The notes beneath the pieces are model-generated. The model saw only the letters and a program-made list of their open reading frames with translations, was not told the DNA's origin and searched no databases. The translations under genes and the position numbers were made by a program. Below, piece by piece: positions 1-40,875 of a DNA stretch of 40,875 nucleotides. The stretch is from a virus. Every line of letters starts with the position of its first letter. The stretch's first letter is position 1. The stretch spans positions 1 through 40,875 of IMG/VR virus record IMGVR_UViG_3300047586_000299. One strand, 5' to 3'.

Positions 1-255
1 ACCCCACACCTCGTCACGTGCGACCGCGAAAGCGGACTCGTAATCCCCTTGGAGCCTGACCACCTGGTGGCCCGGCTCATTCAGCGCGCCCCGGAGTTGG
101 CCATGGCGCTTTTGGACGCGCGGCAGTTCATCTTCGACAACACGGAAGACGGCCGCAAGGACGTGCAAGCGCTCTTCGCGCGCATCGACCAGGTCCTGCA
201 CGGCCTGGACTCCGCACGGTCCGAATCCAGCGAGACCGGCCAGTGGACCGAGTAG
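1..255 (+). CDS. hypothetical protein, 5' end missing
   Basis: The reading frame is open from the first base of the window to a TAG at 253-255, giving the last 84 residues of a protein whose start lies outside. I do not recognise the family. The visible part is mostly helical and charged (LVARLIQRAPELAMALLDARQFIFDN), ending in a Ser/Glu-rich tail. Phage genes continue to the right, so it is probably a phage early or regulatory gene, but a flanking host gene cannot be excluded. Confidence 0.55.
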   Translation, partial: TPHLVTCDRESGLVIPLEPDHLVARLIQRAPELAMALLDARQFIFDNTEDGRKDVQALFARIDQVLHGLDSARSESSETGQWTE

Positions 256-668
256 ACCGATGAAAACGATCCGACCACGAAAGACACTGAACACACGAAA
301 CGGGAAAGGTTCCATTCTCCTGCCTTCTCTTCTTTCGTGTAGTTCGTGTCTTTCGTGGTCTCTTTGTCAGATGGAAGGAACCGCGCAGGCACAGAGACGC
401 GGAGGGCTCGCTCTCAACAGAAAGGAGGGGTGTCTCCTTGTACTACGTCTCACTCTTCCTCTGCGTCTCTGCGCCTGTGCGGTTCCTTTCACGTTTCAGG
501 CAGGGGGGGCGGGGAAGGGTATTGCGCTCCCCTGCCCTCTGGCCAATTGGCCACCGTGGACGGGCGTTCCGTTTTCGGTTTTCGACCTTCGGATTTGTTT
601 CGGATTTCGTCATTCGTGCTTCGTTTTTCTTTCGGATTTCGTCATTCGTTTTTCGGATTTCTTTCCGC
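256..668. repeat. gene-free block of nested palindromic and tandem repeats
   Basis: More than 400 bases with no convincing gene. It holds a CACGAAAGACAC-type arm at about 274-302 paired with its inverse TTCGTGTCTTTCGTGG at 332-360. A second pair based on CACAGAGACGCGGAGG (about 376-405) matches CTCTGCGTCTCTGCGCC (about 457-487). A perfect 20-bp direct repeat, TTTCGGATTTCGTCATTCGT, sits at 598-617 and 630-649. All these types recur elsewhere in the window or resemble recurrent types. The open frames across the block simply translate repeats. Confidence 0.8.
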
Positions 669-681
669 TGCACACCAGACT

Positions 682-715
682 ACCGGACATATAGTCCGGT
701 GATAATCTGACCGGA
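682..715. promoter_or_regulatory. three-half-site operator overlapping a candidate -10 box
   Basis: ACCGGA occurs at 682-687, inverted (TCCGGT) at 695-700, and direct again at 710-715. The first two form a perfect dyad, ACCGGAC-ATATA-GTCCGGT (682-700). Halves two and three form a second dyad. GATAAT at 701-706 lies between halves two and three and could be a -10 element. I see no strong -35. The layout resembles a phage repressor operator over the early promoter that reads toward the gene at 783. The binding protein is unknown; the XRE-type protein at 39809-40042 is a candidate. Confidence 0.45.
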
Positions 716-752
716 GAATGAAGCGCACACGGTGCGGTAATCGAGTGCGAAA

Positions 753-770
753 GTGTGGACAATTGGCCAC
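753..770 (+). promoter_or_regulatory. 18-bp near-palindrome shared with 39786-39803
   Basis: GTGTGGACAATTGGCCAC lies 12 bases before the ATG at 783. Its exact reverse complement is at 39786-39803. It is a near-perfect dyad centred on CAATTG. Related perfect palindromes are at 540-553 and 30735-30750. It may be a regulator site or another dispersed repeat family. Confidence 0.4.
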
Positions 771-782
771 GGGAACTGAACC

Positions 783-1067
783 ATGAACCCGCTTAAAGGC
801 TTTCGCGAGGACCTGGTCAACTACGTCGGCCGGCTGCGCGAACAGGTGTATCCAGACCTGCGCAACGATGAGGTAGCGGTGCTTTTGCGGCAGGTCGCGC
901 AGTCGTATCACCAGACCGAATCGCAGGCCAAGGCCCGGGCGCGTGACGAGGCGATGAGGGAAGCGGCCGCGCGCGGCTTAGCAGTGCCGGCGGAAGAACA
1001 CTGGTCAGGGATTCCGGTATCGGAGGAAGAGGGACCCCGCTTACACGCGAAGACGTGGCGGAAATAA
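783..1067 (+). CDS. hypothetical early protein
   Basis: Encodes 94 residues from an ATG just downstream of the operator-like region. I see no Shine-Dalgarno sequence, and the 18-bp palindrome ends 12 bases before the start. The N-terminal half (MNPLKGFREDLVNYVGRLREQ) looks helical, and the middle is rich in Gln, Lys, Arg and Glu. I recognise no family. It overlaps the next frame (GTG at 1055) by 13 bases, and that gene overlaps the integrase, so the three are probably co-transcribed from the promoter near 700. Confidence 0.6.
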   Translation: MNPLKGFREDLVNYVGRLREQVYPDLRNDEVAVLLRQVAQSYHQTESQAKARARDEAMREAAARGLAVPAEEHWSGIPVSEEEGPRLHAKTWRK

Positions 1068-1264
1068 AGCGCGGTCTCCTCGAGCGGCGGACGCCACCCG
1101 TGCATCGCCTTTCCCAATCCCTCGCTGCGCGGGTGAAAGTCTGCCGATCGGAAGGGATTTATGATGCGCAAACCGTGCGCGGGCGAATTATGCTGGGACT
1201 CCGAGCCGTCGGCGTGTTGTCGGCGGATCATACTTTCCTTGTACGCCCTGGAGATTGCCCATGA
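1055..1264 (+). CDS. hypothetical small protein coupled to integrase
   Basis: A 69-residue protein from a GTG at 1055. The frame stays open further upstream and a non-ATG start near 1001 is possible. Its TGA at 1262-1264 overlaps the integrase ATG at 1261-1263 as ATGA, typical of translational coupling and the main reason to think it real. The sequence is basic and may hold a helix-turn-helix-like segment near residues 30-50, but I would not call it an excisionase from sequence alone. Confidence 0.5.
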   Translation: MAEIKRGLLERRTPPVHRLSQSLAARVKVCRSEGIYDAQTVRGRIMLGLRAVGVLSADHTFLVRPGDCP

Positions 1265-2457
1265 CGTTCGCCACGCGCACGGACGGGCCGGCAAGGATGC
1301 GGGGGACCCCAAAACACATGAAGGAAGAATCGCACGCGCAACCCGCGCGAAAGAAGCTGACGACGGAGGAGTTCCGCCGCCGGCCGCTGTCGTTTCTCTG
1401 CGCCAGCTACTTGCGCTGGCGCGAACAGACCGGATCGGCCGGCAGGACGCTCGTCGAGGACCGCATTGCGATGTGGAGCGTTTTGGAGTTCGCCGGCCGC
1501 GACGCGCGGGCGGTGGACTTGCCGCGCGACTTCGCCCAGCAGTGGCTCACCTGGGTGCGACGCACGCCCTGGTCGCGGCGCAAACGCGGCGCGCTGCCGA
1601 CCTATATGAACGCCGAGACGGTGGCGGCGTTCCTTGCCAATCCCCCCCAGGGGACCGCCACCGGCTGCTATCGGGCCGCGCAGACGATCCGCCGCTGGTG
1701 GAACCATGCCCGGCCGTTCTTCACGCGGCTGGGTCTCACGACGAATCTGGCCAAGGGGAAGCGGCCGCGCTCGACGTTGCCGCGGGCGATCGTTCCGAGC
1801 TTTGCCGACGTCGCGACGTGGTGGCAAGAGTACCTGGCCGGCCTGGCGGGCACGGCCTCGAAAAAGGCCCGCCGCCGCGCGGTGCTCATTCAGGCTTCCG
1901 TGCTACTTACGGGCATGCGGATCGAGGAGCTGCTCGTGGCCGAACTGGACGATATCGAAGGGCATTGGCTCTTGGTGCGGAAATCGAAAACGCACGCCCC
2001 GCGGATCGTGTACCTGAACGGCCAGGTGCTCGGGCTGGCGCGGGCCTTGCGGGACGAATACCGCGGCCTCTTGCTGCCCGGCACTCCGCAACCCGTATTT
2101 GGCTGGGTTCATTCGCCGCACTACTGGAACCAGTGGCTCAGGCGTTGCGGCGGCACGTGGGCCCGGCACTCGACCGTCGAGCCTTACCAGGTGCCCAAGC
2201 CGCAACAGGCCCTGCGCTGCATGTTGTCGAGCTACATGCACCCGCTCGACGCGGAGGCGGAATCTTTCCAACTCGGTCACGGCGCCGGGGTGGTGGCGCA
2301 GCACTACCTGAACATGTACGAGCGCGTGCCGCAGATCCTCGCGCCGCTGGACCTGCCCGCGCTGCCGGGGTTCGCCTGGCCCGCGCCGATCGACTGCCGC
2401 GAAGCGGTTCCCCGTCGGCTGGACAGCGAGTTCCGCCGGCTGGTGCAGCAGGAGTAG
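1261..2457 (+). CDS. int: tyrosine recombinase / phage integrase
   Basis: A 398-residue site-specific recombinase of the tyrosine family, expected to integrate or excise the phage. With the ATG at 1261, the N-terminal half is a SAM-like core-binding domain (about 25-150) and the C-terminal half is catalytic. Visible catalytic residues are Arg220 (TGMRIEELL), Lys241/243 (RKSKTH), Arg319 (QALR), His340 (LGHG) and nucleophile Tyr349 (AQHYLNMY). The usual HxxR box reads QxxR, so the first histidine is glutamine (Gln316). A TTG six bases upstream is an alternative start. The ATG overlaps the previous stop. No flanking tRNA or direct-repeat att site was found. Confidence 0.85.
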   Translation: MTFATRTDGPARMRGTPKHMKEESHAQPARKKLTTEEFRRRPLSFLCASYLRWREQTGSAGRTLVEDRIAMWSVLEFAGRDARAVDLPRDFAQQWLTWVRRTPWSRRKRGALPTYMNAETVAAFLANPPQGTATGCYRAAQTIRRWWNHARPFFTRLGLTTNLAKGKRPRSTLPRAIVPSFADVATWWQEYLAGLAGTASKKARRRAVLIQASVLLTGMRIEELLVAELDDIEGHWLLVRKSKTHAPRIVYLNGQVLGLARALRDEYRGLLLPGTPQPVFGWVHSPHYWNQWLRRCGGTWARHSTVEPYQVPKPQQALRCMLSSYMHPLDAEAESFQLGHGAGVVAQHYLNMYERVPQILAPLDLPALPGFAWPAPIDCREAVPRRLDSEFRRLVQQE

Positions 2458-2723
2458 CGGGGGGCGTGGGGAGTGGAGCGTGGGGCGTGAGGCGCAGAGA
2501 CGCCCTGCGCCCTACTCCCCACGCCCCACGTTCTTTCCCTACTCCCCGCGCCCCACGTTCTTTTCCCCGCCGGCCGCAGAGGCAAAAGTGTGCAGGTTGC
2601 TCCGCGTCTTGTCCCTGCACGGCCCGCGCCTCTGCGGCCTTTTTTCTTGGTGTCCGGTCACTGGCCACTCGCCACTGGCCACTGCTTTCGTGTGTTTCGT
2701 TTCTTTCGTGGTAGGAGTCTTTC
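2458..2723. repeat. palindromic repeat block after the integrase
   Basis: No gene seen. An arm of the GGGGCGTGGGGAGTGGAGCG type (about 2459-2490) is followed by inverse arms CCCTACTCCCCACGCCCCAC and a second copy (about 2511-2568). A CTGCACGGCCCGCGCCTCTG element comes next. A CACTGGCCACTCGCCACTGG element (about 2659-2682) and a TTTCGTGTGTTTCGTTTCTT element (about 2688-2710) finish the block before the AGGAG ribosome binding site of the next gene. Confidence 0.8.
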
Positions 2724-2993
2724 ATGGTGAAGATGCCTGGTGAAACGCTCGTGATGGAAGCGATCGACCTGGATTTCACGCCGGCTCTGCGGCCGGAGAT
2801 CGTGCAGTTCGAGGATGCCTGCCGCCGCTTGACGCGCCTGCTGTGCAGCAAGGGCCTGGGCGACGACATCACGCTCGACGACGCGCTGGCGAGCCTGTCG
2901 GCCGCCGAATCGGTGATCGGCATGTGTTGCCAGATCGCGCACTACCGCACGCGGCGGAGCTGCGAGAAGAATCGGGAGAAGGGGCATCAGTAG
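2724..2993 (+). CDS. hypothetical early protein
   Basis: Encodes 89 residues. The ATG follows GTAGGAGTCTTTC, a good Shine-Dalgarno. The protein is acidic in the first half (AIDLDFTPALRPEIVQFEDACRRL), then helical, with a basic C-terminus (RTRRSCEKNREKG). I do not recognise it. It lies between the integrase and the replication gene and is bounded on both sides by repeat DNA. Confidence 0.6.
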   Translation: MVKMPGETLVMEAIDLDFTPALRPEIVQFEDACRRLTRLLCSKGLGDDITLDDALASLSAAESVIGMCCQIAHYRTRRSCEKNREKGHQ

Positions 2994-3093
2994 GAGGGCG
3001 TGGGGAGTAGGGCGCGGGGCGTAGGGTGCGCTCCGCGCACCGTGAAAGGACAAACCGCCGGCACAAAGCCGGCGTGGGAAGGATCGACCGATC
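2994..3093. repeat. repeat arm plus two perfect hairpins
   Basis: After the stop comes a GGGCGTGGGGAGTAGGGCG arm. GGTGCGC-TCC-GCGCACC follows at 3025-3041, a perfect 7-bp hairpin repeated exactly at 39123-39139. Next is CGCCGGC-ACAAA-GCCGGCG, another perfect 7-bp hairpin. The GGAAGGA at about 3077 may serve as ribosome binding site for the replication gene. Confidence 0.75.
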
Positions 3094-4563
3094 ATGGACG
3101 TTGGGCAACGACCGCTTTTGGGCGCCGCGCAGGACAACCACGCGGCGGCCCACGCCGCCATCACGCGGCTGTGCGACTTGCTGCACGCCACCGGCACCGA
3201 GGCCCGCGTGCTGCATTGGTTCTTCGATCGTGACGCCCATCTCCGCGACGACGTCGTCTATCACGCGCTGACGGTCGCCACCGATCGCTGGGTCGAGTGT
3301 TCCTTGCGTTCGGTGCGCAGCGCGGTGGCGAAGTGGAAGAATCTTGGCGTGCTGCGCATGACCGCGCGGCAGGCCGACAATGGGGCTGACTTGCCTCCCT
3401 ACGCCAGCCTGGTCTGGAGTACTGTCTCCCGACTGACTGGGGGTCGAAACAGCGACCGGTGTACTGCCGCCGGCGGACCTGGTAGGGCCGTGTCGCGTCC
3501 GGAGCGGGGTACTGTCCCCGCTCCGGACGCTGCCTTTCGTCTCCCGCCTGGAGCACAGGGAGAGACCGACGAAGATGAATCGGCGGGCCTGGGTTCCGTC
3601 CCAACCTCCGACTCTGGCAGCATGGGTTCCGTCCCACCGACTGGCGAGTATAGCGGGTCCGCGGTGGACCATTCACCCACGTATGGGGGCCTGGGTGCAA
3701 ATTGCACCCTCCCCCGTGCAAATTGCACCCCCTGGGTGCAAATTGCACCCTCCCCCCCGGCAATTTCACTCCCTAACGGGGGTCTGGGTGCAAATGCTCC
3801 GCTTCTCCATGGAGCGTGGCGCGCGTATGACCACCTGCTCACGTGTGCGCGCGGTTTGGTTGTTTCTTGTTCTGTTGTTGTAGTTGTAGATGACTACAAC
3901 AACCACAAACAGACCTCTTGGAAGGACACACGCGCGCTGGCCGCGGAGCTGGCTGAGCAGGTGTGGGGACGCGGCTGCTTCCCCCAGGGCAGCGACGCGG
4001 TGCGGCTCTGTGCCCTGACGCTCATCGGGCAACTGCTGTTCTCGCCCGACACGTTGCGCGAAGCCGCGGCCGCCACGCGCATCGCCCGCACGGCGCCGCG
4101 CGCCGAGGATCGGCCCAAGACGCTGATCGGCTACTTCGAGGGTTGCATGGCCAACCTGGCCGTGTCGCGCGAAGGGGTCGATCTACCCGACGGCGAGGAC
4201 CGGGATAGCAAGCGGGCCCGCCGCCGCTTCATCGAGCGTCTGACGGAGTCGTCGCGGCCGATCGTCGCCGAGCCGTTGCGCCAAGCCGAGGCCCTGGCGA
4301 AGGCGCAGTGGGCGGCGCGCACCTCCGAAGAATTGCAGGCGTCAACGCCCGCGCAGATCGAGGCCGGGCGAAGGTTCGAGGAAGAGTATGCACAACGGAA
4401 GGCCCGCCGCGCCCGTGAGTCGCATGTGGCCCAGGCCGCGGGCGCGGCGGGAGGGGGAACGGAGGCGGAGGGCGTAGGGTGTGGGGCGCAGGGCGTGAAG
4501 ACTGGCCACTCGCCACTCACCACTGGCCACTGCTCCCACGCCACTACCCCGAGGCCGCCGTAA
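3094..4563 (+). CDS. winged-helix replication initiator-like protein with internal origin
   Basis: A 489-residue protein. Residues 25-90 look like a winged-helix DNA-binding domain, with helix pattern ECSLRSVRSAVAKWKNLGVL at 68-87, as in phage and plasmid replication initiators. Residues 95-250 are low-complexity because the DNA there is packed with structured repeats: a 15-bp hairpin, iterons and an AT-rich dyad. Residues 265-430 form a helical C-terminal domain that may contact host replication proteins. The last ~30 residues are encoded by dispersed repeats. Placement of iterons inside the gene matches lambda O and P22 gene 18. No helicase motif is seen. The function is inferred from fold pattern and DNA architecture. 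Confidence 0.6.
   Translation: MDVGQRPLLGAAQDNHAAAHAAITRLCDLLHATGTEARVLHWFFDRDAHLRDDVVYHALTVATDRWVECSLRSVRSAVAKWKNLGVLRMTARQADNGADLPPYASLVWSTVSRLTGGRNSDRCTAAGGPGRAVSRPERGTVPAPDAAFRLPPGAQGETDEDESAGLGSVPTSDSGSMGSVPPTGEYSGSAVDHSPTYGGLGANCTLPRANCTPWVQIAPSPPAISLPNGGLGANAPLLHGAWRAYDHLLTCARGLVVSCSVVVVVDDYNNHKQTSWKDTRALAAELAEQVWGRGCFPQGSDAVRLCALTLIGQLLFSPDTLREAAAATRIARTAPRAEDRPKTLIGYFEGCMANLAVSREGVDLPDGEDRDSKRARRRFIERLTESSRPIVAEPLRQAEALAKAQWAARTSEELQASTPAQIEAGRRFEEEYAQRKARRARESHVAQAAGAAGGGTEAEGVGCGAQGVKTGHSPLTTGHCSHATTPRPP
3495..3530. repeat. 15-bp perfect GC hairpin inside the initiator gene
   Basis: GCGTCCGGAGCGGGG (3495-3509) and CCCCGCTCCGGACGC (3516-3530) are perfect inverse complements around the 6-base loop TACTGT. 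It lies in frame within the replication gene, about 160 bases before the iterons. It could be a cruciform or single-strand initiation structure, or a repeat insertion. Confidence 0.75.
3693..3800. other. putative origin iterons (TGCAAATTGCA array)
   Basis: GGGTGCAAATTGCACCC occurs perfectly at 3693-3709 and 3734-3750, and as GTGCAAATTGCACCC at 3716-3730. A degenerate copy (GGCAATTTCAC, about 3759-3769) and a half-copy (GGGTGCAAATGC, 3786-3797) follow. The centres of the first three are 21 and 20 bases apart, two helical turns, so all sites face the same side of the helix. Each is a palindrome. Together with the downstream AT-rich segment this is a typical phage origin layout. Confidence 0.65.
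3851..3912. other. AT-rich dyad, candidate DNA-unwinding element
   Basis: A T- and A-rich stretch in otherwise GC-rich DNA. GTTGTTGTAGT (3874-3884) and ACTACAACAAC (3893-3903) are 11-bp perfect inverse complements with an 8-base loop. It lies about 75 bases after the last iteron, as expected for the melting region of an origin. It is translated as a short valine-rich run plus DDYNNHKQ. Confidence 0.55.
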
Positions 4564-4700
4564 CGATGTCTACCCGATGCCCGCCGGCTCGTCGCCGCCG
4601 GGCCAAAGCTCCCGCGCCGCGGACCGAGCGCCGGCCGCGGCGCGGGAGAGTTTTGGCGGAGCAGTGGCTAGTGGCGAGAGGAAATCAGGAGTCAAAAGCG
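4464..4700. repeat. repeats spanning the 3' end of the initiator gene and the next leader
   Basis: GAGGGCGTAGGGTGTGGGG and ACTGGCCACTCGCCACTCAC elements form the last in-frame codons of the replication gene. After its TAA (4561-4563), a GC-rich stretch and a GCAGTGGCTAGTGGCGAGAGG element lead to AGGAG at 4687-4691, the ribosome binding site for the gene at 4701. Confidence 0.65.
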
Positions 4701-5105
4701 ATGGACGAAACGTTCACCATGCGGCAGTTCCTCGATCTCTTGAAGATGCTCAAGGCGTGCAGCGACGGCCAGCGCAAGGCCAAGAAATTCAAGACCATTG
4801 CCGGCCTGTGGGACGAATGGTCCAGCCGCGACTACCTCGATTGGTTCCTCTACAAGATCGGCATCGAGCACTACGGCGAGACGTGCAAGGAGATCAGAAG
4901 CCACGTGGACCTGCGCCGCGTCATCGCGGCGGCCGAGGCCAGGTACAACGAGTTGCTCGCCGCCAGGAGCCCGGGCATTACGAAGGACCTCGACTGGATG
5001 TACCGGCCTTCGCGGGCGCCGCTGCCCGAGCCACCCGATCACCTCACGCGGCTGGAATTTCTGCCGCGCGTAACTACGGAGTCTTTGCAAAGGAGTTCGT
5101 TATGA
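4701..5105 (+). CDS. hypothetical protein of the early operon
   Basis: Encodes 134 residues from the ATG at 4701, chosen because AGGAG lies 9 bases upstream. An earlier ATG at 4566 would add an arginine-rich, repeat-derived segment. The protein is compact and charged, with aromatic residues (LWDEWSSRDYLDWFLYKIGIEHYG) in a probable helical core. I do not recognise the family. Its TGA overlaps the next ATG as ATGA (5102-5105), so translation of the two is likely coupled and they may work together. Confidence 0.65.
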   Translation: MDETFTMRQFLDLLKMLKACSDGQRKAKKFKTIAGLWDEWSSRDYLDWFLYKIGIEHYGETCKEIRSHVDLRRVIAAAEARYNELLAARSPGITKDLDWMYRPSRAPLPEPPDHLTRLEFLPRVTTESLQRSSL

Positions 5106-7063
5106 TTGCGAGCAAACCGATCCGTTTAGGCCCGAAGGCCAAGAAGAAGAGCAAGGGCAAGGCGAAGGCCACGCGGCCACCGCGGCAGATCGCCACCATC
5201 GAGAAGCCGCTCAACATCCGCGTGAAGTCCGATCCGGACGCCGTGGTGGTGGTGCAACTGCAATTCGGCTACGGAGGACTGTGGTCCGCCGGATGGCTGC
5301 TCTCGACGCGGGACCTCCGCAGCGAGGTCGGAGCCGACAAGCTCGACGGCTACACCACGCGCGAACTGGCGATCGTCTCTGCCGTGACGAAGATGCTCGC
5401 CGCAATCCTGAAGCAGGTGCAAAGTTACGACGAGCCGAATCCGCAGGCCGAGGGCCGGCTGCGGAAACTCGGCAAGGACCTGCGCGACTATCGGGCCAGG
5501 CTCGATCGGGCCATGAAGCCGGCGGCGACGCCGGCACGCCTGGTGGGCGAGCAGTCCGGAGCGCTCTCCAATCTGCGGGTCGGCCCGTACATTGGCGGCG
5601 ACCCGGCGGCCTTCGCCCGTGCCGCGTTCGGGAAGAACGGGAAAGCGAAGGCCGAAAACCGAAACAAGCCCGAAGCTCGAAAAGCCAAGGGCCAAAACCA
5701 GGAACCGAAGGCGGCGACGGCCAATCGGCATGGCGCATATACGAAGAATCTCCGCCTCGTGAACATCCCGATCCGCGCGACGGCCAAGACGGAGGCCACG
5801 ATCGAACTAGCCTACGACCCCACGCAACCGGAGGGGACCAGGTGGCACGCAGGCTATCATCTCGAAGGGCCACTCGACTCGGTCGGCGCGGGCGGTTGCT
5901 TTCCGGCCGTCGATCGCGACGGGTTCCCGTCGCCGGCGGCCGCGATTCACGAGATCGCGCACCGCTTCACGCAACGCCTCGAACATTTCCAGCACAGCGG
6001 CTCGGCTGCGAGCAAGAAGCGGTGCGTGATGGCGCTCGAAGACGTGCGGCGCTGGATCGCCAGCCAGCCGCTGCCGGCGGGCGAACACGCCTCCCCGCGC
6101 CCCACGCCACTCGCCCCACGCTCCACGGCCCTGGTGCCGATCGCCTCACGTTCCTCCTCCGCCGCGGCTATCGCCGTTTCTGGCGAGGCCGCCGGCCCCC
6201 TGTCTGCGGGCGAGAAACGCGAGTTTGCCAAGCTGGAGCTGGTCGTTGCTCATGGAGCCGAGGCGTTCCTGGCCGTCGGCAACGCCCTGCGCGTGATCGA
6301 GGAGAAGCGGCTGTACCGCGGCATTGCCCCGTCGTTTGCCGTCTACCTGCGCGAGCGGTGGGACGTCTCCACCAGCTACGCCTATCGGCAGATCAAGGCC
6401 GCCACGCTCGCCGAGACGGCCACGCCGATCGCCGCGAAGCTGGGCGTCGTGCTCCGTACGGAAAGTCAGTTTCGCGAGCTGACCGCGTTGGACCCCGACG
6501 ACGTGCCCGAGGTCTTGCGCAACGTCGCCAAGCGCGTGCAAAAGGACGCCCAGGGCAACCGCCGGCCCACGGCCGCGGAGCTGCGGTCCGCGGTCAAGGA
6601 GTACGTGACTCCGGAAGACGACGCCCACCAGGAGGCCACGCCGAAAGCGGCGATAGCCGCGGCGGCGAAAGACGTGGGGCGTGGGGAGGAGGGCGTGGGG
6701 CGTGGCATGTTCGCCCGCGGGCCGGTCGGGATCGCGGCGGGCACGCCGGGTGCCACTGGCTCCGCCAGTGCCGTTATCGACGTGACGCCACGTGCGATCA
6801 CGGGCGCCGACGTGCTCGCAGAGGCGCAGACCGGGCAGATTGCTTCGTCGGTCTACTGGAATGGCCGCAAGGTTGCGTGGGGGGCCGCGCTAAACGATCT
6901 GACCGACCGCATCGGCCGCATGGCCGCGCCCTCGATCGCGCGGGCCTACCCCGACTTCCGCAACGAGTTGGCGGCCCTCTTGGAGACGCTGGCGGCGGAG
7001 ATTCGCGGCCTGGGCGACGACGAGGAAACGAGCCACTGCCGGGAGTGCCGGAAGGCGAAGTGA
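5102..7063 (+). CDS. large multidomain early protein, duplicated domain plus ParB-associated-type helical domain
   Basis: A 653-residue protein. Residues 35-150 and about 215-335 look like two copies of one unknown domain: each has an IR/beta segment, a hydrophobic strand, a W-x-AG-(Y/W)-x-L motif, then a helical stretch. The linker (~178-212) is rich in Lys, Asn and Glu, and the segment near residues 340-360 is encoded by a CCCCACGCCACTCGCCC repeat. Residues 375-500 match the helical domain with LYR...F-x-x-YLRERW...YAYR often seen in ParB-like and phage DNA-binding proteins. The C-terminus (~555-653) resembles a small helical domain ending CRECRKAK. A role in DNA binding, replication or partition is an inference. 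Confidence 0.6.
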   Translation: MIASKPIRLGPKAKKKSKGKAKATRPPRQIATIEKPLNIRVKSDPDAVVVVQLQFGYGGLWSAGWLLSTRDLRSEVGADKLDGYTTRELAIVSAVTKMLAAILKQVQSYDEPNPQAEGRLRKLGKDLRDYRARLDRAMKPAATPARLVGEQSGALSNLRVGPYIGGDPAAFARAAFGKNGKAKAENRNKPEARKAKGQNQEPKAATANRHGAYTKNLRLVNIPIRATAKTEATIELAYDPTQPEGTRWHAGYHLEGPLDSVGAGGCFPAVDRDGFPSPAAAIHEIAHRFTQRLEHFQHSGSAASKKRCVMALEDVRRWIASQPLPAGEHASPRPTPLAPRSTALVPIASRSSSAAAIAVSGEAAGPLSAGEKREFAKLELVVAHGAEAFLAVGNALRVIEEKRLYRGIAPSFAVYLRERWDVSTSYAYRQIKAATLAETATPIAAKLGVVLRTESQFRELTALDPDDVPEVLRNVAKRVQKDAQGNRRPTAAELRSAVKEYVTPEDDAHQEATPKAAIAAAAKDVGRGEEGVGRGMFARGPVGIAAGTPGATGSASAVIDVTPRAITGADVLAEAQTGQIASSVYWNGRKVAWGAALNDLTDRIGRMAAPSIARAYPDFRNELAALLETLAAEIRGLGDDEETSHCRECRKAK

Positions 7064-7099
7064 ATCACGAAAGAGCGAAACCGCGAAAGGAAGTGAACC

Positions 7100-7324
7100 A
7101 TGCCCGATCCTCTGCGTGCATCTGCGTCCTCTGCGGTTCCTTCCGTTCCGGCCGGGCCCGTGGCGGTCGAATACGTCTGCCACTGCGGCGGCCGCGGCGA
7201 AATCGACGGCTTCGACGCCGCCTCCGGCACCGCGATCCGCCGCTGTGTGCGGTGCGGCCATCTGTGGGTAAGCCATCCGCGGCCGAAGGCAGCCGTCCCG
7301 CGGCAAATGACCAATGTCCAATGA
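7100..7324 (+). CDS. small zinc-ribbon protein
   Basis: A 74-residue protein with CHC...CVRCG cysteine pairs (about residues 27-29 and 49-52), typical of a small zinc ribbon. GGAAG lies just before the ATG. The first ~18 residues are the translation of a CTCTGCGTGCATCTGCGTCC repeat and the last five (MTNVQ) of a CAATGTCCAATGACC repeat, so only the middle is likely to be the original protein. Similar small zinc ribbons occur at 20977 and 38678. Confidence 0.6.
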   Translation: MPDPLRASASSAVPSVPAGPVAVEYVCHCGGRGEIDGFDAASGTAIRRCVRCGHLWVSHPRPKAAVPRQMTNVQ

Positions 7325-7394
7325 CCAATGTTCAATGAAAGACATTGGCCTGGTCATTGAACATTGAACCTTGAGCCTTGAACATTTCCTCCCC
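7325..7394. repeat. CAATG-type palindromic repeat
   Basis: CCAATGTTCAATGAAAGACATTGG, followed by GGTCATTGAACATTGAACCTTGAGCC and TTGAACATTTCC, gives interleaved direct and inverted copies. The same family lies at 36896-36956. It reaches to the GTG start of the methyltransferase. Confidence 0.75.
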
Positions 7395-8273
7395 GTGACT
7401 CACTTGGTGCGAACCGTGACCTCGCAGCGGCAACTCGTGTTGAGCCTCTTCCCCGGCGTCGGTCTTCTGGACCGCGCCTTCATTGCCGAGGGCGTTTCCG
7501 TTGTGACAGGACCTGAAGCCCTGTTCGGCCAATACGTCGAGGACTTCCACGGCGTGCCCGGACGATTCGACGGGATTGTCGGCGGGCCGCCCTGCCAGGA
7601 CTTTTCCTGCCTGCGCACCGCGCCGCCGACGGGCAACGGCGTGCGGCTGTTGCGCGAGTTCCTCCGCGTCGTCTGCGAATGTGGGCCGACATGGTTCGTG
7701 CTCGAAAACGTGCCGCGCGTGCCCGACGTGCGGCTGGCCGGCTACCAGGTGCAGCGGTTCGACCTGTGGGACATCGAGTGCGGCGGCAAGCAGCTCCGCT
7801 GCCGGCACTTCCAGTTCGGCCACAAGGCGGGCTGGATCGTGCGGCCCGAGCGCAAGCGGGTGACGGCAAACGGGTCGGTCCGCTCGGTGAGCCGACGTGC
7901 GGTCACAGCGGCGGCGATCGGCTGTGACTATGGCGCTTCCGTCGCCGGAACGCTTTCGCGCGTCGAGCGTTCGGCGGCGCGGTGCAAGACGTTTCGGCAG
8001 CATTGTCTCGACCAGGGCTTGCCGGGCTCGCTCAGGCTGCCGGGGATGCGGCCGCGGGCCGCCTGGTGGGCCGTCGGCAACGGCGTGCCGCTCGGCATGG
8101 GCCGCGTAGTGGCCCGCGCCGTCCTGGCCGCCGGACCGCGTGACTCGTTGATGGACTGTCGTTGCGGGTGCGGCCGGCCAGTGACCCCGCAGCGACGTGA
8201 CGCGACGGCCGCCTGCCGCAAGCGCCTGGAGCGATCGCGGCGGGGAGCGCGCAGCGTAGTCACGTGGCCGTGA
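7395..8273 (+). CDS. C5-cytosine DNA methyltransferase
   Basis: A 292-residue Dcm-type enzyme transferring methyl from S-adenosylmethionine to cytosine C5. Motif I is LSLFPGVGLLDRAF (16-29), motif IV is GGPPCQDFS with catalytic Cys67, motif VI is ENVPRV (104-109), and motif X is AVGNGVPLGMGRVVA near residue 230. The target recognition part is short, as in compact phage enzymes. The tail has a CRCGCG...C cluster that may bind zinc. The GTG at 7395 follows a pyrimidine-rich leader; a TTG at 7371 lies in repeat DNA. No partner nuclease is seen, so it is probably a solitary anti-restriction or regulatory methylase. Confidence 0.88.
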   Translation: MTHLVRTVTSQRQLVLSLFPGVGLLDRAFIAEGVSVVTGPEALFGQYVEDFHGVPGRFDGIVGGPPCQDFSCLRTAPPTGNGVRLLREFLRVVCECGPTWFVLENVPRVPDVRLAGYQVQRFDLWDIECGGKQLRCRHFQFGHKAGWIVRPERKRVTANGSVRSVSRRAVTAAAIGCDYGASVAGTLSRVERSAARCKTFRQHCLDQGLPGSLRLPGMRPRAAWWAVGNGVPLGMGRVVARAVLAAGPRDSLMDCRCGCGRPVTPQRRDATAACRKRLERSRRGARSVVTWP

Positions 8274-8360
8274 CGCCACCAGGCGGAGTCACACGTGACA
8301 CGGCCGCGGCGTGTGACTGACCTGGCAGCAACCGTGTGACCGAGCTGGCGCCGGGCGTGA
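8139..8360. other. cluster of ten GTGAC/GTCAC sites
   Basis: GTGAC or its complement starts near 8140, 8181, 8196, 8259, 8270, 8288, 8295, 8313, 8336 and 8356, in both orientations. They cover the last ~130 bases of the C5 methyltransferase gene and the 90 bases after it. AGTCACACGTGACAC (8287-8301) is a local palindrome. Chance would give less than one per ~225 bases. Confidence 0.6.
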
Positions 8361-8377
8361 CCCCGCGATCGCGGCCG

Positions 8378-8413
8378 TTTTCCCCGAACCCTGAACCCTG
8401 AACCCTCTTTCCC
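8378..8413. repeat. CCCTGAACCCTGAACCCT tandem repeat
   Basis: A short tandem of CCCTGAA units that directly precedes the GTG of the Dam-like fragment at 8414, like the leaders of many genes here. Confidence 0.7.
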
Positions 8414-8560
8414 GTGCGTTACCCCGGCGGCAAGAACCAAGCGGGCGTCTACCAGCGGATCATCTGCCAGATGCCGCCGCACAGAACCTACGTCGAGCCG
8501 TTCCTCGGGTCCGGGGCCATCCTCCGGCTGAACCGTCGGCTGCCTCGCCGGTTGCGGTGA
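8414..8560 (+). pseudogene. truncated Dam-family adenine methyltransferase (N-terminal fragment)
   Basis: An open frame of 48 codons, GTG at 8414 to TGA at 8558-8560. It begins VRYPGGKNQAGVYQRIICQM and continues PPHRTYVEPFLGSGAILRL. This is the conserved start of D12-class (Dam-like) N6-adenine methyltransferases: the YPGGK motif plus SAM-binding motif I (EPFLGSG). A full enzyme is about 250-300 residues, but the frame stops right after motif I. No DPPY or other downstream motif appears in any frame of the following 450 bases. It is most likely a gene remnant cut short by deletion or by insertion of the hairpin repeats that follow. Confidence 0.75.
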
Positions 8561-9012
8561 TGATGGCCACCAACCCCCGACCAGGAACCCTCGCCAGTTC
8601 TGGCGTGGCGGTCCCCCACGCCATTGCCGGCGATGCGGCCGGCGGCATCGCCCCTTCCGGCGTGGTTTGCCGGCGCCGCGATCGTCCCTCGCCAGTTGCG
8701 GCGAGGCAGGAGTACTGCATCGGCAGATCGAGCGAGGCATCCGGGAACCTGGTGTCATCGCCGCTTTCGGCGAGGCATCCTGGCAAGCTGCTCATCCCGC
8801 CGCTTTCGGCGATGCACGATCGCGGCGCACCCGCTTCTTCCCCGGCTTCTTCCCGGGCACGGCGGCGAGCAAGCGTAAGAGCAACGCCGCCAAAAGTGCC
8901 GCGGAGAAGGTCGAGAGGAAAAACGCGGCCACGTACACTGTCCCCCTGTTTCCTCTTTTCTCCCTCGCCACCAGCCACTGGCCACTGGCCTTGTCCCGCC
9001 TGTACACTCGCG
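8561..9012. repeat. gene-free region with REP-like hairpin array
   Basis: No gene supported. Six ~19-base elements of the form TCGCC-N2-TT-NCGGCG-N-GGC occur at 8591-8609, 8618-8636, 8648-8666, 8689-8707, 8758-8776 and 8797-8815. Each can form a short CGCC/GGCG hairpin. Spacing is irregular (27-69 bases). Downstream is a basic, repeat-like stretch and a CCACTGGCCACTGGCC element near 8972. The region separates the plus-strand methyltransferase fragment from the minus-strand gene ending at 9013. Confidence 0.65.
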
Positions 9013-9909
9013 CTAACCCGCTATGGCGCTAGGGGTTCCTTCCGAATTCACGATCCCTGATAAAAAGCGCTTTTCACGCTCTGACTTGCACCATTCGGCT
9101 ACCGCGGTCAGATCCTCGACGGAAGCCCGCGCCAACAGCCTGCGCACGCGCATCTGCACGCCCAGTTGCCGCGGCGTGCCGGCCCGCCGCCTGGGACGCA
9201 GCTTGCTGACGCGCTGGCCAATGTCCGCCGCGGTCAGCCTCTCAGTACCGGCCTTCGTGAAGATCTCCCGCGCCTGCTTCTCGATCTTGGCCCGGACGCG
9301 CCAGTGGCCGTCGGGCGTGAGGTGAATCATGGGCAGGAAGTGCCGCAGAGCCGACGGGGCCATTTTCCGGGCAACGTCCGCGCCGAAGAGTGCCGCAACC
9401 CGGTAAAGTCCGACATAGCGATCGGTCCGAATCTTGTCGCCGGCCAGGCCGACGGCCACCAGGGCGGCGCGTGCCTCGGCGATCGCCGCCGCGGGATCGG
9501 GTTGCCGCGACGACCAGCGCGAAAGCATCTTGCCGATGCGGAGCACCGTCTCCGTGTCGTTGCGGTCGGCGGTGACCACCTCGGCGACGATCGTTTCGAG
9601 GGTGAGCGGCTTGGCCGCTGGCGTGGCGGCCGCGACGACGTCGCGTAGCGGCGGCTGCTTCGGCAACGGAGCGAGCGTCGCCGGCGGAGTCACCGCCGGG
9701 CCGGCCGGGGACGAACCGGCCGGCCCGCGCGCGTGACCTTCCAAGGGAGAATTGCCTGCGGGCTCGAAGTGCTGCCGGGCAACAGCGGTCGAGGCCGTGA
9801 TGGTTTTGGGTGCTGGTGCTGGGCTGTGCGGCGGGCCGTTCGTCCCGCTCTTGCCGTGGATTCCTGATTTGCCGAAGGACCCAAAGATTACGTCGTGCAA
9901 GGACCCCAT
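9013..9909 (-). CDS. hypothetical DNA-binding-like protein
   Basis: A 298-residue protein on the minus strand. The ATG complement is at 9907-9909, preceded by AGAGGGGGAACGCC. The first ~110 residues are Pro/Ala/Gly-rich and probably disordered. Residues 115-260 are helical and charged (ADRNDTETVLRIGKMLSRW, GDKIRTDRYVGLYRVAALFG). The C-terminus (RRRAGTPRQLGVQMRVRRLL) is strongly basic. I do not recognise the family; a regulator or nucleoid-type role is a guess. The frame stays open upstream for another ~1.1 kb, but that part crosses a separate gene, repeats and a plus-strand gene. Confidence 0.6.
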   Translation of the reverse strand: MGSLHDVIFGSFGKSGIHGKSGTNGPPHSPAPAPKTITASTAVARQHFEPAGNSPLEGHARGPAGSSPAGPAVTPPATLAPLPKQPPLRDVVAAATPAAKPLTLETIVAEVVTADRNDTETVLRIGKMLSRWSSRQPDPAAAIAEARAALVAVGLAGDKIRTDRYVGLYRVAALFGADVARKMAPSALRHFLPMIHLTPDGHWRVRAKIEKQAREIFTKAGTERLTAADIGQRVSKLRPRRRAGTPRQLGVQMRVRRLLARASVEDLTAVAEWCKSEREKRFLSGIVNSEGTPSAIAG

Positions 9910-9976
9910 GGCGTTCCCCCTCTGGCTGCAAATAGAACAGGCCGGCCCGCGCTGGCATGTATGACGCGGGCCGGCC

Positions 9977-10204
9977 TTATCTTTGTCGGGCGAAGGTGGG
10001 TGGGACCTCCGCGCCGTTGAGGGAAGCAGCGCTCTCGTTGGAGTCTGTCTGTCCAGAGTATCGGACGTTTCGCCTCTGCGGATTGTTCCTTTTTTGGCGT
10101 CGCGTATTTGAGACGAATTCGCCCCGCTGAATCTTTTCGACAACACCACGCGAAACGATGGCGTAGAGTTTGGGGTTCGCGGAAGGTTTGCGAGTTCTTC
10201 GCAC
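9977..10204 (-). CDS. small basic protein upstream on the minus strand
   Basis: A 75-residue protein on the minus strand. The GTG complement is at 10202-10204, chosen because AAAGGAGG lies six bases upstream, the best Shine-Dalgarno in the window. It is very basic (VRRTRKPS, NTRRQKRNNPQRR) with a short hydrophobic core (KLYAIVSRGVVEKIQ). Its codons are less GC-rich than the neighbours, suggesting a different origin. It probably forms an operon with the gene at 9013-9909, 67 bases downstream. Function unknown. Confidence 0.6.
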   Translation of the reverse strand: MRRTRKPSANPKLYAIVSRGVVEKIQRGEFVSNTRRQKRNNPQRRNVRYSGQTDSNESAASLNGAEVPPTFARQR

Positions 10205-10498
10205 TGTCCGCCTCCTTTCAATCCCACTCCCCAATCCCTCTTCCGCTTCTTCCTGTGGCTCTTGCATCGGCCGAAGCTTCGCGCGGCGCATTCTGCCCCC
10301 TGGCGCCGCGTAGGTAAGGCCCGGGCCTTCTCACGCACGACCCCTGCCCCAGCCCGGGCCACCGATCGGAGGCGAGCGCGGCACTCGCACGGCGCAAGCC
10401 CTCTGCGACCCGCGCCCGCCCCCGATCGCAGAGGCCGGCAGGCAACCACGAAAGACACGGAACCCACGAAACCCAGGAAATCAGGAGACAGGTTTTCC
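10205..10498. repeat. divergent intergenic region with repeats
   Basis: Separates the minus-strand pair from the plus-strand gene at 10499. It has CCACTCCCCAATCCC near 10222, a CGCAGAGGCCGG element near 10428, and a CCACGAAAGACACGGAACCC element (about 10446-10465). The promoters for both directions should lie here or just downstream, but I cannot place one with confidence. Confidence 0.5.
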
Positions 10499-11287
10499 AT
10501 GGCATCCGCCCCAAGCTTCGATGGCACGTTCGTGTTCGGCCCGACGTGCTTTTTTCCGTCCTTTTCAGGACCGATCCTCGATTTCAGGACCGTTTCCCAG
10601 AAGGTTCGCGCGAAGGTACGCAAGGCGGCCTTGAACTCGAACACGCTGGCCGCAGCCGTGTGCCTCTTCGATCGGTCCGGACCGACCATGTCGCCAACGA
10701 CGTGGGAAGAGATGATCGGCGAGGCGGCCTGCCTGCTGGTGGACGATTTACGGCGCATGACGGAGAAGTACAGGAAGACCTGCGACGAGCGCGACGTGTA
10801 CCTGGTGGAACGCGACGACCTGAAGCGCGAAGTGGTCAAGGTGGGGAAGGAAATCGACCATGCGTGGAAAGTCGCCTCCCAGCGGTGCGAGGAACGCGAC
10901 GAGGCCCGCAGAGCCGCCGGCGTGGCACAGTGCGAGGTCAAACGACTCCAGGAGCGCGTCGAGCAGCTCAAACACGAGCGCGACACCTTCTGCAACGAGG
11001 TGGTGGACATCCGCGCTGAAAACAGGCGGTTGCAAGAGCGCGTCAAGCAGCTCGAAGAGGTGACCTGCAAGAAGTGCATGAAGATTCAAGCCGACAACGA
11101 TCGGCTGAAGAGCGTGGCCAACGAGGCGGTCAACCATCGCCAAGACGCCATCGCACGGAAGACCTGCGTTGAACAAGAACTGCTCCACGCGAATCACCGC
11201 CTGCATAGTGTCACCACACTGCTCGGGGCCATGAACTACGACGTCGAGTTCAATTTCATGGACGGCGTCACCGTGACGCGGCGGTAA
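10499..11287 (+). CDS. coiled-coil protein, unknown function
   Basis: A 262-residue protein if started at the ATG at 10499 (AGGAG 11 bases upstream). The ATG at 10688 would give 199 residues. From about residue 85 on it is dominated by long heptad-patterned helices rich in Glu, Lys, Arg and Gln (KREVVKVGKEIDHAWK, LQERVEQLKHERD), a clear coiled coil. The C-terminus (NYDVEFNFMDGVTV) may be a small globular cap. In the 5' part, 11-base direct repeats TTTCAGGACCG lie at 10563 and 10582. A perfect palindrome TCGGTCCGGACCGA (10672-10685) sits just before the second ATG, a reason to keep the later start open. Confidence 0.6.
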   Translation: MASAPSFDGTFVFGPTCFFPSFSGPILDFRTVSQKVRAKVRKAALNSNTLAAAVCLFDRSGPTMSPTTWEEMIGEAACLLVDDLRRMTEKYRKTCDERDVYLVERDDLKREVVKVGKEIDHAWKVASQRCEERDEARRAAGVAQCEVKRLQERVEQLKHERDTFCNEVVDIRAENRRLQERVKQLEEVTCKKCMKIQADNDRLKSVANEAVNHRQDAIARKTCVEQELLHANHRLHSVTTLLGAMNYDVEFNFMDGVTVTRR

Positions 11288-11472
11288 CTCGACCCCCACC
11301 CACAAAGCCGGAGATGCGGGCGCAACTCCCGCCGGGCGCTAGCGGCCCGTAGCTCAATTCCCGAGAGCCCGGCGGCATACAAGAGGGATTAGGGAGGAAG
11401 GGATTAGGGATTAGAGCCTGACCCCTGTCTCCTTCTTTCCAATCCCTAATCCCTAATCCCCAATCCCTTCCC
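11288..11472. repeat. structured intergenic element and GGGATTAGG-type repeat
   Basis: CCGCCGGGC (11329-11337) pairs perfectly with GCCCGGCGG (11367-11375) around a 29-base loop containing GTAGCTCAATTCCCGAGAGC, which superficially resembles a tRNA D-arm. Then GGGATTAGGGAGGAAGGG (about 11386-11404) pairs with CCAATCCCTAATCCCTAATC (about 11439-11458). The latter runs to the ATG at 11473. Confidence 0.7.
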
Positions 11473-11742
11473 ATGACCAAGAACAAGTTCCAGACCGAGT
11501 TCCGCCGCCTCTTGAAGATCCGCACCGCCGCCAAGGCGGGCTATCAGGAAGCCGAACGCATCGAGACCGAGCTGCTCGCCGCCGCCAAAACGGCGCGCAC
11601 GCCATTCGTCGTCGACGGGCAGCAAGTCCGCGTCAAAAACAACTTCATCGGGCCCGACGGCCTGCCGCGCAACACTGCGTGGAAGTCGGCCGGGGTGAAG
11701 TTTGAGGAATTGGAACTGGCTCCGATCGAGAAGAGGGATTGA
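11473..11742 (+). CDS. hypothetical small protein
   Basis: An 89-residue protein starting MTKNKFQTEFRRLLKIRTAA. It is helical in the first half, followed by a beta-like region (TPFVVDGQQVRVKNNFIG). The ATG follows the pyrimidine-rich leader AATCCCTTCCC with no Shine-Dalgarno, as for many late genes. I do not recognise it. It is the first gene of the block leading to the cysteine peptidases. Confidence 0.6.
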   Translation: MTKNKFQTEFRRLLKIRTAAKAGYQEAERIETELLAAAKTARTPFVVDGQQVRVKNNFIGPDGLPRNTAWKSAGVKFEELELAPIEKRD

Positions 11743-11810
11743 ACCCTGAACTGCTAAGCCGCAAGCGGCCCCACGCCCCACGCCCCAATCCCCACGCTTC
11801 CCCCACTCCC
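11743..11810. repeat. CCGCAAGCGG hairpin and CCCCACGCCCC repeat
   Basis: The element CTGCTAAGCCGCAAGCGGCC at 11751-11770 recurs identically at 33021-33040 and forms a GCCGC-AA-GCGGC hairpin. It is followed by CCACGCCCCACGCCCCAATC up to the ATG at 11811. Confidence 0.8.
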
Positions 11811-12398
11811 ATGCCTTCCGCCCTCGTCATCCCGCGCCGCTACTGTGAAGCCGTGCGGGAAATGCGCCGCGGCGACCTGCTTCTCTACCGCCGCGACGCC
11901 ACGCTCCTGGACTTCGAGGTAGCGAAGGCTGGCCGCGGCGTGCATTGCCACTCGGCCATGCTCGACGTGATCGACGGCGAGTTCCGCGTGCTGGAGGTCA
12001 TCCGCCGCCACGGCTACCGCGAAACGAGCCTGCTCGACGCCGTGCTGGCCAACTGGGGCCACTGGGACGTCTTCCAGGCCAATGCCGACGGCCGCTGGCC
12101 GGAGTTCGACGCCGACCTGGCCTGCGCGCGGATGCACGATTTCGAGGGCCAAAAGTACGGCTACTGGCACATTTTCCGCATCGCCCTGGCCCGCCTGCCC
12201 GTCGTGGGCCTGGTGCTGCCCTACGACGACCAGCAGGTCGAGCAGGACGGCGGCCCGCCGATCTGCTCGGAGGCCACCGAGCTGAGCTACACGGCCGGCG
12301 GAGTCACACCGGTGCCCAACCTGCCCCCCAGCCGCGTCGAGCCGGCCGACCAGGCCAGAAGCCTGTTCTTCAGGTACCGCTGTACGTTGTGGCCTTGA
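11811..12398 (+). CDS. permuted papain-like (NlpC/P60, YiiX-type) cysteine hydrolase
   Basis: A 195-residue protein resembling the permuted NlpC/P60 (YaeF/YiiX-like) fold. GDLLLYRR at 21-28 is the typical first strand. His45/His47 (GVHCHSAML) supply the histidine. Cys152-Ser-Glu154 (PICSEATEL) is the nucleophile motif, after the histidine as in permuted members. These enzymes hydrolyse amide or ester bonds in peptidoglycan or lipids. The ATG at 11811 follows a pyrimidine-rich leader; an earlier in-frame start would be repeat-encoded. Next to a second cysteine peptidase and membrane proteins, it is a good candidate for cell-wall lysis or processing. Confidence 0.7.
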   Translation: MPSALVIPRRYCEAVREMRRGDLLLYRRDATLLDFEVAKAGRGVHCHSAMLDVIDGEFRVLEVIRRHGYRETSLLDAVLANWGHWDVFQANADGRWPEFDADLACARMHDFEGQKYGYWHIFRIALARLPVVGLVLPYDDQQVEQDGGPPICSEATELSYTAGGVTPVPNLPPSRVEPADQARSLFFRYRCTLWP

Positions 12399-12488
12399 AG
12401 AGGAAGGAAGGGATTGGGGATTAGACCTGACCCCTGACCCCTCTTCCCTCCAATCCCTAATCCCCAATCCCTCTGGGAGACAGTAGGA
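12399..12488. repeat. GGGATTGGGGATTAG palindromic repeat
   Basis: AAGGGATTGGGGATTAGACC (about 12409-12428) pairs with TCCAATCCCTAATCCCCAAT (about 12450-12469) around a CTGACCCCTGACCCCT loop. GGGAG at about 12475 may be the ribosome binding site of the next gene. Confidence 0.8.
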
Positions 12489-13619
12489 ATGTACGTTGAG
12501 ATCGACATGAGCCCCATTGAAGACCCGGACTGCCCTCTGTGCAGCGAAGCTGTGGCTCACACGGGCTTTCACGGCGCGTTGGGAAACGCCACGGCCCTCA
12601 GCTTCGCCCCCGTGCCCCGCTATTTGACAATGAATGGCGGTCACGCCCAACATCGTGGCGAGCGCGGCGGCGATGTTCGGCTCGAACCAGGGGCCAGATT
12701 CCAGGCCGCCAACGGCGAAGTGCAGATTGGCTGTGACGTGCCGGCTATCGTGCGGATCGGCCAGAAGAGCGTCTTGCGGCTCGGAAGCTCGCCACTAGGC
12801 ATGAGGGGCGAAATCTGGTACGACCCGGAGCGCGACTGCGCATTCCTGCAATCAAAAAATGGCCCGTGGCAAATCAGCGGCCCCGGCCGCGTGCTGCCAT
12901 GCGTGGCGCTGGCCAGCATAATCCAACTGGTCATTTTGTTCCTGGCCTTGGGATGTATCTTCCTGGTTGGCTGCTCCGCGCCCAACTCCCCACTCCCCGC
13001 GCCCCGCGACGCCGCCCCCGCCCCGATCGTCATGCCCCCAACGACGACCCTGCCACCGATCGGCGTGGCAGGACAGACGAATCCCCACGCCGCCGTCCCG
13101 GCGGTCGATCTGCCGCCGGAGATGCGGCAGGACAACTACACCTACAAAGACTCGCCCCGCGCCCCGGGCTCCTGCCTGTGGGCCGCGTGCATTGACCTCT
13201 TGGTCTGGCAAGGCAACGAAACCGAGGCCGCCTGGTGGCGCGCCAACTGCTACGGCGGGGCGCGCATCCCGGCTGACTCGACCATCCCATCCGTCGTGAC
13301 CAAGGCCCACAAACGCGGCCTGCGCATCGCCTGGACGGACACGGGCGACGTGGCGTTTCTCGACTGGTGCTCGACGAGCCGCCGCGGCGCGGCCATCACG
13401 TGGCACGTGCCTTGCCGTTTCGGGCATTACCACGCCGGCAACCACGCGGTGACCTTCGTCGGTTTTGTTGCCGGAGACGCGATGTGGATCGACAACCGCC
13501 ACACCGAGAAGTACGAGCGCATGCCGCGCGACGAGTTCGTTGTCAATTGGCAACGCTGTGGCGGCGCAGCCCTCACGTTCCTCGATGGCACGCCCGCCCC
13601 GCCGCGCGCCTGGCTATGA
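12489..13619 (+). CDS. papain-like (C39-type) cysteine peptidase with lipoprotein-like membrane segment
   Basis: A 376-residue protein. Residues 1-130 are an unassigned domain. Residues 141-161 are strongly hydrophobic and end in a lipobox-like LVGC (159-162), followed by a Pro-rich linker partly encoded by a repeat. Residues 213-365 look like a C39/papain-type peptidase: Cys229 (PGSCLWAACIDLL), His319 (GNHAVTFVGF) and Asp335-Asn336 (WIDNR). A GTG at 12903 would give a conventional lipoprotein without the first domain, so the frame may hold two genes. It probably acts at the envelope, in lysis or cell-wall cleavage. No lysozyme or amidase was recognised elsewhere. Confidence 0.65.
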   Translation: MYVEIDMSPIEDPDCPLCSEAVAHTGFHGALGNATALSFAPVPRYLTMNGGHAQHRGERGGDVRLEPGARFQAANGEVQIGCDVPAIVRIGQKSVLRLGSSPLGMRGEIWYDPERDCAFLQSKNGPWQISGPGRVLPCVALASIIQLVILFLALGCIFLVGCSAPNSPLPAPRDAAPAPIVMPPTTTLPPIGVAGQTNPHAAVPAVDLPPEMRQDNYTYKDSPRAPGSCLWAACIDLLVWQGNETEAAWWRANCYGGARIPADSTIPSVVTKAHKRGLRIAWTDTGDVAFLDWCSTSRRGAAITWHVPCRFGHYHAGNHAVTFVGFVAGDAMWIDNRHTEKYERMPRDEFVVNWQRCGGAALTFLDGTPAPPRAWL

Positions 13620-13772
13620 GAAAGAAAGACAGAGAGAACCACGAAAGACACGAAACACACGAAAGAAAAGACTGTTTCTTCTTTCGTCTCTTTCGTGTTT
13701 TTCGTGGTTCGCCTCTCCTCCTTCCTTGCTGACGCCTGAACCCTTTCCCCCTTTTCTTCCTGGAGTTCTCTC
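13617..13772. repeat. CACGAAAGACACGAAAC hairpin repeat
   Basis: Starting at the peptidase stop, ACCACGAAAGACACGAAACA (about 13638-13657) pairs with TTTCGTGTTTTTCGTGGT (about 13691-13708). A single CCTGAACCC unit and a GGAG ribosome binding site follow before the ATG at 13773. Confidence 0.8.
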
Positions 13773-14384
13773 ATGCTTCCCCGTCTCCTGTTATGTGCTC
13801 TCGTCTGTCTCGCCTGCTTTCCCGTTTGCGCCGTCGCCGCTGAGCTGCCTTCGACTGACGACACTGCCGGCTACGTCACGGCAATCGTACACGACGCCTC
13901 CACGCCCGCCGAGGAGAACCTGGTCGCCGTCTGCAACGCCCTGCGGCCCGTGGCGGCCGTGAACGTCTATCGGCAGTCGAACCGCCATTACCGCCAGCGT
14001 CTGGCCAGCGAGAATCCCACCGTGCCCGCCATGGTCGCCCAGAGCGCCGACGGCCAACTCATCTACAAGCAGTCGGGCGAGGCCCTGCCTAAGACGCGCG
14101 AGGCCGCGGCCGCAGTGTGTGAAGGCATCCGCGATGTGCTGTGTCCAGACGGCAAGTGCGGCCCGCGAAAGGCCCCTCCCAAGGAAGAGCCCAAGACGAC
14201 CAACGTACACATCGACCCGCTCACGATCGAAGTCGTGAAGCCGCCCGCCGCGGTCGATCTGCCCGTGCCGCCGAAGACCGCCCCCAGCGGCAACGAGTTC
14301 GCCATTGTGCTGGTTCTGGCGATGGCGTCCGCCGCGGCGATCGCCATCGCGGTGAAGTTCACCCGCCGCGTCAACGCCGGCTGA
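13773..14384 (+). CDS. secreted, C-terminally anchored thioredoxin-like protein
   Basis: A 203-residue protein with a clear signal peptide (MLPRLLLCALVCLACFPVCAVAA) and a C-terminal membrane span (about 172-195) followed by RRVNAG. The extracytoplasmic part has a strand-PAMVAQSADG pattern near residues 85-95 and a helix after it. This recalls a thioredoxin fold without the CxxC motif, but the match is weak. The stretch 128-170 is Pro/Lys-rich, probably a spacer. It sits in the peptidase/membrane block and may help the phage act on the envelope (spanin-like role), which is an inference. Confidence 0.6.
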   Translation: MLPRLLLCALVCLACFPVCAVAAELPSTDDTAGYVTAIVHDASTPAEENLVAVCNALRPVAAVNVYRQSNRHYRQRLASENPTVPAMVAQSADGQLIYKQSGEALPKTREAAAAVCEGIRDVLCPDGKCGPRKAPPKEEPKTTNVHIDPLTIEVVKPPAAVDLPVPPKTAPSGNEFAIVLVLAMASAAAIAIAVKFTRRVNAG

Positions 14385-14536
14385 AACAGAAGGGATTAGG
14401 GATTGGGGATTAGGGATTGGAAAGACGCAATCCCTGAACCCTCAACCCTGAACCCTAAAGCCTCTTCGCGTTTTCGTCCTTTCGCGTTTTCGTGATTCCC
14501 TTCTTCTCCAATCCCCAATCCCTCCGAGACTTTTCC
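14385..14536. repeat. mixed repeat block
   Basis: GGGATTAGGGATTGGGGATT (about 14393-14412) pairs with CTCCAATCCCCAATCCCTCC (about 14505-14524). Between them are CCCTGAACCCTCAACCCTGA and a CTCTTCGCGTTTTCGTCCTTTCGCG-type element. Confidence 0.8.
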
Positions 14537-14971
14537 ATGCTCCCCATCCACCCCAGTAACGATCAGCTCTTGATTCTGACCCTCGGCATGATCGCCGCAG
14601 TGGCCGCCGTCGGTTTTCTCTTCCGCGCGAAGGACCGCCTCGTCGACTTCCGCCGCGACCTCATCAAGGCCCACGGCGAACTCAGCGAACACGGCATGAA
14701 GCACCTGTCGAAGGTGGCCGAGTGCCTGAGCGTGGGCGACATCCCCGGCGCCGTCCAGGAAGCGCGCATTCTGTTGCGTGCGGTCCACGATCCGAAGAGC
14801 CTGCAAAACATGCTCGACGAGATGTTCGCCACCGAGCTGCCCAACGCCCTGTCGCACCCGGAGGGCGTGGCGTTCGTCTTGAAGGCGGTCAAGCAGGTCG
14901 GCGCGGCAACGCCCGAAGTGCTCGCCACCGCCGCCAAGGCCGCCGGGTTGGTCATCACGCTGGCCGTCTGA
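14537..14971 (+). CDS. single-span membrane protein, holin candidate
   Basis: A 144-residue protein. Residues 8-28 (QLLILTLGMIAAVAAVGFLF) form one membrane span near the N-terminus. A long amphipathic cytoplasmic region and a moderately hydrophobic C-terminus (AAKAAGLVITLAV) follow. The ATG at 14537 was chosen because the leader GAGACTTTTCC matches other late genes; a start at 14492 would be in repeat DNA. It sits next to cysteine peptidases and another single-span protein, so a holin or spanin-type lysis role is possible but not shown. Confidence 0.55.
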   Translation: MLPIHPSNDQLLILTLGMIAAVAAVGFLFRAKDRLVDFRRDLIKAHGELSEHGMKHLSKVAECLSVGDIPGAVQEARILLRAVHDPKSLQNMLDEMFATELPNALSHPEGVAFVLKAVKQVGAATPEVLATAAKAAGLVITLAV

Positions 14972-14988
14972 GAAGCGCGTCGCCAATC

Positions 14989-15035
14989 GTGACAGAAAGA
15001 TTCCGGACAGAAACATGCCGGCATCTTTCTGTCAC
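14989..15035. repeat. GACAGAAAGAT inverted repeat
   Basis: GTGACAGAAAGAT (14989-15001) and ATCTTTCTGTCAC (15023-15035) are 13-bp perfect inverse complements with a 21-base loop that itself holds GGACAGAAACATGCCGGC. A T-rich stretch follows, so it could act as a terminator. ATCTTTCTGTC units recur near 30807. Confidence 0.8.
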
Positions 15036-15061
15036 ACATTTTTCTATTTTGACCCCTTCCC

Positions 15062-15256
15062 ATGCCCGATCCCGTTGCGTTCACCGTCTGCCTCTCGATC
15101 GCCGTCGCCCTGAGCGGCGTGCTCAGCTATCGCGCCGGCTACAACGCCGGCCGCAAGGCATGGGATGACAAGTTCAAGGCCGCGCGGGCCCTGTTTAGCG
15201 AGCTGGCCGCCTGCCTTTCGTTGTCGACCTCCGACCCCAAAGGACCGAAACCATGA
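15062..15256 (+). CDS. small membrane protein
   Basis: A 64-residue protein with one N-terminal membrane span (about 5-22, VAFTVCLSIAVALSGVLSYR) and a basic, helical cytoplasmic tail. The leader is pyrimidine-rich with no Shine-Dalgarno. Size and topology fit a holin or spanin component in the lysis block, but no family is recognised. Confidence 0.6.
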   Translation: MPDPVAFTVCLSIAVALSGVLSYRAGYNAGRKAWDDKFKAARALFSELAACLSLSTSDPKGPKP

Positions 15257-15287
15257 ATCTCTCTGAGGAGTTGGCAACCAAGGGTGC

Positions 15288-15785
15288 ATGATGGCTGAAT
15301 TCGGCAATCACAACACAGGCACAAGCGACGACTACCAATACGCAAACCAGTACACCGCCACACCCGCGAATGTACCGAGCAATGGCGTCCTGCAATCGCT
15401 CTCGCTTTACGCACGCACGGCCGGGCAGAAATTCAAGCTGGCCCTGTATGACGCTACGGGGGAGGGCGGAAAGCCAGGTGCGCTTCTCGCGCAGACGGAA
15501 GAAGGGTCTGCTGCAACAAACAATACCTGGGTGACTCTAAACACAACTACAAATCCCACCCTTACGGCCGGGCAGAGTGTGTGGATCGCGTTTGTAGCTT
15601 CTAACCTCAATCCAGTCAACTTCCGTGCCGCAACAGGAAGTTACATCTGTTACACCCTCGCCACGACTGGGTATCCGACGGTGCAAAATCCGTTTCCTGG
15701 GTCGTTTACCTACGCCGAAGTGGTCTCAATGTACGGCACAGTGTTGTCTTCCTCTCGCCGCCGCCGAATTCTTTGTGCCGCATAG
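15288..15785 (+). CDS. virion-associated beta-sandwich protein, probable tail fibre component
   Basis: A 165-residue protein of mostly beta character, rich in Ser, Thr, Asn and Gly, with motifs such as FKLALYDATGEGGKPGALLAQT and WVTLNTTTNPTLTAGQSVWIAF. These are typical of carbohydrate-binding or adhesion beta-sandwiches. No repeat lies between it and its neighbours, and its codon use is visibly less GC-rich. It sits directly before a tail-spike-like gene, suggesting a shared receptor-binding role and recent acquisition. The last residues (SSSRRRRILCAA) are oddly basic. Confidence 0.6.
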   Translation: MMAEFGNHNTGTSDDYQYANQYTATPANVPSNGVLQSLSLYARTAGQKFKLALYDATGEGGKPGALLAQTEEGSAATNNTWVTLNTTTNPTLTAGQSVWIAFVASNLNPVNFRAATGSYICYTLATTGYPTVQNPFPGSFTYAEVVSMYGTVLSSSRRRRILCAA

Positions 15786-15794
15786 GAGCGCATC

Positions 15795-17552
15795 ATGGAC
15801 CAACTGCTACGACAAAGTGCAAGTGCGATCGTCGATGTGGGCCCGATCATCGGCGCGAACGACACGCCGTATGTGACCAACAACCTCACCAACGCCGACT
15901 TCTTGCTCTCCAAGAACGGCGTCGATTCGGCTTTGCACACCCCGACGACGGCCGCGCCGCATTTTGCCGGCGACGTGCAGGGCATGTTTCACGTCCAACT
16001 CGACCCGGAAGACGTGGACCTGACAGGCAGGCTAATGGTCTCCCCGAACAAGGCGACGCTGGCGGGGCCCGCTGCGCGGTACACGGTGCTGCCCGGCACG
16101 ACCTTTGACGCTCTCGGTGCCGCCGCCGCTGGCGACGAAGGCGGCTTTGCGATTTTGGACGCGGAGCTAAATGTGCCGGCGAACATTCGCGGACTCAATG
16201 GCAGCGCCATTGCCGCCCAGGCCCTCGCCGCCCGCTGCTATTCGGCGATCGCCGACGCGGTCGTCGTGGTCGCGGACAGCGCTACGAGCACGGGACGAGC
16301 TGCAAACCTGCGGACTGCTTACGCCGCCGCGTGCGCACTGACGCCCGGCGGCAACGCGCTGGCAAAGAACAATCGCGCCACCGTCTTGATCCCGCCGGGG
16401 ATCTACGATTTCGGCACGGGCGACGGCAGCAACCATGGCCTGGTGCTCAACACGCAGTTCGTCGACCTGCGCGGCATGACCGGCGATTACCGCGACGTCG
16501 TGTTGACCTCTGCGATTGCCACGGCCTCGCGTGGGACGGTCGAGCAGACCGCCGACGACGTCCGCGCCGACAACCTGACGTTGGTCAACAGCAACAGCAC
16601 CTACAACACCGCCAGCAATAGCACCGATCCGTGCGCGTATTTCCCGGCCACCACTCTCAGCGAGACGCGCTGGACGAACTGCAACTTCAGCCGCGCGACC
16701 GACGAAGACCACGCGCATGGCATGCGCTGGGGAGTGACGTATAGCGGGACGTTTACGGATTGCATTTGTGGAAACAAGGGCTTCGGGCGCAACGGAACGG
16801 CCAGCGGCACGTTCCTGCGCTGCAAGGGCGAGATGCACTGCTTCGGCTCGGGCACGGGCGCCGGCGCGTCGGGAATCTTCATCGAGTGCGAGGCGGAGGA
16901 AAGCAGCTTTGGCACCGGCGGCTCGTCGGGCGGCGCCTACATCCGCTGCATCGGCGGCGACGGCAGTTTTGCCGGCACCGGCAATACGCGGATCATCGAC
17001 TGCCGCAACTATGACGACGCGAGTTTCGGAGCGGTGGCGACTGCCGCGGACCAGGAGCTGCAAGCGACGCTGGAGAATCAGGAGCTGCAAGCGACGGCTG
17101 AAAGCGTCTGGCAGTACGCCCAGCGCACACTCAATGGAGTAGGCGGGGGAACGGGCCCAACGGCCAGCGCTGCCGTGGCCGACATCTTGGGCCAGGCGTT
17201 CCGCGATTCGAGCCGCACACAGTACGCGCGTGTCTGGCTGCCAAGCGGCGTGGACATCACGCAAGCAGCACTCGACGCGATCGCGTACACGCTCTATGCA
17301 GTGGACACGGGCGACGCCGATCTGTGGACGCCTGTCGAAGGCCACGAAGACGTGAGTGTCACGATTGCCGACACTGTCTTCGATACACTGCAGACCGACG
17401 CTGCGGCGTCGAGCTACAACTTCCGTCACGAGCTCGACATCTCAGAGCATGCAGCCTTCGAGCACGTCGGCGTGACGTATCTCTTGGTCTACACGATCAC
17501 GCCGACCAGTGGCCAGCCCATCACGCTGCGCTATCGTCTGCAGTGCATCTAG
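15795..17552 (+). CDS. tail-spike-like beta-helix protein
   Basis: A 585-residue protein, 9 bases after the previous gene, with GGAGCG before the ATG. Residues 1-110 form an N-terminal domain suited to virion attachment. Residues 140-410 show repeating short strands with Gly, Asn, Ser and Cys turns (RWTNCNFSRA, FTDCICGNKGFGRN, TFLRCKGEMHCFGSG), typical of a right-handed beta-helix. Residues 420-440 contain a local duplication, DQELQAT-LENQELQAT. The C-terminus (~470-585) is a beta domain (YARVWLPSGVDIT). A receptor-binding or surface-polymer-degrading tail spike is the best fit; no catalytic residues are identified. Confidence 0.65.
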   Translation: MDQLLRQSASAIVDVGPIIGANDTPYVTNNLTNADFLLSKNGVDSALHTPTTAAPHFAGDVQGMFHVQLDPEDVDLTGRLMVSPNKATLAGPAARYTVLPGTTFDALGAAAAGDEGGFAILDAELNVPANIRGLNGSAIAAQALAARCYSAIADAVVVVADSATSTGRAANLRTAYAAACALTPGGNALAKNNRATVLIPPGIYDFGTGDGSNHGLVLNTQFVDLRGMTGDYRDVVLTSAIATASRGTVEQTADDVRADNLTLVNSNSTYNTASNSTDPCAYFPATTLSETRWTNCNFSRATDEDHAHGMRWGVTYSGTFTDCICGNKGFGRNGTASGTFLRCKGEMHCFGSGTGAGASGIFIECEAEESSFGTGGSSGGAYIRCIGGDGSFAGTGNTRIIDCRNYDDASFGAVATAADQELQATLENQELQATAESVWQYAQRTLNGVGGGTGPTASAAVADILGQAFRDSSRTQYARVWLPSGVDITQAALDAIAYTLYAVDTGDADLWTPVEGHEDVSVTIADTVFDTLQTDAAASSYNFRHELDISEHAAFEHVGVTYLLVYTITPTSGQPITLRYRLQCI

Positions 17553-17654
17553 GGTGTAGCACAACGGCACACACTCCCCCCTAGTCTGGGGTCCTACCCC
17601 GCGCCTTCCCCTTAGACCTTCTGGTAAAAACTCGGCAGAAAAAACAGAGTTTAT
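17553..17654. promoter_or_regulatory. AT-rich leader before terminase
   Basis: One of the few junctions without the dispersed repeats. AAACTC and GAGTTT, separated by 14 bases (about 17625-17650), form an inverted repeat in an A-rich stretch just before the start. It could hold a late promoter or a terminator; neither can be assigned from sequence alone. Confidence 0.3.
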
Positions 17655-19916
17655 TTGCCCGTGAAAAAAAAGGCCACGAGGAAGCCCAGCAGGCCCGCGG
17701 CGCGCAAGAAGGCCGCGACACGTCCCGCGACCAAGAAGCCCGCGGCAAGGCCCCAGCGCAAACCAACGAAGCGCCCGCGGCCTGCCCTGCGGCCGGCTCC
17801 GCCTCCGCCCGCCGCGGCTTCGCATCCCACGCGCAGCTACACGGCCCATCGTGAGGAAATGGGCGAGCGGCAGAAGCTGCGTTCCCTCGTTGGGCGTGAC
17901 ATCGCGGCCGGCTGGCCGGGTGCGTGCCGCGATCCCGAGCGCCGCGAGCGAGCCGAGCAGGACCTGGAGTTCGGCCTCCGCAGCTACTTCCCCCACGTCT
18001 TCCCGCTGCCATTCTGCCGCGATCATCGCCGCTACATCACGCGGATCGAAGAGGCGATGCGCGACGGCGGGCTGCACGCCTTCTCCATGCAGCGCGGCGG
18101 CGGCAAGACGCAGATCTCCACACGCAGCGGCATCCTCGGCCTATGCTCCGGCAAGCGGCGCTTCGGTCTATTGCTCGGGGCCACGCTGCCGTTGACGCTC
18201 CGCATCACGCGGCACGTCAAGCAGGAGCTGGTCGGCAACGAGCTGCTGGCTGAAGACTACCCTGAAATCTGCTACCCTTTCATCCGGCTGGAAAACAAAG
18301 CGTCGCGTGCCGCCGGCCAAGTGTGGGAAGGCCAGCCGACGGGCATCCAGTGGGCCAGCGACGGCGTTGTCTTCGCCACGATCCCGCCATCGAAGGTGGG
18401 CGGCAGTGCGCTCTACACGCGCAGCATCACCGGTGCGATCAAGGGCCTGTCTCACCTGCTCGCAAGCGGCGAAGTCATCCGCCCCGACTTCGTCCTGCTC
18501 GACGACGTGCAGACGCGCACCAGTGCCAAGAGCCTGCTAGCCACCGAGAACCGCATCGCCACGATCGAGGGCGACGTGCTTGGCCTGGCCGGCCACAACC
18601 GCTCGATCGCCGCGGTGATGGCCGTCACGCCGATCTTCGAGAATGACCTGGCCGAGGTCTATCTCGACCGCACCAAGAAGCCCGAGTGGCGCGGCGAGCG
18701 CAGCAAGATGGTCTACAGCTTTCCGAAGCGCGAGGACCTGTGGGACCGCTACCGCACGATCGCCGACGAGGCCCGTCAAACCGACGGCGACCAGCAGGCG
18801 GCCACGGCCTTCTACGCCGCGCACCAGGCTGAGATGGACGCCGGCGCCGAGCTGGCCTGGCCCGAGATGTTCCCCGAGGGCAAGCTCTCGGCCCTGCAGC
18901 ACGCGATGGACCTGAAGTTCCGCGACCCGGTCAGCTTCGCCGCCGAGTATCAGGGTGAACCGCTGAAGACGGCGATAGCGCCGGGGCTGATGCTCACCCG
19001 CGACGAGATCGCGCGGAAGACCAACGGCCTCGACCTGGGCGTGGTGCCCGCCTGGGCCTCGCTACTCACGGCCTTCGTCGACGTCCATGACTCTCTGCTC
19101 TACTACGCGGTGGCCGCTTTCTCGAAAGACTACACGGCCGCGCTCATCGAATACGGCACGTTCCCTCCGCAAAATCGCCGCTGGTTCACCCTCTCCGACG
19201 CCGCCCCGACGATGGCCGAATACCTCGGCAAGACGCGGCCCGACCTGAAGGGCGCGGCGCCGAAGTCCCTGATTGCCGCCGGGCTCGATATCATGCTTCC
19301 CTGGTTGCGTGACAGGACCTGGTTGAAGGCCGACACGACGCCCCTGGCCCTCTCGCACATCATGGTCGACACGGGCTACGAGGGCGACGTCGTCAAGGCC
19401 GCCATCCGCCGCCTGAAGCTCCCGCCGGTGATCCTTCCCCTGGTCATGCCCAGCCGCGGCGTGGGCCTTGGAGCAACCAAGAAGCCCTTTGCGCTCTACA
19501 CCAAGAAGCCGGGCGACGTCGTCGGCTGGCACTGGCGCGCCCCAAAACCCAACCCGGGCGAGTTGCGTACCGTCGAGATCGACACCAACCATTTCAAGCG
19601 CTTCCTGCACCAGCAGCTCGCCATGGCCGTCGAGCGGCCGGGCAGCTTCAGCTTCTGGGGCGATAAGCACACCGATCACGGCCTGCTAGCGGACCAGCTT
19701 ACGGCCGAGAAACCCAAGCTCGTCGAGTCGAAGACCGACCAGCGCACGGTCGTGCAGTTCGAGGCCAAGCCGGGCAGCGAGTCCCACCTCTTGGACTGCC
19801 CCGTCGGCTGCTTCGTCGGCGCGTCGATGCGCGAGTGTTCGCTCCCTGGGGCGGAAGAGGCGGAGCACCGCACGAAGCCGCGGCAGCAGTACAACATGGG
19901 AGCGCTGCGGAGGTAG
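17655..19916 (+). CDS. terL: terminase large subunit with histone-like N-terminal tail
   Basis: A 753-residue DNA-packaging motor. The Walker A box is RGGGKTQIS near residues 147-155. The Walker B box is FVLLDDVQT near 279-287. The C-terminal nuclease-like region begins at TAFVDVHDS near 473, with later acidic candidates such as VDTGYEG. Residues 3-58 are almost only Lys, Arg, Ala, Pro and Thr (KKATRKPSRPAARKKAATRP), like histone H1 or AlgP tails, and are not part of usual terminases. Start is TTG at 17655 or GTG at 17661. No small terminase was recognised next to it; the protein at 19998 is one candidate. Confidence 0.85.
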   Translation: MPVKKKATRKPSRPAARKKAATRPATKKPAARPQRKPTKRPRPALRPAPPPPAAASHPTRSYTAHREEMGERQKLRSLVGRDIAAGWPGACRDPERRERAEQDLEFGLRSYFPHVFPLPFCRDHRRYITRIEEAMRDGGLHAFSMQRGGGKTQISTRSGILGLCSGKRRFGLLLGATLPLTLRITRHVKQELVGNELLAEDYPEICYPFIRLENKASRAAGQVWEGQPTGIQWASDGVVFATIPPSKVGGSALYTRSITGAIKGLSHLLASGEVIRPDFVLLDDVQTRTSAKSLLATENRIATIEGDVLGLAGHNRSIAAVMAVTPIFENDLAEVYLDRTKKPEWRGERSKMVYSFPKREDLWDRYRTIADEARQTDGDQQAATAFYAAHQAEMDAGAELAWPEMFPEGKLSALQHAMDLKFRDPVSFAAEYQGEPLKTAIAPGLMLTRDEIARKTNGLDLGVVPAWASLLTAFVDVHDSLLYYAVAAFSKDYTAALIEYGTFPPQNRRWFTLSDAAPTMAEYLGKTRPDLKGAAPKSLIAAGLDIMLPWLRDRTWLKADTTPLALSHIMVDTGYEGDVVKAAIRRLKLPPVILPLVMPSRGVGLGATKKPFALYTKKPGDVVGWHWRAPKPNPGELRTVEIDTNHFKRFLHQQLAMAVERPGSFSFWGDKHTDHGLLADQLTAEKPKLVESKTDQRTVVQFEAKPGSESHLLDCPVGCFVGASMRECSLPGAEEAEHRTKPRQQYNMGALRR

Positions 19917-19997
19917 GAAGGGGTGAGTGGTTAGTGGCCAGTGGCAAGGAAGAGAATCACGAAAGCCCGAAAGGGCGAAACCGCGAAAGGAAGACAG
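19917..19997. repeat. AGTGGCCAGTGGC and CACGAAAGCCCGAAAGGGC repeats
   Basis: GAGTGGTTAGTGGCCAGTGG is followed by AATCACGAAAGCCCGAAAGG and GCGAAACCGCGAAAGG. The last supplies the purine-rich ribosome binding site of the next gene. Confidence 0.75.
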
Positions 19998-20234
19998 ATG
20001 ACTTCAGAGACGGTTGCCAGCATAGCACATGTGAGCGTGCGCCGGATCGTCGCCGACCTCAGAGAGCGCCAGGGCTTGCTTCAGACGTGGGAAAGCATAG
20101 ACGACGAGGTGCAGGGCGACATTCGCGCGGAGTGGGAAAAGATCATCCGCAAACAAATCGTGCGGACTCTCTCTTGCGCGCCCGTGCAACCTACACCCCC
20201 ACGCAGCTCCGCAGCCATAGCATTAACAGCGTGA
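19998..20234 (+). CDS. hypothetical small protein
   Basis: A 78-residue protein from the ATG at 19998 (GGAAG upstream). The first ~55 residues (MTSETVASIAHVSVRRIVAD, EWEKIIRKQIVRTL) look like a genuine helical protein. The tail is Pro/Ala-rich and overlaps, antisense, the end of the minus-strand mini-cassette at 20191-20310. Position after terminase is compatible with a packaging or head role, but nothing confirms it. Confidence 0.5.
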   Translation: MTSETVASIAHVSVRRIVADLRERQGLLQTWESIDDEVQGDIRAEWEKIIRKQIVRTLSCAPVQPTPPRSSAAIALTA

Positions 20235-20310
20235 TGCCCACGATGGCTGCGAGAAACTTCGGCGACAACACGCCCTCGGGGTCGTCGTCGTCATACGTGC
20301 GTTTGCCCAT
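20191..20310 (-). CDS. 39-residue small membrane protein
   Basis: A minus-strand frame, ATG complement at 20308-20310 to TAG complement at 20191-20193. The sequence is MGKRTYDDDDPEGVLSPKFL followed by AAIVGITLLMLWLRSCVGV. It has an acidic N-terminus and one clear membrane span (about 20-34). It starts 5 bases after the stop of the gene at 20316-20525, so the two form a minus-strand operon inside the plus-strand late region. The size recalls small holins, superinfection-exclusion peptides or toxin peptides; none can be chosen. Confidence 0.5.
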   Translation of the reverse strand: MGKRTYDDDDPEGVLSPKFLAAIVGITLLMLWLRSCVGV

Positions 20311-20315
20311 CGCCG

Positions 20316-20525
20316 TCACCCCGCGCAGTGATGCTCCCTGACGAACGCCAGCAGCCGGTCCTGCTCGCCGTCGCGCGGCAGCCCTGCCTGAAGGCGGACG
20401 CGGTCGAACAGATCGAGCCGCTCGCGCGGCGTGCCCAGCGTGTAGCCGTCGGCGGCCAGCACCGCCTCGCCTTCGGCCGCCTCCAACAGTGCGGCCAGGT
20501 CCTCGCGTGACAGCCTGACTTCCAT
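20316..20525 (-). CDS. hypothetical small acidic protein, minus-strand cassette
   Basis: A 69-residue protein on the minus strand, ATG complement at 20523-20525, with AAAGGGG about six bases upstream as Shine-Dalgarno. The sequence is helical (MEVRLSREDLAALLEAAEGE, GEQDRLLAFVREHH). No family recognised. The small membrane protein follows 5 bases later. Opposite orientation to all surrounding genes marks this pair as a possible moron expressed independently of the late operon. Confidence 0.55.
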   Translation of the reverse strand: MEVRLSREDLAALLEAAEGEAVLAADGYTLGTPRERLDLFDRVRLQAGLPRDGEQDRLLAFVREHHCAG

Positions 20526-20600
20526 CCCGTCCCCTTTCGTGCCTTTCGTGTATTTCGTGGTTGCCCTTCCCTCAATTCTACCCCACGTTTTGGAGACACC

Positions 20601-20873
20601 ATGTTCGGACTATTCGGCGAGACGAAGACTGCCAGCGGCCGTTCCACTCCCACGCTGCCTCCGACGATCGGCACGGGCGACGACGGCCGCGGCCAGCCAC
20701 CCGCGGCGGCCTACTGCGTCGTGGCCACGGTCATCCTGATCCTGGGCAACCAGGTCGAGCGCGAGACCTTCGAGTCCGGCCCATTCAGCGACCCGGGCGT
20801 AGCCGAGGCGGCGGCCCTGGCGCTGTTGCGGCACGACGCCGTGTTGCGCGTCGAGGTCCTGCCGCTGGTGTGA
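20601..20873 (+). CDS. hypothetical small protein
   Basis: A 90-residue protein; TTTTGGAG precedes the ATG as ribosome binding site. The first ~35 residues are polar and Pro/Gly-rich. The rest (AAYCVVATVILILGNQVERETF, AEAAALALLRHDAVLRVEVLPLV) forms an alternating strand-helix pattern. Not recognised. It is followed by an intercistronic palindrome and then a zinc-ribbon gene. Confidence 0.55.
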   Translation: MFGLFGETKTASGRSTPTLPPTIGTGDDGRGQPPAAAYCVVATVILILGNQVERETFESGPFSDPGVAEAAALALLRHDAVLRVEVLPLV

Positions 20874-20976
20874 GAGTAAGGGATTGGGGATTAGGGATTG
20901 GGGATTAGAGTCTGACCTCTGAATCCTCCTCCCCTCCAATCCCTAATCCCTAATCCCCAATCCCTCCCTTCCCCCC
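20874..20976. repeat. GGGATTGGGGATTAG intercistronic palindrome
   Basis: AAGGGATTGGGGATTAGGGA (about 20878-20897) pairs with CCAATCCCTAATCCCTAATC (about 20936-20955), with a CTGACCTCTGAATCC loop. The pyrimidine leader runs to the ATG at 20977. Confidence 0.85.
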
Positions 20977-21213
20977 ATGCCCGATCCCTCCGAAGCCAAA
21001 TCCCTGGCCGAGCATCTCTTCGGCAGCTCCGCCGGCCGCCGCGGCCTGGTCTGTCCGGGTTGCGGGCGTGAGGGCTTCTACGTCCAGAACGTCTACTACA
21101 CGATCAGTGGCGAGAAGCGCCGCCTGCGCCGCTGCCGTTTCTGCGGCCACGCGGCCAGCGAGACGGTTCCGGAGGCAGTGCCCGACGGCGGCTCAGAAGT
21201 GGCCAGTGGATAG
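20977..21213 (+). CDS. zinc-ribbon protein
   Basis: A 78-residue protein with CPGCG (about 26-30) and CRFCG (about 53-57), a classic pair of zinc-binding knuckles. Basic residues (EKRRLRRCRF) lie around the second knuckle and suit nucleic-acid binding. The leader is pyrimidine-rich with no Shine-Dalgarno. The last four residues come from an AGTGGCCAGTGG repeat. Its partner is unknown; the DNA methyltransferase is the next gene. Confidence 0.65.
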   Translation: MPDPSEAKSLAEHLFGSSAGRRGLVCPGCGREGFYVQNVYYTISGEKRRLRRCRFCGHAASETVPEAVPDGGSEVASG

Positions 21214-21267
21214 TGACCAGTGCCCTGTAGGGAACGGCCTCCGTGCCGTTCCGTCTTAGGAGACAGC

Positions 21268-22611
21268 ATGACAACGACAACCAAGCCCAAACGAATCACG
21301 AAATCCCGAAAACGCGAAACCACGAAACGCCCGACTGGCCACTCGCCACTCGCCACTGGCCACTCTCCTCGCGTCATTCGCGGCGACTGCCGCCAGGTCC
21401 TTGCCGGCATGGAGGCCAACACGATCGACGCCGTTGTGACCGACCCGCCCTACGGCCTGAAGTTCATGGGCTTGCGTTGGGACTGCCAGGTGCCCGGCGT
21501 CGACGTGTGGGCCGCGCTCCTGGCGGCGTGCAAGCCCGGAGCGCACATGCTGGCGTTCGGCGGCACGCGGACCTTCCACCGCCTGGCCGTGGCGATCGAG
21601 GACGCCGGCTGGGAGCTGCGCGACACCGTCATGTGGGTCTACGGCTCGGGGTTCCCAAAGTCCATGGACGTCTCGAAAGCGATCGACAGGGCGGCGGGGA
21701 AGAAGAGAAGGCTCGGCGCGAAGAAGGTCAGCGCCGACGGCACGATCCATCACGAGGCCCCTGGGCGCAGGCACGAAGGCTACCAACGGCCGTGGCAAAG
21801 TGACCCCGCCGCGGTCGCCCGCAACACTTGCGTCAGCTACCCCGCCACGGCCGCGGCCAAACGCTGGCAGGGGTGGGGCAGTGCGTTGAAGCCCGGCTGG
21901 GAGCCGATCCTGCTTTGCCGCAAACCGCTCGACGGCACGCTCGCCCGCAACGTTCAGCGCTGGGGCGTCGGCGCGCTGAACATCGACGGCTGCCGGGTCG
22001 CGGCAAACGGAGAAACGCCAAGCATCGACCGGCGCGAAGCTGCAAAGAAGTCCGGCCGCTTCGGGCTCGACATGCACTCTAGACAGCGGGTTAAGGAAGA
22101 TTTGCCACCGTTCAATCGGTCAAAGGAAGATTACATCCGTGAACGCGCGGGCGAAAGTATCGGCCGCTTCCCGGCAAACCTGATTCACGACGGCAGCGAC
22201 GAAGTGTTGGGCTTGTTCCCGCCAACGATAAGCGGCGGATGGCCGACATCGCGCAAACCCGGCGGTTATTACGGCGGCTTCCACGGGCAGAAGAACCTCC
22301 CCGGCCGGAAGGGCTCGATCGGCTCCGCCGCCCGCTTCTTCTACTGCGCGAAGGCCAGCCGACGGGAGCGGGGCGAGGGTAACTCGCATCCCACGGTGAA
22401 ACCGCTGGCCCTGATCGAATACCTGTTGCGGCTCATCACGCGCCCCGGCCAGCTCGTCATCGACCCCTTCGCCGGCTCGGGCACCACGTTGGTGGCCTGC
22501 GCCCGTCTCGGCCGCCAGGCCGTGGGCATCGAGCGTGAGGCCGCCTACTGCCGGATCGCCCGCCGCCGCCTCCAGGCCGTCACGCCGCTTGCCGCTGCTC
22601 TTGCCGTCTGA
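21268..22611 (+). CDS. site-specific DNA methyltransferase (beta class, N6-adenine or N4-cytosine)
   Basis: A 447-residue methylase. Catalytic motif IV is TDPPY (residues 58-62) and SAM-binding motif I is FAGSGTT (about 401-407). The order IV then I defines the beta class; DPPY favours adenine-N6. FPANLIHDGSDEV in the middle is typical of phage-borne members. AGGAG precedes the ATG at 21268. Residues 10-34 (starting ITKSRKRETTKRPTGHSP) are encoded by dispersed repeats in frame and are unlikely to be ancestral. No restriction nuclease is nearby, so self-protection or gene control is more likely than a restriction system. Confidence 0.85.
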   Translation: MTTTTKPKRITKSRKRETTKRPTGHSPLATGHSPRVIRGDCRQVLAGMEANTIDAVVTDPPYGLKFMGLRWDCQVPGVDVWAALLAACKPGAHMLAFGGTRTFHRLAVAIEDAGWELRDTVMWVYGSGFPKSMDVSKAIDRAAGKKRRLGAKKVSADGTIHHEAPGRRHEGYQRPWQSDPAAVARNTCVSYPATAAAKRWQGWGSALKPGWEPILLCRKPLDGTLARNVQRWGVGALNIDGCRVAANGETPSIDRREAAKKSGRFGLDMHSRQRVKEDLPPFNRSKEDYIRERAGESIGRFPANLIHDGSDEVLGLFPPTISGGWPTSRKPGGYYGGFHGQKNLPGRKGSIGSAARFFYCAKASRRERGEGNSHPTVKPLALIEYLLRLITRPGQLVIDPFAGSGTTLVACARLGRQAVGIEREAAYCRIARRRLQAVTPLAAALAV

Positions 22612-22617
22612 CCCCCT

Positions 22618-22652
22618 TTCGCGTTTTCCTGATCCGCTCTATAATGCACGGC
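22618..22652 (+). promoter_or_regulatory. candidate promoter with TATAAT -10
   Basis: A perfect TATAAT at 22640-22645, rare in this GC-rich sequence, with a weak -35 (TTTCGC at 22618-22623, 16-base spacer). Transcription would start near 22652, about 15 bases before the ATG of the Tat-signal protein, with AAAGGA in between. Confidence 0.45.
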
Positions 22653-22666
22653 CGAAAGGATTCACC

Positions 22667-22948
22667 ATGAAACGCCGATCCTTCCTCAGCACTCTGGCGG
22701 CACTCGGCCTTGCACCGTGGATCAAACCCCGGCCGGCGATCGCCGCGGCCACGCCGCCAACAATCGAAGTATACGTGGCCGTGGCGGGCAGCGCGTCCCA
22801 GAATCTCACGATCCTCGGTGAGTGCGGAGTCATCACGAAAGTGCAGGCCGTCTCGATCAGACAGGACATTCGCATCGGCGACTACCTCTACTATGACGCC
22901 AGCACGGGCCAGGTGACCGTCGTCACGAAGCCTGGCCGGGCTTGCTGA
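22667..22948 (+). CDS. small exported protein with twin-arginine signal
   Basis: A 93-residue protein beginning MKRRSFLSTLAALGLAP, a twin-arginine (Tat) signal peptide with RRxFL, a hydrophobic core and an AIAA cleavage site near residue 27. The mature part (~65 residues) is beta-rich (IEVYVAVAGSASQNLTILGE, GDYLYYDASTGQVTVVTKPG) and resembles a small beta-barrel. AAAGGA and a TATAAT promoter lie just upstream, so it may be expressed on its own. Tat export is unusual for a phage protein; it may be a lysogenic-conversion gene. Confidence 0.65.
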   Translation: MKRRSFLSTLAALGLAPWIKPRPAIAAATPPTIEVYVAVAGSASQNLTILGECGVITKVQAVSIRQDIRIGDYLYYDASTGQVTVVTKPGRAC

Positions 22949-23173
22949 CCCTCTGCGTCTATCTGCGTTCCTCTGCGGTTCCCTTCTCTCTTTCCGCTTT
23001 CGCGTTTTCGCCCTTTCGGGCTTTCGTGATTCTCTCTGGCGCCGACCTCGAAAACTGCTATTACTAGCAGTTTTTCGCCCCGTCGCTTGGCGCTGCCCCG
23101 CCCCATCGTACACTTCGGCTGATTCACGCAGCCTCTCTGCGTCTCCGCGCCTCTGCGGTTCGTCTCTATCGTC
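22949..23173. repeat. repeat-rich intergenic region with terminator
   Basis: CCTCTGCGTCTATCTGCGTT, then a CGCTTTCGCGTTTTCGCCCT-type element with CGGGCTTTCGTGATT (about 22990-23034), then the hairpin at 23051-23075, then CTCTCTGCGTCTCCGCGCCT (about 23133-23152). No gene seen. Confidence 0.75.
23051..23075 (+). terminator. rho-independent-type terminator hairpin
   Basis: AAAACTGCTA (23051-23060) and TAGCAGTTTT (23065-23074) are perfect 10-bp complements around TTAC, ending in a T-run. The stem starts with As, so it could act in both directions. It separates the Tat-protein unit from the head genes. Confidence 0.6.
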
Positions 23174-23374
23174 ATGGCCGAAAAATCCCTCCCCGCCGGA
23201 ATCCTCGAAAACGCCCTCTCTCCGCAGTCCGTCACCACGCGCGACGGGGCGGTCACCAGCGTTTCGATCCCCGACCAGATCATGGCCGATCGCTACCTGG
23301 CCAGCCGCCAGGCGGCCACGGCCGGCCTGCCCGGCATCCGCCTCTTCCGCGTCCCCGGCGGCGACCCGGCCTGA
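23174..23374 (+). CDS. small protein in the gpW (head-tail joining) position
   Basis: A 66-residue protein directly before the portal gene, where lambda-type phages encode gpW (68 residues). The C-terminal half (IMADRYLASRQAATAGLPGI) resembles short proteins found at this site in related phages, where it may be a joining protein. The assignment rests on size and gene order, not on a sequence match. Confidence 0.5.
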   Translation: MAEKSLPAGILENALSPQSVTTRDGAVTSVSIPDQIMADRYLASRQAATAGLPGIRLFRVPGGDPA

Positions 23375-23488
23375 AGCAACGTAGGGCGTAGGGAGTAGGG
23401 AGTAGGGCGATTGAACGCCCCACGCCCCACGCCCTTCTCCCCACGCCCCGCGCCCTACGCCCCACGCCCTCCTCCCCACGCCCCACGC
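23375..23488. repeat. GGGCGTAGGGAGTAGGG intercistronic palindrome
   Basis: GTAGGGCGTAGGGAGTAGGG (about 23381-23400) pairs with CCCCACGCCCCACGCCCTTC (about 23417-23436) and further CGCCCTACGCCCCACGCCC copies. The arms end exactly at the portal ATG. A longer frame for the portal would translate these repeats. Confidence 0.85.
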
Positions 23489-24979
23489 ATGGCCTGGTTC
23501 CGTTCCGTTCTGGATCGCATTTTACCCCGCGGCGCTCCGCCGACGCTGGCGGCCCCGCGCGTGGCCCGGGCCAGTTACGACATCGCGCAAACGTCCGTCG
23601 AGAACACGGCCCACTGGCAGCACGCCGACAATTTCGACGCCGACCGGGCCAACTCTCCCCAGGTCCGCCAGACCGCTCGCAACCGCTCGCGCTACGAGAC
23701 GAACAACAATCCCTCGCTCCAGGGCGTCGTGCGAACCATGGTCCACTTCGAGGTGGGCCAAGAAGGGCCGGCCCTGCACGCCGAGCACGCCGACAAGGAC
23801 TTTGCCGACGAGGTCGAGAACCGCTGGAATCAGTGGTGGAACGCCACGGGCGGGGCCGACAAGCTGGCCGCGATGACCTACGCCCGGATCGTCGACGGCG
23901 AGAGTTTTGCCCGCCTGGGCCACAATCCGAACCTCGACGATCCGGTGCAGCTCGATTGGCAGCCGTTCGAGGCGGACCGCTGCTACACGCTCTGGCTGCC
24001 CTACCAGACGCCCAACCGCATTGACGGCATCTGGTTCGACGACTGGGGCAATCCGACCTACTACGACATCGCCCGCTTCCATCCGGGCGGCACGTTCCCC
24101 ATGCCGAGCTGGCTGTGGGACACGGTCCCCGCGCAATACGTCCTGCACCTCTACACGCCCGAGCGGCCCAATCAGCACCGCGGCATGCCCGAGATGGGCA
24201 GCTCGCTCGATCTGTGGAGCGATCGCCGCCGGCACCGCAAGGCGACGATCCGCGCCGCCGAGACGGCCGCCGACATTGCGCTCTTCCTCACGACCAACAT
24301 GCCGGCCAGCGGCACGGCCGCCGAGGTCAACGACCCCGGCGCAATCCCGATCCCGCGCGGCTCGATGATGTGCGCGCCCGAGGGCTACGACGCCAAGCAG
24401 ATCGCCTCGGAGCATCCCAACGGGACCTACGAGGGCTTCTCGGCCGAGACCTTGAACGAAGCCTGTCGGCCCGGCAGCGTGCCGCTCAACATCGCCAAGT
24501 GCGATTCATCGCGCTACAACATGGCCTCGGGCCGGCTCGATATCACCACGTTCTACAGCGCGGTCGGCGTCCACCAGGCCCGCACGAGCCGCCAGGTCCT
24601 GGCCCGCCTGTTCGTGGCCTGGTACCGAGAAGCCCGCGCCGTCTACGGCTGGGAGTCGCGCGAAGCAGGCGAGGTCCCTGGCCAGCAATGGCTGTGGCAC
24701 GGCCAGCCGCACAGCGACCCCGAGGCCGAGCAAAACGCCGACGAGTCGGCCGTCTCGACCGGCACGAAGGGCTTGCAGGAGATCTACGCCCGCCGGCGGG
24801 TCGATTGGAAGCGCCGCGCCCCGCTGAACGCCCAGGCGATGGGTTTCAAGACGACCGACGAGTATCTGGCCTGGATTCGCGGCAACCTCACGATTGCCAA
24901 GGGCGGCGGCAGCACTGAAGAAGTGGCCAGTGGCCAGGGGCCAGTGGCTAGCGAAGAGAAGACTTCCACTTCCTCCTAA
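23489..24979 (+). CDS. portal protein (lambda gpB family)
   Basis: A 496-residue portal subunit; twelve would form the ring through which DNA enters the capsid. Family features include RNRSRYETNNNPSLQGVVRT (about 63-82), the clip/stem region with AETAADIALFLTTN (about 255-268), SSRYNMASGR (about 338-347) and RQVLARLFVAWYREA (about 367-381). The ATG at 23489 was chosen because upstream codons are repeat DNA. Residues 478-496 come from an AGTGGCCAGTGGCC repeat that extends the natural C-terminus. The neighbours fit: terminase upstream, protease-capsid fusion downstream. Confidence 0.88.
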   Translation: MAWFRSVLDRILPRGAPPTLAAPRVARASYDIAQTSVENTAHWQHADNFDADRANSPQVRQTARNRSRYETNNNPSLQGVVRTMVHFEVGQEGPALHAEHADKDFADEVENRWNQWWNATGGADKLAAMTYARIVDGESFARLGHNPNLDDPVQLDWQPFEADRCYTLWLPYQTPNRIDGIWFDDWGNPTYYDIARFHPGGTFPMPSWLWDTVPAQYVLHLYTPERPNQHRGMPEMGSSLDLWSDRRRHRKATIRAAETAADIALFLTTNMPASGTAAEVNDPGAIPIPRGSMMCAPEGYDAKQIASEHPNGTYEGFSAETLNEACRPGSVPLNIAKCDSSRYNMASGRLDITTFYSAVGVHQARTSRQVLARLFVAWYREARAVYGWESREAGEVPGQQWLWHGQPHSDPEAEQNADESAVSTGTKGLQEIYARRRVDWKRRAPLNAQAMGFKTTDEYLAWIRGNLTIAKGGGSTEEVASGQGPVASEEKTSTSS

Positions 24980-25014
24980 CCACTAACCACTCGCCACTAT
25001 CCACTACTCCTGCC
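24928..25014. repeat. GTGGCCAGTGGCC palindromic repeat spanning a stop codon
   Basis: GAAGTGGCCAGTGGCCAGGG (about 24920-24939) lies in the portal C-terminal codons. The inverse ACCACTAACCACTCGCCACT (about 24980-24999) lies after the stop, just before the next ATG. The hairpin thus straddles the junction. Confidence 0.8.
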
Positions 25015-27564
25015 ATGGACGAATATCTCCCCCGCGAAAACGAGCACGCCGCCTGGATGCAGGCCACGCCCGAGCTTTTCCTGCATGAGAGCTTCGTCTC
25101 GGAAGACGTCGAGGCGGGCGTTCGTTGCGTGCAGGGCACGCTGAAGGACGGCGACGGCGCCATGCAGCCGTGTGCCTACCTGTTCGACCGCGGCACGTTC
25201 AGCGCCGACAGGGCACAAGCCTGGCTGGCCGGCAAAGAGATCGCCTGCGCCAAGTTCGAGCCGTCGAAGGATGACACGTACAAGCAGATGACCGCCAGCG
25301 CCCCGCGGCAGTTGCGCTTTGCCGCCGCCGCCGCTATCGCCCAAACCGGCGAGGTCGCCGGCAGCTCAGTCACGCCCAAGCTCCCCAAGATCGAGATCCT
25401 CGCCTACTCGGGCGGCCCCTTGAATCTCGACGGCTTCCCGATCCCGGTGGTGGTGAACATCGCCGGCATCCAGTTCGACGCCGAGCAAACGCCCGTTTTG
25501 AAAGACCACGACTCCGCCCTGGTGGTTGGCCACGGCCTGGTCAGCACGACCGTCGACACGATCTCCCTTTCCGGCGAGGTCTCCGGGACGGGCCCGGCGG
25601 CTCGCGAGGTCGTCGCCGCGGCGAAGAACGGTTTCAAGTGGCGCAGCTCGATCGGCTGCGAGCTGGTGGGCGATCACGAGATCATTCGCCCGGGCGAGAC
25701 GCTTTCGGCCAATGGCCAGCGCTTCGAGGGGCCCATTCTATATTGGCCGGCTTCTCGCCTGAAGGAGATCTCCGTTCTGGGCAACGGGGCCGACTACACC
25801 TCTTCCGTTTCGATCGCCGCCCGCGCCGCCAGCGCCCTACTCTCCACTCCCCACTCCCCACGCTCTTCCTCCCTCTCTTCTCCCTTCTCTTCGAGGACCT
25901 CCTTCATGGATCCCATTTTCAGCCAATGGCTGACCGACGCCGGCTTCGATCCGGCGGCCGTCGCCGCCAACCCCACCCAGCTCCGCACGCTGACCGCCTC
26001 GTGGCGGCGTGAAACGAGCCATGCCGAGCTGCAGACCGACATCACCGCCGTTCTCGACGAAACCCGCCGCGAACTGCGCGCCGTGGCCGGCGCGGAAGTC
26101 TCGCGCCTGAACACCATCGCCAAGCTGCACGACGAGGTCGTCGGCGCGTGGGCGCTGGACCTCAAGGATCATCGCGAGATTCGCGCCCGGGCCGCCGACC
26201 TCCGCCGCCAGGCGACGGAAGAGAACTGGACCTCCGAGCGGGCCGAAGTCGCGTTCTTGCGCATGGGCCGTCCGCAGCGCGTCGTCACCGCCAACTACGG
26301 CGCCACCGAGATGCAGCCGCGCGTTTTGCTGGCCGCCGCCTGCCGTTCGTGCATGATGCCCGAAGCGGCCCTCTCGCGTCAGTTCGACGCCGAGACGCTC
26401 GACCAGGCCAGCCGCCGCTATCCGACCATCGGGCTGAAGCAGCTCCTGGTCGAGGCGGCCGCCGCCCGCGGCTGGAGTGGCCGCTGGATCCAGAACGACG
26501 AGGACATCCGCGAAGTCCTGCACTACGCGCTGCCCCCGTGGTCTCCCGAGAACAGCCGCCGCCAGTTGACGGCCGAGGCATCGACCTTCGCCCTGCCCGG
26601 CATCCTCTCCAGCCTGGCCAACAAGTTCCTCTACCAGGGGTTCTGGGCGGTCGAGTCCGCGTGGCGTGAGATCGCCGCCAGCCGGCCGGTGAGCGACTTC
26701 AAGCCGCATCACTCGTTCCGCTTCTACGGCGACCTGACCTACGAGAAGGTCGGCGCCAACGGCGAGATCAAGCACGGCTCGGTCGGCGAGCTGCAATACG
26801 TGAACGCGGCGCAGACCTACGCCAAGATGTTCACGACGACCCGCCAGGACATCCGCAACGACGACCTGGGCGCCTTGGCGCAACTGCCGCAGGCGATGGG
26901 CATGGGCGCGGCCTACGCGCTCAACGAAATCTTCTGGAAGCTGTGGCTCGGCAACACGCAGGCCACCGCCGCGATCACCGCCGGCGCCGGCGGCCGCAAG
27001 GCCCCCACGGTCGGCTCCAGCACGGCCACGTTCTGGTCGACCAACAACACCAACTACATCTCCGGCGCGGCCTCCGCGCTGGGATCGACGGCGTTGACCA
27101 CGGCCGAGAAGACGTTCAACGAGCAGACCAAGCCCGACGGGCACCCGCTGGGCATCCCGGCCGAGATTCTGCTGGTGCCGCCCGCGCTCAAGAACGTCGC
27201 CGACCGCCTCTTCACCAGCGACAAGCTGTATGAAGCGGTTTTGGGCCTGGCATCGACCGCGGCCGCCTCGAAGGACGTGGTGCCGACCGACAACCCGCAC
27301 AAGGGTCTGTTCAAGGTCGTCATGTCGCGCTACCTGTCCGCCGCGATCGGCTACACGGGTTCGAGCGACACCGCCTGGTGGCTCATGGCCGCGCCGGCCG
27401 TGCTGCCGTGCTGCGAGATCGCGTTCCTCGACGGTCAGCAGACGCCGACCGTGCAAAGCTCCGAAGCCGATTTCAACGTGCTGGGAATCCAGCACCGCGG
27501 TTTCTTCGACTTCGGCTGCGCCCTGACCGAGTGCCGCGGCTCGCTCATGTCCGCCGGGGCCTGA
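25015..27564 (+). CDS. prohead protease-major capsid protein fusion (gpT-like capsid)
   Basis: An 849-residue fusion. Residues 1-110 resemble the leading domain of phage proteases. Residues 125-272 form the protease: His165 (VLKDHD), His173 (VVGHG), Ser211/212 (WRSSIG) and the LKEISVLGNGADYTS end. Residues 276-296 are encoded by a CTCCACTCCCCACTCC repeat. Residue 298 (ATG at 25906, GAGGA upstream at 25893-25897) starts the capsid part, which has the gpT-like TTRQDIRNDDLGAL segment near 618-631. Protease and capsid could be made as one polyprotein cleaved later, or capsid could also start internally at 25906. Confidence 0.85.
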   Translation: MDEYLPRENEHAAWMQATPELFLHESFVSEDVEAGVRCVQGTLKDGDGAMQPCAYLFDRGTFSADRAQAWLAGKEIACAKFEPSKDDTYKQMTASAPRQLRFAAAAAIAQTGEVAGSSVTPKLPKIEILAYSGGPLNLDGFPIPVVVNIAGIQFDAEQTPVLKDHDSALVVGHGLVSTTVDTISLSGEVSGTGPAAREVVAAAKNGFKWRSSIGCELVGDHEIIRPGETLSANGQRFEGPILYWPASRLKEISVLGNGADYTSSVSIAARAASALLSTPHSPRSSSLSSPFSSRTSFMDPIFSQWLTDAGFDPAAVAANPTQLRTLTASWRRETSHAELQTDITAVLDETRRELRAVAGAEVSRLNTIAKLHDEVVGAWALDLKDHREIRARAADLRRQATEENWTSERAEVAFLRMGRPQRVVTANYGATEMQPRVLLAAACRSCMMPEAALSRQFDAETLDQASRRYPTIGLKQLLVEAAAARGWSGRWIQNDEDIREVLHYALPPWSPENSRRQLTAEASTFALPGILSSLANKFLYQGFWAVESAWREIAASRPVSDFKPHHSFRFYGDLTYEKVGANGEIKHGSVGELQYVNAAQTYAKMFTTTRQDIRNDDLGALAQLPQAMGMGAAYALNEIFWKLWLGNTQATAAITAGAGGRKAPTVGSSTATFWSTNNTNYISGAASALGSTALTTAEKTFNEQTKPDGHPLGIPAEILLVPPALKNVADRLFTSDKLYEAVLGLASTAAASKDVVPTDNPHKGLFKVVMSRYLSAAIGYTGSSDTAWWLMAAPAVLPCCEIAFLDGQQTPTVQSSEADFNVLGIQHRGFFDFGCALTECRGSLMSAGA
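25838..25905 (+). repeat. in-frame repeat joining protease and capsid
   Basis: CTACTCTCCACTCCCCACTC (about 25838-25857) and the pyrimidine leader TCTTCCTCCCTCTCTTCTCC match the DNA that precedes starts of free-standing genes. Here no stop intervenes, so it is translated as a Ser/Pro-rich linker. Confidence 0.75.
25906..27564 (+). CDS. major capsid protein, possible internal start
   Basis: The same frame as the fusion, starting at ATG 25906 with GAGGA ten bases upstream. It would give a free 552-residue major capsid protein (MDPIFSQWLTDAGFD to SAGA). The leader has the form seen before many separate late genes here. Mu gpT-type capsid proteins are usually shorter (about 300), so the extra N-terminal ~200 residues, largely helical (ETRRELRAVAGAEVSRLNTI), may act as a scaffold-like delta region. 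Whether the fusion, the short form or both are made cannot be read from sequence. Confidence 0.55.
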   Translation: MDPIFSQWLTDAGFDPAAVAANPTQLRTLTASWRRETSHAELQTDITAVLDETRRELRAVAGAEVSRLNTIAKLHDEVVGAWALDLKDHREIRARAADLRRQATEENWTSERAEVAFLRMGRPQRVVTANYGATEMQPRVLLAAACRSCMMPEAALSRQFDAETLDQASRRYPTIGLKQLLVEAAAARGWSGRWIQNDEDIREVLHYALPPWSPENSRRQLTAEASTFALPGILSSLANKFLYQGFWAVESAWREIAASRPVSDFKPHHSFRFYGDLTYEKVGANGEIKHGSVGELQYVNAAQTYAKMFTTTRQDIRNDDLGALAQLPQAMGMGAAYALNEIFWKLWLGNTQATAAITAGAGGRKAPTVGSSTATFWSTNNTNYISGAASALGSTALTTAEKTFNEQTKPDGHPLGIPAEILLVPPALKNVADRLFTSDKLYEAVLGLASTAAASKDVVPTDNPHKGLFKVVMSRYLSAAIGYTGSSDTAWWLMAAPAVLPCCEIAFLDGQQTPTVQSSEADFNVLGIQHRGFFDFGCALTECRGSLMSAGA

Positions 27565-27772
27565 TCGACAGTCTCCTGCCCTCCGCTTCCTGCCCCTCTC
27601 TCGCTTGCGGGAGAGGGGCGGGAACGAGGGTGGCAGGAAGGGATTAGGGATTAGCGATTGGGGATTAGACCTGAACCCTGAACCCTGAACCCTCTTTTCT
27701 AATCCCCAATCCCCAATCCCTTCCTCTCTTCCCTTCCCCTCGTCTACTTCTCCTCTCTAAGGACTCTTCACT
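27565..27772. repeat. hairpin and mixed repeats after the capsid gene
   Basis: GCCCCTCTC (27592-27600) and GAGAGGGGC (27611-27619) form a strong 9-bp hairpin that could attenuate transcription after the capsid gene. GGGATTAGGGATTAGCGATT (about 27641-27660) pairs with CTAATCCCCAATCCCCAATC (about 27699-27718) around CCCTGAACCCTGAACCC units. The leader then has AAGGACTCTTCACT before the ATG. Confidence 0.8.
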
Positions 27773-28975
27773 ATGACTCAGACCGCAGCAGTCTACTACG
27801 ATCGCGGCTGGGACGTTGACTACACTCCGTCCAGCTACGTCTACGCCGGCGACGTCGTCCTCGTTGGCACCATCCCGATGGTCGCCCGTGGCGACATCGC
27901 CGCCAACGAGAAGGGCTCGCTGGCCACGGCCGGCGTGTTCCTGGTTCCGAAAGACGCCAGCGTCTTCGCCGCCGGCGACGCGGTGTACTGGAACGCATCG
28001 GCGACCGACCTCGGCAACAACACCGGCGCGGCCTCCAACTCCGCCAGCGGCGCGAACCTCATGGGCGTGACCGTGATCGCCGCCAATGCGGCGGCCACCA
28101 CGGTCGAGACGCTCTTGCACGCCGCCAAGCGCACGGCGACGATCGCCGGCGCGGTCACCGCCACCGACATCACCGGCAGCGATAGCGCACTCTCGATCAC
28201 CGGCCTGGCCGGCGCCGGGGTCGGCGGCACAGTGACCATCGTCGGGGCAACCGGCGCGGCCACCTACGCCGGCGGCCTGGTCAGTATGACCGGCGGGGCC
28301 GGCAACACGACCGGCGACGGCAACACGGCCAGCATGGTCGGCGGGGCCTCCGGCACCGGCGCGACCGGCAACGGGGCCGCGGCCATCGTGACCGGCGGTG
28401 CGGCCCTCTCGGTCACCGGCAACGGCGGCCCCGTGACCGTGGCCGCAGGAGTGGCCACCAACAGCGGAACCGGCGGCCCAGTCACCGTGTATTCCGGGGC
28501 CTCGGCCGCGGCCAACGGCACGGCCGGCGCCCTGACGATCGACACCGGGGCCAAAACCGGCGGCACGGCCGGCGCGCTCTCGATCGGTGCAACCAACGCC
28601 GGCGTCATCACCATCGGCGGCGCCAACAGCACCTCGCTTACGCTGGGCAAAAACCCGCGTGTCCCCTTCGCCAGCGTGGCGGCCACCGGCACGGTCATCG
28701 GCAACGCCGCGGCCGTCGTCGAGGGCTGGACGCTGGTCACCGGCGCCGACAACTCGGCCGGCATCCAGTTGCCCACCTGCGTCAACGGCGCGAAGTGCAT
28801 GATTATCAACCAGAACACGGTGAAGACGCTGAAGATCTACCCGCCCACGGCGAAGCAGATCAACGGCGCAGGCGCCAACAACGCCATCACCCTGGTTGCC
28901 AACGGCACGGCCATGTTCGCCAGCGAAGGCGCCAACGCCTACTACGGCGGCCTGTTCGCCGGCATCATGTCGTAG
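27773..28975 (+). CDS. capsid decoration-type protein (DUF2190-like) with repetitive extension
   Basis: A 400-residue protein directly after the capsid gene. Residues 1-118 match the DUF2190 capsid-decoration pattern (AGDVVLVGTIPMVARGDIAA, ...VYWNASATDLG...LMGVTVIAANA). Residues 120-290 are a low-complexity Gly/Ala/Thr/Val/Asn domain of short repeats (GGAGNTTGDGNTASMVGGAS), which suggests a beta-solenoid or fibrous extension. Residues 290-400 form a further beta domain (KCMIINQNTVKTLKIYPPTA). Decoration proteins trimerise on the capsid surface. The extra parts would be displayed on the virion exterior and are candidate substrates for the glycosyltransferase-like gene that follows. Confidence 0.7.
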   Translation: MTQTAAVYYDRGWDVDYTPSSYVYAGDVVLVGTIPMVARGDIAANEKGSLATAGVFLVPKDASVFAAGDAVYWNASATDLGNNTGAASNSASGANLMGVTVIAANAAATTVETLLHAAKRTATIAGAVTATDITGSDSALSITGLAGAGVGGTVTIVGATGAATYAGGLVSMTGGAGNTTGDGNTASMVGGASGTGATGNGAAAIVTGGAALSVTGNGGPVTVAAGVATNSGTGGPVTVYSGASAAANGTAGALTIDTGAKTGGTAGALSIGATNAGVITIGGANSTSLTLGKNPRVPFASVAATGTVIGNAAAVVEGWTLVTGADNSAGIQLPTCVNGAKCMIINQNTVKTLKIYPPTAKQINGAGANNAITLVANGTAMFASEGANAYYGGLFAGIMS

Positions 28976-29158
28976 CGACCCTGGGGAAGAGGGATTAGGG
29001 ATTGGGGATTAGAAATCCCTGAACCCTGAACCCTCATCCCTCAATGTTTCCTTGCGGGATTCTCGATTCTTCTCTTGGACCGGTCCGGCTGGTTGGGGCC
29101 GGCGCGCTCTCCCGCGGCGCGCCGGTCCCGCCGGCCCTCACTTCGCGGGAACCTTTTC
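28976..29158. repeat. palindromic repeats before the GT/radical-SAM gene
   Basis: AGGGATTAGGGATTGGGGAT (about 28988-29007) with CCCTGAACCCTGAACCC. Then GGACCGGTCC, and CCGGCGCGC (29099-29107) pairing perfectly with GCGCGCCGG (29117-29125). TTGCGGGA near 29053 has an approximate inverse-side partner TTCGCGGGAA near 29142. Confidence 0.75.
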
Positions 29159-30760
29159 ATGTCAACTCCTGACTTCCAACTCCCCACTCCCGACGCCCAA
29201 CATTCGGTCTACCTGGCCGTACCCGGCGTGCAATTCTGCTGGGGCACTTTCATCGGCGTCTTGAACGCCACGAGCCGCCACGTCGTACATCCCTACAACG
29301 GCGGCGGCGGCTTTTCTTGCGTGTTCGACTTCAACGTGTTGTGGGCAGATGCGCTGAATCGCTTCGAGGCGGGGGAGATCACCCACTTCGCCATGCTGCA
29401 CGGCGACATCGTGCCCGACGTCCAGCAGCGCTGGCTCGACATCCTCCTGGAGGAGATGGACGCCCGCGACGCCGAACTGGTTTCCGCCCCGTCGCCGATC
29501 AAGGACGATCGCGGCGTCACGTCCACCGGCATCTGCGACCTGGCCGACACCTGGCGGCCCTGGCGGCGCTTCACGATGCGCGAACTGTGCGAGCAGCTCC
29601 CCGAGACGTTCGACCACGTCGCGGCCGGCTACCCCGATCGCCCCTTGCTGCACAACACGTGCTGCTGGGTGTGCGACCTGCGCAAGCCAGTGTTCCGCGA
29701 AACCAACTCCGACGGCTCGCTGAAGATGCTCTTCCGCTTCCCGGAGCGGATCGTCCGCGATGGGGCAGGGCACTGGCTGAAGCAGGCCGAGAGTGAAGAC
29801 TGGGTGCTATCGCGCGAGCTGTGGGAGCGCGGGGCCAAGAACACCTGGATCACGCGCCGCGTCCGCCTGCAGCACCGCGGCATGCACGAATGGCCCAACG
29901 ATCGGGCCTACGGCCGCTACAAGGACGGCGACGAAGACACGCGCGACAAGTGGGGCGCGGCCGTCGACGCATTGCCATTGCGTCTGGTGCAACTCTTGAA
30001 TTTCGAGCTGAGCCCCAAGTGCAACCTTGGCCGGAAGCACACGGAGTGCCCCAATCAGCACCCGGGGCGTTTCGCCGGCCTTTCGACCGCCGCCCGGCTC
30101 GACGACGACACGATCGTCCGCTCGGCCGTGGCCGCCTACCGCGACCTGGGCTTCAGCGGCCTCGTGGGATGGGCCTACTACAACGAGCCGCTCTTGGAGG
30201 CGGACCGCATGTTCCGCTTGATGGACCGCATCAAGGCGGAAGTGCCGCAAGCCCGTTTCATCCTCTGGACCAACGGCACGCTCATTCCCGCAGACTGCGC
30301 CGCCTACCGGCAGTTCGCGCAGATCGTGGTTTCGGGCTACGACGACGTGCCCGAGAGTCGCCGCGGCTTCGAGCGCCTGGCCGCGCTGAACATCCCTTGC
30401 GACTTCCGCCCGCATGCCGGGCTGGATAACCGCCTCGTGCAGATCACGCCGGCCGATCCGGCCGCGGCCTGCCTGCGGCCGTTCGTCGAGTTCCCCATCG
30501 ACTGCTACGGCAACGTACACCTGTGCTGTTACGACTGGCGCGGCGGCGGCACCCCCGGCAACATCCTCCTGGAAGGTCTCCCCCTCGTCGCCCGCCGCTG
30601 GCGCGACGGCCTCTCTGCGATCGCCGGACCCGCGATGACCCAAGAAGCCCCGGCGACGTGTCGCACGTGCGGTCACCGCTGGGACCGTTATCAGCAGCAC
30701 GACGCGGCGATCGTGGCCCGCGCCGAGCGCTGGCGTGGCCAATTGGCCACTTCCGCCTGA
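29159..30760 (+). CDS. glycosyltransferase-like + degenerate radical-SAM/SPASM-like fusion
   Basis: A 533-residue protein in the head operon. Residues 20-250 resemble a GT-A glycosyltransferase: FAMLHGDIVPDVQQRWLDIL replaces the usual DxD, and EDWVLSRELWERGAKNTW plus LQHRGMH fit the family's end. Residues 280-420 align by pattern with radical-SAM TIM barrels (FELSPKCNLGRKHTEC, YYNEPLLEADRMFRLMDRIK, FILWTNGTL), but CxxxCxxC is absent: only Cys288 and Cys297 are there. Residues 438-504 look SPASM-like: Cys438, 449, 456, 457, 501 and 504. A role in modifying a virion protein is an inference. The ATG at 29159 was chosen; earlier codons are repeat DNA. Confidence 0.6.
   Translation: MSTPDFQLPTPDAQHSVYLAVPGVQFCWGTFIGVLNATSRHVVHPYNGGGGFSCVFDFNVLWADALNRFEAGEITHFAMLHGDIVPDVQQRWLDILLEEMDARDAELVSAPSPIKDDRGVTSTGICDLADTWRPWRRFTMRELCEQLPETFDHVAAGYPDRPLLHNTCCWVCDLRKPVFRETNSDGSLKMLFRFPERIVRDGAGHWLKQAESEDWVLSRELWERGAKNTWITRRVRLQHRGMHEWPNDRAYGRYKDGDEDTRDKWGAAVDALPLRLVQLLNFELSPKCNLGRKHTECPNQHPGRFAGLSTAARLDDDTIVRSAVAAYRDLGFSGLVGWAYYNEPLLEADRMFRLMDRIKAEVPQARFILWTNGTLIPADCAAYRQFAQIVVSGYDDVPESRRGFERLAALNIPCDFRPHAGLDNRLVQITPADPAAACLRPFVEFPIDCYGNVHLCCYDWRGGGTPGNILLEGLPLVARRWRDGLSAIAGPAMTQEAPATCRTCGHRWDRYQQHDAAIVARAERWRGQLATSA
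30735..30750. repeat. perfect 16-bp palindrome GTGGCCAATTGGCCAC
   Basis: Lies in the last codons of the preceding gene. The same core occurs at 540-553, 753-770 and 39786-39803. Confidence 0.8.
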
Positions 30761-30874
30761 AAGAAAGCCAACCACGAAAGACACGAACCACACGAAACCA
30801 TTCCGATCTTTCTGTCCATCATCTTTCTGTCCTGCCTCTTTCGTGTCTTCCGTGTCTTTCGTGGTTTCCCTCCC
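30761..30874. repeat. CACGAAAGACACGAACC hairpin with ATCTTTCTGTC units
   Basis: CCACGAAAGACACGAACCAC (about 30772-30791) pairs with TTTCGTGTCTTCCGTGTCTT and TCGTGG (about 30839-30864). In the loop, ATCTTTCTGTCCATC and ATCTTTCTGTCCTGC match the arms of the hairpin at 14989-15035. Confidence 0.85.
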
Positions 30875-31246
30875 ATGATTGGAACTCTCTCCGAAAACCT
30901 GCGTTACGGCGCCGCGCAGCTCGAACCAAACGGCGAGCTGCTTAGCTACCGCCGCGGCCACAACGTGTGCGAGTGGCGCGCCCGCCCGCAGGCGCCCGAC
31001 TGGGTGGCGGTCCTCGATAGCGGCATTGTCGAGGAATGGCAGGGCCTCGACTGGGTCGGCCGGCCGCAGGCCCTCATGTTCCCCAGTTCCGGCCAGGTCA
31101 CGCCGCAGCTTGGCGACCGCATCGACCGCCAGGTCAACGGTCAAATCGAGACCTACCAGGTTTCCGCCCCGAAGGGGATGCAGCCCTACAGCGTCTCCGC
31201 CTACGCAGAGCACGTGACAATTCACACGAAGAAAGTAGCGAGTTAA
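30875..31246 (+). CDS. head-tail connector / head completion protein candidate
   Basis: A 123-residue protein starting MIGTLSENLRYGAAQLEPNG, mostly beta (WRARPQAPDWVAVLDSG, VTIHTKK). Size, fold type and place between the head genes and the tail-terminator-like gene fit a head completion or stopper protein. The leader is TTTCCCTCCC without Shine-Dalgarno. No specific family was recognised. Confidence 0.5.
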   Translation: MIGTLSENLRYGAAQLEPNGELLSYRRGHNVCEWRARPQAPDWVAVLDSGIVEEWQGLDWVGRPQALMFPSSGQVTPQLGDRIDRQVNGQIETYQVSAPKGMQPYSVSAYAEHVTIHTKKVAS

Positions 31247-31326
31247 GAGGGTTCAGGGTTCAGGGTTCAGGTTATGAACCCTGCGTCCTGAACCCTGACC
31301 CCTGAACCCTCTTTTCCCTTCCTCCC
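31247..31326. repeat. GGGTTCAGGGTTCAGG intercistronic palindrome
   Basis: Right after the TAA, GAGGGTTCAGGGTTCAGGGT pairs with CTGAACCCTGACCCCTGAAC and CCTC. The hairpin fills nearly the whole spacer, leaving only a pyrimidine leader before the TTG start. Confidence 0.85.
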
Positions 31327-31797
31327 TTGTCCTCCTCCATCACCACGATCGGCAACGCCCTGGCCGCCGCCCTGACCACGGCCAAGACGACCCTCGGCGG
31401 AGAGTACACGGCCGCCTACAAGCGGGCCTACATCTCCGACCTCGCGGTCGACGACGGCCTGCAGGTGACGGTGTGCCCGATCAAGACGCGCACGACCGCC
31501 TCCGGCCAGGGCAGCAACGAGCGGCATTTCTGGCTCGGCGTCATCGTCCAACAGTGGTTGGGGACGGAGAACGCCCAGAACGCCGAGCTGCTGGATCCGC
31601 TGGAGGCCCTGGTCGAGGCGATCTCGGCCTGGGTGGTGCAGCTCGGCAAGAGCGACAAGACCACGGCCGTGGCCGGCGCGCGTTGCCTGGCCGCCGAGGC
31701 GGAGATGGGCGATCACCTTAATGAGCACCTGATCGACAAGGGCGAGTATCACTGCCCGATCGCCACGGAGTGGGTGGTGTACGAGAGCACAACGTAG
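31327..31797 (+). CDS. tail terminator / tail completion protein candidate
   Basis: A 156-residue protein from a TTG start after CCTTCCTCCC; no ATG is near. The N-terminus (MSSSITTIGNALAAALTTAK) and alternating alpha/beta pattern (ISDLAVDDGLQVTVCPIKTR, HFWLGVIVQQWL) resemble phage tail-terminator or neck proteins such as the gpU/Ne1 type. Gene order (connector, this gene, gp10-like, tail tube) supports that reading. Confidence 0.5.
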   Translation: MSSSITTIGNALAAALTTAKTTLGGEYTAAYKRAYISDLAVDDGLQVTVCPIKTRTTASGQGSNERHFWLGVIVQQWLGTENAQNAELLDPLEALVEAISAWVVQLGKSDKTTAVAGARCLAAEAEMGDHLNEHLIDKGEYHCPIATEWVVYESTT

Positions 31798-31889
31798 GGA
31801 TTGGGGATTAGGGATTAGAAAGCCCTGACCCCTGAACCCGCTTCCCCTCCAATCCCTAATCCCCAATCCCCAATCCCTCTTCCTCCCCG
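31798..31889. repeat. GGGATTGGGGATTAG intercistronic palindrome
   Basis: AGGGATTGGGGATTAGGGAT (about 31797-31816) pairs with TCCAATCCCTAATCCCCAAT and CCCCAATCCC (about 31849-31878), with CCCTGACCCCTGAACCC in the loop. Confidence 0.85.
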
Positions 31890-32519
31890 ATGCCCGTCAA
31901 CGAAATCACCTGCGAGCTGAAGGGCGGCCAGATCCTCTACGAGGCCCTGGGCGCGTTGCCCAATCGGTTTGCGATGAACGTGATTCGGCCGATCGTGGCC
32001 GACCATGCCCGTCGGCTGGCCGCGGTGATGGCCAGCGGCGCGTCGTCTGACAGCGGGCTGTTGAAGAAGTCGCTCGGCATGACGCCGGTGAAGATCTACC
32101 GCAAGGGGACGATTGCCTTTGCGGCCGCCGGCCCGCGGCGTGGTTTCCGCCGCATCGTGACGATGGCCAAGAAGCCCGGCGGCAAGGTCCGTATCGGCAA
32201 CAAGAAACACTCCGACTTTATGACGGCGATCGGCGCCAAGAACCGCTCGCTCGGCGCGGCCGAGACGTGGGCCGATCCGGTCCACTACGCGCACCTGGCC
32301 GAGAAGGGCCGCAAGGCCATCGGCACCTCGAAGAAGAAGTCGCTCTTCTCCTGGCGGAGCGGCCGCTTCTTCGGCAAGCATGTCGCCGCGGCGCAGGGCA
32401 ACCCGGCTGCGGCCCGCGCCTTCCAGGTCTCCGCCTCGATGGCCCCCGTGATGGCGAGCGAAATCGACGCCGGCCTCACGCGCGAGCTCGCCCGGCTGTT
32501 ACCCAAAGTCAGCAAGTAA
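31890..32519 (+). CDS. HK97 gp10-like tail completion protein
   Basis: A 209-residue protein. The pattern SGLLKKSLGMTPVKIYRKGT (about 55-74) followed by AGPRRGFRRIV, HYAHLAEKGRKAIG (about 132-145) and a C-terminal helix is characteristic of the HK97 gp10-like family, which act at the head-tail interface or tail completion. The sequence is basic. It lies before the tail-tube genes, as expected. Confidence 0.72.
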   Translation: MPVNEITCELKGGQILYEALGALPNRFAMNVIRPIVADHARRLAAVMASGASSDSGLLKKSLGMTPVKIYRKGTIAFAAAGPRRGFRRIVTMAKKPGGKVRIGNKKHSDFMTAIGAKNRSLGAAETWADPVHYAHLAEKGRKAIGTSKKKSLFSWRSGRFFGKHVAAAQGNPAAARAFQVSASMAPVMASEIDAGLTRELARLLPKVSK

Positions 32520-32630
32520 CCATACGAGAGGGATTAGGGATTGGGGATTAGGGATTGGTAATCCTGACTCCCGAACCCTCTTCTCTAATCCCTAATCCCC
32601 AATCCCTTCCTCTCTCCCTTCCTTCCTCCC
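32520..32630. repeat. GGGATTAGGGATTGGGG intercistronic palindrome
   Basis: AGGGATTAGGGATTGGGGAT (about 32530-32549) pairs with CTCTAATCCCTAATCCCCAA and TCCC (about 32583-32606). The leader CTCTCTCCCTTCCTTCCTCCC runs to the ATG. Confidence 0.85.
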
Positions 32631-33002
32631 ATGGCAGACCTAGGCTTTGACGGCTCGAACGCCTCTTTCACCGTCCGCGGCGGCAACGCCGTCGTGATCA
32701 CTCCGTTGCGCGGCGTTGACTACGACGACTCCCCGCCCGAGGTCGACGTGGGCGGCGCGGCCGATACCGACGAGGCGGTCGTCTTGGGCCGCTCGAACGA
32801 GACCCTGAAGGTCGAGTTCGTCGGCTCGAAGATCGGCACGCTGGCCGCCGGCCAGCAGGGCGCCGTCGCGGTGAACCTCAACGACGGCGGCACCACCGGC
32901 ACCTGCGGCAACGTCATCATCACGCAGGTCCACGTGGCCGGCTCGGTGGACCAGGCGATCCTCGGCGACTTCTCGTTTGCCCCCACCCCGGCGGCAAGCT
33001 GA
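32631..33002 (+). CDS. tail tube-like protein, copy 1
   Basis: A 123-residue beta-rich protein, a paralogue of the next gene: both begin MAD-x-GF-x-GS and contain DY-x-D and VDVGGAADT, followed by matching strands and ending FxPTPA. Position after the gp10-like gene and before the chaperone frameshift pair is that of major tail tube proteins. Its charge is more acidic than copy 2 (DYDDSPPEVDVGGAADTDEA). Confidence 0.6.
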   Translation: MADLGFDGSNASFTVRGGNAVVITPLRGVDYDDSPPEVDVGGAADTDEAVVLGRSNETLKVEFVGSKIGTLAAGQQGAVAVNLNDGGTTGTCGNVIITQVHVAGSVDQAILGDFSFAPTPAAS

Positions 33003-33096
33003 GAGCTGAGAGGCAGAGAACTGCTAAGCCGCAAGCGGCCCTACTCCCCACGCCCAACGCCCTCCTCCCCACTCCCCACGCTTTCCTCCCACTCCC
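33003..33096. repeat. CCGCAAGCGG hairpin and CCCCACGCCC repeat
   Basis: CTGCTAAGCCGCAAGCGGCC (33021-33040), identical to 11751-11770, is followed by CTACTCCCCACGCCCAACGC and CTCCCCACTCCCCACGC up to the ATG at 33097. Confidence 0.85.
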
Positions 33097-33441
33097 ATGG
33101 CTGACTCCGGCTTCAACGGCTCGACCGCCGCTCTCGGCGCCACGAACATCATTCCGCTGGTCACGATCGACTATACCGACGCCCCGACGCCGGTCGACGT
33201 GGGCGGCGCGGCCGACACCACGGTCAAACACCAGGTGGGCCGCCACCGCAAGACGACGACCGTCACCCATAAGGGCGGCCCGCTGTTGGCCAAGGGGCAG
33301 ACGGGCGTGTTGGCGATCGTCTGGAACGACACGGGCACCGCCGGCTCGATGACGAAGGCCATCGTGGCGAAGAAGCCGGTCAGCGGCAAGCTCGACGGCG
33401 AGATCACGACGACCTACACCTTCCGGCCCACGCCGGCGTAA
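33097..33441 (+). CDS. tail tube-like protein, copy 2
   Basis: A 114-residue protein and tandem paralogue of the preceding gene, sharing GFNGS near the start, DYTDAPTPVDVGGAADT (about 29-45) and the FRPTPA end. It is more basic (KHQVGRHRKTTTVTHKGGP). One copy may build the tube and the other cap or decorate it, or both may mix. The leader is pyrimidine-rich. Confidence 0.6.
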   Translation: MADSGFNGSTAALGATNIIPLVTIDYTDAPTPVDVGGAADTTVKHQVGRHRKTTTVTHKGGPLLAKGQTGVLAIVWNDTGTAGSMTKAIVAKKPVSGKLDGEITTTYTFRPTPA

Positions 33442-33542
33442 GACAGAGAGGAAGGGATTAGGGATTGGGGATTAGAACCCTGACGCCTGAACCCTGAACC
33501 CTCTTCCCTCCAATCCCTAATCCCCAATCCCTCGGTTTCCCC
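33442..33542. repeat. GGGATTAGGGATTGGGG intercistronic palindrome
   Basis: GAGAGGAAGGGATTAGGGAT right after the stop pairs with TCCAATCCCTAATCCCCAAT (about 33508-33527). CCCTGACGCCTGAACCCTGA lies in the loop. Confidence 0.85.
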
Positions 33543-33821
33543 ATGGGCCCGCTCGAATGGATCACCCTGATTGTCGGCGCTCCGAGCGCCGTGGCCGCCT
33601 GTTATGGCATCGTGCGCTGGCTGGCGGCCGTCATCGCTCGCATCGCCGCGATCGAGGCGTGCATCACGAGCATGGCCGAGAAGCTCACGCGGCTCTGCGA
33701 CCGTGAAGACGCCCGCCGATGTCAGGAACACAGTACACGGCTGACCGAGATCGAGCGCCGCCTGGGCGTGATCGAACGCGGGCCGTCGCGTCACGCCACG
33801 CACCACGTTGACGGAGACTGA
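33543..33821 (+). CDS. small protein with membrane span and coiled coil
   Basis: A 92-residue protein. Residues 6-32 (WITLIVGAPSAVAACYGIVR) are a membrane-span candidate, followed by a helical, heptad-like region (IARIAAIEACITSMAEKLTR, TRLTEIERRLGVIER). This topology resembles small phage membrane proteins. Its place between tail tube and chaperone genes is unusual. No family recognised. Confidence 0.5.
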   Translation: MGPLEWITLIVGAPSAVAACYGIVRWLAAVIARIAAIEACITSMAEKLTRLCDREDARRCQEHSTRLTEIERRLGVIERGPSRHATHHVDGD

Positions 33822-33950
33822 CCACGAAAGACACAAAATACACGAAACCATTCTCTTCTTCTTTTCTCTCTTCTTCCCCTTTCGTGTGTTCCGTGTTTTT
33901 CGTGGTTCCCCTCTTCTCTTCCTGAACCCTGAACCCTGAACCCTCCTCCC
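33822..33950. repeat. CACGAAAGACAC hairpin and CCCTGAA tandem
   Basis: ACCACGAAAGACACAAAATA (about 33822-33841) pairs with CTTTCGTGTGTTCCGTGTTT and TTCGTGGT (about 33879-33907). CCTGAACCCTGAACCCTGAA follows before the ATG at 33951. Confidence 0.85.
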
Positions 33951-34358
33951 ATGTCCGACACTGACCTTTCCCTTGCAAACCTGATCGCCTCCGAAGACGA
34001 CCTGGCCCCCGAGCCGGTCGCCACGCCCGAGTGGCGGAACGTCGACGGCCGCCTCTATGTCCGTCGCCTGACCACGCCCGAGTGGCTCACCCTGCTCGAT
34101 GCGCTCGACGGTCCGGCGAAGGCGGCCGACGAGAAGGCGCTCTTGGTGCAGACGGCCATTGCCTGCACGTGTGACTCCGCCGGCAAGCGCGTGTTCCGCC
34201 CCGACCATGCCACCATGCTGGCGACGCAGAAGTCGGCCACGGCCCTGAAGCGCATCTTCGAGCAGGCCGACCGGCTCAACTTCCTCTCGGCGAAGACGGC
34301 GGCGGAGCTGTCAAAAAACTCCGCGGGCGGGTCCGCGCCCGCCTCAAGCTCCACCTGA
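33951..34358 (+). CDS. tail assembly chaperone (gpG-like), zero-frame product
   Basis: A 135-residue protein with an acidic N-terminus (MSDTDLSLANLIASEDDLAP). The gene sits right before the tape measure with a second frame joined by a slippery site, the standard arrangement for the lambda G/GT chaperone pair that loads the tape measure during tail assembly. The zero-frame end after the slip site (SAGGSAPASSST) is a short low-complexity tail, as expected if the longer product carries the functional second domain. Confidence 0.7.
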   Translation: MSDTDLSLANLIASEDDLAPEPVATPEWRNVDGRLYVRRLTTPEWLTLLDALDGPAKAADEKALLVQTAIACTCDSAGKRVFRPDHATMLATQKSATALKRIFEQADRLNFLSAKTAAELSKNSAGGSAPASSST

Positions 34359-34660
34359 CGCTTGCCCGTTCGCTCGGCTTCCACTGCCTCCGCGCGATGT
34401 ATGCCGAACTGACGCCGGCCGAGATCTCCCTGTGGGAGGCGGATTACCGCAACAATCCCTGGGGCCCGGAGCGCGGCGACATGCAAAGCGGCCTGGTGGC
34501 CAACGCCATTTGGCGGAGCCGCGGCGGCACCGGCCAGGAGCTCGACAGCTACGTGATGCGTTTCGTGCCTGCCGGCGAGGCGCGCGAGGAGCGCCGCCAG
34601 GCGGCCCGGGCCGCGCTCGATGCGGCGGTGATGGGCTTCGGCCAGCAAAAAAAGAAATAA
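33951..34660 (+). CDS. tail assembly chaperone GT-like fusion by -1 frameshift
   Basis: At A-AAA-AAC (34313-34319) a -1 shift continues into LRGRVRARLKLHLTLARSLG and on to GQQKKK (stop ending at 34660), giving about 236 residues: 123 from the first frame and 113 from the second. The second part (MYAELTPAEISLWEADYRNN, WGPERGDMQSGLVANAIW) matches the gpT-like domain of tail chaperones (EL...W..Y...PWG..R.D). The segment before its first ATG (34397) is only reached by frameshifting, which supports the model. Confidence 0.8.
34313..34342 (+). other. programmed -1 frameshift signal
   Basis: The heptamer AAAAAAC at 34313-34319 is in register as TCA-AAA-AAC in the first frame. Three bases on, GCGGGCG (34323-34329) and CGCCCGC (34336-34342) form a perfect 7-bp GC hairpin with a 6-base loop, a plausible stimulator, although the spacer is shorter than usual. 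Confidence 0.8.
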
Positions 34661-34753
34661 CCGTAGGGCGTAGGGAGTGGAGCGTAGGGCGTTTCTACTC
34701 CACACGCCCCACTCCCCACGCTCCACTCCCCACTCCCCACGCTCTTCCCTCCC
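34661..34753. repeat. GGGCGTAGGGAGTGGAGCG intercistronic palindrome
   Basis: AGGGCGTAGGGAGTGGAGCG (about 34665-34684) pairs with CTACTCCACACGCCCCACTC and CCCACGCTCCACTCCCCACT (about 34695-34735). The leader CGCTCTTCCCTCCC leads to the ATG. Confidence 0.85.
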
Positions 34754-35836
34754 ATGTCCTCCGTCGGCTCGAACATTTCGATCGGCGTCTCCGCCAACAT
34801 CACCGACCTGAAGGCGAAGATGGCCGGCGCGCGCAAGGAGGTGCAGGGCCTTGGCGAGGCGGTCCGCAACGTGGGCGGCCATGGCGGGGGCGGCTTGGCC
34901 GGAGCGATGAAGTTCTTGAAGCCCACGTTCAAGGAACTGGGCATGGGCCAGGCCGGCATCTTTGGCCATGCGCTGCACGGCATCGGGGCAGGGGGCATGC
35001 TCGGGGGCCTGGGCGCGGTCGCCGGCGCCGTCGGCGCCTACCACATCGTGAGCGGCGGCATCAGCGAGTCGGGCCGGGAGGCGCGCGAAGGAATCGCCGC
35101 CTCGCACAAGCTGGGCGTCAGCTACGGCGATTACGAGCGCATCAGCAAGGCCGCCGGCGACGACAAGGAGGTTCTTGCCGGGCTCGCTATCGAACTGCGC
35201 AACCTGGCCTACGTCGGCAAGGATGCCGCCGCATCGGTGGAACGCTTCCGTAATAGTCTGCCCGCGGGCGCATCGGGCGGCCTCGGCAAGGCGCAGATCA
35301 AGAGCGATGCCGGCGGCTTCATCGACAAATACGGGAGCCTGCAAGGGGCCGCGAAAGGGCTGTTCAATCTCGGCGTGAATATCGGCACTCAGAATCTCGA
35401 CACATACTTTCCGGGCTTGCGCCGCCAGCACGATTTCTTGGCCGAGCGGCGTGACCAGGCTGAACGGCGGCAGGAAGCGGCCGCGCGGATCGGCGCGCAG
35501 TCTGATTCGTTTCTCACGCCCGGCGACGCGCTGAAGAAGCGGCTCGAGGAGATCGCCGAGGCACGCCGCGGCGGGCTGGATTCGACGATGGCCGCCCGCG
35601 CCGCCGTCCTGGCCGGCGGGCAATACGGCTCCGCCATGCAGTCGGCCGCCATGCCCGGGGCGATGACCGAAGGCTCCGCCGCCGCCTACTCGGCGGTAGC
35701 CGGCTACCAAGGCCGCCAGCAGGATGCCCAGTACGGCCAGGAGAAGATGATCGAACTGCTCGGCTCGATCGACCAGTCACTCGTCAATTTGGCGACGCAA
35801 GAGCGCAACTTCCAGCACCAACCCGCCATCCCATAA
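34754..35836 (+). CDS. tail tape measure protein (short)
   Basis: A 360-residue protein following the chaperone pair, with the helical, Ala/Gly-rich character of tape measures (ISIGVSANITDLKAKMAGAR at the start) and a hydrophobic segment near 70-98 (GAGGMLGGLGAVAGAVGAY). Tape length sets tail length, so 360 residues implies a short tail, about 50 nm by the usual 1.5 angstrom per residue. The end is Gln-rich (YQGRQQDAQYGQEKM). Confidence 0.68.
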   Translation: MSSVGSNISIGVSANITDLKAKMAGARKEVQGLGEAVRNVGGHGGGGLAGAMKFLKPTFKELGMGQAGIFGHALHGIGAGGMLGGLGAVAGAVGAYHIVSGGISESGREAREGIAASHKLGVSYGDYERISKAAGDDKEVLAGLAIELRNLAYVGKDAAASVERFRNSLPAGASGGLGKAQIKSDAGGFIDKYGSLQGAAKGLFNLGVNIGTQNLDTYFPGLRRQHDFLAERRDQAERRQEAAARIGAQSDSFLTPGDALKKRLEEIAEARRGGLDSTMAARAAVLAGGQYGSAMQSAAMPGAMTEGSAAAYSAVAGYQGRQQDAQYGQEKMIELLGSIDQSLVNLATQERNFQHQPAIP

Positions 35837-35941
35837 CAGACCACGAAAGACACCAAATACACAAAAGGAGTCTCTTCTTTCGTTTCTTCCGTGTATTTCG
35901 TGGTTTCCCTCTTCTCTTCCTGAACCCTGAACCCTTCTTCC
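35837..35941. repeat. CACGAAAGACACC hairpin and CCTGAACCC tandem
   Basis: GACCACGAAAGACACCAAAT (about 35841-35860) pairs with TCGTTTCTTCCGTGTATTTC and GTGG (about 35879-35903). A CCTGAACCCTGAACCC unit then leads to the ATG. Confidence 0.85.
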
Positions 35942-36880
35942 ATGGCCGCTTCCGCGCAACTCAAAGCCGCGCCACACTACTCGGGAACCATCCAGGCCGT
36001 GCCCAACGACTGGCCGTTCGAGCGCGGCGGCTGGACCGAGACGTGGCAAATCACGGGCGCCGAGGATTCTTTCCTCAAGGCGATCGATGCGGTCGGGCTC
36101 CCGTATCCCGGCCAGGACCCGAATTTTCCGTCCCAATGGGTCTACGGCCCGATCCGCATCGAGCAGACGCTTGAGCAGGACGGCACGTCGTCGTTTATCG
36201 CGTATTGCGAAGTGGTTTGCGACCCGCTGAAGCTCCCCACCGAGATCCACGTGCAGACCTCGCACGTTAGCGAGGCGGTGTGGGACACCAATCCGGAGAA
36301 CGGCAATCGGGTCTGCCTGGTCAACACGGTCGGTCAGCCCTTTCCCCAAGGGCTCGAAGAGAACCGCGCCAAGGCGCGCGTGGAGATCGTCACGCGCGTG
36401 GCCAAGTTCGACGTGACCAACGTCGCGCAGTATGTCGATCACCAAAACTCCGAGCGGTTCATGGGCTTCGAGAAGGGGCAGGTGTACTGCGCCGACATGC
36501 GCGCTCCGATGGTGCTGGACCCCGTGCCGCACATCGTGTGGACCACCGTCTTCGAGATCGACACACGGCCAAGCGGATACAAGCGGAAGATCCTCAACCA
36601 GGGGACGCGGCACAAGGAGTCCTCGACGGGCAAGATCGTCACGAACCGCGAAGGCGGCCAGGTCGCCGACGGCGGCTCCGCGCTGCTGGACCAGAATGGA
36701 TACGTTGTCCCCGTCGGCGGCGAGCCGTATTTCATCGAGAAGGACACGATTCCCTTCGCCGACTTCAACCTGTTGCACCTGGTCGATCCGCCGCCGGCCG
36801 CCGGAGCAACCGATTGGCTGCACGACTTCGCCGGCCTCGGCAAGATCGACATCTACCGCAAGTACCGCAAGAGCCGCTAG
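35942..36880 (+). CDS. distal tail protein candidate
   Basis: A 312-residue protein after the tape measure, where distal tail and hub proteins lie. It is beta-rich (TETWQITGAEDSFLKAIDAV, YGPIRIEQTLEQDGTSSFIA), with an FVWTTV-like central strand set (HIVWTTVFEIDTRPSGYKRK) and a C-terminus IDIYRKYRKSR. No specific family recognised; the assignment rests on position. Confidence 0.5.
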   Translation: MAASAQLKAAPHYSGTIQAVPNDWPFERGGWTETWQITGAEDSFLKAIDAVGLPYPGQDPNFPSQWVYGPIRIEQTLEQDGTSSFIAYCEVVCDPLKLPTEIHVQTSHVSEAVWDTNPENGNRVCLVNTVGQPFPQGLEENRAKARVEIVTRVAKFDVTNVAQYVDHQNSERFMGFEKGQVYCADMRAPMVLDPVPHIVWTTVFEIDTRPSGYKRKILNQGTRHKESSTGKIVTNREGGQVADGGSALLDQNGYVVPVGGEPYFIEKDTIPFADFNLLHLVDPPPAAGATDWLHDFAGLGKIDIYRKYRKSR

Positions 36881-36994
36881 CGCGGAATGACCAAATGTTC
36901 AATGTTCAATGTTCAATGGCCAAGCGAGCGCGTCCGCTTCATTGAACATTGAACCTTTTCCCTCATTCTCCCCCATTCTTTCCCCCTCGCTCCC
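36881..36994. repeat. CAATGTTCAATG intercistronic palindrome
   Basis: CAAATGTTCAATGTTCAATG (about 36894-36913) plus a further TTCAATGG pairs with TTCATTGAACATTGAACCTT (about 36938-36957). It is the family seen at 7325-7394. A pyrimidine-rich leader follows. Confidence 0.85.
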
Positions 36995-37516
36995 ATGTCC
37001 GTTCCCTCGACCCTCTACGGCGACTTCATCATCCCCGGCAACCTGGCCCTCACGGGCACGGCCCAACTGCCCGCGGCCGCGGTCACAGATACGACCGTCT
37101 CCGGCACGGCCAACATCTCGCAGGCCAAAATCCAGGCCCGTCCGCACGCCAGCTACGGCCAGGCGGGCGGGGCCGACGCCGCCAACGCCACGCAGGTCAT
37201 GTTCCGCGCCCACAAGGCGTGTACCGTGCTGGCGGCGAAGATCACGCCCGACGCGGTCCCGGCCGGCGGCACGAAGGCGCTCGCCGTCGATGTCAAGAAG
37301 TCCACGGCCGGCGGCAACTGGACCTCGATCCTGACCGGCGTGGGCAACGTCACCACCAGCTCGACGGCCCGCACGCCGATCGCGCTCACGCTCTCCGGCA
37401 CGCCCACACTCATCGCCGACGATCTGCTCCAGGCCAGCGTGACGATCTCCGGCAGCAACGGGACGAACGTGCAGGGCTTCCTGCTCGACGTGATCCTGGC
37501 CGAGGATGGGACTTGA
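36995..37516 (+). CDS. virion structural protein candidate
   Basis: A 173-residue protein, beta-rich, high in Thr, Ala, Gly and Ser. The start MSVPSTLYGDFIIPGNLALT and TVSGTANISQAKIQ pattern resembles head-decoration or tail-fibre N-terminal domains. The rest (CTVLAAKITPDAVPAGGTKA) looks like a beta-sandwich. Position in the tail-tip region favours a fibre or baseplate component. Confidence 0.5.
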   Translation: MSVPSTLYGDFIIPGNLALTGTAQLPAAAVTDTTVSGTANISQAKIQARPHASYGQAGGADAANATQVMFRAHKACTVLAAKITPDAVPAGGTKALAVDVKKSTAGGNWTSILTGVGNVTTSSTARTPIALTLSGTPTLIADDLLQASVTISGSNGTNVQGFLLDVILAEDGT

Positions 37517-37635
37517 GAAGAGCATTGACCACGAAAGACACGAAACACACGAAATGATTTTGTTCTTTTCGTGTGTTCCGTGTTTTTCGTGGTTCCTTCT
37601 TCCTTCTTCCTGAACCCTGACCCCTGAACCCTCCC
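37517..37635. repeat. CACGAAAGACACGAAAC hairpin and CCTGAACCC tandem
   Basis: GACCACGAAAGACACGAAAC (about 37528-37547) pairs with TTTTCGTGTGTTCCGTGTTT and TTCGTGGT (about 37566-37593). CCTGAACCCTGACCCCTGAA precedes the TTG start at 37636. Confidence 0.85.
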
Positions 37636-38253
37636 TTGTTTTCACCCGCGCAACAATCCGAGCTGAACCGCATGTTGCGCTGGTGGCGGCGGCACGAGCG
37701 TGACGCCGGCGGCGCGGGCTTCCCGGCCGGGGGCATCGTGCCGTTCGAATTCCGCCGCTTCGAGTTGAAGGGGGAGTTGCGGCCCGGCGCCAACGGCGTG
37801 CAGGCTTACGCGGTCAACTGGACCGACGGCGCCTACGAAAGCGATGAAGATACGATCTTCACGGTGTGGGACTACACCGAGGGCCGTCGCGCCCGCGGCC
37901 GCGACTCGATGGCCGCGGGGCAGCAGGGGGCCTGGGGTTGGGCGGTGAAGCCGCACGACGGCGCGAATCAGCCGGCCGGCAGCGATCTCAACACGGGCGA
38001 TGCGTGGGAGATCGTCGAGGTGCAGTCGCTGGCCTTGCTGTGCAAGGCCAACTTCAAGTTGACCGATTGGACCACGGTCAACACCATTGAGCCGCAAGGC
38101 GGCGGCCAGTCGCCGACCAACGGAGTGAGTGATGACTTGACGATCGTCAACCCGTTCTCGTTCATTTCGGTGTCCGCCGGCCTCTGCCTGATCGTGCGCA
38201 AGTCCGATTCGAGTTCGGACACCTGGACCCTCATTCAGGCCGAGTGCCCATAG
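37636..38253 (+). CDS. virion structural protein candidate
   Basis: A 205-residue protein from a TTG following CCCTCCC. The N-terminus is basic and helical (QQSELNRMLRWWRRHERDAG), followed by a beta region (AYAVNWTDGAYESDEDTIFT, VEVQSLALLCKANFKL). Not recognised. Only 3 bases separate it from the next gene and no repeat intervenes, suggesting the two have a shared function at the tail tip. Confidence 0.5.
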   Translation: MFSPAQQSELNRMLRWWRRHERDAGGAGFPAGGIVPFEFRRFELKGELRPGANGVQAYAVNWTDGAYESDEDTIFTVWDYTEGRRARGRDSMAAGQQGAWGWAVKPHDGANQPAGSDLNTGDAWEIVEVQSLALLCKANFKLTDWTTVNTIEPQGGGQSPTNGVSDDLTIVNPFSFISVSAGLCLIVRKSDSSSDTWTLIQAECP

Positions 38254-38256
38254 GCC

Positions 38257-38676
38257 ATGCCGTACCCGTGCTGTTGCCATCCTTGCACCGGCTGCATCGA
38301 CAACCTGTTGGCCGACGAGGTGACGATCACGCTCGGCTACGAGGGGACGCAGGATTTCTTTTGCGTGGATGGTTATCGTCCATGCAGCGACCTTGCCGGA
38401 GAGTACGTTCTGACCCGCGTCGGAACGAGTTGCTTTTGGCGATACAGCAACATCGACGCAGCAGGATGCGCAGTGATTATCATAAATCTCTACGCTCCCA
38501 GCGTGGTAGGAAACTTTTGGCTGTGCGACGTGTTCGTGGTTAACAATGGATTTCAATTTTACAAGGTCGTTTCCCCGCCAGTCGATTGCACCAGCCACAA
38601 CGGTCTCATGGACCGTTATGACGGTGCGCTGACGTGCAGGACAGCGCTGACCTGCACGTTGCATATCGGGGCGTGA
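38257..38676 (+). CDS. cysteine-rich tail-tip protein candidate
   Basis: A 139-residue protein starting MPYPCCCHPCTGCIDNLL: CCCH-x-C-x-x-C in the first 13 residues, with more cysteines throughout (13 or more). A metal-binding cluster or disulfide network is likely. The rest is beta-rich (ITLGYEGTQDFFCVDG). Its codons are less GC-rich than neighbours from about 38360 on, suggesting separate acquisition. The stop is one base before the next ATG. Confidence 0.55.
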   Translation: MPYPCCCHPCTGCIDNLLADEVTITLGYEGTQDFFCVDGYRPCSDLAGEYVLTRVGTSCFWRYSNIDAAGCAVIIINLYAPSVVGNFWLCDVFVVNNGFQFYKVVSPPVDCTSHNGLMDRYDGALTCRTALTCTLHIGA

Positions 38677-38677
38677 C

Positions 38678-39097
38678 ATGGACTGCCCCCTGCAACGCTC
38701 CGGCGACGTGTGGCGCTGCCCCGTGTGCGGCTGGAGCTGCAAGGCGACGAGCGACCGCCCGCCCCATCGCAACTGCCCCGCGCCCTCCTCCCCACTCTCC
38801 ACGCCCCACGCCCTCCGCCCCACGCCCGACGTCTCGGCCGCCGCCACCCGCCTGGGCATCTCGCTTACCGACGTGGGGCACTATGCCGTTGCCCTCACGC
38901 GCTGGACGGCGGCCGGCTTCCCCACGCGCACGCCGGCCGAGGTCGCACGCATCGAGGCGGAGCATTGCCGGCCCTGCACGCCGCATTACCGCGACGGCCG
39001 TTGCACGAAGTGCGGCTGCCGCGTCAACACGAGCAGCCTGGCCGTGGCGAACAAGATCGCGATGGCCACGGAGCACTGCCCGGCGGGGAAGTGGTGA
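38678..39097 (+). CDS. zinc-binding protein (DUF6171-like C-terminus)
   Basis: A 139-residue protein. CPVCGWSC (14-21) is one knuckle. Residues 95-139 (CRPCTPHYRDGRCTKCGCRV and ...AMATEHCPAGKW) match the small DUF6171-type zinc-binding domain found in phages. Residues 33-50 (APSSPLSTPHALRPTPDV) are encoded by a CCCCACTCTCCACGCCCCAC repeat in frame, which divides the two domains. Function unknown. This is the last gene of the plus-strand late operon. Confidence 0.6.
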   Translation: MDCPLQRSGDVWRCPVCGWSCKATSDRPPHRNCPAPSSPLSTPHALRPTPDVSAAATRLGISLTDVGHYAVALTRWTAAGFPTRTPAEVARIEAEHCRPCTPHYRDGRCTKCGCRVNTSSLAVANKIAMATEHCPAGKW

Positions 39098-39186
39098 GTA
39101 GCCAGTGGCGAGTGGCCAGTAGGGTGCGCTCCGCGCACCGGGGCAGGGCGTGGGGAGTGGGGCGTAGGGAGTCGGGCGTCGGGTGC
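39098..39186. terminator. hairpins between convergent operons
   Basis: AGTAGCCAGTGGCGAGTGGC, then GGTGCGC (39123-39129) with GCGCACC (39133-39139), then GGGCGTGGGGAGTGGGGCG, then GGTGC-TTA-GCGCACC spanning the stop of the minus-strand gene (39187-39189). No T-run is seen, but the perfect hairpins between convergent genes suit termination. Confidence 0.45.
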
Positions 39187-39726
39187 TTAGCGCACCGGCT
39201 CGGGCGGCGTCTCTTCCGCTTTGGTGATCGCGATCACGCGGCAGTTGGTTAGCCCGATGCGGATGGTGCCGTTTCGCACCGTCCGCGTCTGCGGGTTGTT
39301 GGGATCGCGAATCATGCCCGTCTCGATGCGTTGTGACGCCCAGCGAACGTCCATCGTTGCCACTTCGCCCTCGAATTGGATCGCATCACCTGGGTGGACC
39401 TTCGAGAAGTCGACCGTTTTGCTGCGTGGGAAGAAGCCGCCGAAGGAGATACTCCAGCGGAAATCTCGCCACTGGCCGAATTGAAGGTTGCAGCCGATGT
39501 TGAAACCCTTCACCTGGCCCTCGGTGCGCGCGGCGACGCCGCCGACCTTTCCGTTGAACTGCACGTGTTTGCCCTTAACCTTCTTCGCGAGCCATTCGCG
39601 GTTCTCCGGCCAGGCCAACTCGTTGTCGTCTTTCTCCGGCTGTCGCGGCATAGCCTCCAGGAGCGAGCGGAGGCTATAAGTTTCGCGTGGGGCGCCCAAC
39701 AGCATCACCAATGCCAGGCTGAACAT
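39187..39726 (-). CDS. hypothetical exported protein
   Basis: A 179-residue minus-strand protein. The ATG complement at 39724-39726 gives an N-terminus MFSLALVMLLGAP resembling a short signal peptide; the longer frame would add repeat-encoded residues. The mature part has strands and loops (GKHVQFNGKVGGVAARTEGQ, IQFEGEVATMDVRW) recalling an OB-fold. Its composition is less GC-rich than neighbours. It is placed downstream of the XRE-type regulator and may be a lysogenic-conversion gene. Confidence 0.55.
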   Translation of the reverse strand: MFSLALVMLLGAPRETYSLRSLLEAMPRQPEKDDNELAWPENREWLAKKVKGKHVQFNGKVGGVAARTEGQVKGFNIGCNLQFGQWRDFRWSISFGGFFPRSKTVDFSKVHPGDAIQFEGEVATMDVRWASQRIETGMIRDPNNPQTRTVRNGTIRIGLTNCRVIAITKAEETPPEPVR

Positions 39727-39808
39727 GGCCCGTTCCCCCTTTCGCGTTTTCGCCCTTTCGGGCTTTCGTGATTCTCTTCCTTCGTGTGGCCAATTGTCCA
39801 CACCGCCA
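39727..39808. repeat. TTCGCGTTTTCGCCCTTTCG repeat and shared palindrome
   Basis: CCCTTTCGCGTTTTCGCCCT and TTCGGGCTTTCGTGATTCTC (about 39737-39776) belong to the family at 19950-19990. GTGGCCAATTGTCCACAC (39786-39803) is the reverse complement of 753-770. The leader of the exported protein lies here. Confidence 0.8.
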
Positions 39809-40042
39809 TCACCCCAGCACGTCCTCGGCGCGGCACTTTAGCGCCGCGCAGATCGCCGTTAGCCGGCGGGCGGAGAAGAGCCGATCGCCGCGTTCCCAGT
39901 GGCCCCACGTGGTCACGTCCACGCCGACGGCCGCGGCCGCCTGGCCCGGCGTCAGTTTGCGTTTCACGCGCAGTTTTCGCAGCCGCGCCCCGACCCGGCC
40001 GTCGGGCCGCGAAGTGTCGATCTTCTCAAGTGGTCTTGCCAT
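39809..40042 (-). CDS. XRE-family helix-turn-helix regulator (repressor candidate)
   Basis: A 77-residue DNA-binding protein. Residues 24-75 form the Cro/C1-type helix-turn-helix: RVKRKLTPGQAAAAVGVDVT (24-43), then TWGHWERGDRLFSARRLTAI. It is just the DNA-binding domain, without a cleavable C-terminal domain. The start overlaps the end of the upstream gene by 17 bases. It is the best candidate for a phage repressor or Cro acting on the operator at 682-715, an inference from type only. Confidence 0.8.
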   Translation of the reverse strand: MARPLEKIDTSRPDGRVGARLRKLRVKRKLTPGQAAAAVGVDVTTWGHWERGDRLFSARRLTAICAALKCRAEDVLG

Positions 40043-40325
40043 TTTGATCCTCAGATTGGGCGCGCAAAAGCGCCACGATGGAAGCCCTGGCGCCGGGCGT
40101 GTTGTCCAGCCCGTGCTCTTTCAGCCCGGCCCGCATTTCGGCCACCGTCATCGCTACGCGAATTACCGTGTAACCTGCGCGCTCCTGGTCTGCTTGGATC
40201 GCCGCCAGCAACGTGAGGTAGCCGCGGTAGTTGGCGACTTGCGGGCTCTCGACCAGTTCGCACCAATCGGCGAAATCGGCTTCGGGAAAGAGCCAGAGGC
40301 AGATTTCCATTTTCGCGCAAAGCAT
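40026..40325 (-). CDS. hypothetical protein coupled to the XRE regulator
   Basis: A 99-residue minus-strand protein from the ATG complement at 40323-40325 (MLCAKMEICLWLFPEADFAD); an internal ATG at 40310 is an alternative. The sequence is alpha/beta (QVANYRGYLTLLAAIQADQE, YTVIRVAMTVAEMRAGLKEH) and ends in a polar tail. The last bases overlap the regulator gene. No family recognised; it may be a partner of the regulator. Confidence 0.55.
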   Translation of the reverse strand: MLCAKMEICLWLFPEADFADWCELVESPQVANYRGYLTLLAAIQADQERAGYTVIRVAMTVAEMRAGLKEHGLDNTPGARASIVALLRAQSEDQNGKTT

Positions 40326-40401
40326 CAAAAGCCGCCCGCGCGGCAGTGTATCCGCTGGCCGGTGACTGGCCGGCCGCCGCGCGGGCGAGGAGTCGCGGTT
40401 G

Positions 40402-40875
40402 TTATTCCGCCGACCTCCAATCGTGCGCGAAGGCCGGCAGCGCCTTGCCAACGGCCGCCTTGGCCTCGGCGGCTTCGCTCTCGCTCAATTCGTGAAACTT
40501 GTCACCGAGGCGATGCGCTTTGTCGGCAGGAACCTGGCCGACCTCGGCGACGATCGGCCGGTAACTCTTGCGGCCGTAGCGGCCGAATTCAGCGCGGAAC
40601 CCGAGCACCCAGCCCCACACGGGCGCGGCGGCGCGCTCCACGTCGGCCAACGTGATGTGGTCGACCTCGGCCGCCGAGAAGAAGAACACTCGCTTGGCCT
40701 TGCGGTTCCCAAAGCGGCCGGCGTGGTGGAACTCGATCGCCAGCGGCTCGATCTCCTTGGCCGTGATCTTTCGGCCGAATCGCTTGGTGAGTTCTTTGGC
40801 GGCCTGGCCGGCCGTCATCCGGCCCGCGTCTTGCGCGGCGAGGAAGTTGTTGCTCTTGCCTTGCGCGGCGTATTC
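40402..40875 (-). CDS. hypothetical protein, 5' end outside the window
   Basis: The minus-strand frame is open from the window end at 40875 to a stop complement at 40402, so at least 157 residues are visible. An ATG complement at 40816-40818 exists, but the residues before it (EYAAQGKSNNFLAAQDAGRM) read as normal coding sequence. The protein has a helical, basic N-terminal part (QAAKELTKRFGRKITAKEIE) and an FFFSAAEVDH segment. Not recognised; likely an early or regulatory phage gene. Confidence 0.6.
   Translation of the reverse strand, partial: EYAAQGKSNNFLAAQDAGRMTAGQAAKELTKRFGRKITAKEIEPLAIEFHHAGRFGNRKAKRVFFFSAAEVDHITLADVERAAAPVWGWVLGFRAEFGRYGRKSYRPIVAEVGQVPADKAHRLGDKFHELSESEAAEAKAAVGKALPAFAHDWRSAE

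Follow-up and report, generated by a model that had tools for sequence, protein, structure and literature searches.

What is a predicted two-domain enzyme doing among the structural genes of a phage? In the window analysed here, which is an entire virus record of 40,875 bases, one gene of the head region encodes a 533-residue protein that an initial annotation, made from the DNA alone, had read as a glycosyltransferase fused to a degenerate radical-SAM/SPASM-like protein and had linked to virion-protein modification.

The fusion gene and its head-gene neighbourhood

The genes on which the question turns are as follows.

25015..27564, + strand: fused head maturation protease / major capsid protein (phrog_4523, phrog_133)
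27773..28975, + strand: head decoration protein with a Gly/Thr/Ala repeat, immediate upstream neighbour of the fusion gene (phrog_122, E 5e-16)
29159..30760, + strand: GT-A / BtrN-like radical-SAM-twitch fusion protein, 533 aa (ATG at 29159, stop ends at 30760; supported by the frame, relatives and the model)
30875..31246, + strand: downstream head-region gene, conserved in position (homologues follow the fusion gene in relatives whose contigs reach that far)

A portal gene (phrog_21) lies at 23411, upstream of the protease/capsid and decoration genes. The same arrangement recurs in every phage found to carry the fusion (the window, L019, L039, L049, L050, L052, L061 and L066): in 8/8 the decoration gene is directly upstream of the fusion gene, within about 220 bases as judged by matched stretches, and portal and protease/capsid genes precede it. 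The placement between a decoration gene and the next head gene is therefore conserved in relatives, and the co-occurrence of homologues with the decoration protein that the initial annotation had proposed as a check is seen throughout. Its label of "head-completion" for the downstream gene found no confirmation in PHROGs; the position of that gene is conserved. The Gly/Thr/Ala extension that it described on the decoration protein is also present, but a role for the extension as substrate is weakened. Seven of the eight decoration proteins have the Gly-rich repeat, and L049 encodes the fusion enzyme together with a decoration protein that lacks it, so the extension cannot be an obligatory substrate and was rejected as such. 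The repeat (28160-28700 in the window) also differs in length between phages, and looks much like an optional insert ahead of a conserved C-terminal domain.

Two further features of the region were observed. The protease and capsid protein form one 849-aa frame (25015-27564), an arrangement also present in a 49%-identical relative (L002) and in the fusion phages. Short repeat families (ACCACGAAAGACACGAA..., AATCCCTAATCCCC..., CTGAACCCTGAACCC...) occur many times in the window, in both orientations and mostly between genes (for example 274-359, 13638-13701, 30766-30876, 33816-33937, 35835-35935 and 37523-37624).

Relatives and folds of the two domains

Single-sequence searches with the window protein (P0001) of viral_contigs, genome_contigs, INPHARED phages and PLSDB returned no full-length relative, and PHROGs gave no match for the protein by itself. 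A DNA pattern for the glycosyltransferase signature PIKDxRGxTST matched 46 viral loci. Two of these, L039 (60%) and L019 (59%), match the window protein over its full length, having been recovered through the glycosyltransferase half alone, and the remaining loci match that half only. Scanning with the aligned radical-SAM half picked barrel motifs that added L049, L050 and L052, and a pattern for the Cys-His-Cys motif described below brought in two further fusions, L061 (whose fusion gene is cut by its contig end) and L066, along with standalone relatives. To avoid selection on Cys-His-Cys, we also used two motif-independent patterns, GNxHxCCxDW from the twitch region and WHYYNEP from the SAM site. 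Overall, about 30 relatives of the radical-SAM-like domain were found in viral contigs, and 31 sequences were aligned, with pairwise identity down to 20%. No relatives were found in INPHARED, and all relatives recovered come from uncultivated viral contigs; a capsid search matched one short contig and nothing in genome_contigs. Cellular genomes were searched with exact short patterns only, which miss 60% relatives, so absence from cells is not implied.

An AlphaFold2 model of the 533-aa protein (input 49 sequences) has a mean pLDDT of 93.2 and a pTM of 0.83, with two confident domains. The N-terminal one comprises the following features.

29201..29908, + strand: GT-A glycosyltransferase domain, residues about 15-250 (structure match 12-250; model fold, about 50 viral relatives)
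29399..29407, + strand: H81-G-D83, candidate metal/nucleotide-sugar motif (H81 and D83 invariant, 42/42)
29495..29515, + strand: P113-I-K-D-x-R-G119, family signature (K115, D116 and G119 42/42; this stretch belonged to the search pattern for most rows)
29795..29800, + strand: E213-D214, candidate catalytic acidic pair (42/42)
29873..29875, + strand: H239, candidate metal ligand (42/42)

Fold comparison (Foldseek was also run) matched the model of this half to STIV A197 (Z 16.2), the LH3 accessory domain (Z 15.1), COLGALT1 (Z 14.1) and mimivirus R699 (Z 14.1), in agreement with its initial description as GT-A-like. The phage domain has the GT-A fold in common with these four proteins at Z 14-16, but is only about 10-13% identical to them and has H-x-D as its metal motif. 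We infer the roles given to H81-x-D83, E213-D214 and H239. Pfam gave no glycosyltransferase match for the window protein and few weak GT2-type matches among its relatives, and the GT-A fold alone does not fix donor or acceptor. At several loci, members of the GT-A family are fused, at either end, to what by sequence is an apparent class I methyltransferase (L006, L008, L009, L034, L043, L031, L003, L018 and L028).

The C-terminal domain has these features.

29969..30703, + strand: BtrN-like radical-SAM plus twitch domain, residues about 271-515 (BtrN 4m7t Z 19.4; hmmsearch E 1.6e-20)
30020..30049, + strand: C288-x5-H294-x2-C297 replacing CxxxCxxC (31/31; H294 aligns with the BtrN central Cys, C20)
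30182..30190, + strand: N342-E343-P344, equivalent of the SAM-binding GGE motif (E343 and P344 31/31; identical in a BtrN-like protein)
30269..30277, + strand: T371-N372-G373 barrel motif (N372 31/31)
30431..30433, + strand: R425, equivalent of BtrN R152 (31/31; paired by alignment)
30470..30472, + strand: C438, twitch auxiliary-cluster ligand 1 (31/31; pairs with BtrN C169)
30524..30529, + strand: C456, ligand 2 (counterpart of BtrN C187), plus the family-specific C457 (both 31/31; a BtrN-like protein has Tyr at 457)
30659..30670, + strand: C501-x2-C504, ligands 3 and 4 of the auxiliary cluster (31/31 and 30/31; aligned with BtrN C232/C235)

The barrel and SPASM-like layout proposed for this half likewise agrees with the high-confidence model. 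Residues 271-515 superimpose on BtrN with an rmsd of 3.3 over 227 residues (Z 19.4), followed by ChlB (Z 14.3) and anSME (Z 14.1). BtrN was the top match in both structure comparisons and in the profile search and is the only close solved relative; a single-sequence PDB search with the window protein gave a marginal match to it (E 0.017). Pfam SPASM scores the window protein at 16.7 bits, below the cut-off of 21.5, and matches 13 members of set A5 at E<=0.01 (best 8e-11).

BtrN, a radical SAM enzyme of the twitch type, oxidises a hydroxyl group on an aminocyclitol; its SAM-cluster cysteines are C16/C20/C23, and its auxiliary cluster probably accepts the electron (PMC9012708). It acts as a dehydrogenase on the aminocyclitol 2-deoxy-scyllo-inosamine in the butirosin pathway (PDB 4M7T/4M7S). 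The phage domain shares its barrel and twitch fold, the SAM-site Glu, Arg152 and the four auxiliary-cluster cysteines, which are spaced C438-x17-C456-x44-C501-x2-C504 and form the same twitch set as C169/C187/C232/C235 (BtrN residue numbers were counted along the printed chain). Across the alignment of 31, E283, C288, H294, C297, P298, E343, P344, R350, N372, R425, C438, C456, C457, D459 and C501 are invariant. In its fold, with the partial (beta/alpha) barrel of radical SAM enzymes, and in its SAM-site residues and auxiliary-cluster cysteines, the protein is of the BtrN twitch type. It differs from BtrN in the extra invariant Cys (C457), in the cluster motif (CX5HX2C rather than CX3CX2C), and in setting: BtrN is a single-chain antibiotic-pathway enzyme, whereas the phage domain is fused to a glycosyltransferase in a head operon. 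The 2-deoxystreptamine pathway context of BtrN was not seen at the phage loci, which have head genes instead. The closest plasmid-borne relative, a BtrN-like gene with the canonical CNRRCTYC, lies beside genes for a 2-deoxy-scyllo-inosose synthase and a glycosyltransferase. As at the phage loci, a BtrN-like gene in Sodalis adjoins a glycosyltransferase gene.

The Cys-His-Cys cluster motif

Cys288 and Cys297, with eight residues between, had been read as replacing the canonical CxxxCxxC. The unusual motif is indeed present, as C-x5-H-x2-C, and by motif the phage protein falls outside the canonical radical SAM enzymes; the word "degenerate", however, did not hold up. The His is present in 31/31 aligned sequences and three cysteines at these positions in none, and residues conserved at such divergence (identity down to 20%) argue against decay, so we regard Cys-His-Cys as a conserved variant and reject random decay of CxxxCxxC. 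A frameshift or assembly error was also rejected, as the fusion is common to eight phages. Relatives collected with the motif pattern have Cys-His-Cys by construction, and the informative count is that of the 21 found without it: L039 and L019 (glycosyltransferase pattern); L049, L050 and L052 (barrel motifs); L069, L071, L073, L074, L076, L077, L078, L080, L082, L085, L086, L087 and L088 (twitch pattern); and L090/L093 (counted as one), L092 and L096 (SAM-site pattern). All 21 have C..H..C, and none has CxxxCxxC. The form is CX5HX2C in most members, CX3HX2C, with canonical spacing, in L073 (CNLRHSWCPN), and CX5HX3C in L090/L093 and L096.

Known radical SAM enzymes, including the variants CX5CX2C, CX14CX2C and CX2CX4C, use three cysteines for the SAM cluster (PMC4389238). 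HmdB, compared by its published motif alone, has the same outer spacing as the phage protein (CX5CX2C; PMC4389238), but with Cys rather than His in the middle. Given the HmdB spacing with Cys and the canonical spacing with His in L073, the motif sequences can be read as a His that replaces a cluster ligand. We found no radical SAM protein with CX5HX2C or CX3HX2C in open-access papers. In a tree, the BtrN-like outgroup had a very long branch and grouped within the family, a possible long-branch artefact, and we draw no conclusion on the number of origins of the His.

In the absence of a canonical CX3CX2C, SAM cleavage cannot be assumed. The domain might have lost radical chemistry and serve as a scaffold or acceptor-binding module for a glycosyltransferase acting on a virion protein, with Cys-His-Cys as a structural site (e.g. 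for zinc) or a non-SAM-cleaving Fe-S site. This would fit the lack of the three-Cys motif in every one of the 31 aligned relatives, as well as the failure of Pfam Radical_SAM to match the window protein or, at E 0.01, any member of A5. We nevertheless consider it unlikely. Over a range of about 20-60% identity, the SAM-site Glu, the TNG Asn, the BtrN active-site Arg and the auxiliary cysteines vary little or not at all; in most members two residues still separate the His from the last Cys, and L073 has an exact CX3HX2C, a pattern that resembles ligand substitution rather than loss. Tentatively, and at somewhat under even odds, we propose a phage branch of radical SAM proteins in which two Cys and one His hold the SAM-binding [4Fe-4S] cluster and which, with glycosyltransferases, makes unusual virion sugars. 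A conserved family with His in the middle would put to the test whether SAM can be cleaved with a His ligand, and in what way that ligand shifts the potential of the cluster.

Canonical CxxxCxxC radical-SAM genes adjoin the Cys-His-Cys gene at three loci: L056:4144-5076 and L074:2246-3244, where the neighbour is a Pfam-confirmed radical-SAM/SPASM gene, and L064:8917-9969, identified by eye. This suggests that the two types do different jobs in the same phage.

A probable role in glycan modification

The two domains are joined in more than one way. The GT-A and radical-SAM-like domains occur in the window order in eight phages and in the reverse order in L096; in L073 the two genes overlap, unfused, and in L055 both are in one genome but apart. 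In L056, L069, L074, L082 and L085, the radical-SAM-like domain is fused to a different, GalNAc-transferase-like GT-A domain. A model of the L082 protein (pLDDT 85, poorer at the C-terminal end) matched BtrN (Z 18.7) and chondroitin-synthase/polypeptide GalNAc-transferase domains (Z 15-16.5). That the radical-SAM-like domain is joined to glycosyltransferases again and again, in both orders and with two types of partner, argues that it acts in glycan making. The repeated fusion gives a direct lead to its substrate, and would connect iron-sulphur radical chemistry with the glycosylation of virions, so far known in only a few phages. We found no description of such a fusion, and no paper linking BtrN with phages, among the titles and abstracts of open-access literature.

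Our preferred reading, to which we give a probability of about one half, is a two-domain phage glycan enzyme whose GT-A domain attaches a sugar and whose BtrN-like domain modifies it, probably on a virion protein. The GT-A domain would use an activated donor to place a sugar on a structural protein encoded by the neighbouring genes (decoration or capsid), and the BtrN-like domain would then oxidise or otherwise alter a hydroxyl-bearing carbon of the transferred sugar. In this scheme, C288, H294 and C297 would hold the SAM-binding [4Fe-4S] cluster, R425 would sit at the substrate like R152 in BtrN, and a second cluster on C438, C456, C501 and C504 would take up the electron, the fusion uniting addition and modification of the sugar in a single polypeptide. 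Homology to BtrN, with R152 and the auxiliary-cluster cysteines kept, suggests a two-electron oxidation of a hydroxyl-bearing carbon, and the gene order suggests that the acceptor is a virion protein, making virion modification the most likely role.

Phage glycosyltransferases frequently change host surface sugars, and the enzyme might accordingly modify a host surface glycan, so as to change the receptor or shut out other phages, or a target of lysogenic conversion. We judge this quite improbable, since host-modifying genes mostly lie outside the structural block, while the fusion gene is inside the head gene block in 8/8 fusion phages and glycosyltransferase-only relatives are often located directly after the gene for a capsid or decoration protein (L006, L008, L016, L030, L034, L043 and L031). 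Least probable in our view is that the radical-SAM-like domain alters a side chain or the backbone of a structural protein, as SPASM peptide maturases do, with the glycosyltransferase then acting on the altered residue. Matches to the peptide- or protein-modifying SPASM enzymes ChlB (Z 14.3) and anSME (Z 14.1), and fusions of relatives to domains like protein glycosyltransferases, would accord with it. These matches are weaker than that to BtrN, a small-molecule alcohol dehydrogenase (Z 19.4 versus about 14) whose R152 is kept, and the model shows no domain for leader-peptide binding.

Glycosylation of a phage capsid has a precedent in mycobacteriophage Che8 (as cited in PMC11256854). Che8-type virions resemble the proposed system in that phage-encoded glycosyltransferases are linked to capsid-protein glycans, but no radical-SAM-like partner is described in that paper. 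The glycosyltransferase genes of Maravista lie near the far genome end, outside the head block, whereas the fusion gene lies within it.

The standalone radical-SAM-like genes and those of the GalNAc type lie near terminase, portal or head protease/capsid genes (phrog_9, phrog_12, phrog_133), with several of the standalone relatives between terminase and portal and without an adjacent decoration gene, a position that tells against our preferred reading. Some of these loci have GT29-, GT2/GT92- or GT1-type genes nearby. Beside the L054 gene region, L054:942-1601 resembles a PIG-L type deacetylase in sequence and is a possible sugar N-deacetylase.
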